Part shown: positions 1 to 64,000 of the stretch, one piece after another | Numbering within the stretch: the first letter of the stretch is position 1 | Layout: each line of letters starts with the position of its first letter | Assembly (NCBI RefSeq): GCF_004118855.1 | Contig: NZ_PDKF01000008.1 | Location: 434,001-498,000 of the forward strand | DNA length: 64,000 bases | Source of the DNA: Arcobacter sp. CECT 8983 | GTDB taxonomy: Bacteria; Campylobacterota; Campylobacteria; Campylobacterales; Arcobacteraceae | Direction of reading: 5' to 3' | Position numbers and translations under genes: made by a program | The notes under the pieces: generated by a model | Told to the model about the DNA's origin: nothing | The model's database searches: none | What the model saw: only the letters and a program-made list of their open reading frames with translations

Positions 1-2054
1 CAATGTATGGAAATAGTGAAATTTATGGAAGTGAAGTTTATATTCCAAATCTTACAAGCATGCAAAAAGGTTTAGTAGTAGTTGATTTAAAAACAAAATC
101 TATGTTAAATGATGATATTTTAGAAATTTTAAGAGCTTATAAAATTAAATTGCCATTAAAACAACTCTCAGGAAAAGCAGATTCTAGTTTAATATTAAAA
201 ATTCCATATATGGCATCTAAAAAGATGGATATAGATGGAAAGTTTATTTTAGAAGATGCAACTTTAAAATTAAATGATTTTGAATTTTATACAAAAAAAG
301 CAGATGTTGTTTTAAAAGATAATGATGTATTTATCAATAAATCATTAGTAAAACATAAAGACTTAATTGAAGGTGTTCTAGATTTAGATATTGATACAAA
401 AAACTTAATAGCTAAAGGGCAAGTTGATATTACATCTTTTAATATACTTGCCGATGAAAAGAGCTTAATTAATTTGTCAGGTCAAAAGATACCTTTAATA
501 ATAGATTTTAAAGAAAAAACAAAATTTTTTTTAGATAGTTTAAACTCAAGTATTTTAATAGATGATGAACTTTTTAGTCTAAAAATTAATGATTTAGGTG
601 TTTTAAATCCTTATTCTGAACTTTTAAAAGAGCTTGACGTAAAAGTAGGGGACTTAGAAGTTAATATAAAAGGTGAAGAAGATATATCTTTTAAAACCAA
701 TTTAAAAGAGTTAGATTTTCCTTTTGAAAAGAATGGAAAGAAAATAACTGAATTAAAAGCAAATGGAATTATAAAAGAAGATTCTACTGAAATAAAGACT
801 AATAACTCTGATATTGACATTATTATTAGTAAAAATGAATTACCTTTACTAAAATTAGATGGAATAGATTTAGTTATAACTCAAGAAGAGAACTCTTTAC
901 AAGGTAAAATTCCTTCTTTAAATATAGAAATGAAAAATTCAAAAATCAAAATTAATAAAGACACTACTTACAAAGTACAGTGGGCAAAAATTAATTTAGA
1001 AAATAAAGAAATTAAATTTGATGCTAAAGTTCTTGAATTAGACCTGCCTTTTTCAAAAGATGGAAAAATAATAAAAAACTTAGTGTTAAATGGTTTATAT
1101 AAAGATAATGTTGTAAAGTTAAATTCAAAAGATAAAAAACTAGGTATCAAATACCTTTTAGATGAAGAAAAGGTATTTATAGATTTAACAAATTATAATT
1201 TAGTATATAACACTGAAGAAGTGAATAAAGAAGAAACAATTTCTTATTATGTAAAAGGTAAAAACTCAAATATTATTGTAAATAAGGATTATGTAATTAA
1301 AGCAGAAAACTATGATTTTACTTTTGCTGAACACTCAACAAATGTAGAATTAAAATATAAAGATACAAGTTTTCTTTATAATCAAGATTTTAATGGTAAC
1401 TTAAGACTAGAAGCAAAAAATATGAGTGATGAGTTTTTGAATTCTTTATTAAATAAAGACTTGATAAGTGGTGGAAATGTAAACATAAGTGCCTATGGGA
1501 AAGATAAAATAGTAAATGGTACAGCATTTATAAAAGAGAGTAAGATAAAAGATTTAGCAATTTTAAATAACTTACTTATATTTATAAATACTTCTCCTGG
1601 ACTAATTAATCCACTATTAGCTATTCCATCAGTTGTAGGTATGGCTACAAATGGTGGCTTTAATATAAATGGATATAGAGTAACAGATGGAAGAGTTGAT
1701 TTCACTTATAACTTTGATTCAAAAGTTTTAAATATGTTTAAGATATTTACAAAAGGAAATGGAATTGATTTTGATGGAGAAGCAACAATTAATTTTGAAA
1801 ATTCTCAAATAGATTCAAAGTTAAAACTTATTTTCTTAAAAGATTATTCTAAAATAGTTAGTGAAATTCCAGTATTTAACTATTTATTTTTAGGGGATGA
1901 AAAAAGAGTAGATACACAAGTAGAAATTTATGGAACTCTACAAAACCCAGAATACAAAACAAACTTAGCAAAAGATGGAATAAATGCTCCTGTAAACTTC
2001 TTTAAAAGATTAATACAAACACCAAAGAAAATTTATGATTCAATTAGTGAGTAG
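1..2054 (+). CDS. AsmA/YhdP-like envelope protein, 5' end outside window
   Basis: The C-terminal 683 or so residues of a large protein, running in from the left edge; the first in-frame ATG (base 3) is unlikely to be the true start. It is built of repeated beta-rich segments with many charged residues and no membrane helix in the visible part. The last ~150 residues match the conserved AsmA-like C-terminal region: a stretch of hydrophobic turns (TSPGLINPLL), then an amphipathic part with FDGEATINF and IYGTLQNPEY. Proteins of this class are inner-membrane anchored, span the periplasm and are linked to lipid transport to the outer membrane. The neighbouring Lol genes fit an envelope role. The stop codon lies inside a hairpin shared with the convergent lolC/E gene. 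Family assignment is from sequence character; the exact function is not known. Confidence 0.7.
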   Translation, partial: MYGNSEIYGSEVYIPNLTSMQKGLVVVDLKTKSMLNDDILEILRAYKIKLPLKQLSGKADSSLILKIPYMASKKMDIDGKFILEDATLKLNDFEFYTKKADVVLKDNDVFINKSLVKHKDLIEGVLDLDIDTKNLIAKGQVDITSFNILADEKSLINLSGQKIPLIIDFKEKTKFFLDSLNSSILIDDELFSLKINDLGVLNPYSELLKELDVKVGDLEVNIKGEEDISFKTNLKELDFPFEKNGKKITELKANGIIKEDSTEIKTNNSDIDIIISKNELPLLKLDGIDLVITQEENSLQGKIPSLNIEMKNSKIKINKDTTYKVQWAKINLENKEIKFDAKVLELDLPFSKDGKIIKNLVLNGLYKDNVVKLNSKDKKLGIKYLLDEEKVFIDLTNYNLVYNTEEVNKEETISYYVKGKNSNIIVNKDYVIKAENYDFTFAEHSTNVELKYKDTSFLYNQDFNGNLRLEAKNMSDEFLNSLLNKDLISGGNVNISAYGKDKIVNGTAFIKESKIKDLAILNNLLIFINTSPGLINPLLAIPSVVGMATNGGFNINGYRVTDGRVDFTYNFDSKVLNMFKIFTKGNGIDFDGEATINFENSQIDSKLKLIFLKDYSKIVSEIPVFNYLFLGDEKRVDTQVEIYGTLQNPEYKTNLAKDGINAPVNFFKRLIQTPKKIYDSISE

Positions 2055-2069
2055 AAAAAATTCTACTCA
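2048..2069. terminator. Bidirectional hairpin over two convergent stop codons
   Basis: TGAGTAGAA and TTCTACTCA form a perfect 9-bp stem with an AAAA loop. The stem contains the stop of the AsmA-like gene (TAG, 2052-2054) and the stop of the opposing lolC/E-like gene (2063-2065). It probably ends both transcripts, although the U-tract is short in each direction. Confidence 0.6.
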
Positions 2070-3271
2070 TTTCTTAAAACATCAATAACATCAATATTTG
2101 TAGCTTTTTTAGCTGGATAGTATGATGAAATTAAAACAATAATAGCAGCTCCAATTACAATAGAAATAAAATCAAGGCTTGAAAGGTCTAAAGGTAGTTT
2201 AGAAGTTCCATAAACATCTGCAGGAAGCGAAATAACTTCAAATGTGTCAAGAATCCACATACCAAAAAAACCTAATCCAACACCAGTTATAATCCCTGAG
2301 AAACCAATAATAGTTCCTAGTTTTAAAAATATTTTTTTTATCTCTTTAGAAGTTGCACCCATTGATAAAAGTAGGGCAATTTCTTTTCTTCTACTCATAA
2401 CTGTCATAAGTAAAGAAGAGATGATATTAAGGGATGCAACTAGAATAATTAGCATTAAAACAATAAATAAAGCTTTCTTTTCCATTTCCATTGCTGCAAA
2501 GAAGTTTCCATTTTGTTGCCACCATCCAACAACTCCAGCTCCACCATTTAATGCTAAAAACTCTTTTAAAGGCTTTATATCTTTCATTGCATTATCAGAA
2601 TATACATGAATACCATCATAAATAGTTTTAGGCTTTTTAAGCAATGTATGCAAAGCTTCCATTGATGTATATACATAAGTTTTATCATAAGCATGAAGAC
2701 CAGATTTAAAAGAGCCTTTATATGTAAACCTTTTTAGTTTTGGCATCATTGAAAGACCAGTAGGGCTTAAAGAAGTAAAATATAAAGTGACTTTTTCTTT
2801 TTGTGTTAAATATAGATTCTGTTTTATACCATCTCCAACTACTATATCATATTTGTTTAATTCTAAATTTTTAATAGCTTTTTTATAAATAGAGTTAATA
2901 GGAGCTTCTCTTTTTGGATCAACTCCAAAAATCATACCACCATTCATAGATTCGCCACTTTGAAGGATTACTTGAGAACTTAAATATGGAGAGAATTTTA
3001 AGTTAGGAAACTCTTCTTCTAAAGATTTAAGAAGGTTTTTGTCAACACTATTTTGGAATTTTGGATAAATAGATAAAGGATAGTTCATTGTAAAAAGTTT
3101 ATTCTCAAACTCTTTTGCAGTTCCATTCATTATGGCCATAGTTATAATTAAAACCATAACTCCAATTGCAACACCAATAAATGCTAAAATAGCACTTATT
3201 GATATAAAAGGATTTTTTTTGTCAAATTTTAGATATTTTTTGACAATAAAATTTACTAATTCTTTATTCAA
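2063..3271 (-). CDS. LolC/LolE-type lipoprotein-releasing ABC permease
   Basis: A 402-residue FtsX-superfamily permease. One membrane helix lies near residues 23-48 (a hydrophobic AIGVMVLIITMAIMNG-type segment), followed by a ~220-residue periplasmic domain. Three helices follow in the C-terminal third (near 265-295, 315-345 and 365-390), ending in the family's YYPAKKA..DVL pattern. In the Lol system this subunit, with LolD ATPase, extracts lipoproteins from the inner membrane and hands them to LolA, which is encoded 2.7 kb away (5988). The start is one base from the secA stop, so the two are co-transcribed. Many Campylobacterota have a single LolC/E-like protein (often called LolF-like), so I give no symbol. 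LolD is not in the window. Confidence 0.85.
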   Translation of the reverse strand: MNKELVNFIVKKYLKFDKKNPFISISAILAFIGVAIGVMVLIITMAIMNGTAKEFENKLFTMNYPLSIYPKFQNSVDKNLLKSLEEEFPNLKFSPYLSSQVILQSGESMNGGMIFGVDPKREAPINSIYKKAIKNLELNKYDIVVGDGIKQNLYLTQKEKVTLYFTSLSPTGLSMMPKLKRFTYKGSFKSGLHAYDKTYVYTSMEALHTLLKKPKTIYDGIHVYSDNAMKDIKPLKEFLALNGGAGVVGWWQQNGNFFAAMEMEKKALFIVLMLIILVASLNIISSLLMTVMSRRKEIALLLSMGATSKEIKKIFLKLGTIIGFSGIITGVGLGFFGMWILDTFEVISLPADVYGTSKLPLDLSSLDFISIVIGAAIIVLISSYYPAKKATNIDVIDVLRNE

Positions 3272-3272
3272 A

Positions 3273-5891
3273 TTAGTTTCCTGCCACTAAACCTCTTTTA
3301 GGTCCACTTTTACCATGACAATGTTTATATTTTTTACCACTACCACAAGGACAAGGTTCGTTTCTAGCTATTTTTTTCTCATTTGAAAGAATTTGTTGCT
3401 CTTCAAGGTTTGTAATGGCACCTTCGTTAGCTTCTTCCATTTCAGCTTTCATTTTTTCTAAAGCTTCTCTCTCTTTTTGTGCATCTTCTTGACTTTGTAG
3501 TTGAACAGTAAATAATACTTTGATAATCTCATTTTTAATATTTGAAATAAGTTCAATAAACATATTATAAGACTCTTTTTTATATTCAACTAGTGGGTCT
3601 TTTTGGTTATAACCTCTAAGGCCAATACCAGTTTTCAGAGTATCCATAGAGTATAAGTGTTCTCTCCATGCTTTATCAAGAATTTGTAAATAAAGAATTC
3701 TTTCTATTTCACTTTTTTGTTCAGGAGCTGCAACACCCATTTTTTGTTCATAAACTTCTTTAATAATAGAGATTAATTTCTCTTCTAATGAAGCATAATC
3801 TTCAGCCACGATATCATCTTTTTCTACTAATAAGTTAAGTTCTTCTTTGAATTTAGTAATAATAAACTCATAATTAAAGTCTTCAGAAGGCATACCATCA
3901 ATAATTTCAGCATTCATAAGAAGATTTTGAATATATTCAGCTCTGTTTTCATCAAGTTTAGAGTCAATATTATAATCAGGGTTTAATAAGTCATTTCTAA
4001 ATGCATAGATAACTTTTCTTTGTTCATTTGCAACATCATCATATTCAAGTAAGTGTTTTCTACTTTCAAAGTGCATTGATTCTACTTTTTTCTGTGCATT
4101 TTCAACGGCTCTTGTAACCATTTTAGACTCAATATGCTCACCTTCTTCAATACCAATTCTTTCCATAATACCTTTAATTTTATCACTTCCAAAGATTCTT
4201 AAAAGGTTATCTTCTAAAGATAAATAAAATTGAGATTCACCAACATCACCTTGACGTCCTGATCTACCTCTTAATTGGTTATCGATTCTTCTTGATTCAT
4301 GTCTTTCAGTACCAATAATTGCTAAACCACCTAAGGCAAGAGTCTCTTCATTTAGTTTAATATCAACACCACGCCCAGCCATATTTGTAGCAATTGTTAC
4401 TGCACCTTTTTGTCCAGCATCAGCAATAATTTTACCTTCTTTTTCGTGTTGCTTAGCATTTAAAACTGTGTGAGGGATTTTTAATTTTGATAGTAAGTTA
4501 TTTAAATGTTCTGATTTTTCAATTGAAGCAGTACCAACAAGAACAGGTTGACCTTTTTCATGGTACTCTTTTATTTTTTTAGCAACTGCATCAAATTTTT
4601 CTGCTTCACTTTTATAAATTAAGTCATTTTTATCAATTCTTTGAATAGCTACATTTGTAGGAATAGATACAACATCTAAGTTATAAATTTCTGCAAACTC
4701 AGTTGCTTCAGTTTGAGCAGTACCTGTCATACCTGCTAATTTATCATACATTCTAAAATAGTTTTGGAATGTAATGTCTGCAAGTGTTTGCGATTCTTCT
4801 TGAATAGCAACATTTTCTTTGGCTTCTAAAGCTTGATGTAGTCCTTCTGAGAATCTTCTACCTTCACTAAGCCTTCCTGTAAATTCATCAACAATAATTA
4901 CTTCATTGTTTTTTACAACATAATCCACATCTTTTTCAAAAATATAGTTTGCTTTTAAAGCTTGATCAAGATTGTGTGATAACATTGCATTTTCTAAAGA
5001 GTATAGATTATCAACTTCATATAGTTTTTCAGCTTTTTCAATACCTTCTTCTGTTAATAAAACAGATCTATTCTTTTCATCAACAGTAAAGTCACCAGTA
5101 GAGTATGGCTTTTCATTAGGGTTTTTAGGCTCAATTAGTTCACCTTTTTCTAATTGCATTGCAATTTGTTGTGATTTTACATAATCGGCACTTTTATGAT
5201 TAGTAGGTCCTGAAATAATTAAAGGAGTTCTTGCTTCATCAATTAAAATAGAGTCAACTTCATCTACAATAACAAAGTGGTGTTGTCTTTGCACTTTTTC
5301 TTCTAAATCATAATGCATATTATCTCTTAGATAATCAAAACCAAATTCATTATTTGTACCATAAGTTATGTCTGCATTATATTGTTCTTTTCTTTGCTCA
5401 TCATCTTTTAAATTTCCTGTAATAGCTCCTACTTGAAAACCTAAAAAGTTGTATAGAGGTTCTAATTCTTGGGCATCTCTACTTGCAAGATAATCATTTA
5501 CTGTAACAACATGAACACCTTTTCCTGTCATTGCATTTAAAACAACTGGCAAAGTAGCAACTAATGTTTTACCTTCACCTGTTTTCATCTCTGCAATTCT
5601 TCCATCGTTTAGAACCATTCCACCAATTAATTGAACATCATGGTGTCTCATTTTTAGTATTCTTTTACTAGCTTCTCTAGTAATTGCAAAAGAGTCATTT
5701 AATACTTCATCTAATTTTACCTCTTCTTGTAAAACTTTTTCTTTTAAAGTATTAAAAGAAGATTGAAGTTCCTCATCAGTCATAGCTTGGTATGTTGTTT
5801 CTAAAGCAGTGATTTGATTAGCTCTTTTTCTATATTTTTTTACTTCTCTATCGTTTGAAGTCCCAAATATCTTTGAAAACATATTAATCAT
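3273..5891 (-). CDS. secA: Preprotein translocase ATPase SecA
   Basis: An 872-residue motor ATPase that pushes unfolded preproteins through SecYEG. Walker A MKTGEGKT is at 102-109 and the Walker B/DEVD box at 211-214. The second helicase-like motor domain carries [12 protein letters not shown] and the arginine finger segment [21 protein letters not shown]. The C-terminal metal-binding tail has the CxCx8CH pattern in [15 protein letters not shown]. Length is normal. The ATG at 5891 is preferred over one three codons later because AAGGAA lies 8 bases upstream. The 3' neighbour lolC/E follows one base after the stop, a layout that links protein export with lipoprotein sorting. Confidence 0.98.
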
Positions 5892-5950
5892 AAAATAAAT
5901 TCCTTTTTACCAAATCTTTCGCCATACTTTTAGTTTAATTTGGTATTAGT

Positions 5951-5956
5951 TATAAT
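5951..5956 (+). promoter_or_regulatory. -10 element for lolA (and possibly rnpB)
   Basis: TATAAT in the divergent gap between secA and lolA, 31 bases before the lolA ATG. It is preceded by TTAGT rather than a clear -35 box, as is usual for Campylobacterota sigma-70 promoters. The transcript would start near 5963 and could read into the RNase P RNA gene. Confidence 0.55.
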
Positions 5957-5987
5957 CGCAAGATTATATAAAAAACAAGGTTAAAAA

Positions 5988-6515
5988 ATGGTTTATAGAC
6001 TTTTACTATTTGTAATAATTACATTTTCAAATTTATTAGCAATGGATGAATTAAAAGAAATTAAAACTTTTCAAGCAAATTTTACTCAGACAGTTACCAA
6101 TGAAGCAGGTAAAGCTATCTCTTATAATGGAAAAGTATTTATAAAAAACAATGATAGAGTATTATGGAAATATATTACTCCAATAAAGAAGAATGTATTT
6201 TTATTAAATGATATTGTAGTTATTGATGAACCTGAGTTAGAACAGGTTATTTATACAAAACTAAAAGAAGAACTTAATATCTTAAGTATTTTACAAGGCT
6301 CAAAGAAAATATCAAAAAATAGATATGAATCATTTTTTTATAATAGAAAATATGAACTTGTAATTGATGAAAATAAAATAAAAGAAGTTTCATACAAAGA
6401 TGAGTTAGATAATTCAATTGTTATTAAATTTGAAAATGTGGTTCAAAATGAAGAGATTGAAGAAGACTTTTTTAGATTTATTCCACCATCTTATTACGAT
6501 ATTATAAAAAAATAA
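5988..6515 (+). CDS. lolA: Outer-membrane lipoprotein carrier LolA
   Basis: A 175-residue periplasmic protein with a signal peptide (residues 1-18, hydrophobic core LLLFVIITFSNLLA). The mature part has the LolA pattern: FQANFTQTV near the start, GKVFIKNNDRVLWKYITP in the middle and a short C-terminal beta segment. It ferries lipoproteins from the Lol ABC transporter across the periplasm to the outer membrane. Start supported by AAGG 8-11 bases upstream and the -10 at 5951. No LolB is expected in this phylum and none is seen. The RNase P RNA follows directly. Confidence 0.9.
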   Translation: MVYRLLLFVIITFSNLLAMDELKEIKTFQANFTQTVTNEAGKAISYNGKVFIKNNDRVLWKYITPIKKNVFLLNDIVVIDEPELEQVIYTKLKEELNILSILQGSKKISKNRYESFFYNRKYELVIDENKIKEVSYKDELDNSIVIKFENVVQNEEIEEDFFRFIPPSYYDIIKK

Positions 6516-6540
6516 ACATTTTTTAGCTACTATTTCGCCT

Positions 6541-6862
6541 AAGGTACAACAGACAATAGCTTGAATCTTCAAGAGGAAAGTCTGGGCTGCAGTGAAGTAT
6601 GGTTCCATTTAACGAATGGCTAGGGTAACCTAAGGGACAGTGCAACAGAGAGAAGACCGCCAGTTTATATTGGTAAGGCTGAAAGGGTGGAGTAAGAGCC
6701 CACCAGCACTTTAAGTAATTTTAGTGGCTATGTAAACCCAACCAGCAGCAAGAAGAGATTGGTAATAAACTTCACATTTATGCTCTTCGCAAGATTGCTT
6801 AAGTAATTTAGCAACTAGATAAATTATTGTCAAAAACAAAATCCAGCTTACCGTTGTGCCTT
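6541..6862 (+). ncRNA. rnpB: RNase P RNA (M1 RNA), bacterial type A
   Basis: Catalytic RNA that removes tRNA 5' leaders. Boundaries come from helix P1: AAGGTACAAC at 6541-6550 pairs with GTTGTGCCTT at 6853-6862 (one G-U). The universal P4/CR-I signature GAGGAAAGTCTGGGCT is at 6573-6588; the usual CC is CT here. CAACAGAGAGAAGACCGCC (6643-6661) matches the CR-II/CR-III region, and CCAGCTTACCG near the 3' end matches the P4 3' strand region. The length of ~320 nt is in the normal range. This RNA fills most of the 450-bp space between lolA and the next gene. Confidence 0.95.
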
Positions 6863-6938
6863 ATTATTTCTAGAGTTTAAAATAATCAATATATTATTAT
6901 GAAGTAGGGTAATTTAGTTAAGTATTATAAAAAAAGTG

Positions 6939-6968
6939 AATATTTAGACACAAAAGTGTCTAAATATT
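6939..6968 (-). terminator. Strong terminator hairpin of the 6967-7377 gene
   Basis: A perfect 13-bp stem: AATATTTAGACAC (6939-6951), loop AAAA, GTGTCTAAATATT (6956-6968). Read on the minus strand it is followed by CACTTTTTTTATA, giving a good U-tract. It touches the stop codon of the minus-strand gene. Confidence 0.75.
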
Positions 6969-7377
6969 AAAATCCTGCAGAGTATCCTCTACTTGAGTGG
7001 CTTTTAATTAATCCATAATAAGTTTTATCTCTTATTTGTTTAATCATATTTCTTAGTGTAAAGATAGAAGTATTCTTATCTTTCCAAGCATTCTTTTTAA
7101 TTGTTTCTACATCAACAATTGTTCCTTGGTTTCTTAATATAGTATGGAAAATATTCATTTGAGTTTTTGTAAGACCCACATCAATATTTTTTCTATCAAA
7201 AACTTTTTTTAATACTTTATCATAGTAGAAACCTTTACCTAAATCAATTCTACTATCAACTTGCTGACTTAAAATCTCTTTTAAAGTTTCTTCAAGAGGT
7301 AAATTAAACTCTCTAGCTTTACTTTTTAGAAATCTTTCCATATCTTTTGTTAAATCAATTGTAATATTACTGCTCAT
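6967..7377 (-). CDS. Orphan winged-helix regulator with RHH-like N-terminus
   Basis: 136 residues with no receiver domain. Residues 1-45 (ITIDLTKDMERFLKSKAREF...) look like a CopG/ribbon-helix-helix or coiled dimerisation segment. Residues ~55-136 look like an OmpR/PhoB effector winged helix: LTKTQMNIFHTILRNQG (first helices), VETIKKNAWKDKN, then TLRNMIKQIRDK as a recognition helix and SSRGYSAGF as the wing. A DNA-binding repressor or activator is likely; its target is unknown. GAGGTG sits before the ATG and a TATAAT at 7403-7408 (minus strand) is a likely -10. Tandem TTGAGACA repeats just upstream suggest autoregulation. The composite domain arrangement is my reading, not a named family. Confidence 0.65.
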   Translation of the reverse strand: MSSNITIDLTKDMERFLKSKAREFNLPLEETLKEILSQQVDSRIDLGKGFYYDKVLKKVFDRKNIDVGLTKTQMNIFHTILRNQGTIVDVETIKKNAWKDKNTSIFTLRNMIKQIRDKTYYGLIKSHSSRGYSAGF

Positions 7378-7402
7378 AATGACACCTCATATTTTTATTT
7401 TA

Positions 7403-7408
7403 ATTATA
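7403..7408 (-). promoter_or_regulatory. -10 element of the orphan regulator gene
   Basis: TATAAT on the minus strand, 26 bases before the ATG at 7377. A second TATAAT-like sequence lies about 10 bases further upstream. Confidence 0.45.
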
Positions 7409-7436
7409 ACACATATAATTATAGGAAAGCTTAAAA

Positions 7437-7455
7437 TTGAGACATTTTTGAGACA
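7437..7455. promoter_or_regulatory. Tandem TTGAGACA repeat, candidate operator
   Basis: TTGAGACA occurs at 7437-7444 and again at 7448-7455, an 11-bp period (one helical turn). A partial copy, GTGACA, lies near 7479. The pair covers the -35 region of the orphan regulator's promoter. OmpR-type winged helices bind direct repeats with this spacing, so self-regulation is a reasonable inference. Confidence 0.45.
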
Positions 7456-7503
7456 ATTCTTTTTAAATTTTTAAAAACGTGACAAATATAATAAGGAAGT
7501 ATC

Positions 7504-8199
7504 TTATTTATTTTTATTCCAGAGCTTTAAAAACTCTTTTCTATTATAAATTTTAGCACCTAAATCAATCTTGTATTGTAGCTGCGGATGCCCTAAATTC
7601 CACATTTTATAATTATTACTTTTCAAATAATCATTTAATAAAACCAATTGTAATTTTCCCCAATTATTATATTTTTTATTTTTTGTAGTAAAACCTGATA
7701 ATGATGTATAAATTGAGCCAATTTGATAGCCAATCTCTCCAGAAATGAGTTTTTTGTCATTTTTTTCGTATAATTCTATACAAAATAAATTAAAGTTTTC
7801 ATATAAGTCAGAATTAAATTTAATGTTATTTAATATGTTTATATACTCTTGTGTTAACCATGAATTGGGATGATAAGTATTAATTTTATTTAGAACTTTT
7901 TCAAGATCTTGACTTATGTCAAGAATATAGTTATTTTCCTTTATCAATTTTTTTACTTTTCTAGGAATCTTAATATCATCAAAATGTAATACTGCGTAGT
8001 CAAATTGTATCTCAGGAAGTAAAACAAACTTTTCTTGGTAATACATTGATGTAGTGATAAATCCTTTTTTTGCAGCTTCAATATAAAACTCACATGATAA
8101 GTCATCACTCCAATAGTAGTTTTCTTTCATATTTGAGTATATATGATTATTTAGTATTTCTTCATTTTGTAAATCTTCTAATGTTAAATAGTAAATAAT
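7504..8199 (-). CDS. Divergent Aat-family (leucyl/phenylalanyl-tRNA-protein transferase-like) protein
   Basis: Matches the Aat fold along its length: YYWSDDLSCEFYIEAAKKGF equals the GGDLSPERLLxAYRxGIF region, IPRKVKKLIKENNY the ISRSMKRF region, SWLTQEYI the TWITxxxI region, and DLGAKIYNRKEFL the SLGAxEIPRxxFL region. Aat transfers Leu/Phe from tRNA to N-degron substrates. Residues proposed as catalytic in E. coli Aat are not kept: LIDCQ is MWNLG here and GES is SLS. L/F transfer is therefore doubtful. Start: the first ATG (8130) would delete the conserved N-terminus. AAGGAG (8210-8205) sits 5 bases before ATT at 8199 and 8 before ATT at 8196, and the frame is open from there with no ATG, GTG or TTG. 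I therefore propose an ATT start. It lies 10 bases after the ABC exporter stop, in the same operon. Confidence 0.6.
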   Translation of the reverse strand: MIYYLTLEDLQNEEILNNHIYSNMKENYYWSDDLSCEFYIEAAKKGFITTSMYYQEKFVLLPEIQFDYAVLHFDDIKIPRKVKKLIKENNYILDISQDLEKVLNKINTYHPNSWLTQEYINILNNIKFNSDLYENFNLFCIELYEKNDKKLISGEIGYQIGSIYTSLSGFTTKNKKYNNWGKLQLVLLNDYLKSNNYKMWNLGHPQLQYKIDLGAKIYNRKEFLKLWNKNK

Positions 8200-8209
8200 A
8201 AGTACTCCT

Positions 8210-9976
8210 TTATATAAGTTGGTTTTTTACAAAATCTAAATAATGTCCTTCTTCATCTTCTAGTTCATCATGGCTACCACTTTGAACTAATTGTCCTTCA
8301 TTTAAAACATATATTATATTTGCATTTTTCACTGTACTTAGTCTATGTGCAATTGTTATGACAGTTTTATTTTCTAAAAACTCTTTTAAATCATTAAATA
8401 GTTTTGCTTCTGTGTGTACATCTAATGCAGAAGTAGATTCATCAAAAATAACTACACTAGGATCTGCAATAATCATTCTAGCAATAGATAATCTTTGTCT
8501 TTGACCTCCACTAAGTCTAATTCCATGTCTTCCAACAATAGTATCTAAGCCATTTTGCATATTTAAAACAGTATCTTTTAGTTGTGCTACTTCTAAAGCT
8601 TTGAAAATCATCTCTTCACTTACACTTTCGTTTCCCATTGTTATATTAAACCTAAGAGTATTATTAAATAATATAGGCATTTGTAAAACTAAAAAAATAG
8701 ACTCTCTTAATGACTTTTTATCTATTGTATCACTACTAATATTGTTGTATTTTATATCTCCAGAGGTTTTTTCATAAAAACCTGCTATTAGTTGACTTAA
8801 AGTAGTTTTTCCACTTCCACTTGCTCCAATAAGAGCAATTTTGTCCTTTGGTTTTATTTCAAAAGAGATATCTTGTAAGGTTTTTTTATCTTTAGTATAT
8901 GAAAAAGAAAGATTTTGTATTTTTATATGAACTGCACTATTTTTTTCTAAAACAATTTTCCCTGAATGCTCTTTATTAAGTGTAAATATTTTATTTATTC
9001 TTTTCATAGCTGCACTTGCAGTTGTATAAGAGTATTGCATAGAAAGAATGTCTTGCACGGGAGTCATAATAAACCAAATATATCCAAACATTGCAAACAT
9101 CATACCAATACTAAGGTCACTATATGCAACCATTAATAACCCTGAAGCTCTAAGGATTTCAAAAGAAGCTAAAAAAACAGTAAATGAAAATCTCTCATAA
9201 GCAACACTTTTATAGTTGTACTCATTTGAAGTATTTTTTATGTTGTTGGCTTTTTTAATTGAATTTTCAAAAAAATAGTTCTCTTTATTACTTGCTTTTA
9301 TTTGTCCAAATAGTTCTAAAGTTTCTCCAATATCATTTTGAAACTCTTCTATTGCTTGATTCTCTTCTTTTTTTAATACTCCAACTTTTTTTGCTATTTT
9401 TTTTGATATAAACATTATTATTGGCTGTATTAATAAAATCATCAATCCTAATACAGGGTGAATAGCAATCATTACAATAGACACTGCAATAAGAGTTAAA
9501 ACAGAAGATACAAATTTACTAGCTCCTTTTATAATAAAGTCATCTAAAGTATTAACATCAGTTACTAAATTTGCAGCAATAGATCCACTTCCAAGGCCTT
9601 CATATTCATTCATACATACTTTCTCAAGATGTTTAATTGCTTTTTTTCTTATTTCAAAGGTTATGTATTTTGATATCTTAGTAAAAATTTTTGTTGTTAT
9701 AATATTAAAAAGAAAATATAGAAACCTCAACAGTATTACAGCTACAGTTACAATAGCTATATAATAAAAAGCATTTCCTTCTCCAAAAATAGAATTAATA
9801 TTATTTAAAAAAAAGTCTGGTTTATTAAGTAATACTTCATCTACCAAAGCAGGTAACATTAGAGGTATAGGTACACTAATTGCTATTGCTATGATTGTTA
9901 CTACTTGACCAAGAATAAGTGCTTTTTTATTTTCAAGTAGTAGTTTAAAAAGGTATTTTAGGTTTATCTTTTGCAT
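8210..9976 (-). CDS. ABC exporter, fused permease-ATPase half-transporter
   Basis: 588 residues. The N-terminal ~330 form a six-helix exporter domain (helices near 20-45, 70-95, 155-190, 265-310). The ATPase domain has Walker A GASGSGKT at 384-391, Q-loop glutamine in FLVLQMP, signature LSGGQ at 488-492, Walker B VVIFDE at 508-513 and the H-loop in TIAHRLST. All catalytic residues are intact, so it should work as a homodimer. The substrate cannot be told from sequence; MsbA-like lipid, drug or peptide exporters share this architecture. It sits 7 bases after the lipoprotein gene and 10 before the Aat-like gene, so the three are one operon. In E. coli aat lies next to the cydDC exporter genes, a suggestive but unproven parallel. 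Confidence 0.85.
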   Translation of the reverse strand: MQKINLKYLFKLLLENKKALILGQVVTIIAIAISVPIPLMLPALVDEVLLNKPDFFLNNINSIFGEGNAFYYIAIVTVAVILLRFLYFLFNIITTKIFTKISKYITFEIRKKAIKHLEKVCMNEYEGLGSGSIAANLVTDVNTLDDFIIKGASKFVSSVLTLIAVSIVMIAIHPVLGLMILLIQPIIMFISKKIAKKVGVLKKEENQAIEEFQNDIGETLELFGQIKASNKENYFFENSIKKANNIKNTSNEYNYKSVAYERFSFTVFLASFEILRASGLLMVAYSDLSIGMMFAMFGYIWFIMTPVQDILSMQYSYTTASAAMKRINKIFTLNKEHSGKIVLEKNSAVHIKIQNLSFSYTKDKKTLQDISFEIKPKDKIALIGASGSGKTTLSQLIAGFYEKTSGDIKYNNISSDTIDKKSLRESIFLVLQMPILFNNTLRFNITMGNESVSEEMIFKALEVAQLKDTVLNMQNGLDTIVGRHGIRLSGGQRQRLSIARMIIADPSVVIFDESTSALDVHTEAKLFNDLKEFLENKTVITIAHRLSTVKNANIIYVLNEGQLVQSGSHDELEDEEGHYLDFVKNQLI

Positions 9977-9983
9977 TTAAAAT

Positions 9984-10271
9984 TTATTTGCTAAGTTTTT
10001 CGCAAATATCTAATTTCATTCCTTCATGATATTCACAGTTTAATCCACACTGATAAGTGCCTCTTGTATTTAAGTTTAATCGTTCTAATTCTTTTTTTGA
10101 TTCAATTTGACACTGTTCTAAAGTTTTGAAAACTTTATATTTTTTACTTCTTTTTTCATTGCTTTTATCTGGATAAATTAAAGATGTCCAAGTCTGTTCT
10201 TTTTGTTGTCCACCAAAGCATCCTGATAAAATAACTGATGCAAAAATAGAAAGTAGTAGTGTTTTTTTCAT
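9984..10271 (-). CDS. Small cysteine-rich lipoprotein
   Basis: 95 residues starting with a lipoprotein signal peptide and lipobox LSGC (Cys18). The mature part is charged and has four further cysteines: CQIE, CGLNC and ICEK. These could form disulfides in the periplasm. No family recognised. First gene of the operon with the ABC exporter and Aat-like protein, which hints that all three serve one envelope process. Confidence 0.7.
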   Translation of the reverse strand: MKKTLLLSIFASVILSGCFGGQQKEQTWTSLIYPDKSNEKRSKKYKVFKTLEQCQIESKKELERLNLNTRGTYQCGLNCEYHEGMKLDICEKLSK

Positions 10272-10365
10272 ATATCTCTCTTTTTTATGTTTATAATAGT
10301 TTTTGTTTACGATTTTTCTACAATTAATATGTTATCATATCAAAAATTATTTAAGAGAATAGTAT

Positions 10366-10587
10366 ATGAAAAAACACTTAAGTATTTTAATTATTGCACT
10401 TTTCGCTACATTTGCATTTGCAGAGAACTTTTCGGAGATGAGTACACAAGAGCTTATTTCTATAATGGGTTATGTTGATAAAAAAAATAAAAAGAAGTTC
10501 CAAAATGAATTAAAAAGTAGAATTTCTACAATGACTCCAAAAGAAAAAACAATGTATCAAAAGAACTTAAAAAAGATGAAGAAATAA
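10366..10587 (+). CDS. DUF1104 family periplasmic protein
   Basis: 73 residues with a signal peptide cleaved around AFA-EN (residue 19). The mature part is a short helical basic domain (STQELISIMGYV ... MTPKEKTMYQKNLKK), typical of the DUF1104 family found in Campylobacterota, where such small proteins often sit beside two-component genes. Its stop overlaps the ATG of the response regulator (TAATGA), so it is translationally coupled. Role unknown; a periplasmic input to the kinase is an inference from position. Confidence 0.75.
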   Translation: MKKHLSILIIALFATFAFAENFSEMSTQELISIMGYVDKKNKKKFQNELKSRISTMTPKEKTMYQKNLKKMKK

Positions 10588-11255
10588 TGAAAATAAAACT
10601 ATTACTTTTAGAGGATGATTTAACTCTTAGTGAAACAGTTGTGGATTACTTTGAAGAGCAGGGTTTTGATGTAGTAGCTGCTTATGATGGAGATGAAGCT
10701 AATGAGCTTATTTATGAACAAAAATTTGATCTTTTTTTACTTGATGTAAATGTACCTACAATGAATGGTTTTGAGCTTTTAAAACAGCTTAGAAAAGAGG
10801 GGAATAAAACACCTGCAATATTTATCACTTCTTTAAACTCTATGGACTCTTTAGAAGAAGGGTTTGAAAGTGGTTGTGATGACTATATTAGAAAGCCTTT
10901 TGAATTAAAAGAACTATTATTAAGAGTTCAAACTATTATAAAAAGAGAGTACTCTCAAAAGCAAGAGTTACTTGATATTACAGATAATGTAAAATTTAAT
11001 ACAAAAACAAATGAATTAATCAAAGATGAAAAGATTGTTCCTTTAAATCTAAAAGAGCTTAAATTATTGAAATTCTTTTTGCAAAATAGTGATGAGTTAT
11101 TAGTTCATGAAAGAATATTTGAAAATGTTTGGGATTATGATGAAGAACCAAGTGATAATTCACTTAGAACCTATATAAAAAATTTACGAAAAATTTTAGG
11201 AAAAGATAAAATTGTTAGTCTTAAAAAGCTTGGATATAGATTTAACTCAAAGTGA
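10587..11255 (+). CDS. OmpR-family response regulator
   Basis: 222 residues. The receiver domain (1-115) has acidic pocket E9/D10/D11, phospho-acceptor D53 in FLLDVNVP, T81 and K103 in RKPF. The winged-helix effector (~130-222) ends in DNSLRTYIKNLRKILG..KKLGYRF, the recognition helix and wing. A complete, apparently functional DNA-binding regulator, partnered with the kinase that overlaps its 3' end by 44 bases. Targets are not evident; the two cytochrome-like genes and the DUF1104 gene next to it are candidates. Confidence 0.93.
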   Translation: MKIKLLLLEDDLTLSETVVDYFEEQGFDVVAAYDGDEANELIYEQKFDLFLLDVNVPTMNGFELLKQLRKEGNKTPAIFITSLNSMDSLEEGFESGCDDYIRKPFELKELLLRVQTIIKREYSQKQELLDITDNVKFNTKTNELIKDEKIVPLNLKELKLLKFFLQNSDELLVHERIFENVWDYDEEPSDNSLRTYIKNLRKILGKDKIVSLKKLGYRFNSK

Positions 11256-12399
11256 AAAAAAGACCCTTTTAGGCTTTTTAACCCTATACTCTTTTTTTAC
11301 AATAGTTATATTGCTATTTATTTCATTTTTATATTATTCATTTCAAAAAGATTTGATGCTTCAACAAAAAAGAGCTTTGATGCAAGATTATTCTAGTGAA
11401 TTAATATTTAGATTAAAAGACTTACATATCAATTTTGATAAATATAAATTCTACCCAAGGGATGAAAATTTTAATTCTGCAATTTATGACAGCGATAAAA
11501 AGCTTATTTTTTCAACTTTAGAGTCAAAAAAGGTTGATTTTAATAGTGAAGTTTATACAACTGATTCAAAAATACACTTTGTTGAGCAACCAGAATCATA
11601 CTATTTAGGTGCTAAATATGTAGTTTTAGAAATAGATGATAATCTAATTTGGTTTGAGAAGTTAAAAAAAGAGATTGCATTATTTATTTTAATAGCTTTT
11701 ACTTTTATGGTTTTCTTTGGGTATTTTTTACTAAAGCTATTTTTAAAGCCAATGAGAGATGCTTTACATTTACTTGATAGATTTATTAAGGATACAACCC
11801 ATGAACTAAATACTCCTGTATCAGCTGTAATTACAAATGTAGAAATGATAGATATTGATTCTTTAGATGAAAAGTTAGCAAAAAAAATAAAAAGAATAGA
11901 TACAGGAGCTAAAACAATATCTAATATCTATGAAGATTTAACTTACCTTACATTAAACAATAAAATCATTTCACAAGATGAGAATATAGAACTTTCAAAA
12001 ATAGTAAAACAAAGGGTTGATTACTTTAAAACCCTTGCTGATGTTAAAAAAATAGAGATAAAAACTTCTATAAAAGAAGATATATTTATTTTTTGTGATA
12101 ATAAGAAGATATCAAAGTTAATTGATAATCTTTTATCAAATGCAATAAAATATAATAAAGTAAAAGGCATAATAAAAGTCTCTTTACAAGAGGGTAGTTT
12201 AATTATTGAAGATAGCGGAAAAGGTATGAGTAAAAATCAAGTTGAGCAACTTTTTGAAAGATATACTCGTTTTGATAAAAGTGTAGGGGGCTTTGGAATA
12301 GGTTTAAATATTGTTTCAATGATTGCAAAAGAGTATAACTTACATATTAATGTTCAATCAAAAGAAAAAGTAGGTACAAAAATGGAAGTAACATGGTAA
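11212..12399 (+). CDS. Sensor histidine kinase
   Basis: 395 residues: helix 1 near 19-43, a ~110-residue periplasmic sensor segment, helix 2 near 155-177, HisKA with phospho-His197 in TTHELNTP, then HATPase_c with N-box DNLLSNAIKYN, G1 DSGKG and G2 GGFGIGLNI. No ATG fits: reading starts at TTG 11212 or TTG 11230, both inside the response regulator gene, giving tight coupling. It phosphorylates the adjacent OmpR-type regulator. The periplasmic sensor segment matches no family I recognise. Its stop overlaps the start of the next (haem) gene by 7 bases. Confidence 0.9.
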   Translation: MLVLKSLDIDLTQSEKKTLLGFLTLYSFFTIVILLFISFLYYSFQKDLMLQQKRALMQDYSSELIFRLKDLHINFDKYKFYPRDENFNSAIYDSDKKLIFSTLESKKVDFNSEVYTTDSKIHFVEQPESYYLGAKYVVLEIDDNLIWFEKLKKEIALFILIAFTFMVFFGYFLLKLFLKPMRDALHLLDRFIKDTTHELNTPVSAVITNVEMIDIDSLDEKLAKKIKRIDTGAKTISNIYEDLTYLTLNNKIISQDENIELSKIVKQRVDYFKTLADVKKIEIKTSIKEDIFIFCDNKKISKLIDNLLSNAIKYNKVKGIIKVSLQEGSLIIEDSGKGMSKNQVEQLFERYTRFDKSVGGFGIGLNIVSMIAKEYNLHINVQSKEKVGTKMEVTW

Positions 12400-12725
12400 A
12401 AATAGTTTTTATTCTTTTTTATTTTACAATATTTTTAAATGCAAATAGTATTTACGAAAATAATTGTGTATCTTGTCATAAAAAACTCCCTGTATCAATT
12501 GATAAATATTTTTATAGATATCTTTTAAAATATAGTAGTGAACGTAGCGTAAAAGAGGCAATGGCAACTTATTTAAATAATCCTACAAAAGAGACTACTA
12601 TTATGCCAGAAGCCTTTATTAAAAGGTTTGGTGTAAAAAAAGCCACTACTTTAAATAATAGCGACTTAACTAAAGCATTAGATATTTATTGGGATAAATA
12701 TAAAGTATTTGGTAAATTAGAATAG
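12393..12725 (+). CDS. Small secreted monohaem c-type cytochrome-like protein
   Basis: 110 residues with signal peptide (1-17) and one haem motif CVSCH almost at the mature N-terminus (SIYENNCVSCH). Candidate axial methionine: M in TTIMPEAF. The C-terminal half is not a standard c553 fold, so the family is uncertain. It overlaps the kinase gene by 7 bases, so it belongs to the two-component operon. It could be a redox or haem input to the kinase, or a target; the arrangement alone does not decide. Confidence 0.7.
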   Translation: MVKIVFILFYFTIFLNANSIYENNCVSCHKKLPVSIDKYFYRYLLKYSSERSVKEAMATYLNNPTKETTIMPEAFIKRFGVKKATTLNNSDLTKALDIYWDKYKVFGKLE

Positions 12726-12796
12726 TAAAATAAATCTTTCACAATCACTGCACGATTAATATTTATACTTCTTTTATAAAAATCAAGGAGTATGAT

Positions 12797-13102
12797 ATGA
12801 AAACTACTAAAAAAATCTTAATAAGCTTAGCTGTAATTGCAGGAACAACTTTATTTGCAAGTGATGGAGCTAAAATTTATAATTCATGTGTTGGATGCCA
12901 TGGTGCAAATGCTGAAAAACAAGCTTTAGGAAAATCAGCTGTAATAAAAGGTTGGGATGTAGAAAAAACTATTGCAGCTTTAAAAGGTTATAAAGATGGT
13001 TCTTATGGTGGACCAATGAAAGGTGTAATGAAAGGTCAAGTAACAAGACTTTCAGATACAGATATCAAAGCAGTTGCTGAACATATCAGTAAGTTAAAAT
13101 AA
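12797..13102 (+). CDS. Cytochrome c553-type monohaem protein
   Basis: 101 residues with a signal peptide cleaved near LFAS (residue 22). Haem motif CVGCH with upstream AKIYNSC; axial methionine candidates lie in GPMKGVMKG. This is the c553 fold: small soluble periplasmic electron carrier, usually between the bc1 complex and the cbb3 oxidase or a peroxidase. AAGGAG lies 7 bases before the ATG. A close paralogue sits at 29483-29758; both share KGYKDGSYGGPMKG. Confidence 0.9.
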   Translation: MKTTKKILISLAVIAGTTLFASDGAKIYNSCVGCHGANAEKQALGKSAVIKGWDVEKTIAALKGYKDGSYGGPMKGVMKGQVTRLSDTDIKAVAEHISKLK

Positions 13103-13140
13103 GAACCTAAAATTTAATTTAGGTCTTAAAAGGTTTTATT

Positions 13141-13662
13141 ATGAAAAAGTTATTATTAACAACAACATTTATAGTAAGTTCTCTTTTTGCAGGGGGTGAT
13201 AGCTTTCATGACTTTGCAAAAGTAAAATACTCTGAACCTATTTATGAGTATGTTTATGAGCAAGAGCCTCAAAGACAGTGTGATGAAGTTAGAAAAAGAG
13301 TTGTAGATTATAACTCTTCTTATTCAAGAAATGATAGTTTAGGCGTTGACACTTTAGTTGGTGTAGCAGCAGGTGCAGTTTTAGGAAGTCAAGTTGGAAA
13401 AGGTAACGGTGGAGTTGCAGCTCAAATTGTTGGTGGGCTTTTGGGTGGAAAAGTAGCCCATGAAATTAGAAATAACTATCATAATGATGATTCAAATTAT
13501 AAGTATGTTACTACTACAGAGTGCTATGATACTTATAAAAATGTTGAAAGAAAAGTTATTACTGGATATAAAAACTATTTTGTTTACAAAGGCGTAGAAC
13601 ACTATAAAGTGACAAAAAGACCTAAAAAAAGAGTAAAGATTACTCACTCAATAAGTTTTTAA
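13141..13662 (+). CDS. Glycine-zipper 2TM domain envelope protein
   Basis: 173 residues with signal peptide (1-17, ..SSLFA). The central part (~75-110) is a Gly-rich double hydrophobic hairpin (GVAAGAVLGSQVG ... IVGGLLGGKVAH), the glycine-zipper 2TM/Rick_17kDa_Anti pattern. The rest is rich in Tyr and basic residues. Family members sit in the outer membrane or periplasm and are linked to envelope stability; no enzymatic role is known. No lipobox cysteine is present. Convergent with the flagellin gene through a shared terminator. Confidence 0.8.
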   Translation: MKKLLLTTTFIVSSLFAGGDSFHDFAKVKYSEPIYEYVYEQEPQRQCDEVRKRVVDYNSSYSRNDSLGVDTLVGVAAGAVLGSQVGKGNGGVAAQIVGGLLGGKVAHEIRNNYHNDDSNYKYVTTTECYDTYKNVERKVITGYKNYFVYKGVEHYKVTKRPKKRVKITHSISF

Positions 13663-13684
13663 AGCTAAGGTTTCCCTTAGCTTT
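13661..13684. terminator. Bidirectional terminator between 2TM protein and flagellin
   Basis: AAAGCTAAGG (13661-13670), loop TTTC, CCTTAGCTTT (13675-13684): a perfect 10-bp stem. It begins within the stop codon of the upstream gene and ends within the stop of the flagellin gene on the other strand. Confidence 0.7.
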
Positions 13685-14510
13685 ATGTTAGAAGCCTAGT
13701 TACAATATTTTGATTGATATTGGCTGACTGTGCTACTCCATAAGCTCCTATTTGAGCTAAAATGTTTTGCTTATTAAAATTTGTTATCTCTGCTGTATAA
13801 TTTAAATCAGAAATTGTCGAAACTGCATCTCTTGTAGATGTATATTGTGAAATTAAACTACTACCAGAACTTTGAAGTTGGTTTTGAGTAGAACCTAAAT
13901 CCCCTCTATAATCATTTAATTTAGTTAAAGCATTATCAACATCTCCTAAATATGCTCTTGCTGTACTTGAATCAAATGAACCTGGGCTTTGGTTAAGTAA
14001 ATTTTCTAATCCTACTCCTACTGTATTTGATTGAATAGAAGGTGTTTGTATTATATCATCAGATGAAGTTCCTGCTTGAAATTGTTGACCTTCAGTAGCA
14101 CTTTTATCATCACTAGCATTTTGCAGTAAAGTTTGTTCATTATAATTAGTACTAGCTGCAATGTCATCAAAATTTTGTAACAAGTCTTTTATTTCAGTTA
14201 ATATTTGTTCTCTTCCTTCTTGGGAAGTAGTATCAGTAGAAGCTTGTAATAGTTTTTCCTTTACTGTATCTAAAATATTAGACTGCTCACTTATTGATTT
14301 ATCAGCAATTTGCAGTGAAGCTAAACCACTATTAATATTATTAATAGATTGAGATATTCCACTTGCCTCTGTTCTTAGCTTATCTGAAATAGCTAATGAT
14401 GAAGCATCATCTGCAGCACTTGTAATCTCTTTTCCTGAAGAGATTCTATTAAGTGATTGATTTAAATTTATATAAGGCGATTGGTCAAGTTGTACATTGT
14501 TAATTTGCAT
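13683..14510 (-). CDS. Short flagellin
   Basis: 275 residues. The N-terminal D0/D1 helices (LNQSLNRISSGKEITSAADDASSLAISDKLR) and C-terminal D1/D0 helices (TRDAVSTISDLNYTAEITNFNKQNILAQIGAYGVAQSANINQNIVTRLL) are well kept, with only ~100 residues between. The variable D2/D3 domains are missing. It polymerises into the flagellar filament after type III export. The very N-terminus (MQINNVQLDQSPY) differs from the usual MxINTNVSSLxAQ. AAGGAGGAAG precedes the ATG by 4 bases; a TACAAT-type -10 lies ~50 bases upstream and I see no sigma-54 or FliA box. It stands alone, away from other flagellar genes. Confidence 0.88.
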   Translation of the reverse strand: MQINNVQLDQSPYINLNQSLNRISSGKEITSAADDASSLAISDKLRTEASGISQSINNINSGLASLQIADKSISEQSNILDTVKEKLLQASTDTTSQEGREQILTEIKDLLQNFDDIAASTNYNEQTLLQNASDDKSATEGQQFQAGTSSDDIIQTPSIQSNTVGVGLENLLNQSPGSFDSSTARAYLGDVDNALTKLNDYRGDLGSTQNQLQSSGSSLISQYTSTRDAVSTISDLNYTAEITNFNKQNILAQIGAYGVAQSANINQNIVTRLLT

Positions 14511-14698
14511 AACTTCCTCCTTATTAGGCTATATAACAAATTGTATTACTCTTTTATTTAAACTAAAATTAAGCAAAATAATTAGTTCTAAATTGAAATA
14601 ATGTTATTTAATAAAATCTAAAAATAATTTTTATAATGGCATAATTTAGAAATTGTATTATAAAATGATATAATATGTTGTTATATAAAGGGTTCATA

Positions 14699-15037
14699 TT
14701 GAAAGTTTTAAAAAAGAAAGATAAAATATTGTTTAATAATAATGATATATCATTTGGCAATTTAAGTATAAATAATGATACTTTAACTCTTGAAATAATA
14801 AAAACACAACCAGCTTTTAGAAATCAAAAATATGGTACAAATACATTAAAAGGTATATTGAAATATATTTCAAAAGAACTAAAATATAAGAAGATTTATT
14901 TAAATCCTTTACCTTTAGATTCAGATGGTTTAAAATTGGAAAAATTAATTACTTTTTATAAAAAATTTGGTTTTATAAAAAGTAATAGAGCAGATATTTC
15001 ATATCCATATTTAATGGAAAAAGAGTTATTTAGATAA
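14699..15037 (+). CDS. GNAT-family N-acetyltransferase
   Basis: 112 residues from TTG 14699, chosen over ATG 14675 because AAAGGG (14687-14692) lies 6 bases before it. Acetyl-CoA-binding motif A is AFRNQKYGTNTLKGIL (R/QxxGxG/A form, with YGT). The C-terminal strand/helix LITFYKKFGFI is the usual GNAT motif B. Small stand-alone acetyltransferases of this type modify small molecules, ribosomal proteins or tRNA; the substrate is not known. Convergent with the sensor kinase. Confidence 0.7.
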   Translation: MKVLKKKDKILFNNNDISFGNLSINNDTLTLEIIKTQPAFRNQKYGTNTLKGILKYISKELKYKKIYLNPLPLDSDGLKLEKLITFYKKFGFIKSNRADISYPYLMEKELFR

Positions 15038-15066
15038 TATCAATTCACTAATATAGGAATTGATAT
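15037..15066. terminator. Hairpin over two convergent stop codons
   Basis: ATATCAATTC (15037-15046) and GAATTGATAT (15057-15066) form a perfect 10-bp stem with a 10-base loop. It starts at the last base of the acetyltransferase stop and contains the stop of the kinase gene (15040-15042). U-tracts are weak, so its strength is uncertain. Confidence 0.5.
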
Positions 15067-17151
15067 AATAAAACATGCTCCTTGATTTTTATTTTCTACT
15101 TCTATTTTACCATTAAAACTCTCTTCAATAATTCTTTTTGAAATTGTTAATCCAATTCCTGTTCCTTTATTATCCTTTGTAGAAAATCTCTCTTCAAATA
15201 TTTTATTTAGAACTTCTTTTTCAATTCCCCCAGCATTATCTTCAATTTCAAAAATAAGATATCCCTCTTTTTCATATGAATTTATAACGACTTTTTTATT
15301 CTTGATATCCTCTTTTTCACTAAATGCATCAAGTGCGTTATTAAGTATATTTAACAATACTTGTGATAGTTCATTCTTATATCCATTAAGTTTAACATTC
15401 TTATCTATATTGTCTTCTATTTCAACATTTTGTTTTCTAAATCTTAAGATTAGAATTTTTAAGATTTTATTAGTGCAATCTTTTATACAAAATTTAGTTT
15501 TTATTTTATCCGGTGATAAGAAACTTCTAAAATCATTTGCAGTATCGCTCATAAAATCTATGTTTTCAATGATTGATTTAGTATATTTTTCTATTTGTTC
15601 TTGAGTGAGATTTTTTAATTCAAGATTCATTTCTAAAGCTTGAGAAGTTACTCTGATTATACTTAAGGGTTGTTTCCATTGATGTATAATATTATCAATC
15701 ATATTTCCCATTTCTGCAAGTTTGGCTTTTTGGGCTAAAACTCTTTCTGTATTTAATCTTTTTTCAAGTTCTTCATTTACTTTACTTTGAAGTTCCTCAT
15801 TTAATATTTTCATTGCAGTTATATCTATTGCAATACCTAAAATATAAGTCTTATTAAAGAATCCTAAAAATGACATTTTAATAATTCTAGTATCATAATA
15901 TAGTTTCTTATTGTTTTTTAGAGTTACAGTATCAAGAAATTTTATTTTTTGTTTTTCTAAAACATCAGAATCTTTCTTTTTTGAAGTGTAAGGAAGTTTT
16001 TTATGTGTAAAATCATAAGATTTTTTTCCAATTAGTTCTTCTTTTGATTTGCAGCCATAAAGCTTGATGAGAGAATCATTCACAACTAAGAATACACCAT
16101 TTTTATCTTTAAGACATATTGGAAAAGGAATATTATTTATTAATCTATCTAAAATTCTTAATCCTATTGATTGTAGATATGCTCCAATTAAAACAAAAGG
16201 AATAGAGAGTATAAATATTATAAAAAAGAAGAATATAATACTTTTAGTATTTTCTTTGATATAGTTATTATATACTTTTTCTTTTATTGTATATATTATG
16301 TAGAAGTCATTATCTGTTATATGTACTTTGTTTATATAATAAAGCCAATTCCTTCCTTTAGTTTCTTTTTTCTCATTATTTAATAATTCTTCAATATTTG
16401 GAATCTCATCTTTTACTTTATGATTTGTTCCTTTTTGTGTACTCCAATTCTTTTTTTCATCTGGATGAAGTAGAAAATTCCCCATATGATCCATAAAATA
16501 AACATCAAATAGTTCTTTATTTTTTATTGAATTAATTAAATCTTCTGCTAAAAAATTGATAATAATAATACCCTTAAAATCATTATCTTTATAAATAGGA
16601 GTTGAAACCCTAATTGTAGGTTTAAAAGGAACTTCTATTTTTCCGTGTTCTACGTTTAAATCAAAATCTGATATATAGTATTCTTTATCTTTTAACTCTT
16701 TAGTTCTTTTAAAATAATACCTTTCAGCTTTATTTTGTAAAGTAGTTATAGTTTTTGTAGTATTATTATTGTCTTTGTCTATTCTAATAATTTCCTGACC
16801 AAGTTCATCTATAAATCTTAGTTGAAATATATTTTTATTTGCCTTTACAAAATCTTGAAAATCCTCATTTAAGTATTTAATAGTTTGATTATCACCATTT
16901 AGATATCTTTGTAAGTCTTTTGTTTCTTTTAAAGTATTTAATATAAGTTTATAGTGTGTAATTTCAGATTTTATAGTTTTATTTGTTTCTCTAAATTCAG
17001 TTTTAGCTAAATTAGCTTTTGAGTGATATAGTAGTTCGTTTTGTTGATTTTTTATATATATAAATACAAGAACTGCTAAAATTGTATTTATAGCACCAAT
17101 TATAGCTAAAAACAAAAAAGTATTTTTTCTTACAGAAGTAATATAAGACAT
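15040..17151 (-). CDS. Orphan sensor histidine kinase with dCache and PAS domains
   Basis: 703 residues: helix near 10-32, a ~260-residue periplasmic dCache-type sensor (RFIDELGQEIIRID..., STPIYKDNDFKGIIIINF, YFMDHMGNFLLHPD), a helix near 305-328, a PAS domain (~335-445, IPFPICLKDKNGVFLVVNDS), a coiled linker, then HisKA with H-box IIHQWKQPLS, typical of Campylobacterota kinases, and HATPase_c (N-box LLNILNNALDAF, G-boxes DNAGGIE and KGTGIGLTIS). The dCache domain usually binds small metabolites such as carboxylates or amino acids. No response regulator is adjacent, so the partner is elsewhere. Confidence 0.88.
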   Translation of the reverse strand: MSYITSVRKNTFLFLAIIGAINTILAVLVFIYIKNQQNELLYHSKANLAKTEFRETNKTIKSEITHYKLILNTLKETKDLQRYLNGDNQTIKYLNEDFQDFVKANKNIFQLRFIDELGQEIIRIDKDNNNTTKTITTLQNKAERYYFKRTKELKDKEYYISDFDLNVEHGKIEVPFKPTIRVSTPIYKDNDFKGIIIINFLAEDLINSIKNKELFDVYFMDHMGNFLLHPDEKKNWSTQKGTNHKVKDEIPNIEELLNNEKKETKGRNWLYYINKVHITDNDFYIIYTIKEKVYNNYIKENTKSIIFFFFIIFILSIPFVLIGAYLQSIGLRILDRLINNIPFPICLKDKNGVFLVVNDSLIKLYGCKSKEELIGKKSYDFTHKKLPYTSKKKDSDVLEKQKIKFLDTVTLKNNKKLYYDTRIIKMSFLGFFNKTYILGIAIDITAMKILNEELQSKVNEELEKRLNTERVLAQKAKLAEMGNMIDNIIHQWKQPLSIIRVTSQALEMNLELKNLTQEQIEKYTKSIIENIDFMSDTANDFRSFLSPDKIKTKFCIKDCTNKILKILILRFRKQNVEIEDNIDKNVKLNGYKNELSQVLLNILNNALDAFSEKEDIKNKKVVINSYEKEGYLIFEIEDNAGGIEKEVLNKIFEERFSTKDNKGTGIGLTISKRIIEESFNGKIEVENKNQGACFIISIPILVN

Positions 17152-17235
17152 AATAGACTCCTTATATTCTATAATAACAAAAAATATAATTTAAAACAAT
17201 AGAAAATATAATAAATCTATTAATTTTATTTATTA

Positions 17236-18174
17236 TTAACTTGTAATGTATCCAATATGCTCATCAAGCTTTTCAAAAAAGTTTGTTCTTCCTCTTCTTA
17301 TAAGCTCATCTAATTCAAATACACATGAAGCTGCATCTAAACTTTTTAGAATTACAAGTTTATTATCAATAAATCTATAAATATATAATCTTGTATCTAT
17401 ACTTGAGTTATTGTGTATAATAATTGAATAGTTTTCTAAAATATTATTGTTTTTAATGATATTTTTAAACTTTTCAAAACTATATTCTTTATCAATATAT
17501 CGTGCTTGAATATAGTAAACATTTTTTTCTTTTATGTTATTGTCAATATAACTATTTTCAAACTCAATAAAACCTGTTTTTAAAAAGTTCTTGTCACAAG
17601 ACTCTAATGTTCCATCTACAAGTGGAAGTTTTATATCTGTTTCTTCTTCAACATTACTATTTACTATTAAAGGATCATTTTCTTTTTGATAAGTATTAAT
17701 TTGTAAATTTTGTTTATCAAACTCTATAATATTTTCATATCCTTTATCTTTTAAAAACTTTTTTAATAAATTAATAAAAGTTTGATAATCAATTGATGAA
17801 TCTTTTTTATTTCTTGCTTGTTTTATAGAACCACTTTCTAAAAGTTTATTATAAAGTTTTGAAGAAGTTGGATTTTTTTCTTGTGTTAAGTAATGTGCAA
17901 TAGTTTTTATATTTCTAAAAAGTAGGGTGTTAAGTAAACCTTTTTCATACTCTTCTTTTAAATACTCTTTACAATAACTTTCATATGCACTTCTTGAGAT
18001 AGTTTGTATCTGCTTTGAATATTCTTCAATTTGTTTTTTAGTTGATAATCCAGAAAATAATAGTTTTCTTACATAATCAAGGTTCTTAGCAAAGGTGTCT
18101 TTTTTTGTAAACTGCTGTTTTTCTTCATCTAAGCATGAAATTAAATCATTAAAAATCTTTACTTTATCATTCAT
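17236..18174 (-). CDS. Hypothetical protein, 312 residues
   Basis: No family recognised. No signal peptide or membrane helix, so cytosolic. The first ~110 residues are helical and basic (STKKQIEEYSKQIQTISRSAYESYCKEYLKEEY), plausibly nucleic-acid binding or coiled. After a variable linker (~120-190, NSNVEEETDIKLPLVDG) comes a more globular half (GFIEFENSYIDNN ... VYYIQARYIDKEYSFEKF). Monocistronic: ~80 bp from the kinase upstream in coordinate and ~250 bp from HU. Codon use resembles its neighbours, so I see no sign of recent transfer. Confidence 0.55.
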   Translation of the reverse strand: MNDKVKIFNDLISCLDEEKQQFTKKDTFAKNLDYVRKLLFSGLSTKKQIEEYSKQIQTISRSAYESYCKEYLKEEYEKGLLNTLLFRNIKTIAHYLTQEKNPTSSKLYNKLLESGSIKQARNKKDSSIDYQTFINLLKKFLKDKGYENIIEFDKQNLQINTYQKENDPLIVNSNVEEETDIKLPLVDGTLESCDKNFLKTGFIEFENSYIDNNIKEKNVYYIQARYIDKEYSFEKFKNIIKNNNILENYSIIIHNNSSIDTRLYIYRFIDNKLVILKSLDAASCVFELDELIRRGRTNFFEKLDEHIGYITS

Positions 18175-18373
18175 TTTTACTTCTTTCTATAATAAAACTT
18201 ATATATAACTATATTAAAACTAATATTAAACTAATATAAAACTATAATTTATCTATAAAATTGTATGTTTATTATTGAAAACTAAAAATAGTAAGGTTTT
18301 GATAAATGAAAATAAATAAAGATTACAGAAGTATAAAAATAATTTTTTTTAAAAGGAAATTTAAGGCATAAAA

Positions 18374-18401
18374 AAAGGGCTCATCCTAAGATGAACCCTT
18401 T
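18374..18401 (-). terminator. Rho-independent terminator of the HU gene
   Basis: AAAGGGCTCATC (18374-18385), loop CTAA, GATGAACCCTTT (18390-18401): a 12-bp stem with one G-U. On the minus strand it is followed by a run of U. The rest of the 18175-18423 gap is AT-rich and shows nothing else convincing. Confidence 0.8.
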
Positions 18402-18423
18402 ATAAGTTGAATAGAAAGTAAGA

Positions 18424-18699
18424 TTACTTAGCTACAGCTTCTTTTAAAGCTTTACCAACTTTGAATTTTGCTACAGTTGTTGCAGGAACTTTAACAGTTT
18501 TGTCTGTTCCAGGAACTTTTGCAGTTCTTTCAGCTCTATCAGCTGTTGTAAATGTTCCAAATCCAATAAAACTAACAGATTCTCTTTTTACTAAAGTTTC
18601 TGTAACAGTTTCTAATACTGCATCAACAGCACCTTTCGCATCTTTCTTAGAAAGACCAGCTTTTGCAGCAACTGCATCAATAAATTCAGCTTTGTTCAT
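18424..18699 (-). CDS. hup: HU-type nucleoid-associated DNA-binding protein
   Basis: 91 residues, full-length HU/IHF family. MNKAEFIDAVAAKAGLSKKDAKGAVDAVL is the helical dimer base; the beta arm includes VSFIGFGTFTTADRAERTAKVPGT, with the usual GFGTF and a conserved-length arm. It compacts and bends DNA as a dimer and is probably the main nucleoid protein of the organism. AAGGAG sits 7 bases before the ATG, and a TATAAA -10 lies at 18737-18742 on the minus strand. G+C and Ala content are higher than in neighbours, as expected of a highly expressed gene. Monocistronic with its own terminator. Confidence 0.96.
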   Translation of the reverse strand: MNKAEFIDAVAAKAGLSKKDAKGAVDAVLETVTETLVKRESVSFIGFGTFTTADRAERTAKVPGTDKTVKVPATTVAKFKVGKALKEAVAK

Positions 18700-18736
18700 A
18701 GACGAACTCCTTGTGTAAGATAAAAATTTAATAAAC

Positions 18737-18742
18737 TTTATA
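18737..18742 (-). promoter_or_regulatory. -10 element of the HU gene
   Basis: TATAAA on the minus strand, preceded by TTAG, 38 bases before the HU ATG. No clear -35, as usual in this phylum. Confidence 0.5.
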
Positions 18743-18813
18743 CTAACTAACCTTTAAAATAGCTAAAAAACCTGATATGTTGGGGGTAAAATGCTATAAA
18801 ATTCAACTATTTA

Positions 18814-19392
18814 TTATTTATACGTAGATTTTATGCTTAAAAGTCGACAAGAGTTCTCTAAAATTGCAATTCTTTTTACTAGATTATTGATATCTCTATC
18901 ATACACATATGTACCTACTCCTTTGATAACCATAATGTGTTCTTGAGACTCTTTTAAATACTTTGTTATCTCTAAAGCATTTCTATCATACCATGAGTCA
19001 AAATTTCCAGGATCATAAACTTTTATTTTAGAAAATTCTGTTTTTCCAAAATAATCATCAAATATAATTTCATCATGTTCAAAGGTATATGCTGTTGTAT
19101 AAATTGGCATTCCAAAAGCAATATATTTTGCTTCGTGTATATTATTATATATAGTTGCATGAACTTCTGATTCAATACTTGCAACATGCCATCTATAATC
19201 TCTTTTATTCATATTTAGTTTACATAACGATTTTTCTGTCATTTCATCAAAAATAGCATCAGAAGTATTTATTATAAATGTATTATGGTCAACTTTTGAA
19301 GATATTGCTCCATGATAGATACCAAAGAAATTTTTTCTAAACATTGTTAAAGATAAGTCACTTAAAAGTTTAATTGTATGTGGGTCTATCAT
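18814..19392 (-). CDS. Class II aldolase/adducin-family protein
   Basis: 192 residues with the class II aldolase fold: GAISSKVDHNTFIINTSDAIFDEM (the gn.S.R....ilitpsg region), SEVHATIYNNIHEAKYIAFGMPIY (zinc-ligand region, one visible His in SEVHATIY), and IKGVGTYVYDRDIN (the ..HG....G.dl region, here KGVGT). Family members are zinc aldolases, epimerases or dehydratases such as MtnB. The weak match at the second histidine pair (no HxH) makes catalytic activity uncertain. It is divergent from rsmH and stands alone. Confidence 0.7.
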   Translation of the reverse strand: MIDPHTIKLLSDLSLTMFRKNFFGIYHGAISSKVDHNTFIINTSDAIFDEMTEKSLCKLNMNKRDYRWHVASIESEVHATIYNNIHEAKYIAFGMPIYTTAYTFEHDEIIFDDYFGKTEFSKIKVYDPGNFDSWYDRNALEITKYLKESQEHIMVIKGVGTYVYDRDINNLVKRIAILENSCRLLSIKSTYK

Positions 19393-19453
19393 TTTAAAAA
19401 ACCTTAAATAATTTTTTCGCTATTATACATAAAAATTACTAAGGACAATTTTA

Positions 19454-20356
19454 ATGCAAATTCCCCATATTCCAGTGCTTTTTCAAGAGACTTTAGATGC
19501 TTTTGAAGGTATAAATGATGGATATATTATTGATTGCACTACTGGTTATGGTGGTCATAGTGAAGGATTACTAAAACAATATTCTAATATCAAATTAATA
19601 TGTAATGATCAAGATGATGAAGCGTTAATTTTTTCAAAAGAAAGATTAAAAGAGTTTGAAAATAGAGTTGTTTTTAATAAAGGCAACTTTGAGCATGTTA
19701 TAGAAAAATATAAAGATGAGAATATAAAAGGTATTTTAGCTGATATTGGTGTTTCTTCTTTACAACTTGATAAAGAGGATAGAGGTTTTGGTTTTGAAAG
19801 CTCGGTTTTAGATATGAGAATGAATCAAAATCAATCTTTAGATGCTTCTGTTGTAGTAAATACATACTCTCAACATGAATTAGAAAGAGTATTAAAAGAA
19901 TATGGAGAAGTAAGAGAATATAAAAAGGTTGCTTCTTTAATTGTAAATAATAGACCATTTTCATCTGCAAAAGAGTTATCAACTCTTTTATCAAAAAAAA
20001 TGTATAAAGGCAAAATTCATCCTGCAACACTTCCTTTTCAAGGAATTAGAATAGAAGTAAATGATGAACTTGGTGTTTTAGAAAGACTTTTTGACTCTAT
20101 TGAGAGTGCAAACCTTAAAGACTGTACGGTTGCAATCATCTCTTTTCATTCTTTAGAAGATAGAATTGTTAAAAACTATTTTAAAAAATGGACTAAGTCT
20201 TGTATTTGTCCAACTGATGCTTTTAGATGTACTTGTGGGAATAATCACTCACGGGGTAAAATAATTACAAAAAAACCAATAGTTCCTACTAAAGAAGAGA
20301 TAAAACAAAATCCTCGAAGTAGAAGTTCCAAATTAAGGATTTTTAAATTTGATTAA
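19454..20356 (+). CDS. rsmH: 16S rRNA (cytosine1402-N4)-methyltransferase RsmH
   Basis: 300 residues, usual length. SAM-binding motif I is IIDCTTGYGGHSEGLL; FNKGNFEHV and LADIGVSSLQLDKEDRGFGF follow as conserved motifs, and FQGIRIEVNDEL and ISFHSLEDRIVKNYFK near the C-terminus complete the MraW signature. It methylates C1402 in the ribosomal P-site. As in the dcw cluster of other bacteria, it is followed by a small FtsL-like gene (8-bp overlap), although mraZ, ftsI and the mur genes are missing here. Confidence 0.96.
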   Translation: MQIPHIPVLFQETLDAFEGINDGYIIDCTTGYGGHSEGLLKQYSNIKLICNDQDDEALIFSKERLKEFENRVVFNKGNFEHVIEKYKDENIKGILADIGVSSLQLDKEDRGFGFESSVLDMRMNQNQSLDASVVVNTYSQHELERVLKEYGEVREYKKVASLIVNNRPFSSAKELSTLLSKKMYKGKIHPATLPFQGIRIEVNDELGVLERLFDSIESANLKDCTVAIISFHSLEDRIVKNYFKKWTKSCICPTDAFRCTCGNNHSRGKIITKKPIVPTKEEIKQNPRSRSSKLRIFKFD

Positions 20357-20618
20357 ACTAAATTCTAAAAACTCTCTTTTAATAGTATTTGGTACTTTAG
20401 CTTTAGCTCTTATACTATTTTTTCCAAAGATTTTTTTAGCAAACAACATATATTATGTAAGTAAAGATATAAATAAACTTTATGCTCATTATATCTCTTT
20501 AAAAGAAGAGAATAAATTTTTAGCTCAACAGCTAGAAGATATGAAGTTTAAAAATCAGATAGAAGACTCATTAATAATATACTCAATAGAAGAAGCATAT
20601 GATAAAAACAATAATTGA
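20349..20618 (+). CDS. FtsL-like small division protein
   Basis: 89 residues starting at TTG 20349, inside the rsmH 3' end. A short cytoplasmic N-terminus, one membrane helix (~9-31, LLIVFGTLALALILFF) and a periplasmic coiled coil (~36-80, YVSKDINKLYAHYISLKEENKFLAQQLEDM) give the FtsL/DivIC layout. FtsL sequences are poorly conserved; the assignment rests on size, topology and position after rsmH. It would act in the FtsQLB complex at midcell. Confidence 0.65.
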   Translation: MIKLNSKNSLLIVFGTLALALILFFPKIFLANNIYYVSKDINKLYAHYISLKEENKFLAQQLEDMKFKNQIEDSLIIYSIEEAYDKNNN

Positions 20619-23600
20619 ATTCGCCCTTAGAAAACCTATATTAAATCATTTTTTACTCTTCTTCTTATTAGTTCTTTCAATTTTTGCTTATTTTAAAATA
20701 CCAAAAGAGATTTTTCCACCTGCTTCACTTGATGCAGTTGCAATTACAGGAACATATGCAGGAGCAAGTTCAGATTTACTTGACAAGATGGCAGTTGAAG
20801 ATTTAGAAGATGAATTGGTATCTTTAGAAGAAGCAAGTGATATAACATCAATAGTAAAAAATGGATTTTTTTCTATAAATATAAAGTTAAAAAGAGGTTT
20901 TGAAGCTAATGATGTGCTTGATGATGTAAAAGACATAGTTACTAAAACAAAAGTAAATCTTCCTAGTGATATGGATGAACCTATTGTAAAAGAAGTAATA
21001 GGTGAAATCCCTTTAATAACAGTTGTTATTTATGGAGAAGCTTCAAAGGAAAAACTGCTTGATGTAGCAGATGATTTAAAATCTAGAATTTCTGCACTTA
21101 AAGATTTAAGTTCAATATCTATTTGGGGAGATTCAGATAAAGAGTTATTGATAAAATTTGATGAAAACAAAATCTTAGCATATGGACTAAATCTTCAAGA
21201 TGTAGTTAATTCTGTTCAAAATATAAGTTCTATTTTTCCTGCAGGTATTATTAAAGATAGTACTAGACACTATTATTTAAGTACTTTTAATGGTGAAAAA
21301 CAAATAGATAAAGTTAAGAATACAATTATAAAGATAAATAATCAAAGAGTTTTATTAAAAGATATAGCAAGTGTTGATTTTAAATTAGCGGATGTAAATA
21401 ATATCTCTCATTTCAATGGAAATAGGGATGTTTCAATTGGTATAAATAAAAGTGATACTGGTGATGCAATTGAGCTTGTAAAAAGAATAAAAGAGATTTT
21501 AAAAGAGGCAAAAAAGGATTATCCTTCTTTGGAGTTTGATACTCATACAGATACTTCGGTGTGGATTAAAAATAGACTTAATACTGTAGTTTCAAATATT
21601 TTGTTTGGACTATGTCTTTTATTTATGGCTTTGTTTTATTTTATTAATGTAAGAATTGCAGTCGTTATTGCTATAGGTATTCCAACTTCTTTTATGATAG
21701 GATTAATTTCAGCAGAAGCTTTGGGATATAGTTTAAATATGTTATCCCTACTTGGAGCTTTGATTGCTCTTGGTATGCTTGTAGATGAAGCAATTGTTGT
21801 TGGAGAAAACATATATAGACATATGGAGATGGGTAAAAGTAGGCTTCAAGCTTCTTTAGATGGAGCGTTAGAAGTTTATCCAGCAGTTTTAACAGCAACT
21901 GCAACTACTATTTTTGCTTTCTTGCCAATTTTACTTATGACAGGTGAAGTAGGGAAATTTATGAAAGTATTGCCTATTATGATTACAATACTTTTATTAT
22001 CATCTTTAGTTGAAGCATTCTTTTTCCTTCCTTTACATGCAAAACAGATTTTTGATGTTCATAAAAAAGAGAAAAGATCAGATAGAATTTGGGAAGTAAA
22101 TAAAAATATATATAGAACAATTTTATCATATTTATTAAAAAGAAAATATTTAGCTGTAATTATAATGGTTATATCTATTATTATATCAACTATATTTATT
22201 GCTTCACAGTCAAGATTTAAGTTCTTGCCAGACTTTGATTCAACACAATTATATATAAATGGTTCAGTTGGAGTTGGTAAAAAGATTGAACAGACAGAAA
22301 AGTTAGTTGAAAAGATAGAAAGAAAAATATTAGATGAATATGATTTTGCAAATAATATTGACTCAATTTCATCTGTTACAGGGATGAAACTTGATGGTAA
22401 AAACTTACCCCAAAGTGAAGAGTTTTATTTTCAAATTTTTGTTAACCTTTATGAACGAGCACCTCAAAATATTTTTGATAAATATATTAATCCTTATTTA
22501 TCTCCAAAGTATGATGATACAAATATGATTAGGCAAAAATCAGCTCAAGAGATTGAAGAGGAGTTAAAAGAACTTCTAAAACCTTTAATTAATAGTAATG
22601 AATATGAAGAGTTCAAAATAAGTGTTCCAGGTGCAGGAATTGTAAAAAATGATTTAGAACTTGCCATTTCTGGATCAAACACACAAGCAATTAATAAAAC
22701 AGTTAAAACAATAAAGGATAAATTGAACTCTATAGATGGGGTATCAAATGTAGCTGATGATATTTTAGTTGGAAATATAGAATTAAAGTTTAAAGTAAAT
22801 GAATACGGACAAAAACTAGGCTTCACTGAAAATTATATAATCTCTTCAGTTAGACCTTTTTATTTTAAAGGCGCATACTCAAAAATGTTTGATGATAAGG
22901 GTATTGTTGAAGTAGTTTTCCAAAGTAAAAATAAAGATGAACTTTCCTCTTTAGATAGATTTGAAGTTTTAGTTCCTGGAACAACTCAAAAAGTACTTTT
23001 AAAAGATGTTGTTGATATTGTAAGAAAAAATGCTCAATCACAGATTTTTAAAGAAAATTCTAAAAGAATAGTCTCTATAACTGCAAGTATTAATAAAGTT
23101 ACTTCATCTGAAGTCTTTGAACAATTAAATCCAATTCTTGAAAAACAAAGAGAGTTTGTTAATATTGATATTAAAGGTGAACAAGAAGAGAATGAAAAGG
23201 TTCAAAAAGAAATGGGGCAAGCAGCTTTATTAGCTATTATTCTAATTTTCCTTGCACTAATATGGATGTTTGATTCTTTAGTTAAGCCTTTAATTATTAT
23301 CTCAACTATTCCTTTATCTATTTTTGGCGTATTATTAGGTCATTTAGTTTTAGGTTTAAATATTACTATGCCTAGTTTAATTGGAATGGTAGGACTTGCA
23401 GGTGTTATTGTAAATGATGGAATTATTATGATGGATTTTATTAAAAAAGCAAAAAATTTAGATGAGATGAAAGATTATGCAGTAATGAGATTGAGACCTA
23501 TTTTATTAACTTCTATTACAACAATTTTAGGACTTGCTACTTTAATGTTCTTTGCTTCAGGACAAGCTCTTATTTTACAACCAATGGCTGTTGCCTTAGG

Positions 23601-23685
23601 TTTTGGTATTTTATGGGCAACAATTCTAAATTTATATTATGTTCCTATGATATATAGGCTGATTTATTTAAGAAAAGCAGAATAA
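20599..23685 (+). CDS. RND-family efflux transporter permease
   Basis: 1028 residues with the two-fold RND layout: helix 1 at ~15-32, large periplasmic loop, helices 2-6 at ~330-480, then helix 7 (~522), second loop and helices 8-12 (~865-1015). The helix-4 proton relay reads GMLVDEAIVVGEN, with D-E in place of the classical D-D. GVNDG/NDGIIMMDFI near the end is the second-half equivalent. Proton-driven export of drugs, lipids or metabolites from periplasm or membrane. No adaptor (MFP) or outer-membrane channel gene is adjacent, so partners lie elsewhere. It overlaps the FtsL-like gene by 20 bases, an unusual linkage. Confidence 0.88.
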   Translation: MIKTIIEFALRKPILNHFLLFFLLVLSIFAYFKIPKEIFPPASLDAVAITGTYAGASSDLLDKMAVEDLEDELVSLEEASDITSIVKNGFFSINIKLKRGFEANDVLDDVKDIVTKTKVNLPSDMDEPIVKEVIGEIPLITVVIYGEASKEKLLDVADDLKSRISALKDLSSISIWGDSDKELLIKFDENKILAYGLNLQDVVNSVQNISSIFPAGIIKDSTRHYYLSTFNGEKQIDKVKNTIIKINNQRVLLKDIASVDFKLADVNNISHFNGNRDVSIGINKSDTGDAIELVKRIKEILKEAKKDYPSLEFDTHTDTSVWIKNRLNTVVSNILFGLCLLFMALFYFINVRIAVVIAIGIPTSFMIGLISAEALGYSLNMLSLLGALIALGMLVDEAIVVGENIYRHMEMGKSRLQASLDGALEVYPAVLTATATTIFAFLPILLMTGEVGKFMKVLPIMITILLLSSLVEAFFFLPLHAKQIFDVHKKEKRSDRIWEVNKNIYRTILSYLLKRKYLAVIIMVISIIISTIFIASQSRFKFLPDFDSTQLYINGSVGVGKKIEQTEKLVEKIERKILDEYDFANNIDSISSVTGMKLDGKNLPQSEEFYFQIFVNLYERAPQNIFDKYINPYLSPKYDDTNMIRQKSAQEIEEELKELLKPLINSNEYEEFKISVPGAGIVKNDLELAISGSNTQAINKTVKTIKDKLNSIDGVSNVADDILVGNIELKFKVNEYGQKLGFTENYIISSVRPFYFKGAYSKMFDDKGIVEVVFQSKNKDELSSLDRFEVLVPGTTQKVLLKDVVDIVRKNAQSQIFKENSKRIVSITASINKVTSSEVFEQLNPILEKQREFVNIDIKGEQEENEKVQKEMGQAALLAIILIFLALIWMFDSLVKPLIIISTIPLSIFGVLLGHLVLGLNITMPSLIGMVGLAGVIVNDGIIMMDFIKKAKNLDEMKDYAVMRLRPILLTSITTILGLATLMFFASGQALILQPMAVALGFGILWATILNLYYVPMIYRLIYLRKAE

Positions 23686-23704
23686 TTAAAACCTTTCTGC
23701 TTTT
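23673..23704. terminator. Bidirectional terminator spanning two stop codons
   Basis: AAAAGCAGAA (23673-23682) pairs with TTCTGCTTTT (23695-23704), 10 bp, 12-base loop, followed on the plus strand by T residues to 23707. The stops of the RND gene and the convergent NAD-binding gene both lie in the loop. Confidence 0.7.
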
Positions 23705-25113
23705 TTTAAAATTGATTTAATCATACTATTAAAGACTAAATAATGAATAGGAATTAACCCATACCAATAAATTCTTCCAAATAATCCTTTTGGATAAAAA
23801 TAAGCAGACTGAATAAGTTTATTATCTTCAATTTTAAACTCAAGCCATGCTGTTCCTGGAACTTTCATTTGAGCATAAAGAAGTAATCTTTCATTTTCTT
23901 TTATATCCACTACTTTCCAAAAATCTAAACTCTCTCCTATACTAAGATTGTATTGATTTTTTCTTCCTCTTTTTAGCCCAACACCACCAAGCATTTTATC
24001 AATAACACCTCTTATTTCCCATAGAAAGTCAAAAGTAAACCAACCATCTTTACCACCAATACTTGTAAAGCTTTTGAATACTTGTTCTTTTGATAAGTTA
24101 TTGATAAACTCTTCTTTTCTATCATAGAAAATTGCATCTGCAATCTCTTTGTCATGGTCTTTATCCCATATTTTACCTGAGTTGTCCGTATCAGACCAAC
24201 GACTAATTACTTGATTGGTTTTTATCTCTTTAATAGCTTTTTTTACAGCTTTTATATATGGAATAGGTTTTATATTTGGAAAATATTTTTTTGCATTGTC
24301 ATTTTGGATTATAACTTCTGATTTTAATCCTTCTATTAAAGCTTTTGCTACTTTAAACTGTACAGGAGTAAATAAGTTTAACCAATAAGATGAAACATTT
24401 ATTGAAAGAAAAGGTAGAGGAATTATAATTCTTTTTAAATCTAAAGCTTTTGCTGTTTGAAGCATCATCTCTTTATAAGTTAATTGTTCACATCCAATAT
24501 CTACTATAAGGTTTTTAGTTTCTTTTAAATAAATAGATTGCTCTAAGTAATTAAGTACATCATCTACTGCAATTGGTTCAGCCTTTGTGCTTACCCACTT
24601 TGGAGTTGTCATAATTGGAAGTTTTTCAGTTAGATTTCTAATAATTTCAAAGCTTGTACTACCTGAACCAATTATAACTCCAGCTCTAATCCAAATAGTT
24701 TGAATATCTTTATTTGAACTTAAAACCTCTCCTGTTTCAATTCTACTTAAAAGGTGTTCACTCGTTTGATCATTTTTTACTCCCAATCCTCCTAAATAAA
24801 TAATTCTTTTAACATTACATTCATGGGCAATATCTAAAAAGTTTTGAGCAGATTCTTTATCTAAATTCTTGTAATCACTTCTTGAAAGAGAATGAACTAA
24901 ATAGTATGCAATATCTACATCTTTTAATGCTTCTTTTAACTTCTCTTTATTGAAAGTATCCCCTTCTACTACTTCAACATCTGAAGGAAGATTCTTAGAA
25001 AGAGTTCTTCTATTTCTAACATATAATCTTAAATCTATATCTTTATTTTTTATAAGTCTTTGATTTAGTCTTCTACCGATATATCCAGTTGAACCTGTAA
25101 GTAGTACTTTCAT
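23686..25113 (-). CDS. NAD(P)-binding SDR-like protein with DUF2867 C-terminus
   Basis: 475 residues. The N-terminal ~290 form an atypical SDR/NmrA-like Rossmann domain: TGSTGYIGRRLNQRL is the dinucleotide motif, and VEGDTFNKEKLKEALKDVDIAYYLVHS is typical. The C-terminal ~150 residues (DGWFTFDFLWEIRGVIDKMLGGVGLKRGR ... FKIEDNKLIQSAYFYPKGLFGRIYWY) match DUF2867, a START-like domain. The same fusion is seen in YbjT-like proteins of other bacteria. Probably a quinone- or lipid-related oxidoreductase on the membrane; substrate unknown. It has its own short upstream region. Confidence 0.8.
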   Translation of the reverse strand: MKVLLTGSTGYIGRRLNQRLIKNKDIDLRLYVRNRRTLSKNLPSDVEVVEGDTFNKEKLKEALKDVDIAYYLVHSLSRSDYKNLDKESAQNFLDIAHECNVKRIIYLGGLGVKNDQTSEHLLSRIETGEVLSSNKDIQTIWIRAGVIIGSGSTSFEIIRNLTEKLPIMTTPKWVSTKAEPIAVDDVLNYLEQSIYLKETKNLIVDIGCEQLTYKEMMLQTAKALDLKRIIIPLPFLSINVSSYWLNLFTPVQFKVAKALIEGLKSEVIIQNDNAKKYFPNIKPIPYIKAVKKAIKEIKTNQVISRWSDTDNSGKIWDKDHDKEIADAIFYDRKEEFINNLSKEQVFKSFTSIGGKDGWFTFDFLWEIRGVIDKMLGGVGLKRGRKNQYNLSIGESLDFWKVVDIKENERLLLYAQMKVPGTAWLEFKIEDNKLIQSAYFYPKGLFGRIYWYGLIPIHYLVFNSMIKSILKKAERF

Positions 25114-25220
25114 GATATATCCTTTTTTATTTCATTATAACATTAGATAGTATCTTTTAGTATGTATTTTATTACATTTAATAGTAAATTTATATATAGT
25201 CTCTTTGTGAGACTATATAT

Positions 25221-26384
25221 TTAGAAGTTGAATTTTCTTTTTAATTTAAAGAAGTAGATAATAGTTTTATATTGAATATAAATAAATGGAATCATTAATA
25301 GAAAATATGCAATAGAGTATTTATTTAGTACATTATTGAATGTTAGTCCAAAGTTAATAAAGAACATACCAAATACAAAAAATGCTACTCCTGGACATAT
25401 TAAAGCAAAAGATACTGAAGACCTTGTTTTCTCATCTTCTACATATGTTTCAAAATATTTATTCATTTTCATTACTTTATATCCTAAGATACCAAAGATA
25501 ATTTGGATAGAAAGAATACTTGAAGTTAGAGTAAATAAAGAGGATTTGCTCATGTTAGAATTGAAATTATGGTCTAATCCAAATGTTACTCTAATCATCA
25601 TAATTCCTAAAAGTGTTAAAATAGGTAAGATTATCCATAAAGAAGGGCTAGCTTCTATTGAGATACCTTGTTCAAACATATTTTTAAAACCCATAGTAAT
25701 TTTAATAATAAGTAGTAAAATAGCAAAAGAACCGAAGAATATAGCTCCAAATATTCCTAAAGCATTTATTACAATATTGTGACTCATAGCCCCTGGTGCT
25801 GCAAAACCTACAGATATCATTGATAAAGCGAATATTGAAATCATTTGAGAAAGATTATTATTTTTTGTAAAATCAAACTCTGCTTTTACTAATAGTCTTG
25901 AAAAGTAAGCAAAGATTATTTTTAATGCAAAATATCCTGCTACTAAAAATCCAAGTAAGGCAAAGGGAAACATAAACTCAACTATTGTCCATAAATTAGG
26001 TACAAAAACAGCACCTAATACAAAACACACGTTGATTGTCATTGCATAAGTTAATGGTATAGTCATTAGTGTAATCTCTGCATTTGAGTTTACAAGTGTT
26101 TTATAATTGTCAGTTTTTTTATACATATTAAACTGTTTTGTATTCCAAATTAGTAGTTTAAAGTGGAAAAAAGCAAATAATAGTATACCAATTAAAGCAA
26201 TTGCAATTGTTATAGATAACCAAGTTCCTTTTATAAGCTGAGGAAATACATGATTAAATGTTGCCATTGGTGTATCTTTGTGTGGTACTAAAAACATTAA
26301 ATACATAAAAAATGAAACAGATAGTCCACCAGCTCCAAGTGAAGCTAAAAAACACATCGGGTTAAATTTCTCTCTTAAAGTCAT
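25221..26384 (-). CDS. Ten-helix membrane protein, TDT/SLAC1-like (TsoY-like)
   Basis: 387 residues, almost all membrane helices (about ten). The N-terminus PMCFLASLGAGGLSVSFFMYLMF resembles the pxxF...G.GGL opening of TDT/SLAC1 channels. From memory it is closest to the TsoY group, in which a selenocysteine or cysteine can occur; no in-frame TGA is seen here. Family members move small anions such as sulfite, malate or nitrate. No linked gene gives a substrate. A second, different SLAC1-type protein lies at the right edge of the window. Confidence 0.55.
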   Translation of the reverse strand: MTLREKFNPMCFLASLGAGGLSVSFFMYLMFLVPHKDTPMATFNHVFPQLIKGTWLSITIAIALIGILLFAFFHFKLLIWNTKQFNMYKKTDNYKTLVNSNAEITLMTIPLTYAMTINVCFVLGAVFVPNLWTIVEFMFPFALLGFLVAGYFALKIIFAYFSRLLVKAEFDFTKNNNLSQMISIFALSMISVGFAAPGAMSHNIVINALGIFGAIFFGSFAILLLIIKITMGFKNMFEQGISIEASPSLWIILPILTLLGIMMIRVTFGLDHNFNSNMSKSSLFTLTSSILSIQIIFGILGYKVMKMNKYFETYVEDEKTRSSVSFALICPGVAFFVFGMFFINFGLTFNNVLNKYSIAYFLLMIPFIYIQYKTIIYFFKLKRKFNF

Positions 26385-26523
26385 TTATATCCTTTAAATA
26401 TAATTTTAAATTATGGAAATATACTTTAAATAATATTAATTTTTGATTAGTAATTTTATAAGTATAACTTATAGTTTAAAATATTTAATTCTATTATTAA
26501 GGGCACACTTGATAATATTTCAT

Positions 26524-27363
26524 ATGTATAAAATTTCTGTCAGTAAAGAACTATTTAACGATATTCAACTTAAAAAATTAAAGGTTTTAGAAAAAAGTAC
26601 TTCTTCTTATTGGAAGAGAGAATTACTTGAGCCTAAAATCATAAATGACAAAATAAAATATAGTATTAAACAAATAGATAAAATAAAAATAACTAATGGA
26701 TTAGGTGAAGATAAACCTCAAATGATTATTGAGTGTGTAAAAATTGATTACTCATTTAAAAAAGACTTATTTGAATTTTATTTAGGAAGAATCATTGAGC
26801 AGAAGAATTCAGACCTTGCTGAAGATTATAAAGATACATTGATACAAGAATTATTAAGAGAAAGAGCTTTACTTGAAGATAGTATGAATAGAGATCATTT
26901 AACAGGTCTTTATAATAGAAGAAAAATGGAAAATGATTTATCTATGTTTATAAATCAAAATAATAAAGATTTATTAACTGCAATTTTTATTGATGCAGAT
27001 AGATTCAAAAGTATAAATGATAACTTCGGACATGACACTGGTGATAAAGCCTTAACTTATCTTGCAAAAAAGATTCAAAAGTATGCAGACTTTTTAAATG
27101 GTGAAGCTTATAGATATGGAGGAGAAGAGTTTTTAATACTTTGTTTCCTTCCAAAATATGAAATTGAACAAAAACTAACTAATTTAAAAGAAGAGGTTAA
27201 AGCTCATAAAATTTATCACCCAAAACAAGATATTAGTTTAACAGTTAGTATAGGGGTATCATTTTATAAAGATTGTAAAACAAAAGATGAAATGATAAAA
27301 AAAGCTGATAATGCAGTTTATAGAGCTAAAGAGCAGGGTAGAGATACTATTATATATAATTGA
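26524..27363 (+). CDS. Diguanylate cyclase (GGDEF domain)
   Basis: 279 residues from ATG 26524. The frame is open 27 codons further upstream, but that part looks like translated intergenic DNA. The N-terminal ~115 residues are soluble and unassigned. The GGDEF domain (~117-279) has DHLTGLYNRRKME, the substrate segment FIDADRFKSINDNFGHDTGDK and active site GGEEF at 199-203, so it should make cyclic di-GMP. The RxxD inhibitory site is absent (the position before YRYGGEEF is LNGE). Likely cytosolic signalling protein for motility or biofilm control. Confidence 0.87.
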   Translation: MYKISVSKELFNDIQLKKLKVLEKSTSSYWKRELLEPKIINDKIKYSIKQIDKIKITNGLGEDKPQMIIECVKIDYSFKKDLFEFYLGRIIEQKNSDLAEDYKDTLIQELLRERALLEDSMNRDHLTGLYNRRKMENDLSMFINQNNKDLLTAIFIDADRFKSINDNFGHDTGDKALTYLAKKIQKYADFLNGEAYRYGGEEFLILCFLPKYEIEQKLTNLKEEVKAHKIYHPKQDISLTVSIGVSFYKDCKTKDEMIKKADNAVYRAKEQGRDTIIYN

Positions 27364-27380
27364 ATAAATAAAATTTATAC

Positions 27381-27409
27381 TTGACATAAGAAAAATAGTG
27401 GAGTATGAT
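27381..27409 (+). promoter_or_regulatory. Consensus sigma-70 promoter for nfeD-slipin
   Basis: TTGACA (27381-27386), 17-bp spacer, TATGAT (27404-27409). The start would be near 27416, 15 bases before the ATG at 27431. A full -35 match is rare in this window. Confidence 0.75.
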
Positions 27410-27430
27410 TACAAAATAAAGGAGTTTATT

Positions 27431-28705
27431 ATGAAACTGCTTGTTTTATTTTTTACTTTAACAATTACTCTTTTTGCTTCAAATATTACACACTTTGCTT
27501 ATGAGGGAGCTATAAATCCTGCAAGTAATGCTTTTGTTAAGAAGTCTATTTTAGAAGCAAATAAACAAAATTCACAATTTATTATTTTTGAACTTAATAC
27601 GCCAGGTGGCTTATTATCTTCAACAAGAGATATTGTTTCTCAAATCTTAAATTCAAAAATACCCATTATTGTTTATATCTCTCCTAAAGGTTCTCAAGCT
27701 GCAAGTGCAGGAACCTTTATTTTATATGCTTCACATATTGCAGCAATGTCTCAAGGTACAAATGTAGGTGCTGCTACTCCTATACAATTAGGAGGTTTAG
27801 AAGAAAAAAACAGTAAACCATCTACTATGCAAACAAAAGTTATAAATGATGCAAGTGCATATATTGAGAGTTTAGCAAAACTTAGAAATAGAAATCTAAA
27901 ATGGGCAAAAGATAGTATAATAAAAGGTGCGAGTATAGATTCCCAAAAAGCACTAGAACTTGGTGTTATTAATTTGCTTGCAAATGATTTAGAATCTCTT
28001 CTAAAAAACCTAGATGGCTTTGAACTTCAAATTGATAAAAAAACAGTTAAACTTAATACCCAAAATATAAATTTACAAACAGTTGAACAGGGTTTCAAAA
28101 TAAAATTTTTATCTTATCTTTCTAATCCTACTATTGCATATGGTCTAATGCTTTTAGCTATTTATGGAATCTTTTTTGAATTAATTAGTCCTGGGGCTAT
28201 CTTTCCAGGTGTTGTAGGTTTAGTAAGTGGAGCTTTAGCTTTATACTCTTTAAATATTTTACCTTTTGATACTGCTGGGCTACTTTTAATTTTAATAGGA
28301 ATAGTTCTTATGATAGCAGAAGTATTTATAGTAGGTTTTGGAATACTTGGTATTGGTGGAATTATTGCTTTTGTATTTGGCTCTTTAATACTATTTGATG
28401 AAAAAACATTGGGTGTTGATATCTCTTTATCTTTAATTGTTGCTTTTACTTTAGTAAGTATAGCTATTTTTATATATTTACTTAAAATAATTATTCAAGA
28501 AAGAAAACAAAAAGCGAAAACAGGAATTGAAGAGTTAATAGGAGCAACAGCAAAGGTTATTAAAAAGAAAAATGGTATTTATAAAGTTTCAATTCATTCT
28601 GAAATTTGGAATGCTAAAAGTGAAATAGAGATTGAGGATGGAAGTGAAGTTATTGTAGAAAATATTAATGGCTTAGTACTTCAAATAAAACCTAAAAAGG
28701 AGTAA
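27431..28705 (+). CDS. NfeD-type membrane serine protease
   Basis: 424 residues from ATG 27431 (AAAGGAG 7 bases upstream). Signal peptide to ~17. The ClpP-like protease domain (~20-215) has LNTPGG, catalytic Ser92 in SQAASAGTF and a Lys136 position in QTKVINDASAYI, matching the Ser-Lys dyad of Pyrococcus PH1510. Four to five membrane helices follow (~235-350) and a soluble OB-fold NfeD tail (~365-424, GATAKVIKKKNGIYKV). It is thought to cleave the C-terminus of the stomatin-like partner and act in membrane quality control. The partner slipin gene follows 9 bases later. Confidence 0.9.
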   Translation: MKLLVLFFTLTITLFASNITHFAYEGAINPASNAFVKKSILEANKQNSQFIIFELNTPGGLLSSTRDIVSQILNSKIPIIVYISPKGSQAASAGTFILYASHIAAMSQGTNVGAATPIQLGGLEEKNSKPSTMQTKVINDASAYIESLAKLRNRNLKWAKDSIIKGASIDSQKALELGVINLLANDLESLLKNLDGFELQIDKKTVKLNTQNINLQTVEQGFKIKFLSYLSNPTIAYGLMLLAIYGIFFELISPGAIFPGVVGLVSGALALYSLNILPFDTAGLLLILIGIVLMIAEVFIVGFGILGIGGIIAFVFGSLILFDEKTLGVDISLSLIVAFTLVSIAIFIYLLKIIIQERKQKAKTGIEELIGATAKVIKKKNGIYKVSIHSEIWNAKSEIEIEDGSEVIVENINGLVLQIKPKKE

Positions 28706-28714
28706 AAAATATTT

Positions 28715-29452
28715 ATGACTACTATATATATTGTTTTTATTGTTATTGCAATAATTGCAGCATCAATTAGAATTCTAAAAGAGTATGAAAGAGGTGTAAT
28801 TTTCACCTTAGGAAGATTTTCTGGAGTTAAAGGACCTGGATTAATTTTAGTAATTCCTTTTATTCAAAAGATGGTAAAAACAGATTTAAGAACTTTTGTT
28901 CATGATGTTCCATCTCAAGATGTAATTTCTCAAGATAATGTTTCTGTAAAAGTAAATGCAGTTGTTTATTATAGAATAGTGGATTCTGAAAAAGCTATTA
29001 TTCAAGTTGAAAGTTTTAATGATGCAACCTCTCAACTTGCACAAACTACTTTAAGATCAGTTCTTGGAGGTCATGATCTTGATGAAATGCTAACAGAAAG
29101 AGAAAAGTTAAATGAAGATATTCAAGAAATACTTGATAAACAAACAGATGCTTGGGGAATAAAAATCTCAAATGTAGAGATAAAACATATTGATTTAGAT
29201 GAAAGTATGATAAGAGCTATAGCAAAACAAGCAGAAGCAGAACGTCAAAGAAGAGCTAAAGTTATTAATTCAAAAGGTGAGCTTGAAGCTAGTCAAAACC
29301 TTTTAGAAGCAGCTAATGTATTAGCAAATAATCCACAAGCACTTCAATTAAGATTTTTACAAACATTAAGTGATATATCAAGCGATAAAACAAATACTAT
29401 AGTTTTTCCATTTGGAAGTGAATTAGGTAAGCTTTTTAATCCAAAAAGTTAG
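28715..29452 (+). CDS. SPFH/stomatin-like protein (slipin)
   Basis: 245 residues with an N-terminal membrane hairpin (1-20) and an SPFH domain ([23 protein letters not shown] is diagnostic), followed by the coiled [23 protein letters not shown] and a short C-terminal region. Forms membrane-microdomain oligomers. It is the classic operon partner and substrate of the NfeD protease encoded just upstream. The C-terminal hydrophobic IVFPFGSEL stretch resembles the NfeD cleavage region of other slipins. Confidence 0.93.
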
Positions 29453-29476
29453 AACTAGAGTTTAAAAACTCTAGTT
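29453..29476. terminator. Bidirectional terminator, slipin and cytochrome c
   Basis: AACTAGAGTTT (29453-29463), loop AA, AAACTCTAGTT (29466-29476): a perfect 11-bp stem between two convergent genes, with T residues after it on the plus strand. Confidence 0.75.
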
Positions 29477-29482
29477 TTAAGA

Positions 29483-29758
29483 TTATTTAGCGATTTGATT
29501 AGCAATTGCTTCAATATCTGCATCAGAAAGACCAGCAACTTGACCTTTCATTAAACCTTTCATTGGTCCACCATAAGATCCATCTTTATAACCTTTCATT
29601 GCAGAAATGAATTCAGCTTTAGTCATATCTTTGATAATCTTAGATTTTCCCATTGCAGACTTTTCCCCATTTGCTCCATGACATGCAACACATTTTGCAT
29701 ATGGATTAGCAAAAGCTGCACATGCAAGAATTGATGTAAGAAGTATTACTTTTTTCAT
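29483..29758 (-). CDS. Cytochrome c553-type monohaem protein
   Basis: 91 residues, signal peptide to ~17 (..CAAFA). Haem motif CVACH, axial Met candidates in GPMKGLMKG. Soluble periplasmic electron carrier. Very close to the 12797-13102 protein (shared KGYKDGSYGGPMKG, then KGQV), so the two are paralogues. A perfect FNR/CRP-family palindrome lies upstream, suggesting induction when oxygen is low. AAGGAAC precedes the ATG. Confidence 0.9.
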   Translation of the reverse strand: MKKVILLTSILACAAFANPYAKCVACHGANGEKSAMGKSKIIKDMTKAEFISAMKGYKDGSYGGPMKGLMKGQVAGLSDADIEAIANQIAK

Positions 29759-29817
29759 AAGAGTTCCTTTTTTTTAATTATTTCTTAGAATTTTAACTTA
29801 ATAAACTTAATTTTGCT

Positions 29818-29831
29818 TTGATTTATATCAA
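29818..29831. promoter_or_regulatory. FNR-type palindrome TTGATTTATATCAA
   Basis: Exact TTGAT-N4-ATCAA, extended by T and A on the flanks. The centre is about 66 bases upstream of the cytochrome c ATG at 29758. A TTAAAAT-like -10 near 29790-29796 on the minus strand would put the site close to -41, a class II activator position. The rest of the 29759-29940 gap is AT-rich without other features. Confidence 0.7.
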
Positions 29832-29940
29832 ATATAAAATAATTTTAAGTTAAATACCTATATTCGTTACTTTTATTAATAATTGTAATATTAGATTGTG
29901 TAAAAATTGTGGGAAAAGTGTAGAAAAATAAGTGACTATT

Positions 29941-29967
29941 AACTAATATAGCTAGGCTATATTAGTT
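29941..29967 (-). terminator. Hairpin over the stop of the AMP-ligase gene
   Basis: AACTAATATAGC (29941-29952), loop TAG, GCTATATTAGTT (29956-29967): a perfect 12-bp stem that contains the stop codon of the AMP-ligase (29962-29964). The U-tract beyond it on the minus strand is only moderate. Confidence 0.6.
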
Positions 29968-31536
29968 GTCTTTTAGTAATTCTTGTTTTAATTCTTCTTT
30001 ATTTATTTTACTTTTGTCACTAGGAACTAAAGGTAGTGATTTTTTATAAATAATTTTATTTGGAATCATATATGAAGCTAAATGTTTTTTTAATTCAAAG
30101 ATTATCTCTTTTGAAACAATCTCACTTCTTGAACTATAAACCATAACTATCTCTTCTTCTATTTCTTCATTAGCAATTGAGAAGATTGCACATTGGTCTA
30201 TTTGTGGTAAGTTATTTGCTACAACTGATTCTATTTCAAAAGGACTTACTCTAAATCCTCTTGTTTTAATCATATCATCATGTCTAGAAACAAAATAGAA
30301 GTAACCTTCTTCATCTTTATAAACATAATCTCCTGTTGCTACAACTATTTCATCTGTAAGTTGTCCTTCTAGATTAATTACATTTTTTAAAATATCAATT
30401 GATTTAAATCTCTCTTTTGTTTCAATAGGAGCATTCCAATAGCCTTTATAGATATAGCCACCTCTATGAATTAGTTCTCCTACTTCTCTTGGTTTACATT
30501 CATAACCATCTTCATTGATAACGTAAAGTTCAACATCAGGAATAGCTTTACCAATAGAATTAGGTCTAATCCAAATTTGTGAAGGTTCTAAATATGTTGA
30601 TCTAAAGGCTTCTGTTAATCCGTGCATTGAGTAAAATTTAGCGTCAGGGAAGTATTTATCTAAATCATTTAACATCTTGTGTGTAACATTACCACCAGAA
30701 GAAGTTAATACTCTAACTTTAGCTAGTAAATCTGCACTTGGAAGTCTATGTTCATCTTCATCAAACATTGAAGAAATATTAATAGGCATTAAAGGTACAA
30801 CTGTAACTTCATCATTGATTAAGTGATTAAAGAAATCCCCTGCAAGAATAAATCTATGTAAAGCTAAAGTAGCTCTTTTATATAGTGAGCAGAAAATTTG
30901 ATTTAATCCATAATCAAGATTGAAAATAAGTGTTCCAGAGATAATGTCATCTTCTTTTAAGTCTAAGTATTGACTTACAACTCTTGCACTATCTATTAAG
31001 TTTCTATGTGAGATAACAATACCTTTTGGAGTACCTGTTAATCCAAAAGAATAAGTAATAACAGCATTATCATGTCCATTTATTTCACAAGTATATGGTT
31101 TATTGTAGTATTTGAATATTTCTTCAAATGAAGCAATATCTTTATGTGTAGTCTCATAAGAGACAATATGTCCGTCAAAATTTATCTCTTCAATTGACTC
31201 TAATTTTAATCTATCAGTAATAATACATTTAATATCGCAATCTTTAATTATATATTCAACTTGTTCTGGCTTTAAAAGTCTAGTAAGGGGAACTAATACA
31301 TAATCAGTAGATAAGATACTAAGAATAGCAATTACTTGTTCTATACTTTTTGTAGAATAGATACCAATTCTACTTCCCTTTGGTAAATCTAGTTCTCTTA
31401 GATAAAATGCTATTTGATTTACTTTAGTAAATAACTCATCATAAGTTATTTCTTTTTCATTGAATTTTATTGCAACTTTTTCTGGGTGAGATGCTTGTGC
31501 ATCTTCAATAAGTGTTCTAATACAATTTATAGACAT
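29962..31536 (-). CDS. AMP-forming ligase (ANL superfamily adenylation enzyme)
   Basis: 524 residues. The P-loop motif reads YSFGLTGTPKG (canonical YTSGSTGxPKG). GLTEAF (A5), TGDYVYKDEEGYFYFVSRHDDMIKTRGFRVSPFEIE (A7-A8) and the C-terminal catalytic lysine in DKSKINKEEL (A10, usual GKI) are present. It should adenylate a carboxylic or amino acid and pass it to CoA or a carrier thiol. It is last in the operon after glmS-glmE-glmL, so glutamate or 3-methylaspartate is a plausible substrate; this parallels VinN, the 3-methylaspartate adenylase of vicenistatin synthesis. No carrier protein, decarboxylase or condensation domain is nearby. The substrate pocket cannot be read reliably by eye. Confidence 0.8.
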   Translation of the reverse strand: MSINCIRTLIEDAQASHPEKVAIKFNEKEITYDELFTKVNQIAFYLRELDLPKGSRIGIYSTKSIEQVIAILSILSTDYVLVPLTRLLKPEQVEYIIKDCDIKCIITDRLKLESIEEINFDGHIVSYETTHKDIASFEEIFKYYNKPYTCEINGHDNAVITYSFGLTGTPKGIVISHRNLIDSARVVSQYLDLKEDDIISGTLIFNLDYGLNQIFCSLYKRATLALHRFILAGDFFNHLINDEVTVVPLMPINISSMFDEDEHRLPSADLLAKVRVLTSSGGNVTHKMLNDLDKYFPDAKFYSMHGLTEAFRSTYLEPSQIWIRPNSIGKAIPDVELYVINEDGYECKPREVGELIHRGGYIYKGYWNAPIETKERFKSIDILKNVINLEGQLTDEIVVATGDYVYKDEEGYFYFVSRHDDMIKTRGFRVSPFEIESVVANNLPQIDQCAIFSIANEEIEEEIVMVYSSRSEIVSKEIIFELKKHLASYMIPNKIIYKKSLPLVPSDKSKINKEELKQELLKDN

Positions 31537-31554
31537 ATTTCTTCCTTAAAATTT

Positions 31555-31658
31555 GTCCCAAATTTGAAGGGACCTTATTTAATAACTTCTTTTTAGTAAA
31601 GGAAATAAATTCCTTTTAAAAGAAGCAAAACTCTAAAGGGCTTTACGAGTAAAGCCTT
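31555..31658 (-). promoter_or_regulatory. Structured spacer with three hairpins between glmL and AMP-ligase
   Basis: In transcript order on the minus strand: GGCTTTAC/GTAAAGCC with loop GA (31639-31656, extendable), AAAGGAA/TTCCTTT (31598-31616), and GTCCC/GGGAC (31555-31573) just before the ribosome site of the ligase. The first could be an attenuator or processing site, since its U-tract is imperfect; the last could gate translation. Confidence 0.45.
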
Positions 31659-31667
31659 GAGGTTTAA

Positions 31668-32870
31668 TTACTTTTCTAACATTCCAAGAGTCCATACATC
31701 ATAATTAGTATCCATTACGATTGTAGGATTATGTTGTGAATTCAATATTTTCTTATAGAAGAATGTTACTATATCTTCTATTTCTTCTTGTTTTAATACT
31801 TTTGTTATTCCACCTGTGAATACAACAGAATTTAAAGCATTTAGCTTTAAGTTTACATAGGCTTGCCTATATGCTGATACTTTGCATAATACTAAAAAAA
31901 TAGCAAGTTGCATTAAAACTCTTGTTGCTTTTTCACTTGATTCATCAAAAATATGTTCTGTAACTTTTAAGTGAGATAATAGCTCATAAACAAATTCATT
32001 GTTTTTTGCTGCAAAGATTAAAGACTCTTTTGATTTATAAACACCAAGTTTTTTAAATACAAGTCTGTCATACTCATTTTCAGTAACCATATTCTCTTCA
32101 ACTAAATCTTTAGAGTAGTGAATATCTGTAGTTGCTCCACCAATATCAATTAAAATATATGGATCTGCAACTTTGAATTTTGAATCAATCATTGGTAGAG
32201 TTTTATTTACAATATATGGAGTAGAAAAAATCTGATTTGAAGTAATATCATATAGATGTTTGATATCTTCTTTACCCATAATATCTGCTTGATAAAGATT
32301 TGTTAAATACTCTTTTAGATTTTCTTCTTCAACATGAAGTTTTTCATTAATAATATTTGGTAAAACAACAAGGTTATTTATATTTTCTTTTAAAAATGCA
32401 GAATCATTTTCACTTCCAACATATACGATATTTGAGTAGTTTAAACCATCTAAAAATTTAAATAATCTTTCATCAAAGATATTTGAAACGCTATCAATTC
32501 CACCAACAACTATTACAACATCAATTAAATCACTTGGAATAGAAGTTTTCTCAATATCTCTAAATAAAACAGTATCAATAATATTAATACCAGAATTAAA
32601 AGCAATATTTGTTGCATATTTTAAAGAAAAAGAGTTCGTAACACCAATAATAAGAGTACTTAATCCACCATTTGCAGAAGAACAAATATGTATATTTTCT
32701 TTATCATAATTTTTAATGATTTCACCACATTTATAAGTTAAATCATCAAAAATATCTTTATTAAAATCTCTAAAATGTTGTTGTACATTATCTTTTGTAC
32801 ATAGTTTAAAGTATGTACTTCCCACGTCAATTAGTAGTTTATTTTCATTCATTTTATTTGCTAAACTCAT
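31668..32870 (-). CDS. glmL: GlmL/MutL-type glutamate mutase reactivating protein
   Basis: 400 residues, ASKHA ATPase fold. LLIDVGSTYFKLC is the phosphate-1 motif, IHICSSANGGLSTLIIG the family signature, and DIGGATTDIHY the phosphate-2 motif; VVFTGG near the C-terminus is the adenosine motif. MutL/GlmL proteins sit with B12-dependent mutases and are thought to swap damaged cobalamin from the mutase, as diol dehydratase reactivases do. The start overlaps the glmE stop (ATGA). Slightly shorter than clostridial MutL (~460). Confidence 0.9.
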   Translation of the reverse strand: MSLANKMNENKLLIDVGSTYFKLCTKDNVQQHFRDFNKDIFDDLTYKCGEIIKNYDKENIHICSSANGGLSTLIIGVTNSFSLKYATNIAFNSGINIIDTVLFRDIEKTSIPSDLIDVVIVVGGIDSVSNIFDERLFKFLDGLNYSNIVYVGSENDSAFLKENINNLVVLPNIINEKLHVEEENLKEYLTNLYQADIMGKEDIKHLYDITSNQIFSTPYIVNKTLPMIDSKFKVADPYILIDIGGATTDIHYSKDLVEENMVTENEYDRLVFKKLGVYKSKESLIFAAKNNEFVYELLSHLKVTEHIFDESSEKATRVLMQLAIFLVLCKVSAYRQAYVNLKLNALNSVVFTGGITKVLKQEEIEDIVTFFYKKILNSQHNPTIVMDTNYDVWTLGMLEK

Positions 32871-34231
32871 TGCATAATTCCTATATCATGGATAATATCA
32901 TTTACAATAGATGTTGTATCTTTATTTAAATCACATTGATTTTTTTCATACTCAAAGCATCTATTGGGAATTGGAACTTTTCCTCTTTTTATGATTCTAA
33001 TATTTTTATTTTTATCTCTTACTGTAATCATTTCATTATTATTAATAATATGAGGAGAGAATGGTACATCTATAGTTCCATTTTTAATAGAGTTAAATAC
33101 TTTTCTCCAAAGAGTATCTGCTGGGTCATTAAATACAGCTTCCATAATAGCCATAACTTCAGCAGTTAAAATCTCTTCTTCTTGCTCATCAACAATATTT
33201 GGTAGACCATTTAAAATTCTTAATGTATATTGTGTATTTGCAACAGTTTCTGCATTTGCTTCTTTTGTAGGAATTCCAGATGCTTCTTGTTTTGTTTTTG
33301 TAATAATCTTATTAGCTCCAACCATAGAAGCAATTACTGTACTCATATTTATAAGTTGAGATGCATAATTTTGATCCATAGGAAATGCTCCCATCCATTG
33401 GTGATAAACTAAGTGAATATCTGCATCTGTTACACCAATTTGCTCAGAATAATACTTAGCCAGTTTTCTAATAACTGCACCCATTACAATATCTTGATTC
33501 ATAGAACCAGTTTGAGAAAAAGATACAGAGAATGATTTCACACCTTCTTCTAAAGATAATAACATCTCTAAAAGTTGGATTACAATAGTAATACAAGGAG
33601 GAACAAGTGTTGCTGTTAAAGGACCAAATGATTCTCTATTAATTGGTTCATTTAGTTTTGAATATTCAGCACAAACTCTTTCTACATATTTCCAGTAAAG
33701 GAAAGCTTTATCTAAAGGAAAGTTCTTAGAATAAGGTAGCAAATATGTAATTGGACCACCTTCAATTTCAAAGATACCAGATGCAATAGCAGTTTCAATA
33801 AGTAATCTTGCATCAGGAGTACCATGTCTTAAAGAGATTGGTTTATTAAAGTGAGTCATCATTTTTCTAGATGTTCTATATCCATGGTTAATTAGTGGAT
33901 AACCATTTAACATATCTACTTCGTTTTCTTCACTAAGTCTTAACATTTTTTTTGCAGTTGCATAGTCGTTTAATCTTGTATTTGAATCAATAGTACAAGG
34001 TAAAACATCTACATTTGCTTTATCAAAAAATTCATAAAGAGCAAACATCTTATCGTAAGTTGGAAAACCACCTCTTGGTTGAACTAGCATTTTGTTTTTT
34101 GTTTTAAAGTTATAAGAGATAAATAAATCTTTTGAAGCATTTTTTACAAACTCTTCAACTTCTGCAAAATCAAAATTATCAACATATTCGTTGTTTAATA
34201 TGATATTTCTTTCTTCTTGTAGTAAACTCAT
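32867..34231 (-). CDS. glmE: Glutamate mutase epsilon subunit (methylaspartate mutase E)
   Basis: 454 residues, TIM-barrel subunit of adenosylcobalamin-dependent glutamate mutase, which interconverts glutamate and 3-methylaspartate. By recalled alignment to the Clostridium cochlearium enzyme, the three substrate arginines are kept: R53 (QPRGG), R86 (NTRLN) and R135 (LRHGTPD), with E157, Y163 and Y167 (IEGGPITYLLPY) and K312/E316 (KTKQEASGIPTKEAN). Substrate geometry thus looks like glutamate, not another acid. The protein is about 30 residues shorter than the clostridial one, mainly at the N-terminus. ATGA overlaps on both sides make a glmS-glmE-glmL unit. No methylaspartate ammonia-lyase gene is present. 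Confidence 0.93.
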   Translation of the reverse strand: MSLLQEERNIILNNEYVDNFDFAEVEEFVKNASKDLFISYNFKTKNKMLVQPRGGFPTYDKMFALYEFFDKANVDVLPCTIDSNTRLNDYATAKKMLRLSEENEVDMLNGYPLINHGYRTSRKMMTHFNKPISLRHGTPDARLLIETAIASGIFEIEGGPITYLLPYSKNFPLDKAFLYWKYVERVCAEYSKLNEPINRESFGPLTATLVPPCITIVIQLLEMLLSLEEGVKSFSVSFSQTGSMNQDIVMGAVIRKLAKYYSEQIGVTDADIHLVYHQWMGAFPMDQNYASQLINMSTVIASMVGANKIITKTKQEASGIPTKEANAETVANTQYTLRILNGLPNIVDEQEEEILTAEVMAIMEAVFNDPADTLWRKVFNSIKNGTIDVPFSPHIINNNEMITVRDKNKNIRIIKRGKVPIPNRCFEYEKNQCDLNKDTTSIVNDIIHDIGIMQ

Positions 34232-34641
34232 TTATTTCTTTCCTTCATGAATTTTTCTAACTCATCTAATCCAGTATTTAAGTCAACCTGGTGAAATACC
34301 AAATCAAATCCATAGTTTTTGAATCTAGGAACAATATCAGAAGCATCTCCTGTTCCTACAACTAGGTTTCCACCAATCATAAATACTACATTATCAAGAA
34401 GATTTCCATATTTTGCTTTTAAGATTTTAACTTCTCTACACCAACCTTCAGCTTCTCCATTTAATGAAGAAATTAGAAGAATATCTGCGTTAGTTTCTAC
34501 CACTGCATCAACAAACTCTTCTAAGTATGTATTTACACCTAAGTTAAATACTTCAAAGCCTCTAGCTTGCAGTGAAAGTTCTATAAGTCTGTTTGCTACA
34601 ACGTGGATGTCGTTTCCAACTACACCTGTTACTACTTTCAT
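34228..34641 (-). CDS. glmS: Glutamate mutase sigma subunit (cobalamin-binding)
   Basis: 137 residues from ATG 34641. A TTG at 34677 would add 12 residues, but AGG lies 8 bases before 34641 and 137 matches the clostridial length. Rossmann-like B12 domain: the base-off/His-on motif D11-I-H13-V-V-A16 supplies the cobalt ligand His13, SSL at 58-60 and GG at 90-91 hold the nucleotide tail. The canonical DxHxxG has Ala in place of Gly at the last position here (34594-34596, GCA). First gene of the operon; the ~150 bp upstream carry its promoter, with no cobalamin riboswitch consensus. Confidence 0.92.
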   Translation of the reverse strand: MKVVTGVVGNDIHVVANRLIELSLQARGFEVFNLGVNTYLEEFVDAVVETNADILLISSLNGEAEGWCREVKILKAKYGNLLDNVVFMIGGNLVVGTGDASDIVPRFKNYGFDLVFHQVDLNTGLDELEKFMKERNK

Positions 34642-34796
34642 TTGATTACCTACATTTTGATTATTATTAAAAGGCAAATAGTTTAGCTAAAAATAGGTTA
34701 CATTATTATTAGAATGACTTGTGAAAAGTACCAAGAAATCACAACTATTTACTTTATTTCGTAAAAGTTGCAAAATTGTTTTATGTTAATTGTTTA

Positions 34797-35417
34797 CTAA
34801 AGAATATTTAGATTAATGTCATTTATTGAATCTTTAGCAATTTTTTTTGCAAGTTTTGTATTATATTTTTGTATTAACTCTTTACTGTTATTAGGTAAAT
34901 AATAAGTTGGGTCAAAAGAATATTTAATATTTTTACATATATCTTTTGAGAACTTTTGTTCATAAATCTTTGAAAAAATAACTTTTTCTTCTTTAGAAAT
35001 TAAATCAATTTTTGTTTTTAATTCAAACTCTTTTTTCTTACAAGGTATTTTAACATTTCCATATTCAATACATTTTCTTGCATTGTTTTCAATTTTATAA
35101 TTTAAGCATCTTATTGTATTTGTTGGTTTATAAAATTTTTCATAATTCATATTAGAACTTAGAATTTCAGTTCTTATTGTTGCATCAGTTTTTTCTTTTT
35201 TTACTGCAATTTGTTTATTATTTTGCTTTTTTAACTCTTCTTTTAGATGTTCTTTTAGGTTTAAATTATCATTTTCTATATTATTTACATAAATAGTTTC
35301 AATATTTTTATTAATTTTTATTTCATTATTATTAGAAATATCATTTTTTTTATTACTGCAAGCTATAATAAATATTGATAAAAGTGCGGTAAATAGTATG
35401 CTTAAAGTAACTTTCAT
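34797..35417 (-). CDS. Hypothetical lipoprotein
   Basis: 206 residues, lipoprotein signal with lipobox IIAC (Cys20). A long Asn/Lys/Glu-rich low-complexity stretch follows (~21-80), then a domain with CLNYKIENNARKCIEYGNVKIPCKKKEF, and C in KDICKNI, suggesting disulfides. No family recognised, although the CLNY..CIEYGNVKIPC segment looks like a conserved core. Monocistronic and divergent from the small RNA/TauE region. Probably outer-membrane attached on the periplasmic side. Confidence 0.6.
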   Translation of the reverse strand: MKVTLSILFTALLSIFIIACSNKKNDISNNNEIKINKNIETIYVNNIENDNLNLKEHLKEELKKQNNKQIAVKKEKTDATIRTEILSSNMNYEKFYKPTNTIRCLNYKIENNARKCIEYGNVKIPCKKKEFELKTKIDLISKEEKVIFSKIYEQKFSKDICKNIKYSFDPTYYLPNNSKELIQKYNTKLAKKIAKDSINDINLNIL

Positions 35418-35503
35418 AAACTCTCCTTGATATTAGAACTAAAATTATAGTATAAAAAAATTAATTAATTAAGATAATTAACACTCACTTAACATTTTTA
35501 CAT

Positions 35504-35509
35504 TAAAAT
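35504..35509 (+). promoter_or_regulatory. -10 candidate of the small RNA at 35515
   Basis: TAAAAT, placing a start near 35515. A TTAACA at 35478-35483 could be a -35, but the 20-bp spacing is long. Confidence 0.35.
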
Positions 35510-35514
35510 TACGC

Positions 35515-35621
35515 CATAAGAAAATTAAAACCTCCTACTACTAATAATTTTAATTTTCGTCATCATTACAACTGAATATAATTGAATATAGCCTCGCTTT
35601 ATAAAGTGAGGCTTTTTTTTT
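35515..35621 (+). ncRNA. Candidate small RNA with CCTCC loop and terminator
   Basis: No ORF fits. Two strong stem-loops follow a -10-like box. Hairpin 1: GAAAATTAAAA (35520-35530) pairs perfectly with TTTTAATTTTC (35548-35558), leaving a 17-base loop beginning CCTCCTACTACTAA. Hairpin 2: GCCTCGCTTT (35591-35600) with AAAGTGAGGC (35603-35612), then nine T, a classic terminator. The loop is complementary to Shine-Dalgarno GGAGG, as in C/U-rich loop sRNAs such as Helicobacter RepG. It lies in the gap between the lipoprotein gene and the TauE-like gene, in the same direction as the latter. The 5' end is estimated. Confidence 0.5.
35591..35621 (+). terminator. Rho-independent terminator upstream of TauE-like gene
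   Basis: 10-bp GC-rich stem (one G-U) with AT loop, followed by TTTTTTTTT. As it precedes the next plus-strand gene and follows no plus-strand ORF, it must end an untranslated RNA or attenuate the TauE-like gene. Confidence 0.8.
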
Positions 35622-35673
35622 CTTGATTTTAATACAAGTTGATATATCATTATTAAAATTTTTTAGGCAAACA

Positions 35674-36384
35674 ATGGAAAGTATTAGTATTTTAACGATA
35701 ATAACAATAGCATTTTTAGGTTCTTTTGGACATTGCATTGGCATGTGTGGAGGAATTGTAGTAGCATATTCAAGTACAAAAGTAAATAGTACTTGGAATA
35801 AAACAAAACAAGCAAGTTCTCATGTTTTATACTCTTTTGGACGAATTACAACTTATGTGATTTTAGGTGCTATCTTTGGTTTTGTTGGTTCTGTTGTAAC
35901 TTTTGATAATACAACAAATGGAATACTTTTAATTGTAACTGGTGTCTTAATGGTTTTAGTAGGTCTTTCACTAAGTGGAAAACTTAAATTTCTAACTTCT
36001 ATAGAACACTCTGTATCAAAATCTGAACTTTATCAAAAAAGTTTTAGAAAGCTTTTAAGTTCTGATTCTTTATTTAGTTTTTATTTTCTTGGTATGTTAA
36101 ATGGTTTACTTCCTTGTGGTTTTGTCTATGTTTTTGCAATAACAGCAGCAAGTACAGCAAGTCCTATTTGGGGTGCTTTTGTTATGCTTATATTTGGACT
36201 TAGTACTCTTCCTGCAATGTTCTCTTTAGGTTTTTTTGTAGGAATATTTAAGCAAGTTGCTCTACGAAATCTATTTGTTACTTTAGCTTCTATTTTAGTG
36301 ATTTTATTTGGTTTATATACTATTTATAATGGATATAACTTTATGAATAGTGAAACTAAAACTATACTTACACCTTATAACTAG
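35674..36384 (+). CDS. Sulfite exporter TauE/SafE (UreH-like) membrane protein
   Basis: 236 residues from ATG 35674; the frame is open 17 codons earlier but that part overlaps the terminator tail. Six helices. The first contains GSFGHCIGMCGGIV, the HCxGMCGG signature of the UreH/SafE-like branch, which often binds or moves metal ions and in Campylobacterota and related bacteria is found with cbb3 oxidase or copper genes. A second half repeats GMLNGLLPCGFVYVF, a second motif with Cys. Inner-membrane transporter, likely for a metal or sulfur species; the substrate is not determined here. Confidence 0.8.
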   Translation: MESISILTIITIAFLGSFGHCIGMCGGIVVAYSSTKVNSTWNKTKQASSHVLYSFGRITTYVILGAIFGFVGSVVTFDNTTNGILLIVTGVLMVLVGLSLSGKLKFLTSIEHSVSKSELYQKSFRKLLSSDSLFSFYFLGMLNGLLPCGFVYVFAITAASTASPIWGAFVMLIFGLSTLPAMFSLGFFVGIFKQVALRNLFVTLASILVILFGLYTIYNGYNFMNSETKTILTPYN

Positions 36385-36455
36385 TATATTACAGTTATAT
36401 TACCTTTAATTTTATGCAATAAAATTCCACAAAATTTATAAGGAGGTAATAAAGT

Positions 36456-36659
36456 ATGGTTAAAAGTTTTAAAAAATACTTTTCATTTTTTGGTATATTA
36501 AATGCTACTGCAACTGTAAAGATAAACTCACTTCTTAATAGTTTAAACTATCTTATAAATATTGATATACCAAAGATTATGAAAAAACTTCATGTTTCGC
36601 AATTAAAACCCATCAAACTTTATTCTACTAATAAATGCAACACACAAGGAAAAAATTAA
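36456..36659 (+). CDS. Small ORF coupled to the TonB receptor gene
   Basis: 67 residues, basic (many Lys) with a mildly hydrophobic middle (FFGILNATATVKINSLLNSLNYLINIDIP). No family recognised. It has one of the best Shine-Dalgarno sites in the window, AAGGAGG (36440-36446), 9 bases before the ATG. Its TAA overlaps the receptor's ATG (TAATG at 36657-36661), the layout of a translational-coupling leader. It may be a real small protein or a leader that controls the receptor. Codon use is like its neighbours. Confidence 0.55.
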   Translation: MVKSFKKYFSFFGILNATATVKINSLLNSLNYLINIDIPKIMKKLHVSQLKPIKLYSTNKCNTQGKN

Positions 36660-38599
36660 TGCAAAAGAAAACTACATGTTTAAGCGTAGTTGCTTCGCTT
36701 ATTTTAGCAACAAATCTTTATTCACAAACTGAACAATTATCAACTATTGAAATTTCATCTTCATATTTAAAATCAAATGAAAAAACAGCAACTTTTTCAA
36801 CTGAAATATATACTAATGATGAAATAAAAAAATCAAAAGCTAAAGATATATATGATTTTTTAAATTCTCAAACTTCAATTAATATTGCACCTAGTTATGG
36901 TAATAGTTTTACACAAAAGATTGATTTACGTGGATATGGTATAGGTGATGGATATCAAAATGTTGTTGTATCAGTAAATGGAAGAAGAATTAATAATATA
37001 GATATGCAACCACAATTATTATCAGCTATTCCCCTTTCAAATATTAAAAAAATAGAAATTATAAAAGGAAGTGGTTCTGTTCAATATGGTGATGGAGCAA
37101 ATGCAGGAGTTATAAATATTATAACAAATGGTAAAAATGACAACTATATTATGGCTCATATGGGTAATGATGATACAAAAGGAGGTACACTAAGTTTAGG
37201 TTTTAATAATGAAAATCTTATTATAAATGCTCTTTTAGATTATAGTTCTACAAATGGTACTAGAGAAGATAGTTCAAATACTAAAGATTCAAATCATAAT
37301 AGAAATAGAAAAGTTGAACTAATCTATTTTCCCACTGAAAACTTAGAGTTAAGAGCAGGAAGAACACTTTCTGACATGCGTTTAAAATATGCAGGTTCTT
37401 TAACAAAAGATGAATATAAAAGTAATCCAAATCAATCAAATGGTTTTACTGAACAATATTTCAATAGTTATTTAACAACTTTAGGTGCAACATATAATTT
37501 AAATAAAAATTATTCATTTGATGTAAACTATAATAGAGAAGACAAATTAAGTGAATTTGTTGGAAGTTCAAAGTCTCAATATGAATATGAATCATTTAAT
37601 GCTTCATTTAATATCAAAAAAGATGATTATTCTATTGTTTTGGGGACTGATACTTTTGATGGAGATAGAATAAGTTCATCTAATATTACAAATAAAACAA
37701 ATAAATCTTTATTTGTATCTGCTGATTATCAAGTTTCAAAAGATTTAAAGTTTTCAGCAGGTATGAGAAGAGAAAAAGTAGAGTATGAATATAATCCAAC
37801 AAGTGGAAATAGTTTAGGTACAGCTGAATATTTAAATGCTTATGATATTGGTGTTAATTATTCTTTATCTGATTCTTCATCTATTTTTGCAAATTATAAT
37901 AGATCTTATCAAACACCAGATATTGATAGATTTTTTTCTTCAAGTTGGACTAATATTGGTGGTACATGGGTTCAGACAGTATCTTCATTTAATGGTTTTA
38001 TTGAGCCAGCTAAAGTAAAAAATTATACTATTGGATATAGTAATATTCAAAAAGACAATAAACTTAAAATATCACTTTTTAGAAGTGAATTGACTAATGA
38101 AATCTATTATTACAATGTGGGTGGAGCAAATAAAAACACAAACATTGATAAATCTCATAAATATGGATTAGAGATTTTTGATAAATATTTAATAAATAAA
38201 AATTTATATGCTTCAATTAATTATTCTTATATTATTGCAAAAATAGATAATGAAAATGAAGAAAATGGAGCTTACGATGGTAAAGATTTACCAGGAGTAT
38301 CTAAACATAATCTTACATTAAATTTAGGATATACTTACAAGAAATTAAATACAATTTTATCTTATACTTATAGAAGTAGTGCATATGCTGCAAATGATTT
38401 TGAAAATAATTTTGAGCAGAAACAAGAAGCATATAAATCAACAGATTTAAATGTTTCATACGACTTTAAAAATATAGAAGTTTTTGCAAAAGTGCAAAAC
38501 TTATTTGATGAAGACAATGGTTTATGGATAAAAGATGATTCTATTTATCCTGTTAACTTTGAAAGAACATATTATGCAGGAATAAAATACAAATTTTAA
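36659..38599 (+). CDS. TonB-dependent outer-membrane receptor (BtuB-like candidate)
   Basis: 646 residues from ATG 36659 (AAGGAA upstream); an ATG at 36635 is less likely. Signal peptide to ~23 (..LATNLYSQ). TonB box region TEQLSTIEIS; plug domain (~45-150) with LRGYGIGDGYQNVVVSVNGRRIN and IEIIKGSGSVQYGDGANAGVINI; then a 22-strand barrel ending in aromatic YAGIKYKF. Imports cobalamin, haem or siderophores using TonB energy. The substrate-binding protein, ATPase and permease that follow, and the B12 genes nearby, favour a corrinoid substrate, but iron chelates cannot be ruled out. Confidence 0.85.
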   Translation: MQKKTTCLSVVASLILATNLYSQTEQLSTIEISSSYLKSNEKTATFSTEIYTNDEIKKSKAKDIYDFLNSQTSINIAPSYGNSFTQKIDLRGYGIGDGYQNVVVSVNGRRINNIDMQPQLLSAIPLSNIKKIEIIKGSGSVQYGDGANAGVINIITNGKNDNYIMAHMGNDDTKGGTLSLGFNNENLIINALLDYSSTNGTREDSSNTKDSNHNRNRKVELIYFPTENLELRAGRTLSDMRLKYAGSLTKDEYKSNPNQSNGFTEQYFNSYLTTLGATYNLNKNYSFDVNYNREDKLSEFVGSSKSQYEYESFNASFNIKKDDYSIVLGTDTFDGDRISSSNITNKTNKSLFVSADYQVSKDLKFSAGMRREKVEYEYNPTSGNSLGTAEYLNAYDIGVNYSLSDSSSIFANYNRSYQTPDIDRFFSSSWTNIGGTWVQTVSSFNGFIEPAKVKNYTIGYSNIQKDNKLKISLFRSELTNEIYYYNVGGANKNTNIDKSHKYGLEIFDKYLINKNLYASINYSYIIAKIDNENEENGAYDGKDLPGVSKHNLTLNLGYTYKKLNTILSYTYRSSAYAANDFENNFEQKQEAYKSTDLNVSYDFKNIEVFAKVQNLFDEDNGLWIKDDSIYPVNFERTYYAGIKYKF

Positions 38600-38618
38600 A
38601 ACATATGATTGAAAAACT

Positions 38619-39455
38619 ATGAAAAAATATTTATTAACTTTTCTTTTTATTGTCAATCTTTTTGCTAATAATCAAAGTGAGCAAAGAATTATAACACTAT
38701 CTCCTTCTTTAAATGAGATAGTGTTTGCTTTAGGAAGTGGTAAAAATATAGTTGCAAATACAAAGTATTGCAACTATCCAGAAGAGTCTAGAAATATACC
38801 TAAAGTTGGTGGTTATGCTTCAATATCATTAGAAAAAATGTTAAAAGCAAAACCAACTTTGGTTCTTGCTCAAAACTATGATGAACAACTTCTTTTAAAT
38901 TTAAAGAAATTAAATTTAAATTATCACTCTTTTAAAACAGATAATTTAAAATCTATAAAAACTACTATAAAAAGTGTTGCAACGCTTTTAGGTAAAGAAG
39001 AAAAAGCAAAAGAACTAATTTTAGATATTGATAAAAAGTTAAATGAAGTTTCTAATATAGTAAAAAATAAAGATATCTTAATAGTAATTAGTCCAAGAGA
39101 AGATTTACAAAAGTCAATTTATGTAACAGGTAATAACCTGTATTTTAATGATATAATAAAAGCTTCAGGAAACAAAAATGCATACAAATCAAAAAGTCTT
39201 GCTCAACCTGTTGTAAATGTTGAGAAGATAATACATATGAATCCTGATATTATAATTTTACTTGCACCTTATATTCACGACAATAAGATTAGTTTTAAGC
39301 AGTTAAAAAAACCTTGGAAAAAACTCCCTGTAAAAGCAAGTAAAAATGATAATATTTATATTATAGATAAAGAGTATGCAGGAATTCCTAGTCACAGAGT
39401 AGTTTATTTTATGGAAGATTTTAAAGATATATTAGTAAATGTTAGAGATAAATAG
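38619..39455 (+). CDS. ABC importer periplasmic binding protein (BtuF-like)
   Basis: 278 residues, signal peptide to ~17. Two-lobe class III fold joined by a long helix: RIITLSPSLNEIVFALGSGKNIVANTKYCNYPEE in lobe 1 strongly resembles BtuF-type proteins (SPxxTExxFALG), VYFVTGNNLYFNDIIKASGNKNAY in lobe 2 likewise. It delivers a corrinoid or siderophore to the permease at 40134. The length is near BtuF and shorter than most siderophore binding proteins. The ATPase gene overlaps its 3' end by 17 bases. Confidence 0.78.
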   Translation: MKKYLLTFLFIVNLFANNQSEQRIITLSPSLNEIVFALGSGKNIVANTKYCNYPEESRNIPKVGGYASISLEKMLKAKPTLVLAQNYDEQLLLNLKKLNLNYHSFKTDNLKSIKTTIKSVATLLGKEEKAKELILDIDKKLNEVSNIVKNKDILIVISPREDLQKSIYVTGNNLYFNDIIKASGNKNAYKSKSLAQPVVNVEKIIHMNPDIIILLAPYIHDNKISFKQLKKPWKKLPVKASKNDNIYIIDKEYAGIPSHRVVYFMEDFKDILVNVRDK

Positions 39456-40137
39456 TTTTTCAAATCATATTTTAAAAGATATTTCATTTTCTTTAAAAGA
39501 GAATGAAAACCTTATAATCCTTGGTGCCAATGGAGCAGGGAAGTCAACTTTAGCTAAAGTTCTTTCAAATCTTATCTCAAATGATAAAGTAACACTTCAA
39601 AATAAAAATATCATTTCTTTAGATGATAATCAAAGAGCAAAACTAATAAACTATATTCCACCTAAACTTGAAGTATTTGATGAATATATCTCAGTTTATG
39701 AATTTTTAGAACTATCTTTTATAGATAATATAGATAAAGAAAAAATTGATAAAACAATTTCTTTACTAAAACTAGATAAAATCAAAAATAGAGCTTGTAA
39801 TGCTCTAAGCTCTGGGGAAAAACAGCTTTTATTACTTGCTTCAAGTATTATTCATAATGCTAAGATTACTATCTTTGATGAGTTAACAGCAAATATGGAT
39901 ATCACAAGAGTAAAAGAGGCTTTTGAGATTTTTAACTCACAATATTTACAACAAAAGATAATCATAACTCACAATTTAGACCTAGCTTTTCATTTAAAAT
40001 ACAAAGTTTTATATTTAGAAGATGGAAAACTTAAGTTCTTTGGAGAAAGTTCTGAATTTTTTTCAAAAGAGATTTTAGAAAAGTTTTATCACAACTGTTT
40101 AGAAGTAGTAAATAATCACTTGGTGGTAAAACTATGA
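39439..40137 (+). CDS. ABC importer ATPase (BtuD/FecE-like), divergent Q-loop
   Basis: 232 residues. Walker A GANGAGKST (29-37), signature LSSGE (123-127), Walker B with catalytic Glu148 in TIFDELT, and H-loop His178 in IITHN. Deviations: the Q-loop glutamine of YVPQ is proline (P75, codon CCT at 39661), the signature has Ser for the first Gly, and the Walker B proline (DEPT) is Leu. It should power import through the FecCD-type permease that follows (4-base overlap). The missing Q-loop glutamine is unusual for this class. Confidence 0.82.
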   Translation: MLEINSFSNHILKDISFSLKENENLIILGANGAGKSTLAKVLSNLISNDKVTLQNKNIISLDDNQRAKLINYIPPKLEVFDEYISVYEFLELSFIDNIDKEKIDKTISLLKLDKIKNRACNALSSGEKQLLLLASSIIHNAKITIFDELTANMDITRVKEAFEIFNSQYLQQKIIITHNLDLAFHLKYKVLYLEDGKLKFFGESSEFFSKEILEKFYHNCLEVVNNHLVVKL

Positions 40138-41105
40138 GTTCAATGAAGTCTTTAGCTTATATTTTAAGTTTTATTTTGATTTTTTCTTCATGTTTTATTG
40201 GAGAAACCACAATTTCTTTAAATGAAATATTTGATAGTTCAACTACTTCATATATGATATTTTGGGAACTTAGAGTTCCAAGAGTAATCTTAGCCTTTTT
40301 TGTTGGAGCTGTTTTAAGTCTTAGTGGTCTTATTTTTCAAACTATTTTTAAAAATATTTTAATAACACCATATACTTTAGGAATAGCAAGTGGAACAACA
40401 CTTTTTACAGCTATTTCAATAGTATTTTTTCCTATGGTAGCTCTTTATATTTCAGGTATATTAGGCTCTTTTATCACTATTTTTATTCTATATTTTATTT
40501 CGAAACAGATAAACAAAAATGCAACTTTTGCCTCAACTAATTCCATTCTTCTAATAGGTATTGCCTTATCGTTTTTTTATTCCTCTGCTTTGATGTTGAT
40601 ATTCTTTTTAAGTACTCTACAAGAGAACTATTCAATTGTAAGGTTTACCCTTGGAAGTCTTGATGTAGTAGGGTATAACAGCTCAATAGCCGTATTTTTG
40701 GTTGCACTTATTCTTTTAGTAGTATCTATAATAAAAAGAAAAGAGATAAAACTTTTACTTCTTTCAAATGATATCGCGTTTTTAAAAGGACTAAATGTAA
40801 ATAGATTAAATCTAATACTTCTTATGACTATCTCTTTATCAGTTGGAGTATGTATTAGTTTTGTTGGTCCAATTGGCTTTGTAGGGCTTATTATTCCTCA
40901 TATTTTAAGACTTATTTACAAACAAAGTGCCGATAAGCTTATTTTGCCAGTATTTTTTTATGGTGGTGTTTTTTTAGTACTTTCAGATTTGATTTCAAGG
41001 GTTTTAAATACAGCTTCATCTTTACCTATTGGAGTGATTACTTCATTTATAGGTGCGCCATTTTTTGTATATTTATTATTTAGAAAACATAAAAAAGAAA
41101 ACTAA
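40134..41105 (+). CDS. ABC importer permease, FecCD/BtuC family
   Basis: 323 residues, about ten membrane helices. WELRVPRVILAFFVGAVLSLSGLIFQTIFKNILITPYTLGIASGTTLF is the family signature at the N-terminal third, and SFVGPIGFVGLIIPHILRL the coupling helix motif. Normal length. Forms a dimeric channel for cobalamin or siderophores. Last gene of the 36.4-41.1 kb operon; a strong terminator follows. Confidence 0.9.
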   Translation: MSSMKSLAYILSFILIFSSCFIGETTISLNEIFDSSTTSYMIFWELRVPRVILAFFVGAVLSLSGLIFQTIFKNILITPYTLGIASGTTLFTAISIVFFPMVALYISGILGSFITIFILYFISKQINKNATFASTNSILLIGIALSFFYSSALMLIFFLSTLQENYSIVRFTLGSLDVVGYNSSIAVFLVALILLVVSIIKRKEIKLLLLSNDIAFLKGLNVNRLNLILLMTISLSVGVCISFVGPIGFVGLIIPHILRLIYKQSADKLILPVFFYGGVFLVLSDLISRVLNTASSLPIGVITSFIGAPFFVYLLFRKHKKEN

Positions 41106-41113
41106 ATCTTTTT

Positions 41114-41150
41114 AAAAAAGCTAAAAGGTTAAATTTCTTTTAGCTTTTTT
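41114..41150. terminator. Strong bidirectional terminator
   Basis: AAAAAAGCTAAAAG (41114-41127) pairs perfectly with CTTTTAGCTTTTTT (41137-41150): a 14-bp stem with built-in A and T runs on each side, between the convergent permease and TonB receptor genes. Confidence 0.85.
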
Positions 41151-41176
41151 ATATAAAAATGTTTTAAAGATACTTG

Positions 41177-43297
41177 CTAAAAAGTATATTTAAATCCTAA
41201 ACCTATAATTCGTCCTTTTGATGGTGCACCATATTTTACAGAAGTTGCATTATCGTAAAATCCGTATAAATCATAATATTCATCAAAAATATTTTTACCG
41301 TAAACATAAAGTTCTTTATTTCCTGAAATTAAACCAACATGCATATCAACTCTATTATAAGCATCTAAATCATAATGGTTTTGTACATCCGCCGCTCTTT
41401 TAGACATGTAGCTATAATCTAATCTGGTATTTAATTTAACACTAGAATTTAAAATTTTTATTTTTGGTAATACTGTTTGATATGCTAAAGAAATTGTACT
41501 TTGAAACTTAGGGGTATCTGGAACTTTATTACCAACATTAACAGGACCACCTAAAGAATTGTTTACATAATCTCTGATTGTTGCATTGGTATAAGCAAAG
41601 TTTCCTGATAGATTAAATTGTTCATTGATTAACCAGTTAAAAGCTAATTCATATCCTATACTTCGAGTGTCAGCATTTACTACAAAAGAAGAAACACCTG
41701 TACTATCAATCATATAGTTATCTTTTACACTGGTATAAAAAACCGAACTATCAATTCTTAATTGATTATCCAAAAGTTCTGATTTTATACCAAATTCAGC
41801 TGAGTAGATACTTCCAGCTTCATATTTTGCATCTCCTTTATTTTCTCCATAATCTTGAAATCCTCCTGGGTTATACCCTTTTGAAACAGTTGCATAAAGA
41901 TTTGAATCTTCATCTAAAGCATAAGTTACTCCCAGCCGTCCTGTTGTAAAATTATCATTTAGTTCGTCATCATCATAAACACTATTGAAACTTTCAGTAT
42001 AAGTGGCATTATATTTTTTATAATCCCAAGTTTGTCTAACTCCTGCTGTAATTTTCCATTTATCATTTATTGGAATTGTACTTTCTGCATATATTCCATA
42101 CCTTTTTGTATCAAAATTTCTAAATTGATGATTTCCTGGGTATACTACAAAGTTTGCACCACCCATACGAGAGTGATTATATGTTCTATCCGAATCTAAA
42201 AAACTGGCTCCTACTACCCAAAAAATATCATTACCTGATAAAGAAGAAAGTCTTAAATCTTGAGTAAATACTTTATCAGAAGATTCTTGTTCTCTCCAAT
42301 ACTCATTAGAAGAGCCCATCATCGCTTTATAAACAAGATGATCAAAAACTACAGGTGAAATATTATAAACATCAGAATAAGAAGAAATAGACGTTAATTG
42401 ACTATTTTTAAATCTATGTTTTATTTGAAGAGATTGTTTGTCTAACTCTTTATAACTATTGTCATAAATACCTGGAGTTAAATCCATCTTGGGGTCATCA
42501 TTATATGGTTGTAAAACTATATTTTCTCCCATGTGCTTACTTTTTTGGTGTTCTATGGTTAATAAAGCTGATGTATCATCAGAAATATCCCAAAGTAAAC
42601 TACCTCTAACACCTAAAAGGTTTGGTTCTGAAACTGCTTCTTTTGTTTGAATATTTTTAATTGGATATTCATATGAGGATTGATGTATTGCAATACGTGC
42701 ACTTAAAGATTCACTTAAAGGTCCACCTATTGCCAAATCTACTTTATGTTCTTTTTCTGCAACTTCACTTTGAAAGTACCCTTCTGTATATTGTGTGGGT
42801 TTTTTTGTTGTAATATTTATTGCTCCTGCACCACCTAAACCTCCAAAAAGTGTACCTTGTGGTCCTTTTAAAATCTCTATTTGTTCTACATCAAAAGTGG
42901 CTAATGATAAATGCCTAGAACTTGTAGGTGAACCATCAATATTAACAGCCACAGAAGCATCATCCATACTAAGTGGATATAGTGCTCCTACTCCACGAAT
43001 CGATATACTTGAAACATTTGCTCCACCTGAGGTGTTTATACTAACACCTGGCGTTGCTCGCAAGACCTCCTCGATACTAAAAAAACCTTTTTCTCTAATG
43101 TCTTTTCCATCTATCACAAAAATGCTAAAAGGTAATTCTTTTGCATCTTCAGTTTCTTTTCTTGCATTTATTGTGACAGTGGGTAGGCTGATTGCATCTT
43201 TTTTATCATCTAAATTTTTTGTTACTTCTTCAGAATATAAATATTGACTTGCCATAAGAGATATTAGTGATAGTTTTAATATCCTTTTTATATTCAT
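41177..43297 (-). CDS. TonB-dependent siderophore-type receptor
   Basis: 706 residues with a signal peptide (to ~22, SQYLYSEE). TonB box region ISLPTVTINARK; plug with GKDIREKGFFSIEEVLRATPGVSI, ISIRGVGALYPLSMDDASVAVNIDGSP and IEILKGPQGTLFGGLGGAGAINITTKKP; barrel ending in YTF. Plug features (GPQGTLFGGxGxGGAIN-like) are typical of siderophore/Fe receptors, unlike the receptor at 36659. AAGGAG lies 6 bases before the ATG. A divergent AraC-type regulator gene is 105 bp away, a standard arrangement for substrate-induced receptors. Confidence 0.88.
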   Translation of the reverse strand: MNIKRILKLSLISLMASQYLYSEEVTKNLDDKKDAISLPTVTINARKETEDAKELPFSIFVIDGKDIREKGFFSIEEVLRATPGVSINTSGGANVSSISIRGVGALYPLSMDDASVAVNIDGSPTSSRHLSLATFDVEQIEILKGPQGTLFGGLGGAGAINITTKKPTQYTEGYFQSEVAEKEHKVDLAIGGPLSESLSARIAIHQSSYEYPIKNIQTKEAVSEPNLLGVRGSLLWDISDDTSALLTIEHQKSKHMGENIVLQPYNDDPKMDLTPGIYDNSYKELDKQSLQIKHRFKNSQLTSISSYSDVYNISPVVFDHLVYKAMMGSSNEYWREQESSDKVFTQDLRLSSLSGNDIFWVVGASFLDSDRTYNHSRMGGANFVVYPGNHQFRNFDTKRYGIYAESTIPINDKWKITAGVRQTWDYKKYNATYTESFNSVYDDDELNDNFTTGRLGVTYALDEDSNLYATVSKGYNPGGFQDYGENKGDAKYEAGSIYSAEFGIKSELLDNQLRIDSSVFYTSVKDNYMIDSTGVSSFVVNADTRSIGYELAFNWLINEQFNLSGNFAYTNATIRDYVNNSLGGPVNVGNKVPDTPKFQSTISLAYQTVLPKIKILNSSVKLNTRLDYSYMSKRAADVQNHYDLDAYNRVDMHVGLISGNKELYVYGKNIFDEYYDLYGFYDNATSVKYGAPSKGRIIGLGFKYTF

Positions 43298-43402
43298 TTT
43301 TTCTCCTTAATGAAAATTTAAGTTGGATTATATTTTAATTGAAAACAGTTATCAATATTAATATTTTCTTTGAGGGATAAATATTTTAGTTAAAGGTATT
43401 TT
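43298..43402. promoter_or_regulatory. Divergent promoter region, TonB receptor / AraC regulator
   Basis: 105 AT-rich bases that must hold both promoters. GAAAACAGTTATCAATATTA (43340-43359) and the following ATTTTC form an imperfect inverted repeat. It resembles a Fur or AraC-type operator, but no full 19-bp Fur consensus is present. Confidence 0.35.
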
Positions 43403-44356
43403 ATGTGCACATATATAAGTTCAAATCAATTATGGGATAGTATAGAAAAAGAGTTTTCTCCTTATGAAAGCAGAAAAAATGGGAATATTTTATTAGAAGA
43501 AAAGTTTGGAAGTATGAGTTTGAATTTTTTTAATACAGGTTCTGGAATAAATTACTCTTCTTGTGTTGCAACTTTTAATGAAGATACAATTTTAGAAGGA
43601 AAATATAATAGTAGTATTTCTTATTTGATTTTTAATACAAGTGCAAATATTCGAATAGAATCTAATAAATTTTCAAATAGTTTGGATTTAAATACTAATA
43701 CATACTATAAAGGGCAAAGATTTGATGGGTTAAAAGAAAAAGCATTATATCAAAAAAATAAAAAATATATTTTTCATTATTTAGTATTTAAAGATGATTT
43801 ATTTAAATCCTTTATAAAAGATGAAAGTATTTTGTCTCCAAATCCAAATAGCCAAATTTTATTACAGCAAAATATCCTACTTAAGGAACTTATTGATATT
43901 AATTTAATAGAAAAAAACACAAGAGAATTATATTATGAATCCAAAATTTTAGAATTAACTTACAATACTATAAATAATCTAAATGAATCTTCGTTTAAGA
44001 GTTTACATTTTTTAAATGAAAAAGATATACAAGCTTTACATAAAGCTAGAGAAATATTGATTAATAACATACATAATCCTCCTTCTTTAAAAGAATTAGC
44101 ATATAAATCAGCCATAAATGAATTTAAATTAAAAAAAGGCTTCAAACAACTTTTTGGAAATACAGTTTATGGATTTTTACAAGAGTATAGATTGAATAAA
44201 GCAAAAAAACTTTTAGAAATAGATGATATTAATATTTCAGAAGCCGCTTATTTAGTGGGATATAAAAATATAAGTCATTTTAGTACTATATTTAAAAAGT
44301 ATTTTGGATATTCTCCTATTAATATTAAAAAAAAGCAAAAGAAATATTATTTATAA
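43403..44356 (+). CDS. AraC-family transcriptional regulator
   Basis: 317 residues. The N-terminal ~210 residues are an unassigned ligand domain that begins MCTYISSNQ. The C-terminal ~100 hold two helix-turn-helix motifs: PSLKELAYKSAINEFKLKKGFKQLFG (HTH1) and ISEAAYLVGYKNISHFSTIFKKYFGYSP (HTH2, the AraC signature). PchR-like regulators of this form activate a divergent siderophore receptor when the ferric chelate enters, and here the receptor gene is directly divergent. Convergent with cbiB. Confidence 0.88.
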   Translation: MCTYISSNQLWDSIEKEFSPYESRKNGNILLEEKFGSMSLNFFNTGSGINYSSCVATFNEDTILEGKYNSSISYLIFNTSANIRIESNKFSNSLDLNTNTYYKGQRFDGLKEKALYQKNKKYIFHYLVFKDDLFKSFIKDESILSPNPNSQILLQQNILLKELIDINLIEKNTRELYYESKILELTYNTINNLNESSFKSLHFLNEKDIQALHKAREILINNIHNPPSLKELAYKSAINEFKLKKGFKQLFGNTVYGFLQEYRLNKAKKLLEIDDINISEAAYLVGYKNISHFSTIFKKYFGYSPINIKKKQKKYYL

Positions 44357-44372
44357 CAAATTAATTTTAAAG

Positions 44373-45257
44373 TTAAGAAAATAGAAAAAATAAGCTAAAA
44401 GTTGAAAAAATAAAGATATCAAATCTTAGTTTGAAATCTAGTGCTTTTTTTACATCTTCTTTTTCTATATTTTTTTTCCCATCTCCAAAATAAGGCTTTT
44501 CTTTAACTTTTCCAAAGTAAGAAGTAGGACCTCCCAATGAGACATTTAAAACAAGTGCCATAGCTGAGATTGGATGCCCAGCATTTGGGCTTTCATGTTT
44601 TTCCCCATAGTTATAAAATGCCTTAAAAGCTTTTTTTGAAAAGAAAAGTAGGGCTATTAAAAGTGCGGTTATTCTAGCTGGAAGAAAGTTAACTACATCA
44701 TCAAGTTTAGCTGCAAACTTACCAAAGTTTTCGTATTTTTCATTTCTATATCCAACCATAGAATCTAGCGTATTAATTGCTTTATAAATAAAGGCTCCCA
44801 CAATACCAAAAAAGATCATATAAAACATTGGAGCAATAACTCCATCACTTAAGTTTTCAGCATAAGTTTCAATGGCAGCTTTGTTTATATCACTTTCACT
44901 CATTTCCTTTGTATCACGGCTTACAAGCATTGAAATTGCATGTTTTGGATTAGTTGAAGAAATTACCTCTTTTACACTATCATAAAGCATTTTAGAAGAG
45001 ATAGTAAAAGAGCAAAGTAGGGCTTGAAAATATATATTATCAATTTTACTTAATAAAAAAGTAACTATAAAAACAAGAGATAATAAAGAAACAGTCAATA
45101 TAAAACCTCTAAAGATAGAGTCTTCATAAAACTTCTTTTCAAACCATTTTATATAGTTTCCAAAAAGAATAATAGGGTGATAAAGAGTTCTAATTATATG
45201 AAACTCTCCAAAGATAAAGTCAATTAAGTAAGCAAAGAATAAAAGTTCTAAATACAT
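44373..45257 (-). CDS. cbiB: Adenosylcobinamide-phosphate synthase CbiB/CobD
   Basis: 294 residues, about five membrane helices. GEFHIIRTLYHPIILFGNYIKW is the N-terminal signature (usual G-P.H.V...G), SRDTKEMSESDINKAAIETYAENLSDGVIAPMFYMIFFGIVGA the central motif, and SPNAGHPISAMALVLNVSLGGPTSYFG the C-terminal one. It joins (R)-1-aminopropanol phosphate to adenosylcobyric acid in the inner membrane. Last gene of the minus-strand cob operon and overlapping the CobD-like gene by 10 bases, which makes the linker donor. Confidence 0.95.
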   Translation of the reverse strand: MYLELLFFAYLIDFIFGEFHIIRTLYHPIILFGNYIKWFEKKFYEDSIFRGFILTVSLLSLVFIVTFLLSKIDNIYFQALLCSFTISSKMLYDSVKEVISSTNPKHAISMLVSRDTKEMSESDINKAAIETYAENLSDGVIAPMFYMIFFGIVGAFIYKAINTLDSMVGYRNEKYENFGKFAAKLDDVVNFLPARITALLIALLFFSKKAFKAFYNYGEKHESPNAGHPISAMALVLNVSLGGPTSYFGKVKEKPYFGDGKKNIEKEDVKKALDFKLRFDIFIFSTFSLFFLFS

Positions 45258-46270
45258 TTTTCTATTTCTTTAAAAGCTTTTTCTAAAAGTTTGATACTTT
45301 TTTTGCTTTTTACAGCAATTCTTACATGATGCTTTCCTAAAAAATCAAAGTTAGAACAATCTCGTATCATGATTTTGTATGGTATTAGTTCTTCTTGTAA
45401 CTCTTTTGCTTTGATATCTTTTAGTTCTACTAAAAGGTAGTTTGCTTCACTTTTATAAATCTTTTTTATAAAAGAATATTTTTTAAGTGTAGAGATTAAA
45501 TGCTTTTTGTTTTCTTTGTTTTTTGCCTTTGTTTTTTCATAAAAATTCTTATATTTTAAAACTTCTATTAAATAAGTCATATCAAAAGTAGAAATCTTCC
45601 ACATTGGCTCTTTTTCTTTTAGTCTTTTTATATTTTCTTTTGATGAGATAATAGTTCCAACTCTAATACCAGCACTAGAATAGAACTTTGTCATAGATTT
45701 TAGAATATAAAGTTTGTCATACTCTTTTATGTATTTTGTTGCAGATTCATGGTTTGTAAATTCTAAAAAGCTTTCATCTATTAAAATTGTACACTCTTTT
45801 TTTATCCAATAATTTAATAGCTTCTTTATATTATAACATTTTGCATCAGGAGTTGAAGGGTTTACAAATATAACAAAAGAACCCTTTTTAACTTCCTTTT
45901 TTATATTTTCAAATCTATTTATTAAATCAATTTTGTAATCAAAATTTTGTGCTGCTTTCTTGTATTCTAGGTATGCAGGGGAATATATTGTACAATGTTT
46001 TAATTTCAAGTTTTCAAAAAGTTTGAAGATGACAGAACTACCACCATTGTATAATTCAATTTGAGATTTCATTACGTTGTAATGTTTTGAAATAGCCCTA
46101 TAAAGCTTGTCATAATTTGGATAAGAAGAGATCTCTAAACTATTAAAATCTATATCAAGTATTGGTTTTAGAAAGTTTATATTTGAAGATAAATCTATTG
46201 CTTCTTTTTCTTTACAGTTTGCTTTTTTTGCAAAACTTTTTATATCTCCACCGTGCTGAAACTCTTTCAT
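45248..46270 (-). CDS. CobD-like threonine-phosphate decarboxylase (PLP)
   Basis: 340 residues, PLP fold type I. MKEFQHGGDIKSFA is the cobalamin-type opening (HGGD), NPSTPDAKCYNIKK the family NPxNPTG region (here NPSTPD), LIDESFLEF the Asp loop, and SMTKFYSSAGIRVG carries the PLP lysine. It makes aminopropanol phosphate for CbiB. The homologue in Sulfurospirillum can use serine phosphate to give norcobamides; with BluB present here a normal DMB cobalamin is more likely. Called CobC or CobD in different naming schemes, hence no symbol. Confidence 0.87.
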   Translation of the reverse strand: MKEFQHGGDIKSFAKKANCKEKEAIDLSSNINFLKPILDIDFNSLEISSYPNYDKLYRAISKHYNVMKSQIELYNGGSSVIFKLFENLKLKHCTIYSPAYLEYKKAAQNFDYKIDLINRFENIKKEVKKGSFVIFVNPSTPDAKCYNIKKLLNYWIKKECTILIDESFLEFTNHESATKYIKEYDKLYILKSMTKFYSSAGIRVGTIISSKENIKRLKEKEPMWKISTFDMTYLIEVLKYKNFYEKTKAKNKENKKHLISTLKKYSFIKKIYKSEANYLLVELKDIKAKELQEELIPYKIMIRDCSNFDFLGKHHVRIAVKSKKSIKLLEKAFKEIEKCI

Positions 46271-46275
46271 TAACT

Positions 46276-47019
46276 TTATAACACCTCTCCAGTTCTAAGA
46301 GCATGTGCCCAATCAGGTCTTCCATTTTCTTCTGCTTTTAAAGCTGCTTTTTCAAAATCATAGGCAACTCTTACTTGCTCAACACTATATTGATTTTCTT
46401 CTACAGTTAAAATAGTATAAGCTGCATCTGGGGTATGGTTTTGTATTTTATGTTTACTTGGAAGTTCATCTTCATATGCTTGTAGCCCTACAGAACCTGG
46501 GTTTATAACTATTTGCCCAGAGTTTAGCTTATGAATTCTAGGTAAGTGAGAGTGTCCACAAAAGATAAATGGTGTTTCAATATTATCAGTTAGTTTTATA
46601 ATCTCTTCATCACTTCTTAAATTTATTTCGCCATTTGAAATATCTTCTAATAAGTACTGGCTATCATCAAAATATGTTCCATGAACCATATAATATGTAC
46701 CACCAATGATTTTCTCAAATTGTAAATCTTGAATCCAGTATAAAACTTCTTTCCCTAAGTCTTCATATACATATTTTAAAGTAGGGTTTTCTTCAAGTTG
46801 AGTAAGACTTGCTTCAAGGATTTCTCTATCTTGATTTCCACAAATATTTATGAATTTATTCTCTCTTATTAGTTCATATGTAGCCCTTGGTTCAATTGGT
46901 CCATAAAACATATCTCCAAGGTTTAAAACTACTTCAATATTCCTATTTCTAATATCTTTTATTACTTCTTCTAGGGCATAAACATTTGAGTGTATATCAG
47001 ATAAAATCGCTATTTTCAT
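46276..47019 (-). CDS. Metallophosphoesterase inside the cob operon
   Basis: 247 residues, calcineurin-like YfcE/MJ0936 type. Metal ligands D8, H10 (SDIHSN), D36 (LGDMF), N62 (CGNQDRE), H113 (VHGTY) and H156/H158 (CGHSHLP) are all present, so a two-metal phosphatase is expected. It lies between the CobD-like gene (5 bases) and the acetyltransferase (~20 bases), co-transcribed with B12 genes but belonging to no defined pathway step. A histidine phosphatase for alpha-ribazole phosphate is already encoded at 62290. It may be a second corrinoid phosphatase, a signalling-nucleotide phosphatase or a passenger. Confidence 0.85.
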   Translation of the reverse strand: MKIAILSDIHSNVYALEEVIKDIRNRNIEVVLNLGDMFYGPIEPRATYELIRENKFINICGNQDREILEASLTQLEENPTLKYVYEDLGKEVLYWIQDLQFEKIIGGTYYMVHGTYFDDSQYLLEDISNGEINLRSDEEIIKLTDNIETPFIFCGHSHLPRIHKLNSGQIVINPGSVGLQAYEDELPSKHKIQNHTPDAAYTILTVEENQYSVEQVRVAYDFEKAALKAEENGRPDWAHALRTGEVL

Positions 47020-47041
47020 TTATTTCCTTAGTTTTGTATGT

Positions 47042-47485
47042 TTAATGTGTTTTATTTTCAATTAATGATTTATATAAATATTTAGGAGAATCTATATAAC
47101 CTTGACGATAATAGAAACGATGAGCTTCAGTACGCCTTTCATTACAATGAACTTCCATACGATCACATCCCCTATTAGTAGCTAATTCAACGGCTTTTGC
47201 TTCTAAAATAGCACCTATGCCTTGGCTTCTTGCTGTATTAGAAATACAAAAGTAACTAATTCTACAAAAATCTTTTTCTAATGCAAGTTGAGGGATGAAG
47301 TGTAAAGAGATTATTCCAAGAATCTTATTTTCTTTTTCTGCTACTAAAAGAACTTCATCTTTATGATTTAAAAGTTCTGAAATTCTTCTTTTTATAAATG
47401 ATTCAGTTCCTTCATAACCCAGAGAATTCATAAGATCAATTATTGCTGATGCATCGTTAATACTAGGTTCTTTTATATTAATCAA
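47042..47485 (-). CDS. GNAT-family acetyltransferase inside the cob operon
   Basis: 147 residues. RISYFCISNTARSQGIGAILEAKAVELA contains the acetyl-CoA motif RxxGIGxxL; AHRFYYRQGY is motif B. It lies between the phosphoesterase and cbiH with short spacers, so it is transcribed with cob genes, but no cobalamin step needs an acetyltransferase. The substrate is unknown. Confidence 0.82.
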   Translation of the reverse strand: MINIKEPSINDASAIIDLMNSLGYEGTESFIKRRISELLNHKDEVLLVAEKENKILGIISLHFIPQLALEKDFCRISYFCISNTARSQGIGAILEAKAVELATNRGCDRMEVHCNERRTEAHRFYYRQGYIDSPKYLYKSLIENKTH

Positions 47486-47504
47486 TTTATTTCCCTCCCT
47501 TAAT

Positions 47505-48296
47505 TTAGTTATTTTTTAATTCCCCATCAAGTTTGTATTTATTTAAATATCCTCTAGGTGTTAAAACTTTTCCATTTTTTGTTAATTTTGAGTTTGAATT
47601 ACAAATTATAATCAATGTTGACATAGAAACTGCTTCGTGTTCTATATCTTGATCTATCAAATCTTGGGCAGTTGTTATAGTAATTTTCTCTTTTTCATCT
47701 CTACCTACATGTGAAGCAATGATTGCAATTCTATCTTGATATCCATCTTCTAAGGCTCTTAAGAAGTTTTGATATGGAAGTATTCTTTTTTTAGATTTTG
47801 GATTATAAATACCTAAAACAAAGTCACAATCAAGTGCTGCTTTAACTCTTTTATCTATTAGGTTTATATCTGTTAGTCTATCTGATAGTGAGATTATAGA
47901 AAAGTCTTGTGATACAGGAGCTCCAACTTTACTAGCTGCTGCTAAAAATGAAGTAACACCAGGAAGAGAGATAAGCTCTACCTCATCCCATAAATCTTTT
48001 TCATCCATAATTTCAACTATTAAAGTTGCCATTCCATATACATTTGCATCTCCATTTGATACGATACAAGTTGTTTTTCCTGATTTTGCATACTCTATTG
48101 CTTGATTACATCTTTCTATCTCGTGTGTCATTCCTGATGTAAATATCTCTTTACCCTCTATTAGCTCTTTTAGCTCTCTAGCGTATTTACTATATGAAAC
48201 TACTACTTCGCACTCTTCAAGTGCATTTCTAGCTTCTGGAGTGATATATGATGTTCCACCAGCACCTGAACTAACTATATATAATTTTTTTGCCAT
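47505..48296 (-). CDS. cbiH: Cobalt-precorrin-3B C17-methyltransferase CbiH/CobJ
   Basis: 263 residues, SAM-dependent ring contraction enzyme of the early-cobalt route. SSGAGGTSYITPEARNAL replaces the usual GxGPGxxxxLTxxA opening. IVSNGDANVYGMATLIVE is the S/NGDAxVYGMA site and VELISLPGVTSFLAAASKVGAPVSQDFSIISLSD the GVTA...A..GAPL..DF region. NPKSKKR in GIYNPKSKKR is the product-binding loop. Downstream of cbiG by 13 bases. Confidence 0.93.
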   Translation of the reverse strand: MAKKLYIVSSGAGGTSYITPEARNALEECEVVVSYSKYARELKELIEGKEIFTSGMTHEIERCNQAIEYAKSGKTTCIVSNGDANVYGMATLIVEIMDEKDLWDEVELISLPGVTSFLAAASKVGAPVSQDFSIISLSDRLTDINLIDKRVKAALDCDFVLGIYNPKSKKRILPYQNFLRALEDGYQDRIAIIASHVGRDEKEKITITTAQDLIDQDIEHEAVSMSTLIIICNSNSKLTKNGKVLTPRGYLNKYKLDGELKNN

Positions 48297-48309
48297 TTTA
48301 TTTTTCCTT

Positions 48310-49326
48310 TTATACTGCGGCTGCTATTGTGATTTTTTTCTCATACACATTTTTAGGTATGATAAGTTCGTTGTATTTTGAAACTAACATAGATGAAGGT
48401 TCACTAACACCTTTAAGTCCAAAAAACTTTGTTGCTTGAGAAGGAGAAAATTCCCCTTGAAGCGAGTTTATCTCTGCTTCATTGTAAAACTTGATATCAA
48501 AATTGTATTTTGAAGCAAACTCTAAAAGTCCTTTCTCATCAGCTTTTGCTTCAAATGAAGCTATATTTTCTATTTGCTCTTTTTTAATATTGTATTTTTC
48601 TAAAAACCAAAAAAATGAGCTTTCTATATCTTCAAACGATGTATTTCTATTACATCCAATACCTAAGTATACTTTTGGTTTTAAAGTTAGATTCTCATCA
48701 GAAAATGGAGTTATATTAACGCATAGTTCAGAACTTTGCTCATCTACTCTTTTTAGATTTGTTTTATTTAGTATTGTTTCAAAGATACTCTCATAGGTTT
48801 TTACTTCAACTTCTTTTTTATTTAGAAGTGAGTTAGAGATTTTTGCTAAGCATTTTAGGTTTTCTATTTCTAGATTGTTTTTCTTTGCAAACATATCAAA
48901 AGCAAAAGTTTTTGTCTGGTCTGTTGCTGTTGATACAAAGTTCATACAGTTTGGAAGTCTAGAAGCTAATAAATCACTTAACTCATTTGCTCCACCAATA
49001 TGTCCACTTAGAAGTGGTATAACCTTTGTCAAATCCATACTCATAACTATAATAGCCGGGTCAGTTGCTTTACTCTCTAAAAGTGGTGCAATTTTTCTAA
49101 CCACAATTCCCATAGCCAAAATACAAATAATAGCATCATACTTTTTCCAGCCATCTTGTAAAACTGTATCTATTTTTTCGTATGTATTTAGGTTTTCAAG
49201 ATTGTGTTCTAAATCTTTTTTACCATAAACATCAACTTCAAAATCTTCTAGGTAATCTAAAAGTTTGCAAGCAGAGTTTAGACTTGGTTGATTTATTGAA
49301 ACTAGGGCAATTTTTAATTTACTCAT
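48310..49326 (-). CDS. cbiG: Cobalt-precorrin-5A hydrolase CbiG
   Basis: 338 residues. The N-terminal CbiG domain has AIICILAMGIVVRKIAPLLESKATDPAIIVM (usual CAxGIVVRxIAPLLxxKxxDPAVVV) and PLLSGHIGGANELS; the C-terminal domain has YLGIGCNRNTSFEDIESSF (GIGCRRxTxxEEI) and the AATKFFGLKGVSEPSSML ending (usual GVxxVCEPAALL). It opens the delta-lactone ring and loses the C20 acetaldehyde, as the anaerobic pathway needs. It overlaps cbiF by 8 bases. Confidence 0.95.
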   Translation of the reverse strand: MSKLKIALVSINQPSLNSACKLLDYLEDFEVDVYGKKDLEHNLENLNTYEKIDTVLQDGWKKYDAIICILAMGIVVRKIAPLLESKATDPAIIVMSMDLTKVIPLLSGHIGGANELSDLLASRLPNCMNFVSTATDQTKTFAFDMFAKKNNLEIENLKCLAKISNSLLNKKEVEVKTYESIFETILNKTNLKRVDEQSSELCVNITPFSDENLTLKPKVYLGIGCNRNTSFEDIESSFFWFLEKYNIKKEQIENIASFEAKADEKGLLEFASKYNFDIKFYNEAEINSLQGEFSPSQATKFFGLKGVSEPSSMLVSKYNELIIPKNVYEKKITIAAAV

Positions 49327-50071
49327 TTTTAGCCTTTTGTTTCTCTAGCTCTTTTACAAGTGGTTTTACATAAAGATGTGATTCTTCTGTCTCTTCTTGT
49401 TTTAAAAAGTCCCCAAATAAAATCAAAGCAACACCTTTTATATGAGAAACTTGATTTTCAATATCTGAAATAGTTCCTTTGAAAATCTCTTCTTCTTTCC
49501 AAGTTGCTTTTTCAACTACCCAACAAGGTGTATCTGGTGAATACCCCATTTCTATTGCTTTTTTCTTAAGCTTCTTAAGAAGTAAGATTGATAGATAAAA
49601 TACTAGTGATGAGTTTTTACAAGCAAGTATATTCTCTAACTTTTCAGGGTTTGGAGTTTTTCCTTCTACACGTGTAAGAATAATAGTTTGAGAAACACCT
49701 GGAATAGTGTATTCAATTCCAAGACTAGCTGCTGCTCCAAAAGCAGCTGTAATTCCTGGGATCACTTCATATTTTATATTTTGTTCTTGTAGAAACTCTA
49801 TTTGCTTTGCAATTGTTGAGTAAATAGAAGGATCTCCCGTATGAACTCTTGCTATTACTTTATCTTTGTATTTTTCTAAAAAAGCAAATATCTCTGGATA
49901 TTTCATCCCTTGAGAATCTTCTATGATAGCTTCTTCTTTGCACCAAGAAAGAACTTCTTTTGGTACAAGTGAACCTGTATATAAAATTACATCAGCTTTT
50001 TGAAGTATTTTTTGTGCTTTTACTGTTACTAAGTCTGGATCCCCTGGACCAGCACCTATAAAATAAACCAT
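49319..50071 (-). CDS. cbiF: Cobalt-precorrin-4 C11-methyltransferase CbiF
   Basis: 250 residues. MVYFIGAGPGDPDLVTVKAQKIL is the SAM methyltransferase opening; ILYTGSLVPKEVL is diagnostic of CobM/CbiF, RVHTGDPSIYSTIAKQ the GDPSIYxxxxEQ region, and YEVIPGITAAFGAAASLGIEYTIP the GVTA site. It methylates C11 of cobalt-precorrin-4. Two bases lie between its start and the cbiET stop. Confidence 0.97.
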   Translation of the reverse strand: MVYFIGAGPGDPDLVTVKAQKILQKADVILYTGSLVPKEVLSWCKEEAIIEDSQGMKYPEIFAFLEKYKDKVIARVHTGDPSIYSTIAKQIEFLQEQNIKYEVIPGITAAFGAAASLGIEYTIPGVSQTIILTRVEGKTPNPEKLENILACKNSSLVFYLSILLLKKLKKKAIEMGYSPDTPCWVVEKATWKEEEIFKGTISDIENQVSHIKGVALILFGDFLKQEETEESHLYVKPLVKELEKQKAKNE

Positions 50072-50073
50072 TT

Positions 50074-51255
50074 TTAGTTTTCCTCTTCTTTATTCTTTTT
50101 GTATATTTTTATTTGAAATAGTTGTCTTTCAGGCTCTACTAAATCAAGTTTTCCTTTGTAAGTTGTAAGTGAGATTGAGTGGATTTCATACTCTATTTTT
50201 GCTTCATTTAATACAGTTAACATTAGGTTTAAATGTTTTAGTGTTATTGCATTTATAAGCATAATTCCCTTTTCATCTAATTTTTTATAAAGCATTGGAA
50301 GTTGTTTTATAACTTCAACTCCACCACCACCTACAAATATTTTTTGTGGGGTTTCTTCTAAACTTGGGATTATCTCTTGTGCTTCACCTTCAAATAGTTT
50401 AGTCTCTATTACATGATGATTTGTAAGATTTTGTTTTATAAACTCTGCTCTTGTTTCATTTTTTTCAAAAAGTGTTGTTTTAACCTTGTATCTTTTGTAT
50501 GCTTCTATTGCACAAGAACCACTTCCTGCTCCAATATCCCATAAAAGATTGTTTGGTTCTAAATCAAGGTTTTGTAAAGTAAGTTGTCTTTTGTACTTCT
50601 TTGTAATCATTCCTCTTTCAGTTTCAAACTCTACATCTTCACTAATTATGTTTTTAGATTCAAACTCTTTTTTAATAAGTAGTACAAAAGGTTGAGACAA
50701 ATCAAGAGATTTTTCATCAAATTGAAGTAAATCTATCTCTTCTATTTTTTCATCAACGAAGCCAAGCTTATAGCCTATAGTTGTAGTTATAGAAGAAGAG
50801 TTAAAAAATGAAAGGGCAGTTTTTAATCTTGCAATTGTAAATTTATCACAAAGCACAAATGTGTATTTATTTTGTAAGAAGTTTTGTAAATCAAAATCAA
50901 CTCTTCCATGTAAAGATATTACATCTATTTCAGTTTCACTAATAAAAAGTTTCTGGCACATATATGTTTTAGAAGAAGTGTTATTTATGATTTTTACTTT
51001 TTCTTTAGGTAAGTTTTTAGCAATAATTGTTCCAGCACTAAAAAATAGAGGTGAACCAGTAACTACATATAAAATCTCTTCTTTGTCATAGTTTTCTAAA
51101 AGATACTCTTTTGCTTCTTTATATTTTAGTTTTAGAATATTTGAAGCTTCTTCTTTGAAGTTTGAATCACAGATAATCTTATCAAACCTGCTAATATCAA
51201 AGTCTAAATTTGTAAAGGTATAATCTCCCATACCATTACCAGCTATTGTTACCAT
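50074..51255 (-). CDS. cbiET: CbiE-CbiT fusion (CobL-type precorrin-6B methyltransferase/decarboxylase)
   Basis: 393 residues. CbiE half (1-~200): VTIAGNGMGDYTF (usual GxGxG), YVVTGSPLFFSAGTI (GDPxFxSxG), DVISLHGR (the ISLHGR motif). CbiT half (~210-393): ERGMITKKYKRQLTLQNLDLEPNNLLWDIGAGSGSCAIEAY (usual GMxTKxEVRA...L....LWDVGAGSGS). It methylates C5 and C15 and removes the C12 acetate carboxyl. The fusion is common in bacteria and saves a gene. The stop of cbiD overlaps its start. Confidence 0.95.
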   Translation of the reverse strand: MVTIAGNGMGDYTFTNLDFDISRFDKIICDSNFKEEASNILKLKYKEAKEYLLENYDKEEILYVVTGSPLFFSAGTIIAKNLPKEKVKIINNTSSKTYMCQKLFISETEIDVISLHGRVDFDLQNFLQNKYTFVLCDKFTIARLKTALSFFNSSSITTTIGYKLGFVDEKIEEIDLLQFDEKSLDLSQPFVLLIKKEFESKNIISEDVEFETERGMITKKYKRQLTLQNLDLEPNNLLWDIGAGSGSCAIEAYKRYKVKTTLFEKNETRAEFIKQNLTNHHVIETKLFEGEAQEIIPSLEETPQKIFVGGGGVEVIKQLPMLYKKLDEKGIMLINAITLKHLNLMLTVLNEAKIEYEIHSISLTTYKGKLDLVEPERQLFQIKIYKKNKEEEN

Positions 51256-52274
51256 CCTAGTACCTCTTTTTGTTCTAATATTATGGCTTTTACATTTGAT
51301 GTTTTAAACCATTGTTTTATTTGTTCATTTGCTTTTTTTGTAATCATTTCATAAAAAGCATCAAGTAATCCCACTTTTTCAAGTTCTTGGGATATTCCCT
51401 TTACTGTTAAAGTTGCTTCAATATCAACTTCATAGCCTAGGTTTTCTTTTATGTCTAATTGAAGTTTTGTAAAATCAATTACTCCAAATCTATTGTGGGT
51501 GTTTTTAAAACCTTGATAAACCTTTGTCATCTTTCCAATTCCACATAAAAAGATTACTTCTTTTGCATTTTGTTTTGTTGCAAGTTCAACTGAGTCATAA
51601 ACAAAATTTCCTATTTCTATAATTGCTTCTTCATTTGCCTTAGAACAAGCTACTTTAAAAGCAGAGTTCCCAAGGGTAAAATAGATGGTTTCATAGTTGT
51701 TTTGTATTGCAAACTCTATTTCAGTTTTCACAGAGTCTATATAAGCTGAACTTGATACAGGTTTTACAATCCCTGTTGTTCCAAGGATTGAGATACCTTC
51801 AAGTACTCCAACTTTTGAGTTTGCTGTTTGTTTAGCTATTTCTTGACCATTTGTAACGCTTACACAACATTTTAGATGCAGGTTTTCTTTATTCTTTGCT
51901 TTTATCTCAAAATACTCTTGCATAGCTTGTAGTGGAGCAGGATTTATAGCAGGATAGGGCGCTTGTATTTTTAATCCCTTTTTTGTTACCACTCCTACTC
52001 CAAGACCTGCATAGATTTCTAAACTATTTGTTCCACAAGAAAATATTTGAGGTTTTTGAAAAGTAGGGTTCAATAAGAATTGATTTTTATCAAAGTCCAA
52101 TGATACAACTATCTCACAGCCTTTTGTTACATCTAAATCATCATTGTCTATTTTATTTGTTTTAGTTATTGTTTGAGAATTTGTAACTAAAAATGTATCT
52201 AAACAAGACCTAAATGCAGCAACTGTGTGAGTTCCTGTTGTATATCCTTTTCTTAAAACTTTTTTTTCAGACAT
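51249..52274 (-). CDS. cbiD: Cobalt-precorrin-5B C1-methyltransferase CbiD
   Basis: 341 residues. LRKGYTTGTHTVAAFRSCL is the GYTTGTCAxAA opening (His replaces the usual Cys/Ser), GVGVVTKKGLKIQAPYPAINPAPLQAM the GVGxVTxxGLxxxxGxPAINPVPxxMI motif, and GVLEGISILGTTGIVKPVSSSAYIDS the GILGTTGIVxPxSxxA motif. Methylates C1 in the anaerobic pathway. Overlaps cbiET by 7 bases and is 6 bases from cobA. Confidence 0.96.
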   Translation of the reverse strand: MSEKKVLRKGYTTGTHTVAAFRSCLDTFLVTNSQTITKTNKIDNDDLDVTKGCEIVVSLDFDKNQFLLNPTFQKPQIFSCGTNSLEIYAGLGVGVVTKKGLKIQAPYPAINPAPLQAMQEYFEIKAKNKENLHLKCCVSVTNGQEIAKQTANSKVGVLEGISILGTTGIVKPVSSSAYIDSVKTEIEFAIQNNYETIYFTLGNSAFKVACSKANEEAIIEIGNFVYDSVELATKQNAKEVIFLCGIGKMTKVYQGFKNTHNRFGVIDFTKLQLDIKENLGYEVDIEATLTVKGISQELEKVGLLDAFYEMITKKANEQIKQWFKTSNVKAIILEQKEVLGW

Positions 52275-52280
52275 AAATTA

Positions 52281-53015
52281 TTATTGAATCTCTTTCATTG
52301 CAAGAATTGTTCTTCCAATAAATAGTATCGCTGGAGTTAATTTTCTTAAATCCTCAAAGAACTCTTCATTTTGATTATTTACCTCATCAAGGCTAAATAT
52401 TCTTTGTGAAGAACTATTTGTTGTTCCTCTACTTAATACTGCAATTGGTAAATCTTTTGGAAAATCGATACTTAAAAGATACTCAACAATATTTTTGATA
52501 TTGTGAACACCCATCATAATAATTAGATTTTCTCTATCATGGTATGATTTAACAATACTTTTAAAAACATCGATATCATGTCCTGTTATGGTTCTATATG
52601 AATCATTAAATTTTCTATCTACAAGTGGTAACATAAAGCTTTCTGGTACTGAAGTTGTTGAACTTACTCCTGATACAATCTCTACATCAAAGCCAGCTTC
52701 TTTTATAGCTCTAACTTCTTCATATCCACGACCAAAAACAAAAGGAGTTCCACCTTTTAGTCTTACTACTACTTCATGTGTTTTTGCATAGCCAACTAAA
52801 AGGTCATTTATCTCTTCTTGTTGTTTTAAGTGTTTACCTTTTCTTTTTCCTACATTTACTTTTAGGCAGTTTTCTTTACAGAACTGGAAAACTTGCTCGT
52901 TTACTAAAGCATCATATAAAATTACATCTGCTTGTTCTATTATCTTTACAGCTTTTAGTGTAAGTAAGTCTAATTCTCCAGGTCCTGCACCAACTAAATA
53001 TATTTTTTTAATCAT
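52281..53015 (-). CDS. cobA: Uroporphyrinogen-III C-methyltransferase
   Basis: 244 residues, SUMT. KKIYLVGAGPGELDLLTLKAVKIIEQADVILYDALVN is the opening signature, VRLKGGTPFVFGRGYEEV the G-loop, and VEIVSGVSSTTSVPE the GVTS site. It methylates C2 and C7 to give precorrin-2, the entry to corrins and sirohaem. No siroheme-type fusion domain is attached; an oxidase for factor II is not in the operon. Overlaps the ferredoxin gene by 8 bases. Confidence 0.96.
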   Translation of the reverse strand: MIKKIYLVGAGPGELDLLTLKAVKIIEQADVILYDALVNEQVFQFCKENCLKVNVGKRKGKHLKQQEEINDLLVGYAKTHEVVVRLKGGTPFVFGRGYEEVRAIKEAGFDVEIVSGVSSTTSVPESFMLPLVDRKFNDSYRTITGHDIDVFKSIVKSYHDRENLIIMMGVHNIKNIVEYLLSIDFPKDLPIAVLSRGTTNSSSQRIFSLDEVNNQNEEFFEDLRKLTPAILFIGRTILAMKEIQ

Positions 53016-53478
53016 TTTTGTATGTGTCCATTTCTGACATAGGAACTATTTTAAATTCTGCCATGTCAAGTTTTTCATTATTGCTTAATGCTTTAAATAA
53101 TTTTACCCACTTTTCTTTATCATACTGATGAACATTTTTAAGCCAAATAGCATTATTTTCTAAATAACCATTTCTTTGTGTATTTTCATAGATATTTGCA
53201 ACAGATCTAAATCTACAAGCTCCAAAACAACCTGTTCTTACAACTTTGATTCTTTCTTCACCTTTTGATAGAGCTAGCTCTTTTATAACTTCTCTTAAAG
53301 TTGCAGCTACATCTTTTCCTTTGTGAGCCTTTGAACATCTTTCATCATCACATAAAAAAAGTTGAGTTTTAAAGTGCATGATAGGTTTACTAGCATCAAA
53401 CTGTTTTGGTTTGCAAGTAAAACCCTCTGCTACCTCACTTCCCATATTATTGAAAAGTTTTTCGTTTTTATTTTCCAT
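53008..53478 (-). CDS. Thioredoxin-like [2Fe-2S] ferredoxin in the cob operon
   Basis: 156 residues from ATG 53478 (11-bp overlap with cbiC); an ATG at 53499 is possible. Four cysteines in the Cx4C..Cx3C pattern: FLCDDERCSKAHKG and RTGCFGACRFRSVANIY, typical of thioredoxin-like [2Fe-2S] ferredoxins. Cobalamin operons of other bacteria often include redox proteins (for example CbiW in Bacillus megaterium). It could deliver electrons for cobalt reduction or the missing precorrin-6A reduction; that role is inferred from position. Confidence 0.75.
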   Translation of the reverse strand: MENKNEKLFNNMGSEVAEGFTCKPKQFDASKPIMHFKTQLFLCDDERCSKAHKGKDVAATLREVIKELALSKGEERIKVVRTGCFGACRFRSVANIYENTQRNGYLENNAIWLKNVHQYDKEKWVKLFKALSNNEKLDMAEFKIVPMSEMDTYKND

Positions 53479-54178
53479 TATATTTCTCATCTTTATCATA
53501 ATCTTTGATTAATTTATAGATTGCATGAAGAGTTGCTACTGTCATAGTAGAACTTCCAAATCTTCCTTCCATAATAATCCCTGCTACATCAAAATGGTCA
53601 CAGAACTTTCTACCATAAGCCTTTGATTCAACAACATTTACAAAACCTACTGGAAATAGTAGTAAAGCAACATTGTTTAAATCTATTTTTTGCTCTATTA
53701 ATGTATTAATTGCAGCATAGATAAAAGTAGGAGCATTCCCACAAGCTAAAACTAGTGGCTCATCTTTATGTTTTTTAATAGCTTCCACAACTGCTGCATA
53801 GCTTCTTGTAGTTTTGTTTTTTTCTGCCATTTCATATGTAAATGGCTCGTTGATATAGCATACAACTTCATTTTCATACTGATTTAAATAAAAGTCACTA
53901 AGTCCAACTTTAATCATATTTACATCAACTATTATCTTTGCTTTGTTTAATAGTAGTTTTTGCACCTTTTTTATTGCATCTTTTGAAAAGTAAATATTGT
54001 TTAATACTTCATCAAAACAAGTAGTTGTATGAATAAGTCTACTTATTACCTCTTGTTGTCCTTTATCAAACTCATTTATCTTTTCATAATCTTTTAATTC
54101 TTCACTAATCATTTCAAATGATTTATTTGAAATATCAGCACCTATATTTATTGGTGGTTGTTCTAGTTTAAATTCCAA
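53468..54178 (-). CDS. cbiC: Precorrin-8X methylmutase CbiC
   Basis: 236 residues. SFEMISEELKDYEKINEFDKGQQEVISRLIHTTTCFD carries the family IxxxSFxxI and catalytic-His region (RLIHTT). VDVNMIKVGL, ACGNAPTFIYAAINTLIE (usual IGNAPTALxxL) and PVGFVNVVESKAYGRK (PVGFVGAxESKExL) follow. It moves a methyl from C11 to C12, giving hydrogenobyrinate or cobyrinate. Between cbiA (11-bp overlap) and the ferredoxin. Confidence 0.94.
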   Translation of the reverse strand: MEFKLEQPPINIGADISNKSFEMISEELKDYEKINEFDKGQQEVISRLIHTTTCFDEVLNNIYFSKDAIKKVQKLLLNKAKIIVDVNMIKVGLSDFYLNQYENEVVCYINEPFTYEMAEKNKTTRSYAAVVEAIKKHKDEPLVLACGNAPTFIYAAINTLIEQKIDLNNVALLLFPVGFVNVVESKAYGRKFCDHFDVAGIIMEGRFGSSTMTVATLHAIYKLIKDYDKDEKYNGK

Positions 54179-55445
54179 AGTAATCCTTTAATATATTTAT
54201 ATTATTTCTAAACATTGTATGTAGATAAGTTCCATATACATTTTTTTTCTTCCAAGCTCCTACTTCACCTTTTGAGTTAATCTTTTTACTTAAAATATCA
54301 CAGCCTAAAGAAGTATCAAGGGGTTTTGTATAGTGAAAAGCATGACCTTTTAAACCACTTTGACTATGGTAATAGCCAAGTCGTACTCTTTTTGGTGTTA
54401 AGGTAAATTTGACATTCAAAATTCCACTCATTACTTTTTCATCTACACTATTACTTAAATATAAAAGCCCCGCACACTCTGCATAGATATGTTTGTTTTT
54501 ATTTGCATGCTCAATTAATGATGCTTTGAAATTTTGAGAAGTTTTAACTCTTTCATAGGCTTCATTTGTTTCTACATAACCTCCTGGAATAAAGACTAAG
54601 TCACTATCAGAACTAATCTTTTCATCTTTAGTTGAACTAATAAGCTCTACTTCATCAAATAACTCTTTTAAAGTTTCTAGATTATCATGGTATAAAAAGG
54701 AGAAGTTTCCATCATAAACAACACTAGCTTTTTTGTTTATCTTTTTTATCTCTTCAAAGGGGTAGTTAGTAATAGCTTCTTTTTTATATAAAGATATTTC
54801 TTTTAAAGTTTCTAAATCAATGTTTTCTAAAACCTCTTTAGAGATATTTTCTAAGACCTCTTTTTTTGCATCTTTTAAATCTAAGCCTAAGTGAGTCTCT
54901 CTTAAACTTGGTAAATCTTTTTTTATCCAACCAAGTACTTTTATCTCATTTTCACCTTGGAAGTCTTGTTCTATTTGTTTTTTGATTAGTTCAAAGTGCA
55001 TTTTTGAAGAGACTTTATTTAAAACTACAGCTTTAATAGTGTTATCTTCTTTATAGGTTTTAAGACCTTTTAATACAGCGCTAATAGTGATATATGAACC
55101 ACTAGCATCAAGAAGTAAAACTGTAGGAGTGTTTAATAGTTTTCCTACATCATAAGCTGAACAGCCTTTATCCATACCATCATAAAAGCCCATTACTCCT
55201 TCTAGGATAGAAACTTCTTTATTTGAGTATTTATTAAATAGCCATTTTACTTGAGGTTCATTCATTATAAAGGTATCTAGGTTTATTGATTTTGTTTTGC
55301 AAACTATTTCATGAAATTGTGGGTCAATATAGTCTGGACCAATTTTAAAAGGTCTTACACTCTTTTTAAAGTAGTATAACAATGCAGTAGAAAGAATAGT
55401 TTTTCCCTGATTTGATGAAACAGCAGAAATAAGAATTGAGTTCAC
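54168..55445 (-). CDS. cbiA: Cobyrinate a,c-diamide synthase CbiA
   Basis: 425 residues from GTG 55445 (AGAGGT upstream). N-terminal ATP-binding part: ISAVSSNQGKTILSTALL (P-loop) and FKIGPDYIDPQFH (KxGPDxIDPxxH). GVMGFYDGMD is the family site; the C-terminal GATase-1-like domain has PGGYVETNEAYE and YAECAGLLYLS with the glutamine-amidotransferase cysteine. It amidates the a and c carboxyls of cobyrinate. First gene of the minus-strand cob operon. Confidence 0.96.
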   Translation of the reverse strand: MNSILISAVSSNQGKTILSTALLYYFKKSVRPFKIGPDYIDPQFHEIVCKTKSINLDTFIMNEPQVKWLFNKYSNKEVSILEGVMGFYDGMDKGCSAYDVGKLLNTPTVLLLDASGSYITISAVLKGLKTYKEDNTIKAVVLNKVSSKMHFELIKKQIEQDFQGENEIKVLGWIKKDLPSLRETHLGLDLKDAKKEVLENISKEVLENIDLETLKEISLYKKEAITNYPFEEIKKINKKASVVYDGNFSFLYHDNLETLKELFDEVELISSTKDEKISSDSDLVFIPGGYVETNEAYERVKTSQNFKASLIEHANKNKHIYAECAGLLYLSNSVDEKVMSGILNVKFTLTPKRVRLGYYHSQSGLKGHAFHYTKPLDTSLGCDILSKKINSKGEVGAWKKKNVYGTYLHTMFRNNINILKDYFGI

Positions 55446-55732
55446 TTTTACCTCTATATAATTTTTTTTAGCTATAATTCAGCCATGAAAAATCTTAGAG
55501 GGTATAATAAACGTTACTTTAAATTGTCAACAATTGCGATGTTCTCGACAATTAATAAGTTATGTAGTGTAGAAACTAATAGCAATTTATACCATAAAAG
55601 AGCTTATGAAAACGAAATAAACTCTTTAGATCCCCCAGAAAATTCTCAAATTTTACTAACATTAACAAAATAATCAAAATTTAGATTACAAAATTTTACT
55701 TTACATTTTAATTTTTTAATAAAGGACTACCT
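55446..55732. promoter_or_regulatory. Divergent cob promoter region with long cbiM leader
   Basis: 287 AT-rich bases separating the two B12 operons. TATAAT boxes on the plus strand at 55457-55462 and 55473-55478 suggest a start near 55469-55485 and hence a ~250-base leader for cbiM. AATTGTC/GACAATT near 55520-55550 can pair, and ATCCCCC occurs at ~55628. A 62-codon ORF (55485-55673) crosses it but has no ribosome site and sits right at the promoter. No cobalamin-riboswitch consensus (GCCACTG) is present. AAAGGA precedes cbiM. Confidence 0.4.
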
Positions 55733-56413
55733 ATGCATATAGAAGCAGGTGTTGTGCAAGGCGCAAAAATGGTTTTAAGTTATGGAACGGCTGCCGTTTC
55801 ATTTGGTATTGCTGCAAAATTAGCAGTTGACACAATCAAAAACAGTGGAGTTTTACCTACAATTATTAAAACATTAGTTGCTACTATTTTAGTATTTATG
55901 TTTTTTGAGGTTTTACCTCACCATCCAATCGGTGTTTCAGAAGTTCATTTAATCTTAGGTTCAACACTATTTTTAATCTTAGGAGCTGCACCAGCAGCAT
56001 TTGGTTTAGCAGCAGGTTTATTACTTCAAGGACTATTTTTTGCACAGTTTGATTTACCTCAGTATGGAGTAAATGTTACAACACTTTTAATGCCTTTATT
56101 TGCAATGAGTTATGTTGCTTCTAAAATTATCCCAAAAGATACACCATACAAAGATATTAAATATACAACAGCATTAAAATTATCTTTAATGTATCAAGGT
56201 GGAATTGTAACTTGGGTTGCTTTTTGGGCTTTATATGGACAAGGTTTTGGTGCAGAAAATTTAAGCTCTGTATTTAGTTTTGGTATAGCTTATATGAGTG
56301 TTGTAATCTTAGAACCAGTTATTGATATAGCTGTACTTGCAGGAGCAAAAACTTTAAATAGTTTAAAATCAACTCCATATGTTGAGGCAAGATTATACAA
56401 TAGTGCAAAATAA
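55733..56413 (+). CDS. cbiM: Solitary CbiM-type cobalt ECF transporter permease
   Basis: 226 residues, six or seven membrane helices. The N-terminus is MHIEAGVVQGAKM, keeping the metal-binding His2 of CbiM (usual MHIxxGxLP). PLFAMSYVASKI and PHHPIGVSEVHLILGSTLFLILGAAPAAFGLAAGLLLQG are the family core, with HHPIGVSEVH close to the canonical PxxxGxSxH. It brings Co2+ across the inner membrane. The usual partners CbiN, CbiQ and CbiO are absent here. The TAATG overlap couples it to the cobalt chelatase, so metal uptake and insertion are paired. Confidence 0.85.
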   Translation: MHIEAGVVQGAKMVLSYGTAAVSFGIAAKLAVDTIKNSGVLPTIIKTLVATILVFMFFEVLPHHPIGVSEVHLILGSTLFLILGAAPAAFGLAAGLLLQGLFFAQFDLPQYGVNVTTLLMPLFAMSYVASKIIPKDTPYKDIKYTTALKLSLMYQGGIVTWVAFWALYGQGFGAENLSSVFSFGIAYMSVVILEPVIDIAVLAGAKTLNSLKSTPYVEARLYNSAK

Positions 56414-57255
56414 TGAAAAGATTTAGACATTACAATAGAAAAAGAGCAATTGTTTTAGCTTGTTTTGGGTCTGTAATAGAAGAACAAAAATACTTGGATT
56501 TAGAAGCTAAAGTAAAAGAGGAATACCCAGATTGTGAGGTTTTTACCTCTTTTTCTTCAAGAATGGTAATTAAGTTTTTAAAGAAAAGAAAAAAAGTGGA
56601 ATATAAAAATATTCCACAAACTCTTGCTGATGTAGATATGCAAGGATTCAAGCATGTGGTTGTAGTTTCTATAAATATCTATCCAACAGATGAGCATGAG
56701 TTTATCAAAAAAATAGTTGATGGTTTTTCTCATTTTTCTATGGCAAATTATAAAGTTACAGATACTATTTTAAATACAAGTAAAAATGCTACTTCTTTTT
56801 TAAAGAATTTAAATGAGCAAGTAAGTAAAGAAGATACTGCAAATTTATATATTATTCATGGAACACCAAAGTTAAATACAGTTGGAATTGATTCTATTTC
56901 TTATACAAGTGATTTATTAGAGTTAATTGATGAAAGAAATTTTGCCTGTTCTTTAGAAGGTGCTTTCCCTTATTTTGCAATTAATGATGCAATAAAAAAG
57001 AAAATCAAAGAAAAAGGCTTTAAAAAGGTTCAAGTTGTGCCTTTATTATTAGTTAGTGGAAACCATTATATTAAAGATATGTTTGAGATAAAAGATGATT
57101 TAAGTGATGAGTTTGAATCAACGATTACATCTTCTTTAACAAATTCAGAAAACTTCAATTTAATAGAATTGCCTCAAACACAGGAGATTATTTTGAAAAA
57201 TATTAAAGAGTCATTTAAAATGTTAGGTGTAACTCATAAAACAATAACATATTAG
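56413..57255 (+). CDS. cbiK: Sirohydrochlorin cobaltochelatase CbiK
   Basis: 280 residues. The three catalytic metal residues of Salmonella CbiK (His145, Glu175, His207 from memory) align with H149 (IIHGTPK), E182 (SLEGAFPYF) and H218 (SGNHYIKDMFE). ACFGSVIEEQ near the start is the usual FGTxx region. ATP-independent type II chelatase that places Co2+ in precorrin-2/sirohydrochlorin, defining the cobalt-early pathway. Coupled to cbiM by an overlapping start. Confidence 0.93.
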   Translation: MKRFRHYNRKRAIVLACFGSVIEEQKYLDLEAKVKEEYPDCEVFTSFSSRMVIKFLKKRKKVEYKNIPQTLADVDMQGFKHVVVVSINIYPTDEHEFIKKIVDGFSHFSMANYKVTDTILNTSKNATSFLKNLNEQVSKEDTANLYIIHGTPKLNTVGIDSISYTSDLLELIDERNFACSLEGAFPYFAINDAIKKKIKEKGFKKVQVVPLLLVSGNHYIKDMFEIKDDLSDEFESTITSSLTNSENFNLIELPQTQEIILKNIKESFKMLGVTHKTITY

Positions 57256-57263
57256 GAATATTG

Positions 57264-57941
57264 ATGAAATTATATATGGTGTCTTTAGGTCCTGGTGATT
57301 ATGAATTAATTACATTAAAGGCCTTAAAAGCTTTACAAACATGTGATGCTATTTGTATTCCAACAAAAAGTGCAGATAATAGTTTTACTAGATCTATGAC
57401 TTATAAAATAGTAAAAAAGCTTATGGATGAATATGGTTTTGAAAAAGATATTATTCCTATGTACACACCAATGAAGTTTAAAACTGATGATTGGCAAAGA
57501 CAAGTTGATATAATTGAAGACTCTTTTAAAAAATATGAGACTTTGTCTTTTGTAACTTTAGGAGATAGTGCAGTTTATAGTACTGTGTATTATTTACTAG
57601 ATATTATAAAAGAACAAAATAAAAAGCTTTATGAAAATAGTGAAGTTATCCCTGGGGTTACTTCTTTTTCCCATGCCTCTGCAAAGGTTAAAAAACCTCT
57701 TTGTGTAGGAGATAGTAGTTTTTTAATTCGTCCTTTACATAAAAGTAAGGTTCCTTTTACAACTGTTTATATGAGACCAAAAATTGGAATGACTACAGAT
57801 AAAATAAAAGAAAAAAATGATATATATACCTTTGAAAATTTAAATTACAAAGGCGAGACAATTTTGAAACATAAAAAAGAGAAAGTTGATAAATATATGA
57901 CTTTGTTTATTGATTTTCATAATAGAAATGAACAAATTTAA
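57264..57941 (+). CDS. cbiL: Cobalt-precorrin-2 C20-methyltransferase CbiL
   Basis: 225 residues from ATG 57264 (AGGA 7 bases upstream; a TTG three bases earlier is rejected). KLYMVSLGPGDYELITLKALKALQTCDAICIPT opens as CbiL (GxGPGDPELxTLKAxxxL). FVTLGDSAVYSTVYYLL is the GDPxxYST site and VIPGVTSFSHASAKVKKPL the GxTSFxAxxAxxxxPL site. It methylates C20 of cobalt-factor II. The 3' end is overlapped by bluB. Confidence 0.94.
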   Translation: MKLYMVSLGPGDYELITLKALKALQTCDAICIPTKSADNSFTRSMTYKIVKKLMDEYGFEKDIIPMYTPMKFKTDDWQRQVDIIEDSFKKYETLSFVTLGDSAVYSTVYYLLDIIKEQNKKLYENSEVIPGVTSFSHASAKVKKPLCVGDSSFLIRPLHKSKVPFTTVYMRPKIGMTTDKIKEKNDIYTFENLNYKGETILKHKKEKVDKYMTLFIDFHNRNEQI

Positions 57942-58551
57942 TAAAAAGGCTATTTCCTCATTAAAAGATATAATTTCATCAAGAAGGGATATACGAGGAA
58001 ATAGGTTTTTAGATAGAAAAATTGATGATGAAATATTAAATGAATTATTAGAAGCTGCTAATAATGCTCCTTCCGTAGGATTTTCTCAACCATGGAAATT
58101 TATAATAGTTAAAGATAATAAAAAAAGAGAAAAAATCTACAAAAACTTTCAAAAAGAGAATAAAAAAGCAAAAGAGATTTTTAAAACAAATGAAATATAC
58201 CCAAACTTAAAACTTGAAGGTATAAAAGAATCATATTTAAATATTGCCGTTTTATATAAAAAGCCTAAAAAAGATATCTTAGGACAAACTACTCAAAAAA
58301 AAGTTGGAGAATATAGTGTTGTTTGTGCTATACAAAACTTTTGGCTTATGGCTAGAGCCTATGGTATTGGAGTAGGTTGGGTTAGTATTTTAAAACTAAA
58401 AAAGATTAAGAAGATATTAGGTATAAATGATGATTATAAATTAATTGCATATTTAACTGTTGGATATGTAAAAGAGTTTTTAGATGAACCAGAACTGAAA
58501 AAAATAGGCTGGGAAAAGAAAAAAACTCTTAATGATATTACTAAGTTATAG
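57928..58551 (+). CDS. bluB: 5,6-dimethylbenzimidazole synthase BluB
   Basis: 207 residues from ATG 57928; a TTG at 57910 would add 6. Nitroreductase-fold flavin enzyme: SRRDIRGNRFLDRKIDDEIL, NNAPSVGFSQPWKFIIV (FMN-binding), KLEGIKESYLNIAVLY and ARAYGIGVGWVSIL with PELKKIGWEKKKTL are all diagnostic of BluB (not general nitroreductases). It breaks FMNH2 with O2 to give DMB, the lower ligand of B12. Its reliance on oxygen, next to anaerobic-type ring genes, fits a microaerophile. It overlaps cbiL by 14 bases. Confidence 0.93.
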   Translation: MNKFNKKAISSLKDIISSRRDIRGNRFLDRKIDDEILNELLEAANNAPSVGFSQPWKFIIVKDNKKREKIYKNFQKENKKAKEIFKTNEIYPNLKLEGIKESYLNIAVLYKKPKKDILGQTTQKKVGEYSVVCAIQNFWLMARAYGIGVGWVSILKLKKIKKILGINDDYKLIAYLTVGYVKEFLDEPELKKIGWEKKKTLNDITKL

Positions 58552-58559
58552 GAAAGATG

Positions 58560-59618
58560 ATGATAAAAAATATTATAGGAACAAATGATTTTGTAGAGTT
58601 TTTAAGGGGTAAAAGTGCTACATTTATGTTAGCACTTAGTAATACAAAAACTGCTGATATAGAAGGTATCACTCAAGCTGGAATTCCAGGACAAATATAT
58701 TTAACTCCTACTTTAGATAGTGAATTTGTAACTTGTGGAGAAGTTAGAAGTTTAGAATCAATTGCCCAAACTCCTAAAGGTGTACCAACTCCTGCAATAC
58801 TTACAAGAGCGACTCATCTTTTAAAGCCTTTTTCAAATATTGAGATTTTAAATTTAGGAATTAAAAACTTACCTAGAATAGAGCACTTTACAAAACATGA
58901 ATTTGGGATTTCTGTTTCAGGAGATATTACAAATGGTGCAAATATTGATGCAATGGATGTTTTTAAAAAAGGTTTAGATTTTGGTCAAGAGTATGAGTGT
59001 AAAGATGATTATATTATTTTAGCTGAATCTGTTCCAGCTGGTACAACAACAGCTGCTGCAACTGCTGTTGCTTTAGGCTATGATTGCAAAAAGATGTTTA
59101 GTAGTAGTTTTAAAGATGTGCCAAGTGATATTAGAAATAAAACAATTCAAAATGCTCTTTTAAATATAAAAAATGAAGATGATATTTTTACAAAACTATC
59201 TAAAGTATCAGATAATATGCTTATTTTTACGGCTGGATTTATTTTAGGCCTTAATAATAAAACAAAACTTATCTTAGCTGGTGGAACACAAATGGCTTGC
59301 GCTTTATTGATTGTTAATGCTATTTTAAAACAAATGGAAGGACATTTAAAAACTTCAAATCTTGCTCTTTGTACTACAAAATGGGTTTATGAAGATGAAA
59401 AAAGTGATATAAAAGCACTTTTAGAACTAAATGATTTAAAAATCAATGCCTATTATGCTGATTTTGATTTTTCACTATCAGCGCATCCTGCTTTAAAACT
59501 TTATGATGATGGTGAAGCAAAAGAAGGTGTTGGAGCAGGTGCATCACTAGCTTATGCTTTATTAAATGGTACTTCAAAAGAAGAACTTACTAAAAACATA
59601 GAAAAGCTATTAGGATAA
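58560..59618 (+). CDS. CobT of the TIGR00303/UPF0284 (archaeal-cyanobacterial) type
   Basis: 352 residues from ATG 58560 (AGGA 6 bases before it; an ATG at 58557 is closer). Not the Salmonella-type CobT: MLALSNTKTADIEGITQAG and TPTLDSEFVTCGEVRSLESIAQTPKGVPTPAILTRA match the archaeal/cyanobacterial UPF0284 family. SVPAGTTTAAATAVALG and LAGGTQMACALLIVNAILK are the nicotinate-mononucleotide-phosphoribosyltransferase core. It activates DMB as alpha-ribazole-5'-phosphate. Position between bluB and cobU fixes its role well. Confidence 0.85.
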   Translation: MIKNIIGTNDFVEFLRGKSATFMLALSNTKTADIEGITQAGIPGQIYLTPTLDSEFVTCGEVRSLESIAQTPKGVPTPAILTRATHLLKPFSNIEILNLGIKNLPRIEHFTKHEFGISVSGDITNGANIDAMDVFKKGLDFGQEYECKDDYIILAESVPAGTTTAAATAVALGYDCKKMFSSSFKDVPSDIRNKTIQNALLNIKNEDDIFTKLSKVSDNMLIFTAGFILGLNNKTKLILAGGTQMACALLIVNAILKQMEGHLKTSNLALCTTKWVYEDEKSDIKALLELNDLKINAYYADFDFSLSAHPALKLYDDGEAKEGVGAGASLAYALLNGTSKEELTKNIEKLLG

Positions 59619-59628
59619 ATAAAATAAA

Positions 59629-60129
59629 ATGAAAATACTATATTTTGGTGGACAAAAATCAGGAAAATCTAACCTTGCAGAACAAAAAGCATTAAATATA
59701 AGTTTAAAAAAATCATATTATCTTGCAACTTATGATAATAGTTTCAACGATAAAGAGATGCATAAAAGAATTGATAAACATAAGCTTCAAAGAAAAGATG
59801 AATTTACGACAATAGAAGAGCCAAAGGACTTACTAAAAGTTTTAAGTAAATCAAATAATGAAGATACTTTTTTGATAGATTGTATGTCAATGTGGTTGTT
59901 TAATAATATTGATGAAACTGAAGAATATTTAATAAAACAGTTAGAAGAGATTTCAAAGCTTGATGCAAATATTGTTTTTGTTTTAAATGATGTAAATTCT
60001 GGTGTAATTCCTTATGAAAAAGAGAGTAGAAAGTTTGTAGATATGACAGGAATAGTAGGGCAAAAGTTAGCCTCTATTTGTGCAGAAGTTTATGAAGTAA
60101 AACTTGGCTTAGCAAATAAACTAAAGTAA
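59629..60129 (+). CDS. cobU: Adenosylcobinamide kinase/guanylyltransferase CobU
   Basis: 166 residues. P-loop GGQKSGKSN (7-15), YLATYDNSFNDKEMHKRIDKHK (contains the catalytic His of the R-x-x-x-H motif) and DCMSMWLFNN, NDVNSGVIPYEKESRKFVDMTGIVGQKLA (usual NEVGxGIVP...RxFRDxxGxxNQxxA). It phosphorylates and guanylates adenosylcobinamide to GDP-cobinamide for CobS. 10 bases after cobT. Confidence 0.94.
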   Translation: MKILYFGGQKSGKSNLAEQKALNISLKKSYYLATYDNSFNDKEMHKRIDKHKLQRKDEFTTIEEPKDLLKVLSKSNNEDTFLIDCMSMWLFNNIDETEEYLIKQLEEISKLDANIVFVLNDVNSGVIPYEKESRKFVDMTGIVGQKLASICAEVYEVKLGLANKLK

Positions 60130-60133
60130 ATAA

Positions 60134-61540
60134 ATGAAAAATATCTCAATCTTTGGTACAAGTAGTGATGCTGGTAAATCTACAATTACTTTTGTTATAG
60201 CAAAGATTTTACAAAATATGGGTTATAGTGTAGCTTGCTTTAAAGCACAAAATGTTTCAAACAATGCTTTTGTTTGTGACGATGGAAGTGAAATAGCAGT
60301 AGCTCAATACTTTCAAGCCAAAGTTTTAGGACTTGAAACCTCTTATCATCTAAATCCAGTACTTTTAAAATCAGGACGTGGAAGTTCAGCTTCTCTTATA
60401 GTAGAAGGTAAAGTTGTTACAAATAAAGATGTAAGAGAATATTACCGAGATTTAGACTTGCTTAAACCAGCTGTAAATAGATGTTTTAACTATCTTAATG
60501 AAAAGTATGATTGTGTAGTTTGTGAAGGAGCTGGAAGTCCAGTAGAACTTAATCTTATGGATAAAGACCTTTCAAATATTTACATAGCTGATGAATTTAA
60601 TACAAAAATCATACTTGTTGCAGACATAGAAAAAGGCGGGGTTTTTGCTTCTATTTATGGGGTTTACCATTTATTACCCGAAAAACTTCGTAAAAATGTA
60701 ATTGGTGTAATAGTAAATAAGTTTAGAGGAGATTTAACCCTTTTTGATGAAGGTGTTAGAATCATAGAAGAGGATTTTAAAATACCAGTTTTAGGGGTAT
60801 TACCTTATACACCTTTTAACTTAGGTTTTGAAGATTCACAAAGTTTGAAAAACTATGCTCAAAATAGTAAAAGTGCAATTTTAAATGTAGCAGTTATCTT
60901 TTATCCACATATGAGTAACTATAATGATTTTGAGCCTTTAATAGCCCATGAGCAAATAAATTTAGAGTTTGTAGAAACAAATATCTCTTTAGATAAATTT
61001 GATATGATAATAATGCCTGGTTCTAAGCTTGTAATCAAAGATTTAATCTGGTTAAAACAAAATGGTTTATTTGATAGAATAAAAACATATCAAGGGAAGC
61101 TTTTAGGTATTTGTGGTGGTTATGAGATGATGTTTAAAACTCTTATAGACTCACATGCTTTAGAAAATAGTGAGCCAATAAAAGAAGAGGGGTTTAGCTT
61201 CATAGATGATGAAATAGTTTTTGAAAAAGAGAAAACCTTAGAAAAAGGAAACTATGAAATTTTTGGTGTACAGCTTGAAGGTTTTGAAATACACCATGGA
61301 AAAAGTAAAAAGTATCCACTTTTTTATGAAAACAGAAACAAAGATAAAAATATATGCGGAACTTTTGTACATGCAGTTTTTGATTCAGATGAGTTTAGAA
61401 CTTATCTTTTCAAAGATTTACATCATGAGTATAAAGAGTTTGATTTTAAAGCTTATAAAAAAGAACATATAGATAATTTTATAAACTCTTTAGAAAGCAG
61501 ACTTGATGTGGAAAAAATAATGGATGAAATTGATGAATAA
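60134..61540 (+). CDS. cbiP: Cobyric acid synthase CbiP/CobQ
   Basis: 468 residues. ATP domain: FGTSSDAGKSTITFVIAKIL P-loop, FKAQNVSNNAFVCDDGSEIAVAQYFQAKVLG (KxQNMSxNxxV...E...Q..QA) and NPVLLKSGRGSSASLIVEGK (NPVLLKP). GATase domain ~245-468: IMPGSKLVIKDLIWL, GICGGYEMMF (nucleophile Cys) and GFEIHHGKS with FGTFVHAVFD (catalytic His). It amidates the b, d, e and g side chains. 16-bp overlap with cobS. Confidence 0.95.
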   Translation: MKNISIFGTSSDAGKSTITFVIAKILQNMGYSVACFKAQNVSNNAFVCDDGSEIAVAQYFQAKVLGLETSYHLNPVLLKSGRGSSASLIVEGKVVTNKDVREYYRDLDLLKPAVNRCFNYLNEKYDCVVCEGAGSPVELNLMDKDLSNIYIADEFNTKIILVADIEKGGVFASIYGVYHLLPEKLRKNVIGVIVNKFRGDLTLFDEGVRIIEEDFKIPVLGVLPYTPFNLGFEDSQSLKNYAQNSKSAILNVAVIFYPHMSNYNDFEPLIAHEQINLEFVETNISLDKFDMIIMPGSKLVIKDLIWLKQNGLFDRIKTYQGKLLGICGGYEMMFKTLIDSHALENSEPIKEEGFSFIDDEIVFEKEKTLEKGNYEIFGVQLEGFEIHHGKSKKYPLFYENRNKDKNICGTFVHAVFDSDEFRTYLFKDLHHEYKEFDFKAYKKEHIDNFINSLESRLDVEKIMDEIDE

Positions 61541-62279
61541 AGATTTAATATTAGGACTAAAGTTTGCCTTTAGTTACTTTTCAATAATACCAATAAAGTT
61601 TGATAATAGTGTTGATTTATCAAAAAAAGAGATTATAAACTATCTTATGTTTTTTCTTCCTCTTGTGGGTGCTGTTTTATCCCTAGGGGCCTGTATATCT
61701 TTTTATTTTCTAGAAGATTTGTCTTATCTTGGGGCAATTATTTGTGCTTTTTTGTATATGATGTTTTATGGTTTTATTCATACAGAAGCTATTTTAGATG
61801 TAGTAGATGCTTTATATGCTAAACATAGTGGAAAAGATGCCTATGAAGTTATAAAAGAGCCTACAATTGGAGCTATGGGCTTTTTATATGCTTTAGGGTT
61901 TGTTTGTATTAAAGTAGCAGCCTTAGTAATGCTTTTTTTAAATCAAATGTATTTAGAGATAATTGCCATAGCTATTATAAGTAGAGTATCAGTACAGTTT
62001 ATGACAAAAACAAATGAGTTTAAATCTTCTTTTGTAGGTTTGATGAAAAACTCATTTACAAGCTTTAAAACAGCCTTTGCACTTTATTTTATAGTATGTT
62101 TAGTTCTTATTGGTTTTAAAGCCTTTACACTATTTTTTATAGCTTTAGTTTTCACTTTTTTATTCTCACTATTTTTAGAAAAAAATCTTGGCTTTTTAAA
62201 TGGAGATACTTTAGGCTTTAACTTAGAGCTGACGGAGATTGTACTTTTTATAACTGTTTGTCTATTTTGGTTAAACTAA
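61524..62279 (+). CDS. cobS: Cobalamin synthase CobS
   Basis: 251 residues (or 248 from ATG 61533, which I cannot exclude). Six to seven membrane helices. FAFSYFSIIPIKF near the start (usual FLTRLPxP), FIHTEAILDVVDALYAKHSGKDAYEVIKEPTIGAMGFLYALG (GxHLDGLxDTxDGL...ERMLEIMKDSRxGAFG) is the catalytic signature, with Asp and Glu residues kept. It joins alpha-ribazole (phosphate) with adenosyl-GDP-cobinamide in the inner membrane. The 3' end is followed by cobC. Confidence 0.95.
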   Translation: MKLMNKDLILGLKFAFSYFSIIPIKFDNSVDLSKKEIINYLMFFLPLVGAVLSLGACISFYFLEDLSYLGAIICAFLYMMFYGFIHTEAILDVVDALYAKHSGKDAYEVIKEPTIGAMGFLYALGFVCIKVAALVMLFLNQMYLEIIAIAIISRVSVQFMTKTNEFKSSFVGLMKNSFTSFKTAFALYFIVCLVLIGFKAFTLFFIALVFTFLFSLFLEKNLGFLNGDTLGFNLELTEIVLFITVCLFWLN

Positions 62280-62289
62280 AAGAAAATAA

Positions 62290-62817
62290 ATGGCTACTAT
62301 AACTTTTCTAAGACATGCTCCTTTAGCAAAGGAAAACCAGAAATGCTACAATGGACATATTGATTTAAACATAGATATTTCACTTATAGATTTTGAACAA
62401 ATAAAAACTATACAGAAACAAAAATATGATTTAATCTATTCTTCTGATTTAAAAAGATGTACTCAAACTTTAGATTTATTAAATTTTTCATATAAAAAAG
62501 ATAAAAGACTAAGGGAAATAAAGTTTAAAGATGAGTTTGAAGGCAAATCTTTTGATGAGATTTCAAATATGCCAAGTTATGATGAAAAATACTTAGCATC
62601 TTTTGAGTCTTGGCATGAATTTATTGCCCAAGAATCAATAAAAGAGTATAAACAAAGAGTAAACTCATTTTTAAATGAACTTCCTAAAAATAGCGATATT
62701 CTAGTATGTTCCCATGGAGGAACAATTAAGCTAATTCACTCTATCTTAACAAATACAAAATATGAACAAAGTAGATATTCTATTTCTTATTTAGAAACAA
62801 TCAATTTTAAAATATAA
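62290..62817 (+). CDS. cobC: Alpha-ribazole phosphatase CobC (histidine phosphatase family)
   Basis: 175 residues. FLRHAPLAK is the phosphoglycerate-mutase-like RHG motif (RHA here), YSSDLKRCTQTLDLL the second arginine site, REIKFKDEFEGKSFDEI the acid region and CSHGGTIKLI the distal His. Removes the 5' phosphate from alpha-ribazole phosphate or cobalamin phosphate. Position right after cobS in an otherwise complete set supports this over other histidine phosphatases. Last gene of the plus-strand cob operon. Confidence 0.85.
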   Translation: MATITFLRHAPLAKENQKCYNGHIDLNIDISLIDFEQIKTIQKQKYDLIYSSDLKRCTQTLDLLNFSYKKDKRLREIKFKDEFEGKSFDEISNMPSYDEKYLASFESWHEFIAQESIKEYKQRVNSFLNELPKNSDILVCSHGGTIKLIHSILTNTKYEQSRYSISYLETINFKI

Positions 62818-62886
62818 GATTTGCTTATAATATTATAATAACTTTAATTAATAATACTTTTAACTTATTTGATTTATAATTTGATA

Positions 62887-63093
62887 TTATAATGGTTTGA
62901 TTTTTGATTTAATACTTTTTGGTAAGTGTGCAAAAACAATATTGCTAGCTTTGATATATTTACCGTCTTCCCAAATGGTTATATCAATAGTCATATTTTT
63001 TTTATTGAAAGCGACTAGTTTTATTGTTTGATTATTTTGTTCATACTCAATATTTTTAGTTTTTAAATCTATGATTGGTTTTTTATTAGCCAT
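62887..63093 (-). CDS. Small conserved-looking hypothetical protein
   Basis: 68 residues, mostly beta-rich and soluble (EYEQNNQTIKLVAFNKKNMTIDITIWEDGKYIKASNIVFAHLPKSIKSKIKPL). AAGGAGAAGA sits right before the ATG, a good ribosome site. No family recognised. Lies alone between cobC and the SLAC1-type gene; the 70 bases before it in coordinate show no clear terminator. Confidence 0.6.
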   Translation of the reverse strand: MANKKPIIDLKTKNIEYEQNNQTIKLVAFNKKNMTIDITIWEDGKYIKASNIVFAHLPKSIKSKIKPL

Positions 63094-63147
63094 TCTTCTC
63101 CTTCTTTATCAAACCATTATAAGTTATTTCCTTAAAAGGTATTTTAC

Positions 63148-64000
63148 ATGAAGCAATCTGAAACTATTAAGCATATCCCTTCAAATAGACTTCAATTTTT
63201 CCCAATTATGATGTTTGCTATTGTTATGGGATTTTCTGGTTTATCGTTAGTTTTTGAAAGACTTGAAGAAATTTTATTTTTTCCTACTTTCATCTCTTCG
63301 ATTTTTACATTTATTTCTACAGGTTTATTTTTTGTAATCTTGTTTTTTTATACAAAGAAGTTTATAAAGTATAAAGAAGAAGTAAAAAAAGAGTTGTCTC
63401 ATCCAATAAGAGTAAACTTTTTTGCAGCATTTTCTATTTCAATGCTTTTATTGTCATTATTATATAAAAGTTCTATTCCTAATTTGTCTCATATCTTTTT
63501 TATTTTTGGGGCAGTTGTTCATATCTTTTTTACTTTTTATACAATTAAGTATTGGATTAACAATAACCTTGAAATGCAACACTCTAATCCTGCTTGGTTT
63601 ATACCTATTGTTGGTAATATTATTGTTCCCATTGCTGGAAAAGGCTTTATTGATGATTCTATTTTATATTTTTATTTTTCAATAGGTATTTTCTTTTGGA
63701 TTATTTTATTTGCAATTATTTTAAATAGAATTATTTTTCATAATCAATTTGCACCAAAGTTTATGCCAACACTGTTTATTCTTATTGCTCCACCTGCAAT
63801 TGGATTTATTTCATATATAAAATTAACTTCTTCATTGGATTTTTTTGCACATATTCTTTATAGTTTGGCTTTGTTTTTTACGATTTTAGTATTTGTGATG
63901 TATAAAAACTATATAAATATTAAATTTTTTATTTCTTGGTGGGCATTTACCTTTCCTATGGCTGCAGTTACACTAGCAAGTTTACTTATGTATGATTTAA
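63148..64000 (+). CDS. SLAC1/TDT-family anion channel protein, 3' end outside window
   Basis: At least 284 residues, reading off the right edge. MKQSETIKHIPSNRLQFFPIMMFAIVMGFSGLSLVFER is the TDT/SLAC1 opening (P..F...M...GLS). About eight helices are visible; NPAWFIPIVGNIIVPIAG is the usual pWfipxvG..i.pia repeat, and FISWWAFTFPMAAVTLAS the later FSxxWWAFTFPLA motif, which is diagnostic. Inner-membrane channel or exporter for small anions (tellurite, sulfite, malate or nitrate in relatives). AAAAGG lies 7 bases before the ATG. Confidence 0.85.
   Translation, partial: MKQSETIKHIPSNRLQFFPIMMFAIVMGFSGLSLVFERLEEILFFPTFISSIFTFISTGLFFVILFFYTKKFIKYKEEVKKELSHPIRVNFFAAFSISMLLLSLLYKSSIPNLSHIFFIFGAVVHIFFTFYTIKYWINNNLEMQHSNPAWFIPIVGNIIVPIAGKGFIDDSILYFYFSIGIFFWIILFAIILNRIIFHNQFAPKFMPTLFILIAPPAIGFISYIKLTSSLDFFAHILYSLALFFTILVFVMYKNYINIKFFISWWAFTFPMAAVTLASLLMYDL

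Follow-up and report, generated by a model that had tools for sequence, protein, structure and literature searches.

The window analysed here, a stretch of 64,000 nucleotides from Arcobacter sp. CECT 8983, carries on its minus strand a gene for an Aat-fold protein, aat2 (7504-8199; stop codon 7506-7504). Read from a proposed ATT start codon at 8199-8197, which was placed by alignment of 15 genus members, the protein has 231 residues; the earliest in-frame ATG is codon 24 (8128-8130), inside a conserved block preceding Tyr29. A Shine-Dalgarno-like (SD-like) AAGGAG (8205-8210, minus strand) lies 5 nt 5' of the ATT and overlaps by one base the stop codon of an MsbA-like ABC exporter with membrane and ATPase domains (8210-9976), which ends 10 nt upstream of the ATT. 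Next to the exporter is a gene for a small lipoprotein of 95 aa, whose LSGC lipobox was recognised by eye (9984-10271), while downstream of aat2 a probable regulator of 136 aa gives a weak winged-helix match (6967-7377), all on the minus strand. The limits of the gene and the identity of the lipoprotein and the exporter agree with an earlier, sequence-only description of the locus (the original prediction). A class A RNase P RNA (251 bits) is located at 6541-6866 on the plus strand, between a lolA-like gene and the probable regulator.

Conservation of this neighbourhood was assessed by clustering 1102 ORFs from 80 Aat2 loci, in 78 of which the gene itself was recognised (L116 and L142 were missed). 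The ABC exporter lies immediately upstream of aat2 in 7 of these 78 loci and is a neighbour, not a conserved part of the Aat2 family. Since all seven are Arcobacter-like, the modified-peptide or envelope role that had been proposed from the exporter gains little from it. The broadest neighbour cluster reaches 16 of the 80 loci, and adjacency to aat2 never exceeds 7 of 78 for any cluster. Recurrent neighbours, named by eye (the small genes c20, c41 and c53, the AraC-like c7, the RlmH-like c9 and the DksA-like c3), indicated no function. In the examined flanks of the 80 loci neither ClpS nor canonical Aat was found, and a single ClpA-like AAA ORF was encountered, about 4 kb off (L114).

The Aat2 family and its relatives

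As judged by its sequences, Aat2 (a name given here) is a distinct family, derived from or sister to the Aat transferases. In the genus of the window it is present in 16 of 16 sampled genomes, once as a truncated piece. It was detected at 155 bits or more in 30 of 60 genomes, its own included, and in 26 of 298 Campylobacterota (E <= 1e-12). A scan with one genome per species returned 125 relatives, of which the best 80 were retained; going by their record titles, six of these 80 fall outside Campylobacterota, namely three Clostridia (among them the isolate Pseudobacteroides cellulosolvens), two Spirochaetales and one deltaproteobacterium. No paper on such an Aat paralog was found in the titles and abstract beginnings of the open-access literature searched.

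Of 68 non-redundant loci, 66 entered the main Aat2 alignment, which with the window protein has 67 rows; L075 (the same stretch as L013, with its TAG) and L122 were left out. A further alignment, A1, was made from 32 of 49 extracted stretches plus the window protein. For comparison, 33 of 43 canonical Aat and 18 of 20 Bpt sequences were aligned. The incomplete gene of L032 was left out of all family counts and L013, with its in-frame TAG, out of one family comparison.

A quick maximum-likelihood tree was built from 34 of the 67 Aat2 rows, 19 of the 33 canonical rows and eight Aat-like proteins of Spirochaetota (L194-L201, here named group 3). The tree, a check that the original prediction had suggested, sets the divergent group apart: a branch of SH-aLRT 99 splits Aat2 from the rest, canonical Aat is split off with 100, and group 3 lies between them on several branches. 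The profile of group 3 matches that of Aat2 with a probability of 100% and an E of 1e-46. The two share G[ED], a YTS-GF-like segment, W/F-D-x-G and a Tyr-Lys pair, and group 3, with WDLGM...YK, bridges canonical Aat and Aat2. Unlike Aat2, it keeps Asp at the position of E. coli Asp186 in 8 of 8 sequences and has no one-residue insertion.

Two loci depart from the usual gene structure. A Halarcobacter MAG (L013/L075, G014) has an in-frame TAG in its Aat2, reflecting either a broken gene or an assembly error. In a Sulfuricurvum MAG (L116:2853-5159), Aat2 forms the C-terminal part of an ORF of 768 aa. The initial ~530 residues of this ORF gave no Pfam match at E <= 1, and Aat2 could also be initiated on its own from an internal ATG. 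Among viral contigs, 41 stretches matched a search pattern and none encoded an Aat2 relative, the viral fold matches being GNAT/FemAB-like or unnamed.

Predicted fold and conserved residues

The window protein matches Pfam Leu_Phe_trans (PF03588) over residues 68-204 with 50.3 bits, above the cut-off of 22.7, and scores 28.4 bits with the NCBIfam Aat equivalog TIGR00667, far under its cut-off of 143.55. Structure prediction, proposed earlier as a check, was carried out with AlphaFold on the 67-row alignment and gave a model with a mean pLDDT of 96. Its best PDB match is E. coli Aat (Z 21.7-22.3, rmsd 2.2-2.7 A); the top superposition places model residues 1-231 on Aat 2-215 (Z 22.3, rmsd 2.5 A, 209 aligned). 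The gene is thus modelled as encoding a full-length Aat fold. The earlier statement that the family match covers the whole protein does not apply to the Pfam HMM and does apply to the predicted fold.

After Aat, the structural matches continue with S. aureus FemX (Z 14.0), Sba18, a tRNA-dependent peptide synthase (13.5), and FemXWv of Weissella (13.4). CoA-dependent GNATs rank lower in the list; their presence, the GNAT fold itself and an Acetyltransf_6 match (E up to 0.01) in 29 of the 67 members are what an ordinary GNAT N-acetyltransferase using acyl-CoA would display. Such an identity is nevertheless improbable, as the best structural matches are tRNA-dependent and the motif [RQ]xxGx[GA], the pyrophosphate loop of CoA-dependent GNAT acetyltransferases, is found in just 12 of the 67.

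Site positions were mapped by profile alignment and counted over the 67 Aat2 and 33 canonical Aat sequences. At the position of Asp186, which is Asp in 33 of 33 canonical sequences, Aat2 has Asn201 in 67 of 67, within the segment W200-N201-L202-G203 (7591-7602, minus strand; coordinates computed from residue numbers); because group 3 keeps the Asp in all eight sequences, Asn201 is particular to Aat2. Likewise Glu156, invariant in the canonical set, is replaced by Leu167 throughout Aat2. Both substitutions had been read from the single sequence and extend to the entire family. Eleven conserved Aat positions were compared: Trp111 persists, and at eight others a single substitute residue occurs in 66 or more of the 67 sequences. 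The changes include Trp49 to Thr, Val or Ile, Met144 (Leu in the canonical sample) to Glu155, Phe153 to Tyr, Ala169 to Gln184, Ile185 to Trp200, His193 to Tyr209 and Thr194 (Leu in the canonical sample) to Lys210, whereas the donor-pocket positions Leu170 and Phe173 are still hydrophobic.

The equivalent of Gln188, given as Gly in the original prediction, depends on the alignment register. Direct alignment of the Aat2 and Aat profiles treats Gly203 as an insertion and places His204 (51 of 67) or Gln (16 of 67) opposite Gln188, contrary to that reading. The route through group 3, which is gap-free to E. coli Aat in this region, puts the Gly there as originally described. On balance, Gly is favoured as the equivalent residue, with His204 or Gln204 close by.

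In Trp49, canonical Aat has a residue that stacks on A76. The pocket for the transferred side chain has been described as formed by Met144, Phe153, Leu170, Phe173 and Ile185, with Glu156 and Gln188 thought to anchor the acceptor Arg or Lys and to set acceptor specificity (PMC4964394). With Glu156 and three of these five donor-pocket residues replaced, and a separate canonical Aat in the genome, the standard transfer of Leu or Phe to Arg or Lys is unlikely for Aat2, as had been anticipated. It follows from these replacements that the acceptor preference, and probably the donor preference, should differ from those of Aat. Trp200 and Glu155 would suit a smaller or a polar or basic donor, a suggestion weakened by the retained positions 170 and 173, which would also allow a Leu-like donor.

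A catalytically dead Aat, binding N-termini or aminoacyl-tRNA and regulating Aat or ClpS, would explain why the proposed catalytic Asp is absent and the Gln probably too, and would agree with the co-occurrence with canonical Aat described below. However, 25 columns do not vary among the 67 diverse sequences (19 lie from residue 114 onward; Glu155, Gln184, Asn201, Tyr209 and Lys210 are among them), which points to one constrained site exchanged for another and not to loss; moreover, the bridge group keeps the Asp yet already has Tyr-Lys. A dead enzyme is therefore distinctly unlikely. Aat2 does not look like a decayed Aat, its own conserved residues appearing to replace those of Aat.

The pair Tyr209-Lys210 (7570-7575, minus strand; computed coordinates) is invariant in 67 of 67 Aat2 sequences and in 8 of 8 of group 3. 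Bpt proteins of the same phylum carry Gly-Tyr-Trp-x8-Tyr-Lys in 18 of 18 sequences, and the same pair lines up in ATE1 chains, likewise preceded by an aromatic residue and eight further residues; in Aat2 the corresponding arrangement is Trp200-x8-Tyr209-Lys210. ATE1 and Bpt (PF04377) share with Aat2 this motif within a GNAT fold and differ in having another N-terminal domain with a Cys cluster. No match of the Aat2 protein to PF04377 (ATE_C) was obtained at E <= 1, and the comparison of Aat2 and Bpt profiles with hhalign was not significant (probability 1.1%). For this reason the Tyr-Lys may be the general GNAT tyrosine motif instead of a shared catalytic device, and the likeness of Aat2 and Bpt does not establish that they have their chemistry in common.

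A similar pair is known from other transferases. In FemX, Lys305 and Phe304 are essential (PMC4964394), and in a model of DhpH-C, Phe328-Lys329 lies at the site (PMC12945691). Both proteins have the GNAT fold, and their Phe-Lys resembles the Tyr-Lys of Aat2. The structural alignment ends at model residue 220 on FemXWv 316, which would place Lys210 near 305-306, as estimated from alignment end points and not from coordinates. FemX differs in its two GNAT domains and its peptidoglycan-precursor substrates, and no sequence match between it and Aat2 was found. The earlier suggestion that the protein may still depend on aminoacyl-tRNA fits the predicted fold, with FemX and similar enzymes as the leading matches after Aat, and the invariant Tyr-Lys. 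The closest known system is Aat itself (PF03588, TIGR00667; E. coli structures 2z3k, 2dps and 2cxa), with which Aat2 has in common the whole predicted fold, Trp111, the hydrophobic positions 170 and 173 and a PF03588 score over the cut-off. It differs by the replacement of Asp186, Glu156, Trp49, Met/Leu144, Phe153, Ala169, Ile185 and His193, by the one-residue insertion near Gln188, and by being paralogous to the canonical copy.

Initiation of aat2

The unusual start codon proposed for aat2 is a second finding, independent of the active-site change. The first 23 codons of the conserved N-terminus (IIYYLTLEDL...) contain no ATG, GTG or TTG, so that annotation limited to these codons would yield 208 aa and drop the first 23 residues. 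As their first codon, eight of the 15 genus members have ATT, three ATC, two ATA and two ATG. The dN/dS of codons 1-23 is 0.35 in frame compared with 0.74 and 2.08 in the shifted frames, and that of codons 24-115 is 0.51. A standard start lies 26-41 codons ahead of Tyr29 in 83 of 109 distinct Aat2 members; the remaining 26, this one included, have none and need ATT, ATC or ATA. The trait has changed at least six times on the quick tree, or three times counting well-supported branches alone, and it extends to the Sulfurimonas-titled loci L090, L096 and L109.

An SD-like motif lies 4-10 nt before an AUH codon in all 26 members lacking a standard start, compared with 22 of the 83 other members before their standard codon and 25 of 380 internal AUH codons; this test leans towards a match, since each gene offers several competing AUH codons, while the background is counted per codon. 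With only 22 of the 83 showing it, the motif set is no general prerequisite. Taken together, these patterns suggest that aat2 starts at ATT, as it appears to do in the window. All 15 of the 15 genus members have ATT at codon 2, which is also within SD reach, so that some of them could initiate there.

As a control, 14 ortholog groups in nine loci were examined for conserved residues ahead of their earliest standard start codon. Aat2 has 15-37 such residues in eight of nine members and none in the member with ATG, and eleven other groups have at most four. The exceptions are a small gene with a CxxCH-like motif (5-14 residues) and an antisense frame (5-84), and because of these two groups conserved upstream residues alone are no proof of a start.

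It is highly improbable that the ATT start is an artefact and that initiation takes place at the ATG of codon 24. An ATG is common at that place in the family, six codons before Tyr29, but the protein constraint on codons 1-23, the standard starts further upstream in 83 of the 109 members and the SD-like motif in all the others argue against it. In addition, residues 1-23 are modelled at high pLDDT, with residue 1 aligned to Aat residue 2, and in L015, L025 and L054 any standard start codon is missing from this part of the gene. Expression of aat2 by frameshifting or read-through out of the ABC exporter was considered and rejected, in-frame stops being present between exporter and ATT in congeners; in L004 and L006 a single codon separates the stop from the ATT.

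AUU starts occur in infC and pcnB of E. coli (PMC1780047). In S. aureus, conserved AUU and AUA starts with an extended SD have been reported to give about 10% (up to 30%) of AUG expression (PMC13009471). Like aat2, these E. coli genes and S. aureus infC, ccpN and cvfC1 have an AUU or AUA start, accompanied by a strong SD in the S. aureus cases; unlike in any of them, the codon of aat2 drifts over AUU, AUC, AUA and AUG within one genus. The infC of the present genome, considered as an AUU control, was read as starting with a TTG overlapping the thrS stop and consequently offers no AUU precedent here. Expression of aat2 may be low and sensitive to IF3.

Association with the N-degron machinery

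Elsewhere in the same genome a canonical Aat is encoded at C8:227368-227886 (PF03588 243.5 bits, LIDCQ and GES intact), ClpS at C4:122114 with ClpA (so assigned by NCBIfam) immediately downstream, and an ATE_C (Bpt-type) protein at C4:132681. The canonical N-degron functions are therefore covered by other genes. That aat2 is not next to clpS or clpA was correctly noted in the original prediction; the second, canonical aat that it envisaged near these genes does exist, away from them.

Canonical Aat is present in 26 of 26 Aat2 genomes against 170 of 298 Campylobacterota with PF03588 over the cut-off, and ATE_C in 26 of 26 against 218 of 298. The hypergeometric probabilities of 26 out of 26 are 2e-7 for Aat and 2e-4 for ATE_C, figures that ignore kinship and are too strong on that account. 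At the threshold used, 144 of the 170 PF03588-positive Campylobacterota are without Aat2. In 14 Aat2 genomes from four phyla (by record title), chosen among those of the 80 loci, canonical Aat was detected in 13 and ClpS in 12, the exceptions being MAGs; in one of them, G337, neither Aat nor ClpS was detected. Among Bacillota, PF03588 exceeds its cut-off in 1 of 398 genomes, namely P. cellulosolvens, itself an Aat2 carrier. Two of the three Clostridia with Aat2, P. cellulosolvens and a MAG (L112), have clpS-clpA-aat in a row, away from aat2. Aat2 as a substitute for an absent Bpt was rejected, ATE_C being present in the genome of the window and in all 26 Aat2 genomes sampled.

The genome-wide link to canonical Aat, ClpS and Bpt is a better association than the envelope neighbours. 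Aat2 could instead be an aminoacyl-tRNA-dependent transferase acting outside N-degrons on a small molecule, a lipid or an exported peptide, in a GNAT/FemX-like natural-product role or in the envelope. FemX, streptothricin-type synthases and MprF as the next structural neighbours after Aat, and the exporter preceding aat2 in Arcobacter-like loci, would suit this; it is unlikely in view of the co-occurrence with canonical Aat, the clpS-clpA-aat cassette of the two Clostridia and the lack of any cluster adjacent in more than 7 of 78 loci.

The reading preferred here, with close to an even chance of being right, is that Aat2 is an aminoacyl-tRNA-dependent protein transferase with altered donor and acceptor, an additional N-degron writer synthesised at a low level through its AUH start. 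As to chemistry, substrates and pathway, we infer that Aat2 would still move an amino acid from aminoacyl-tRNA onto a protein amino group. The donor would differ from that of Aat, with Trp200 narrowing its pocket and Glu155 rendering it acidic, and so would the acceptor, Leu standing in place of the Glu156 thought to anchor N-terminal Arg or Lys. Tyr209-Lys210 would take the role of FemX Lys305, instead of the Asp186/Gln188 pair of Aat. The enzyme may then act beside Aat and Bpt as an extra writer in the ClpS/ClpA N-degron pathway, its synthesis presumably kept low in many species by the AUU, AUC or AUA start. In short, it is predicted to be a variant of the Aat-type transferases, probably active and probably tied to N-degrons rather than to the envelope. 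The loss of Trp49, the kinship-blind co-occurrence counts and the exception of G337 count against the preferred reading.

To our knowledge, N-degrons are written in bacteria by two transferases, Aat and Bpt. A bolder proposal, which is rather doubtful, would make Aat2 a third one, with an Aat scaffold using Tyr-Lys, a small or basic donor, acceptors beyond those of Aat (Arg/Lys) and Bpt (Asp/Glu), and an IF3-coupled AUH start; if true, it would widen the range of N-termini that can be marked, and with what. The series from Aat through the bridge group to Aat2 illustrates how an aminoacyl-tRNA transferase changes its site, and the recurrent AUU, AUC and AUA starts with their SD-like motifs form a natural test case for non-canonical initiation.

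Some of the canonical genes show irregularities of their own. The clpA of P. cellulosolvens (L211:2239-4514) is split into two ORFs of 277 and 452 aa, between clpS and aat. Two genomes, G001 and G273, have two full-scoring canonical Aat genes each, and in G001 one of them contains an in-frame TAA.
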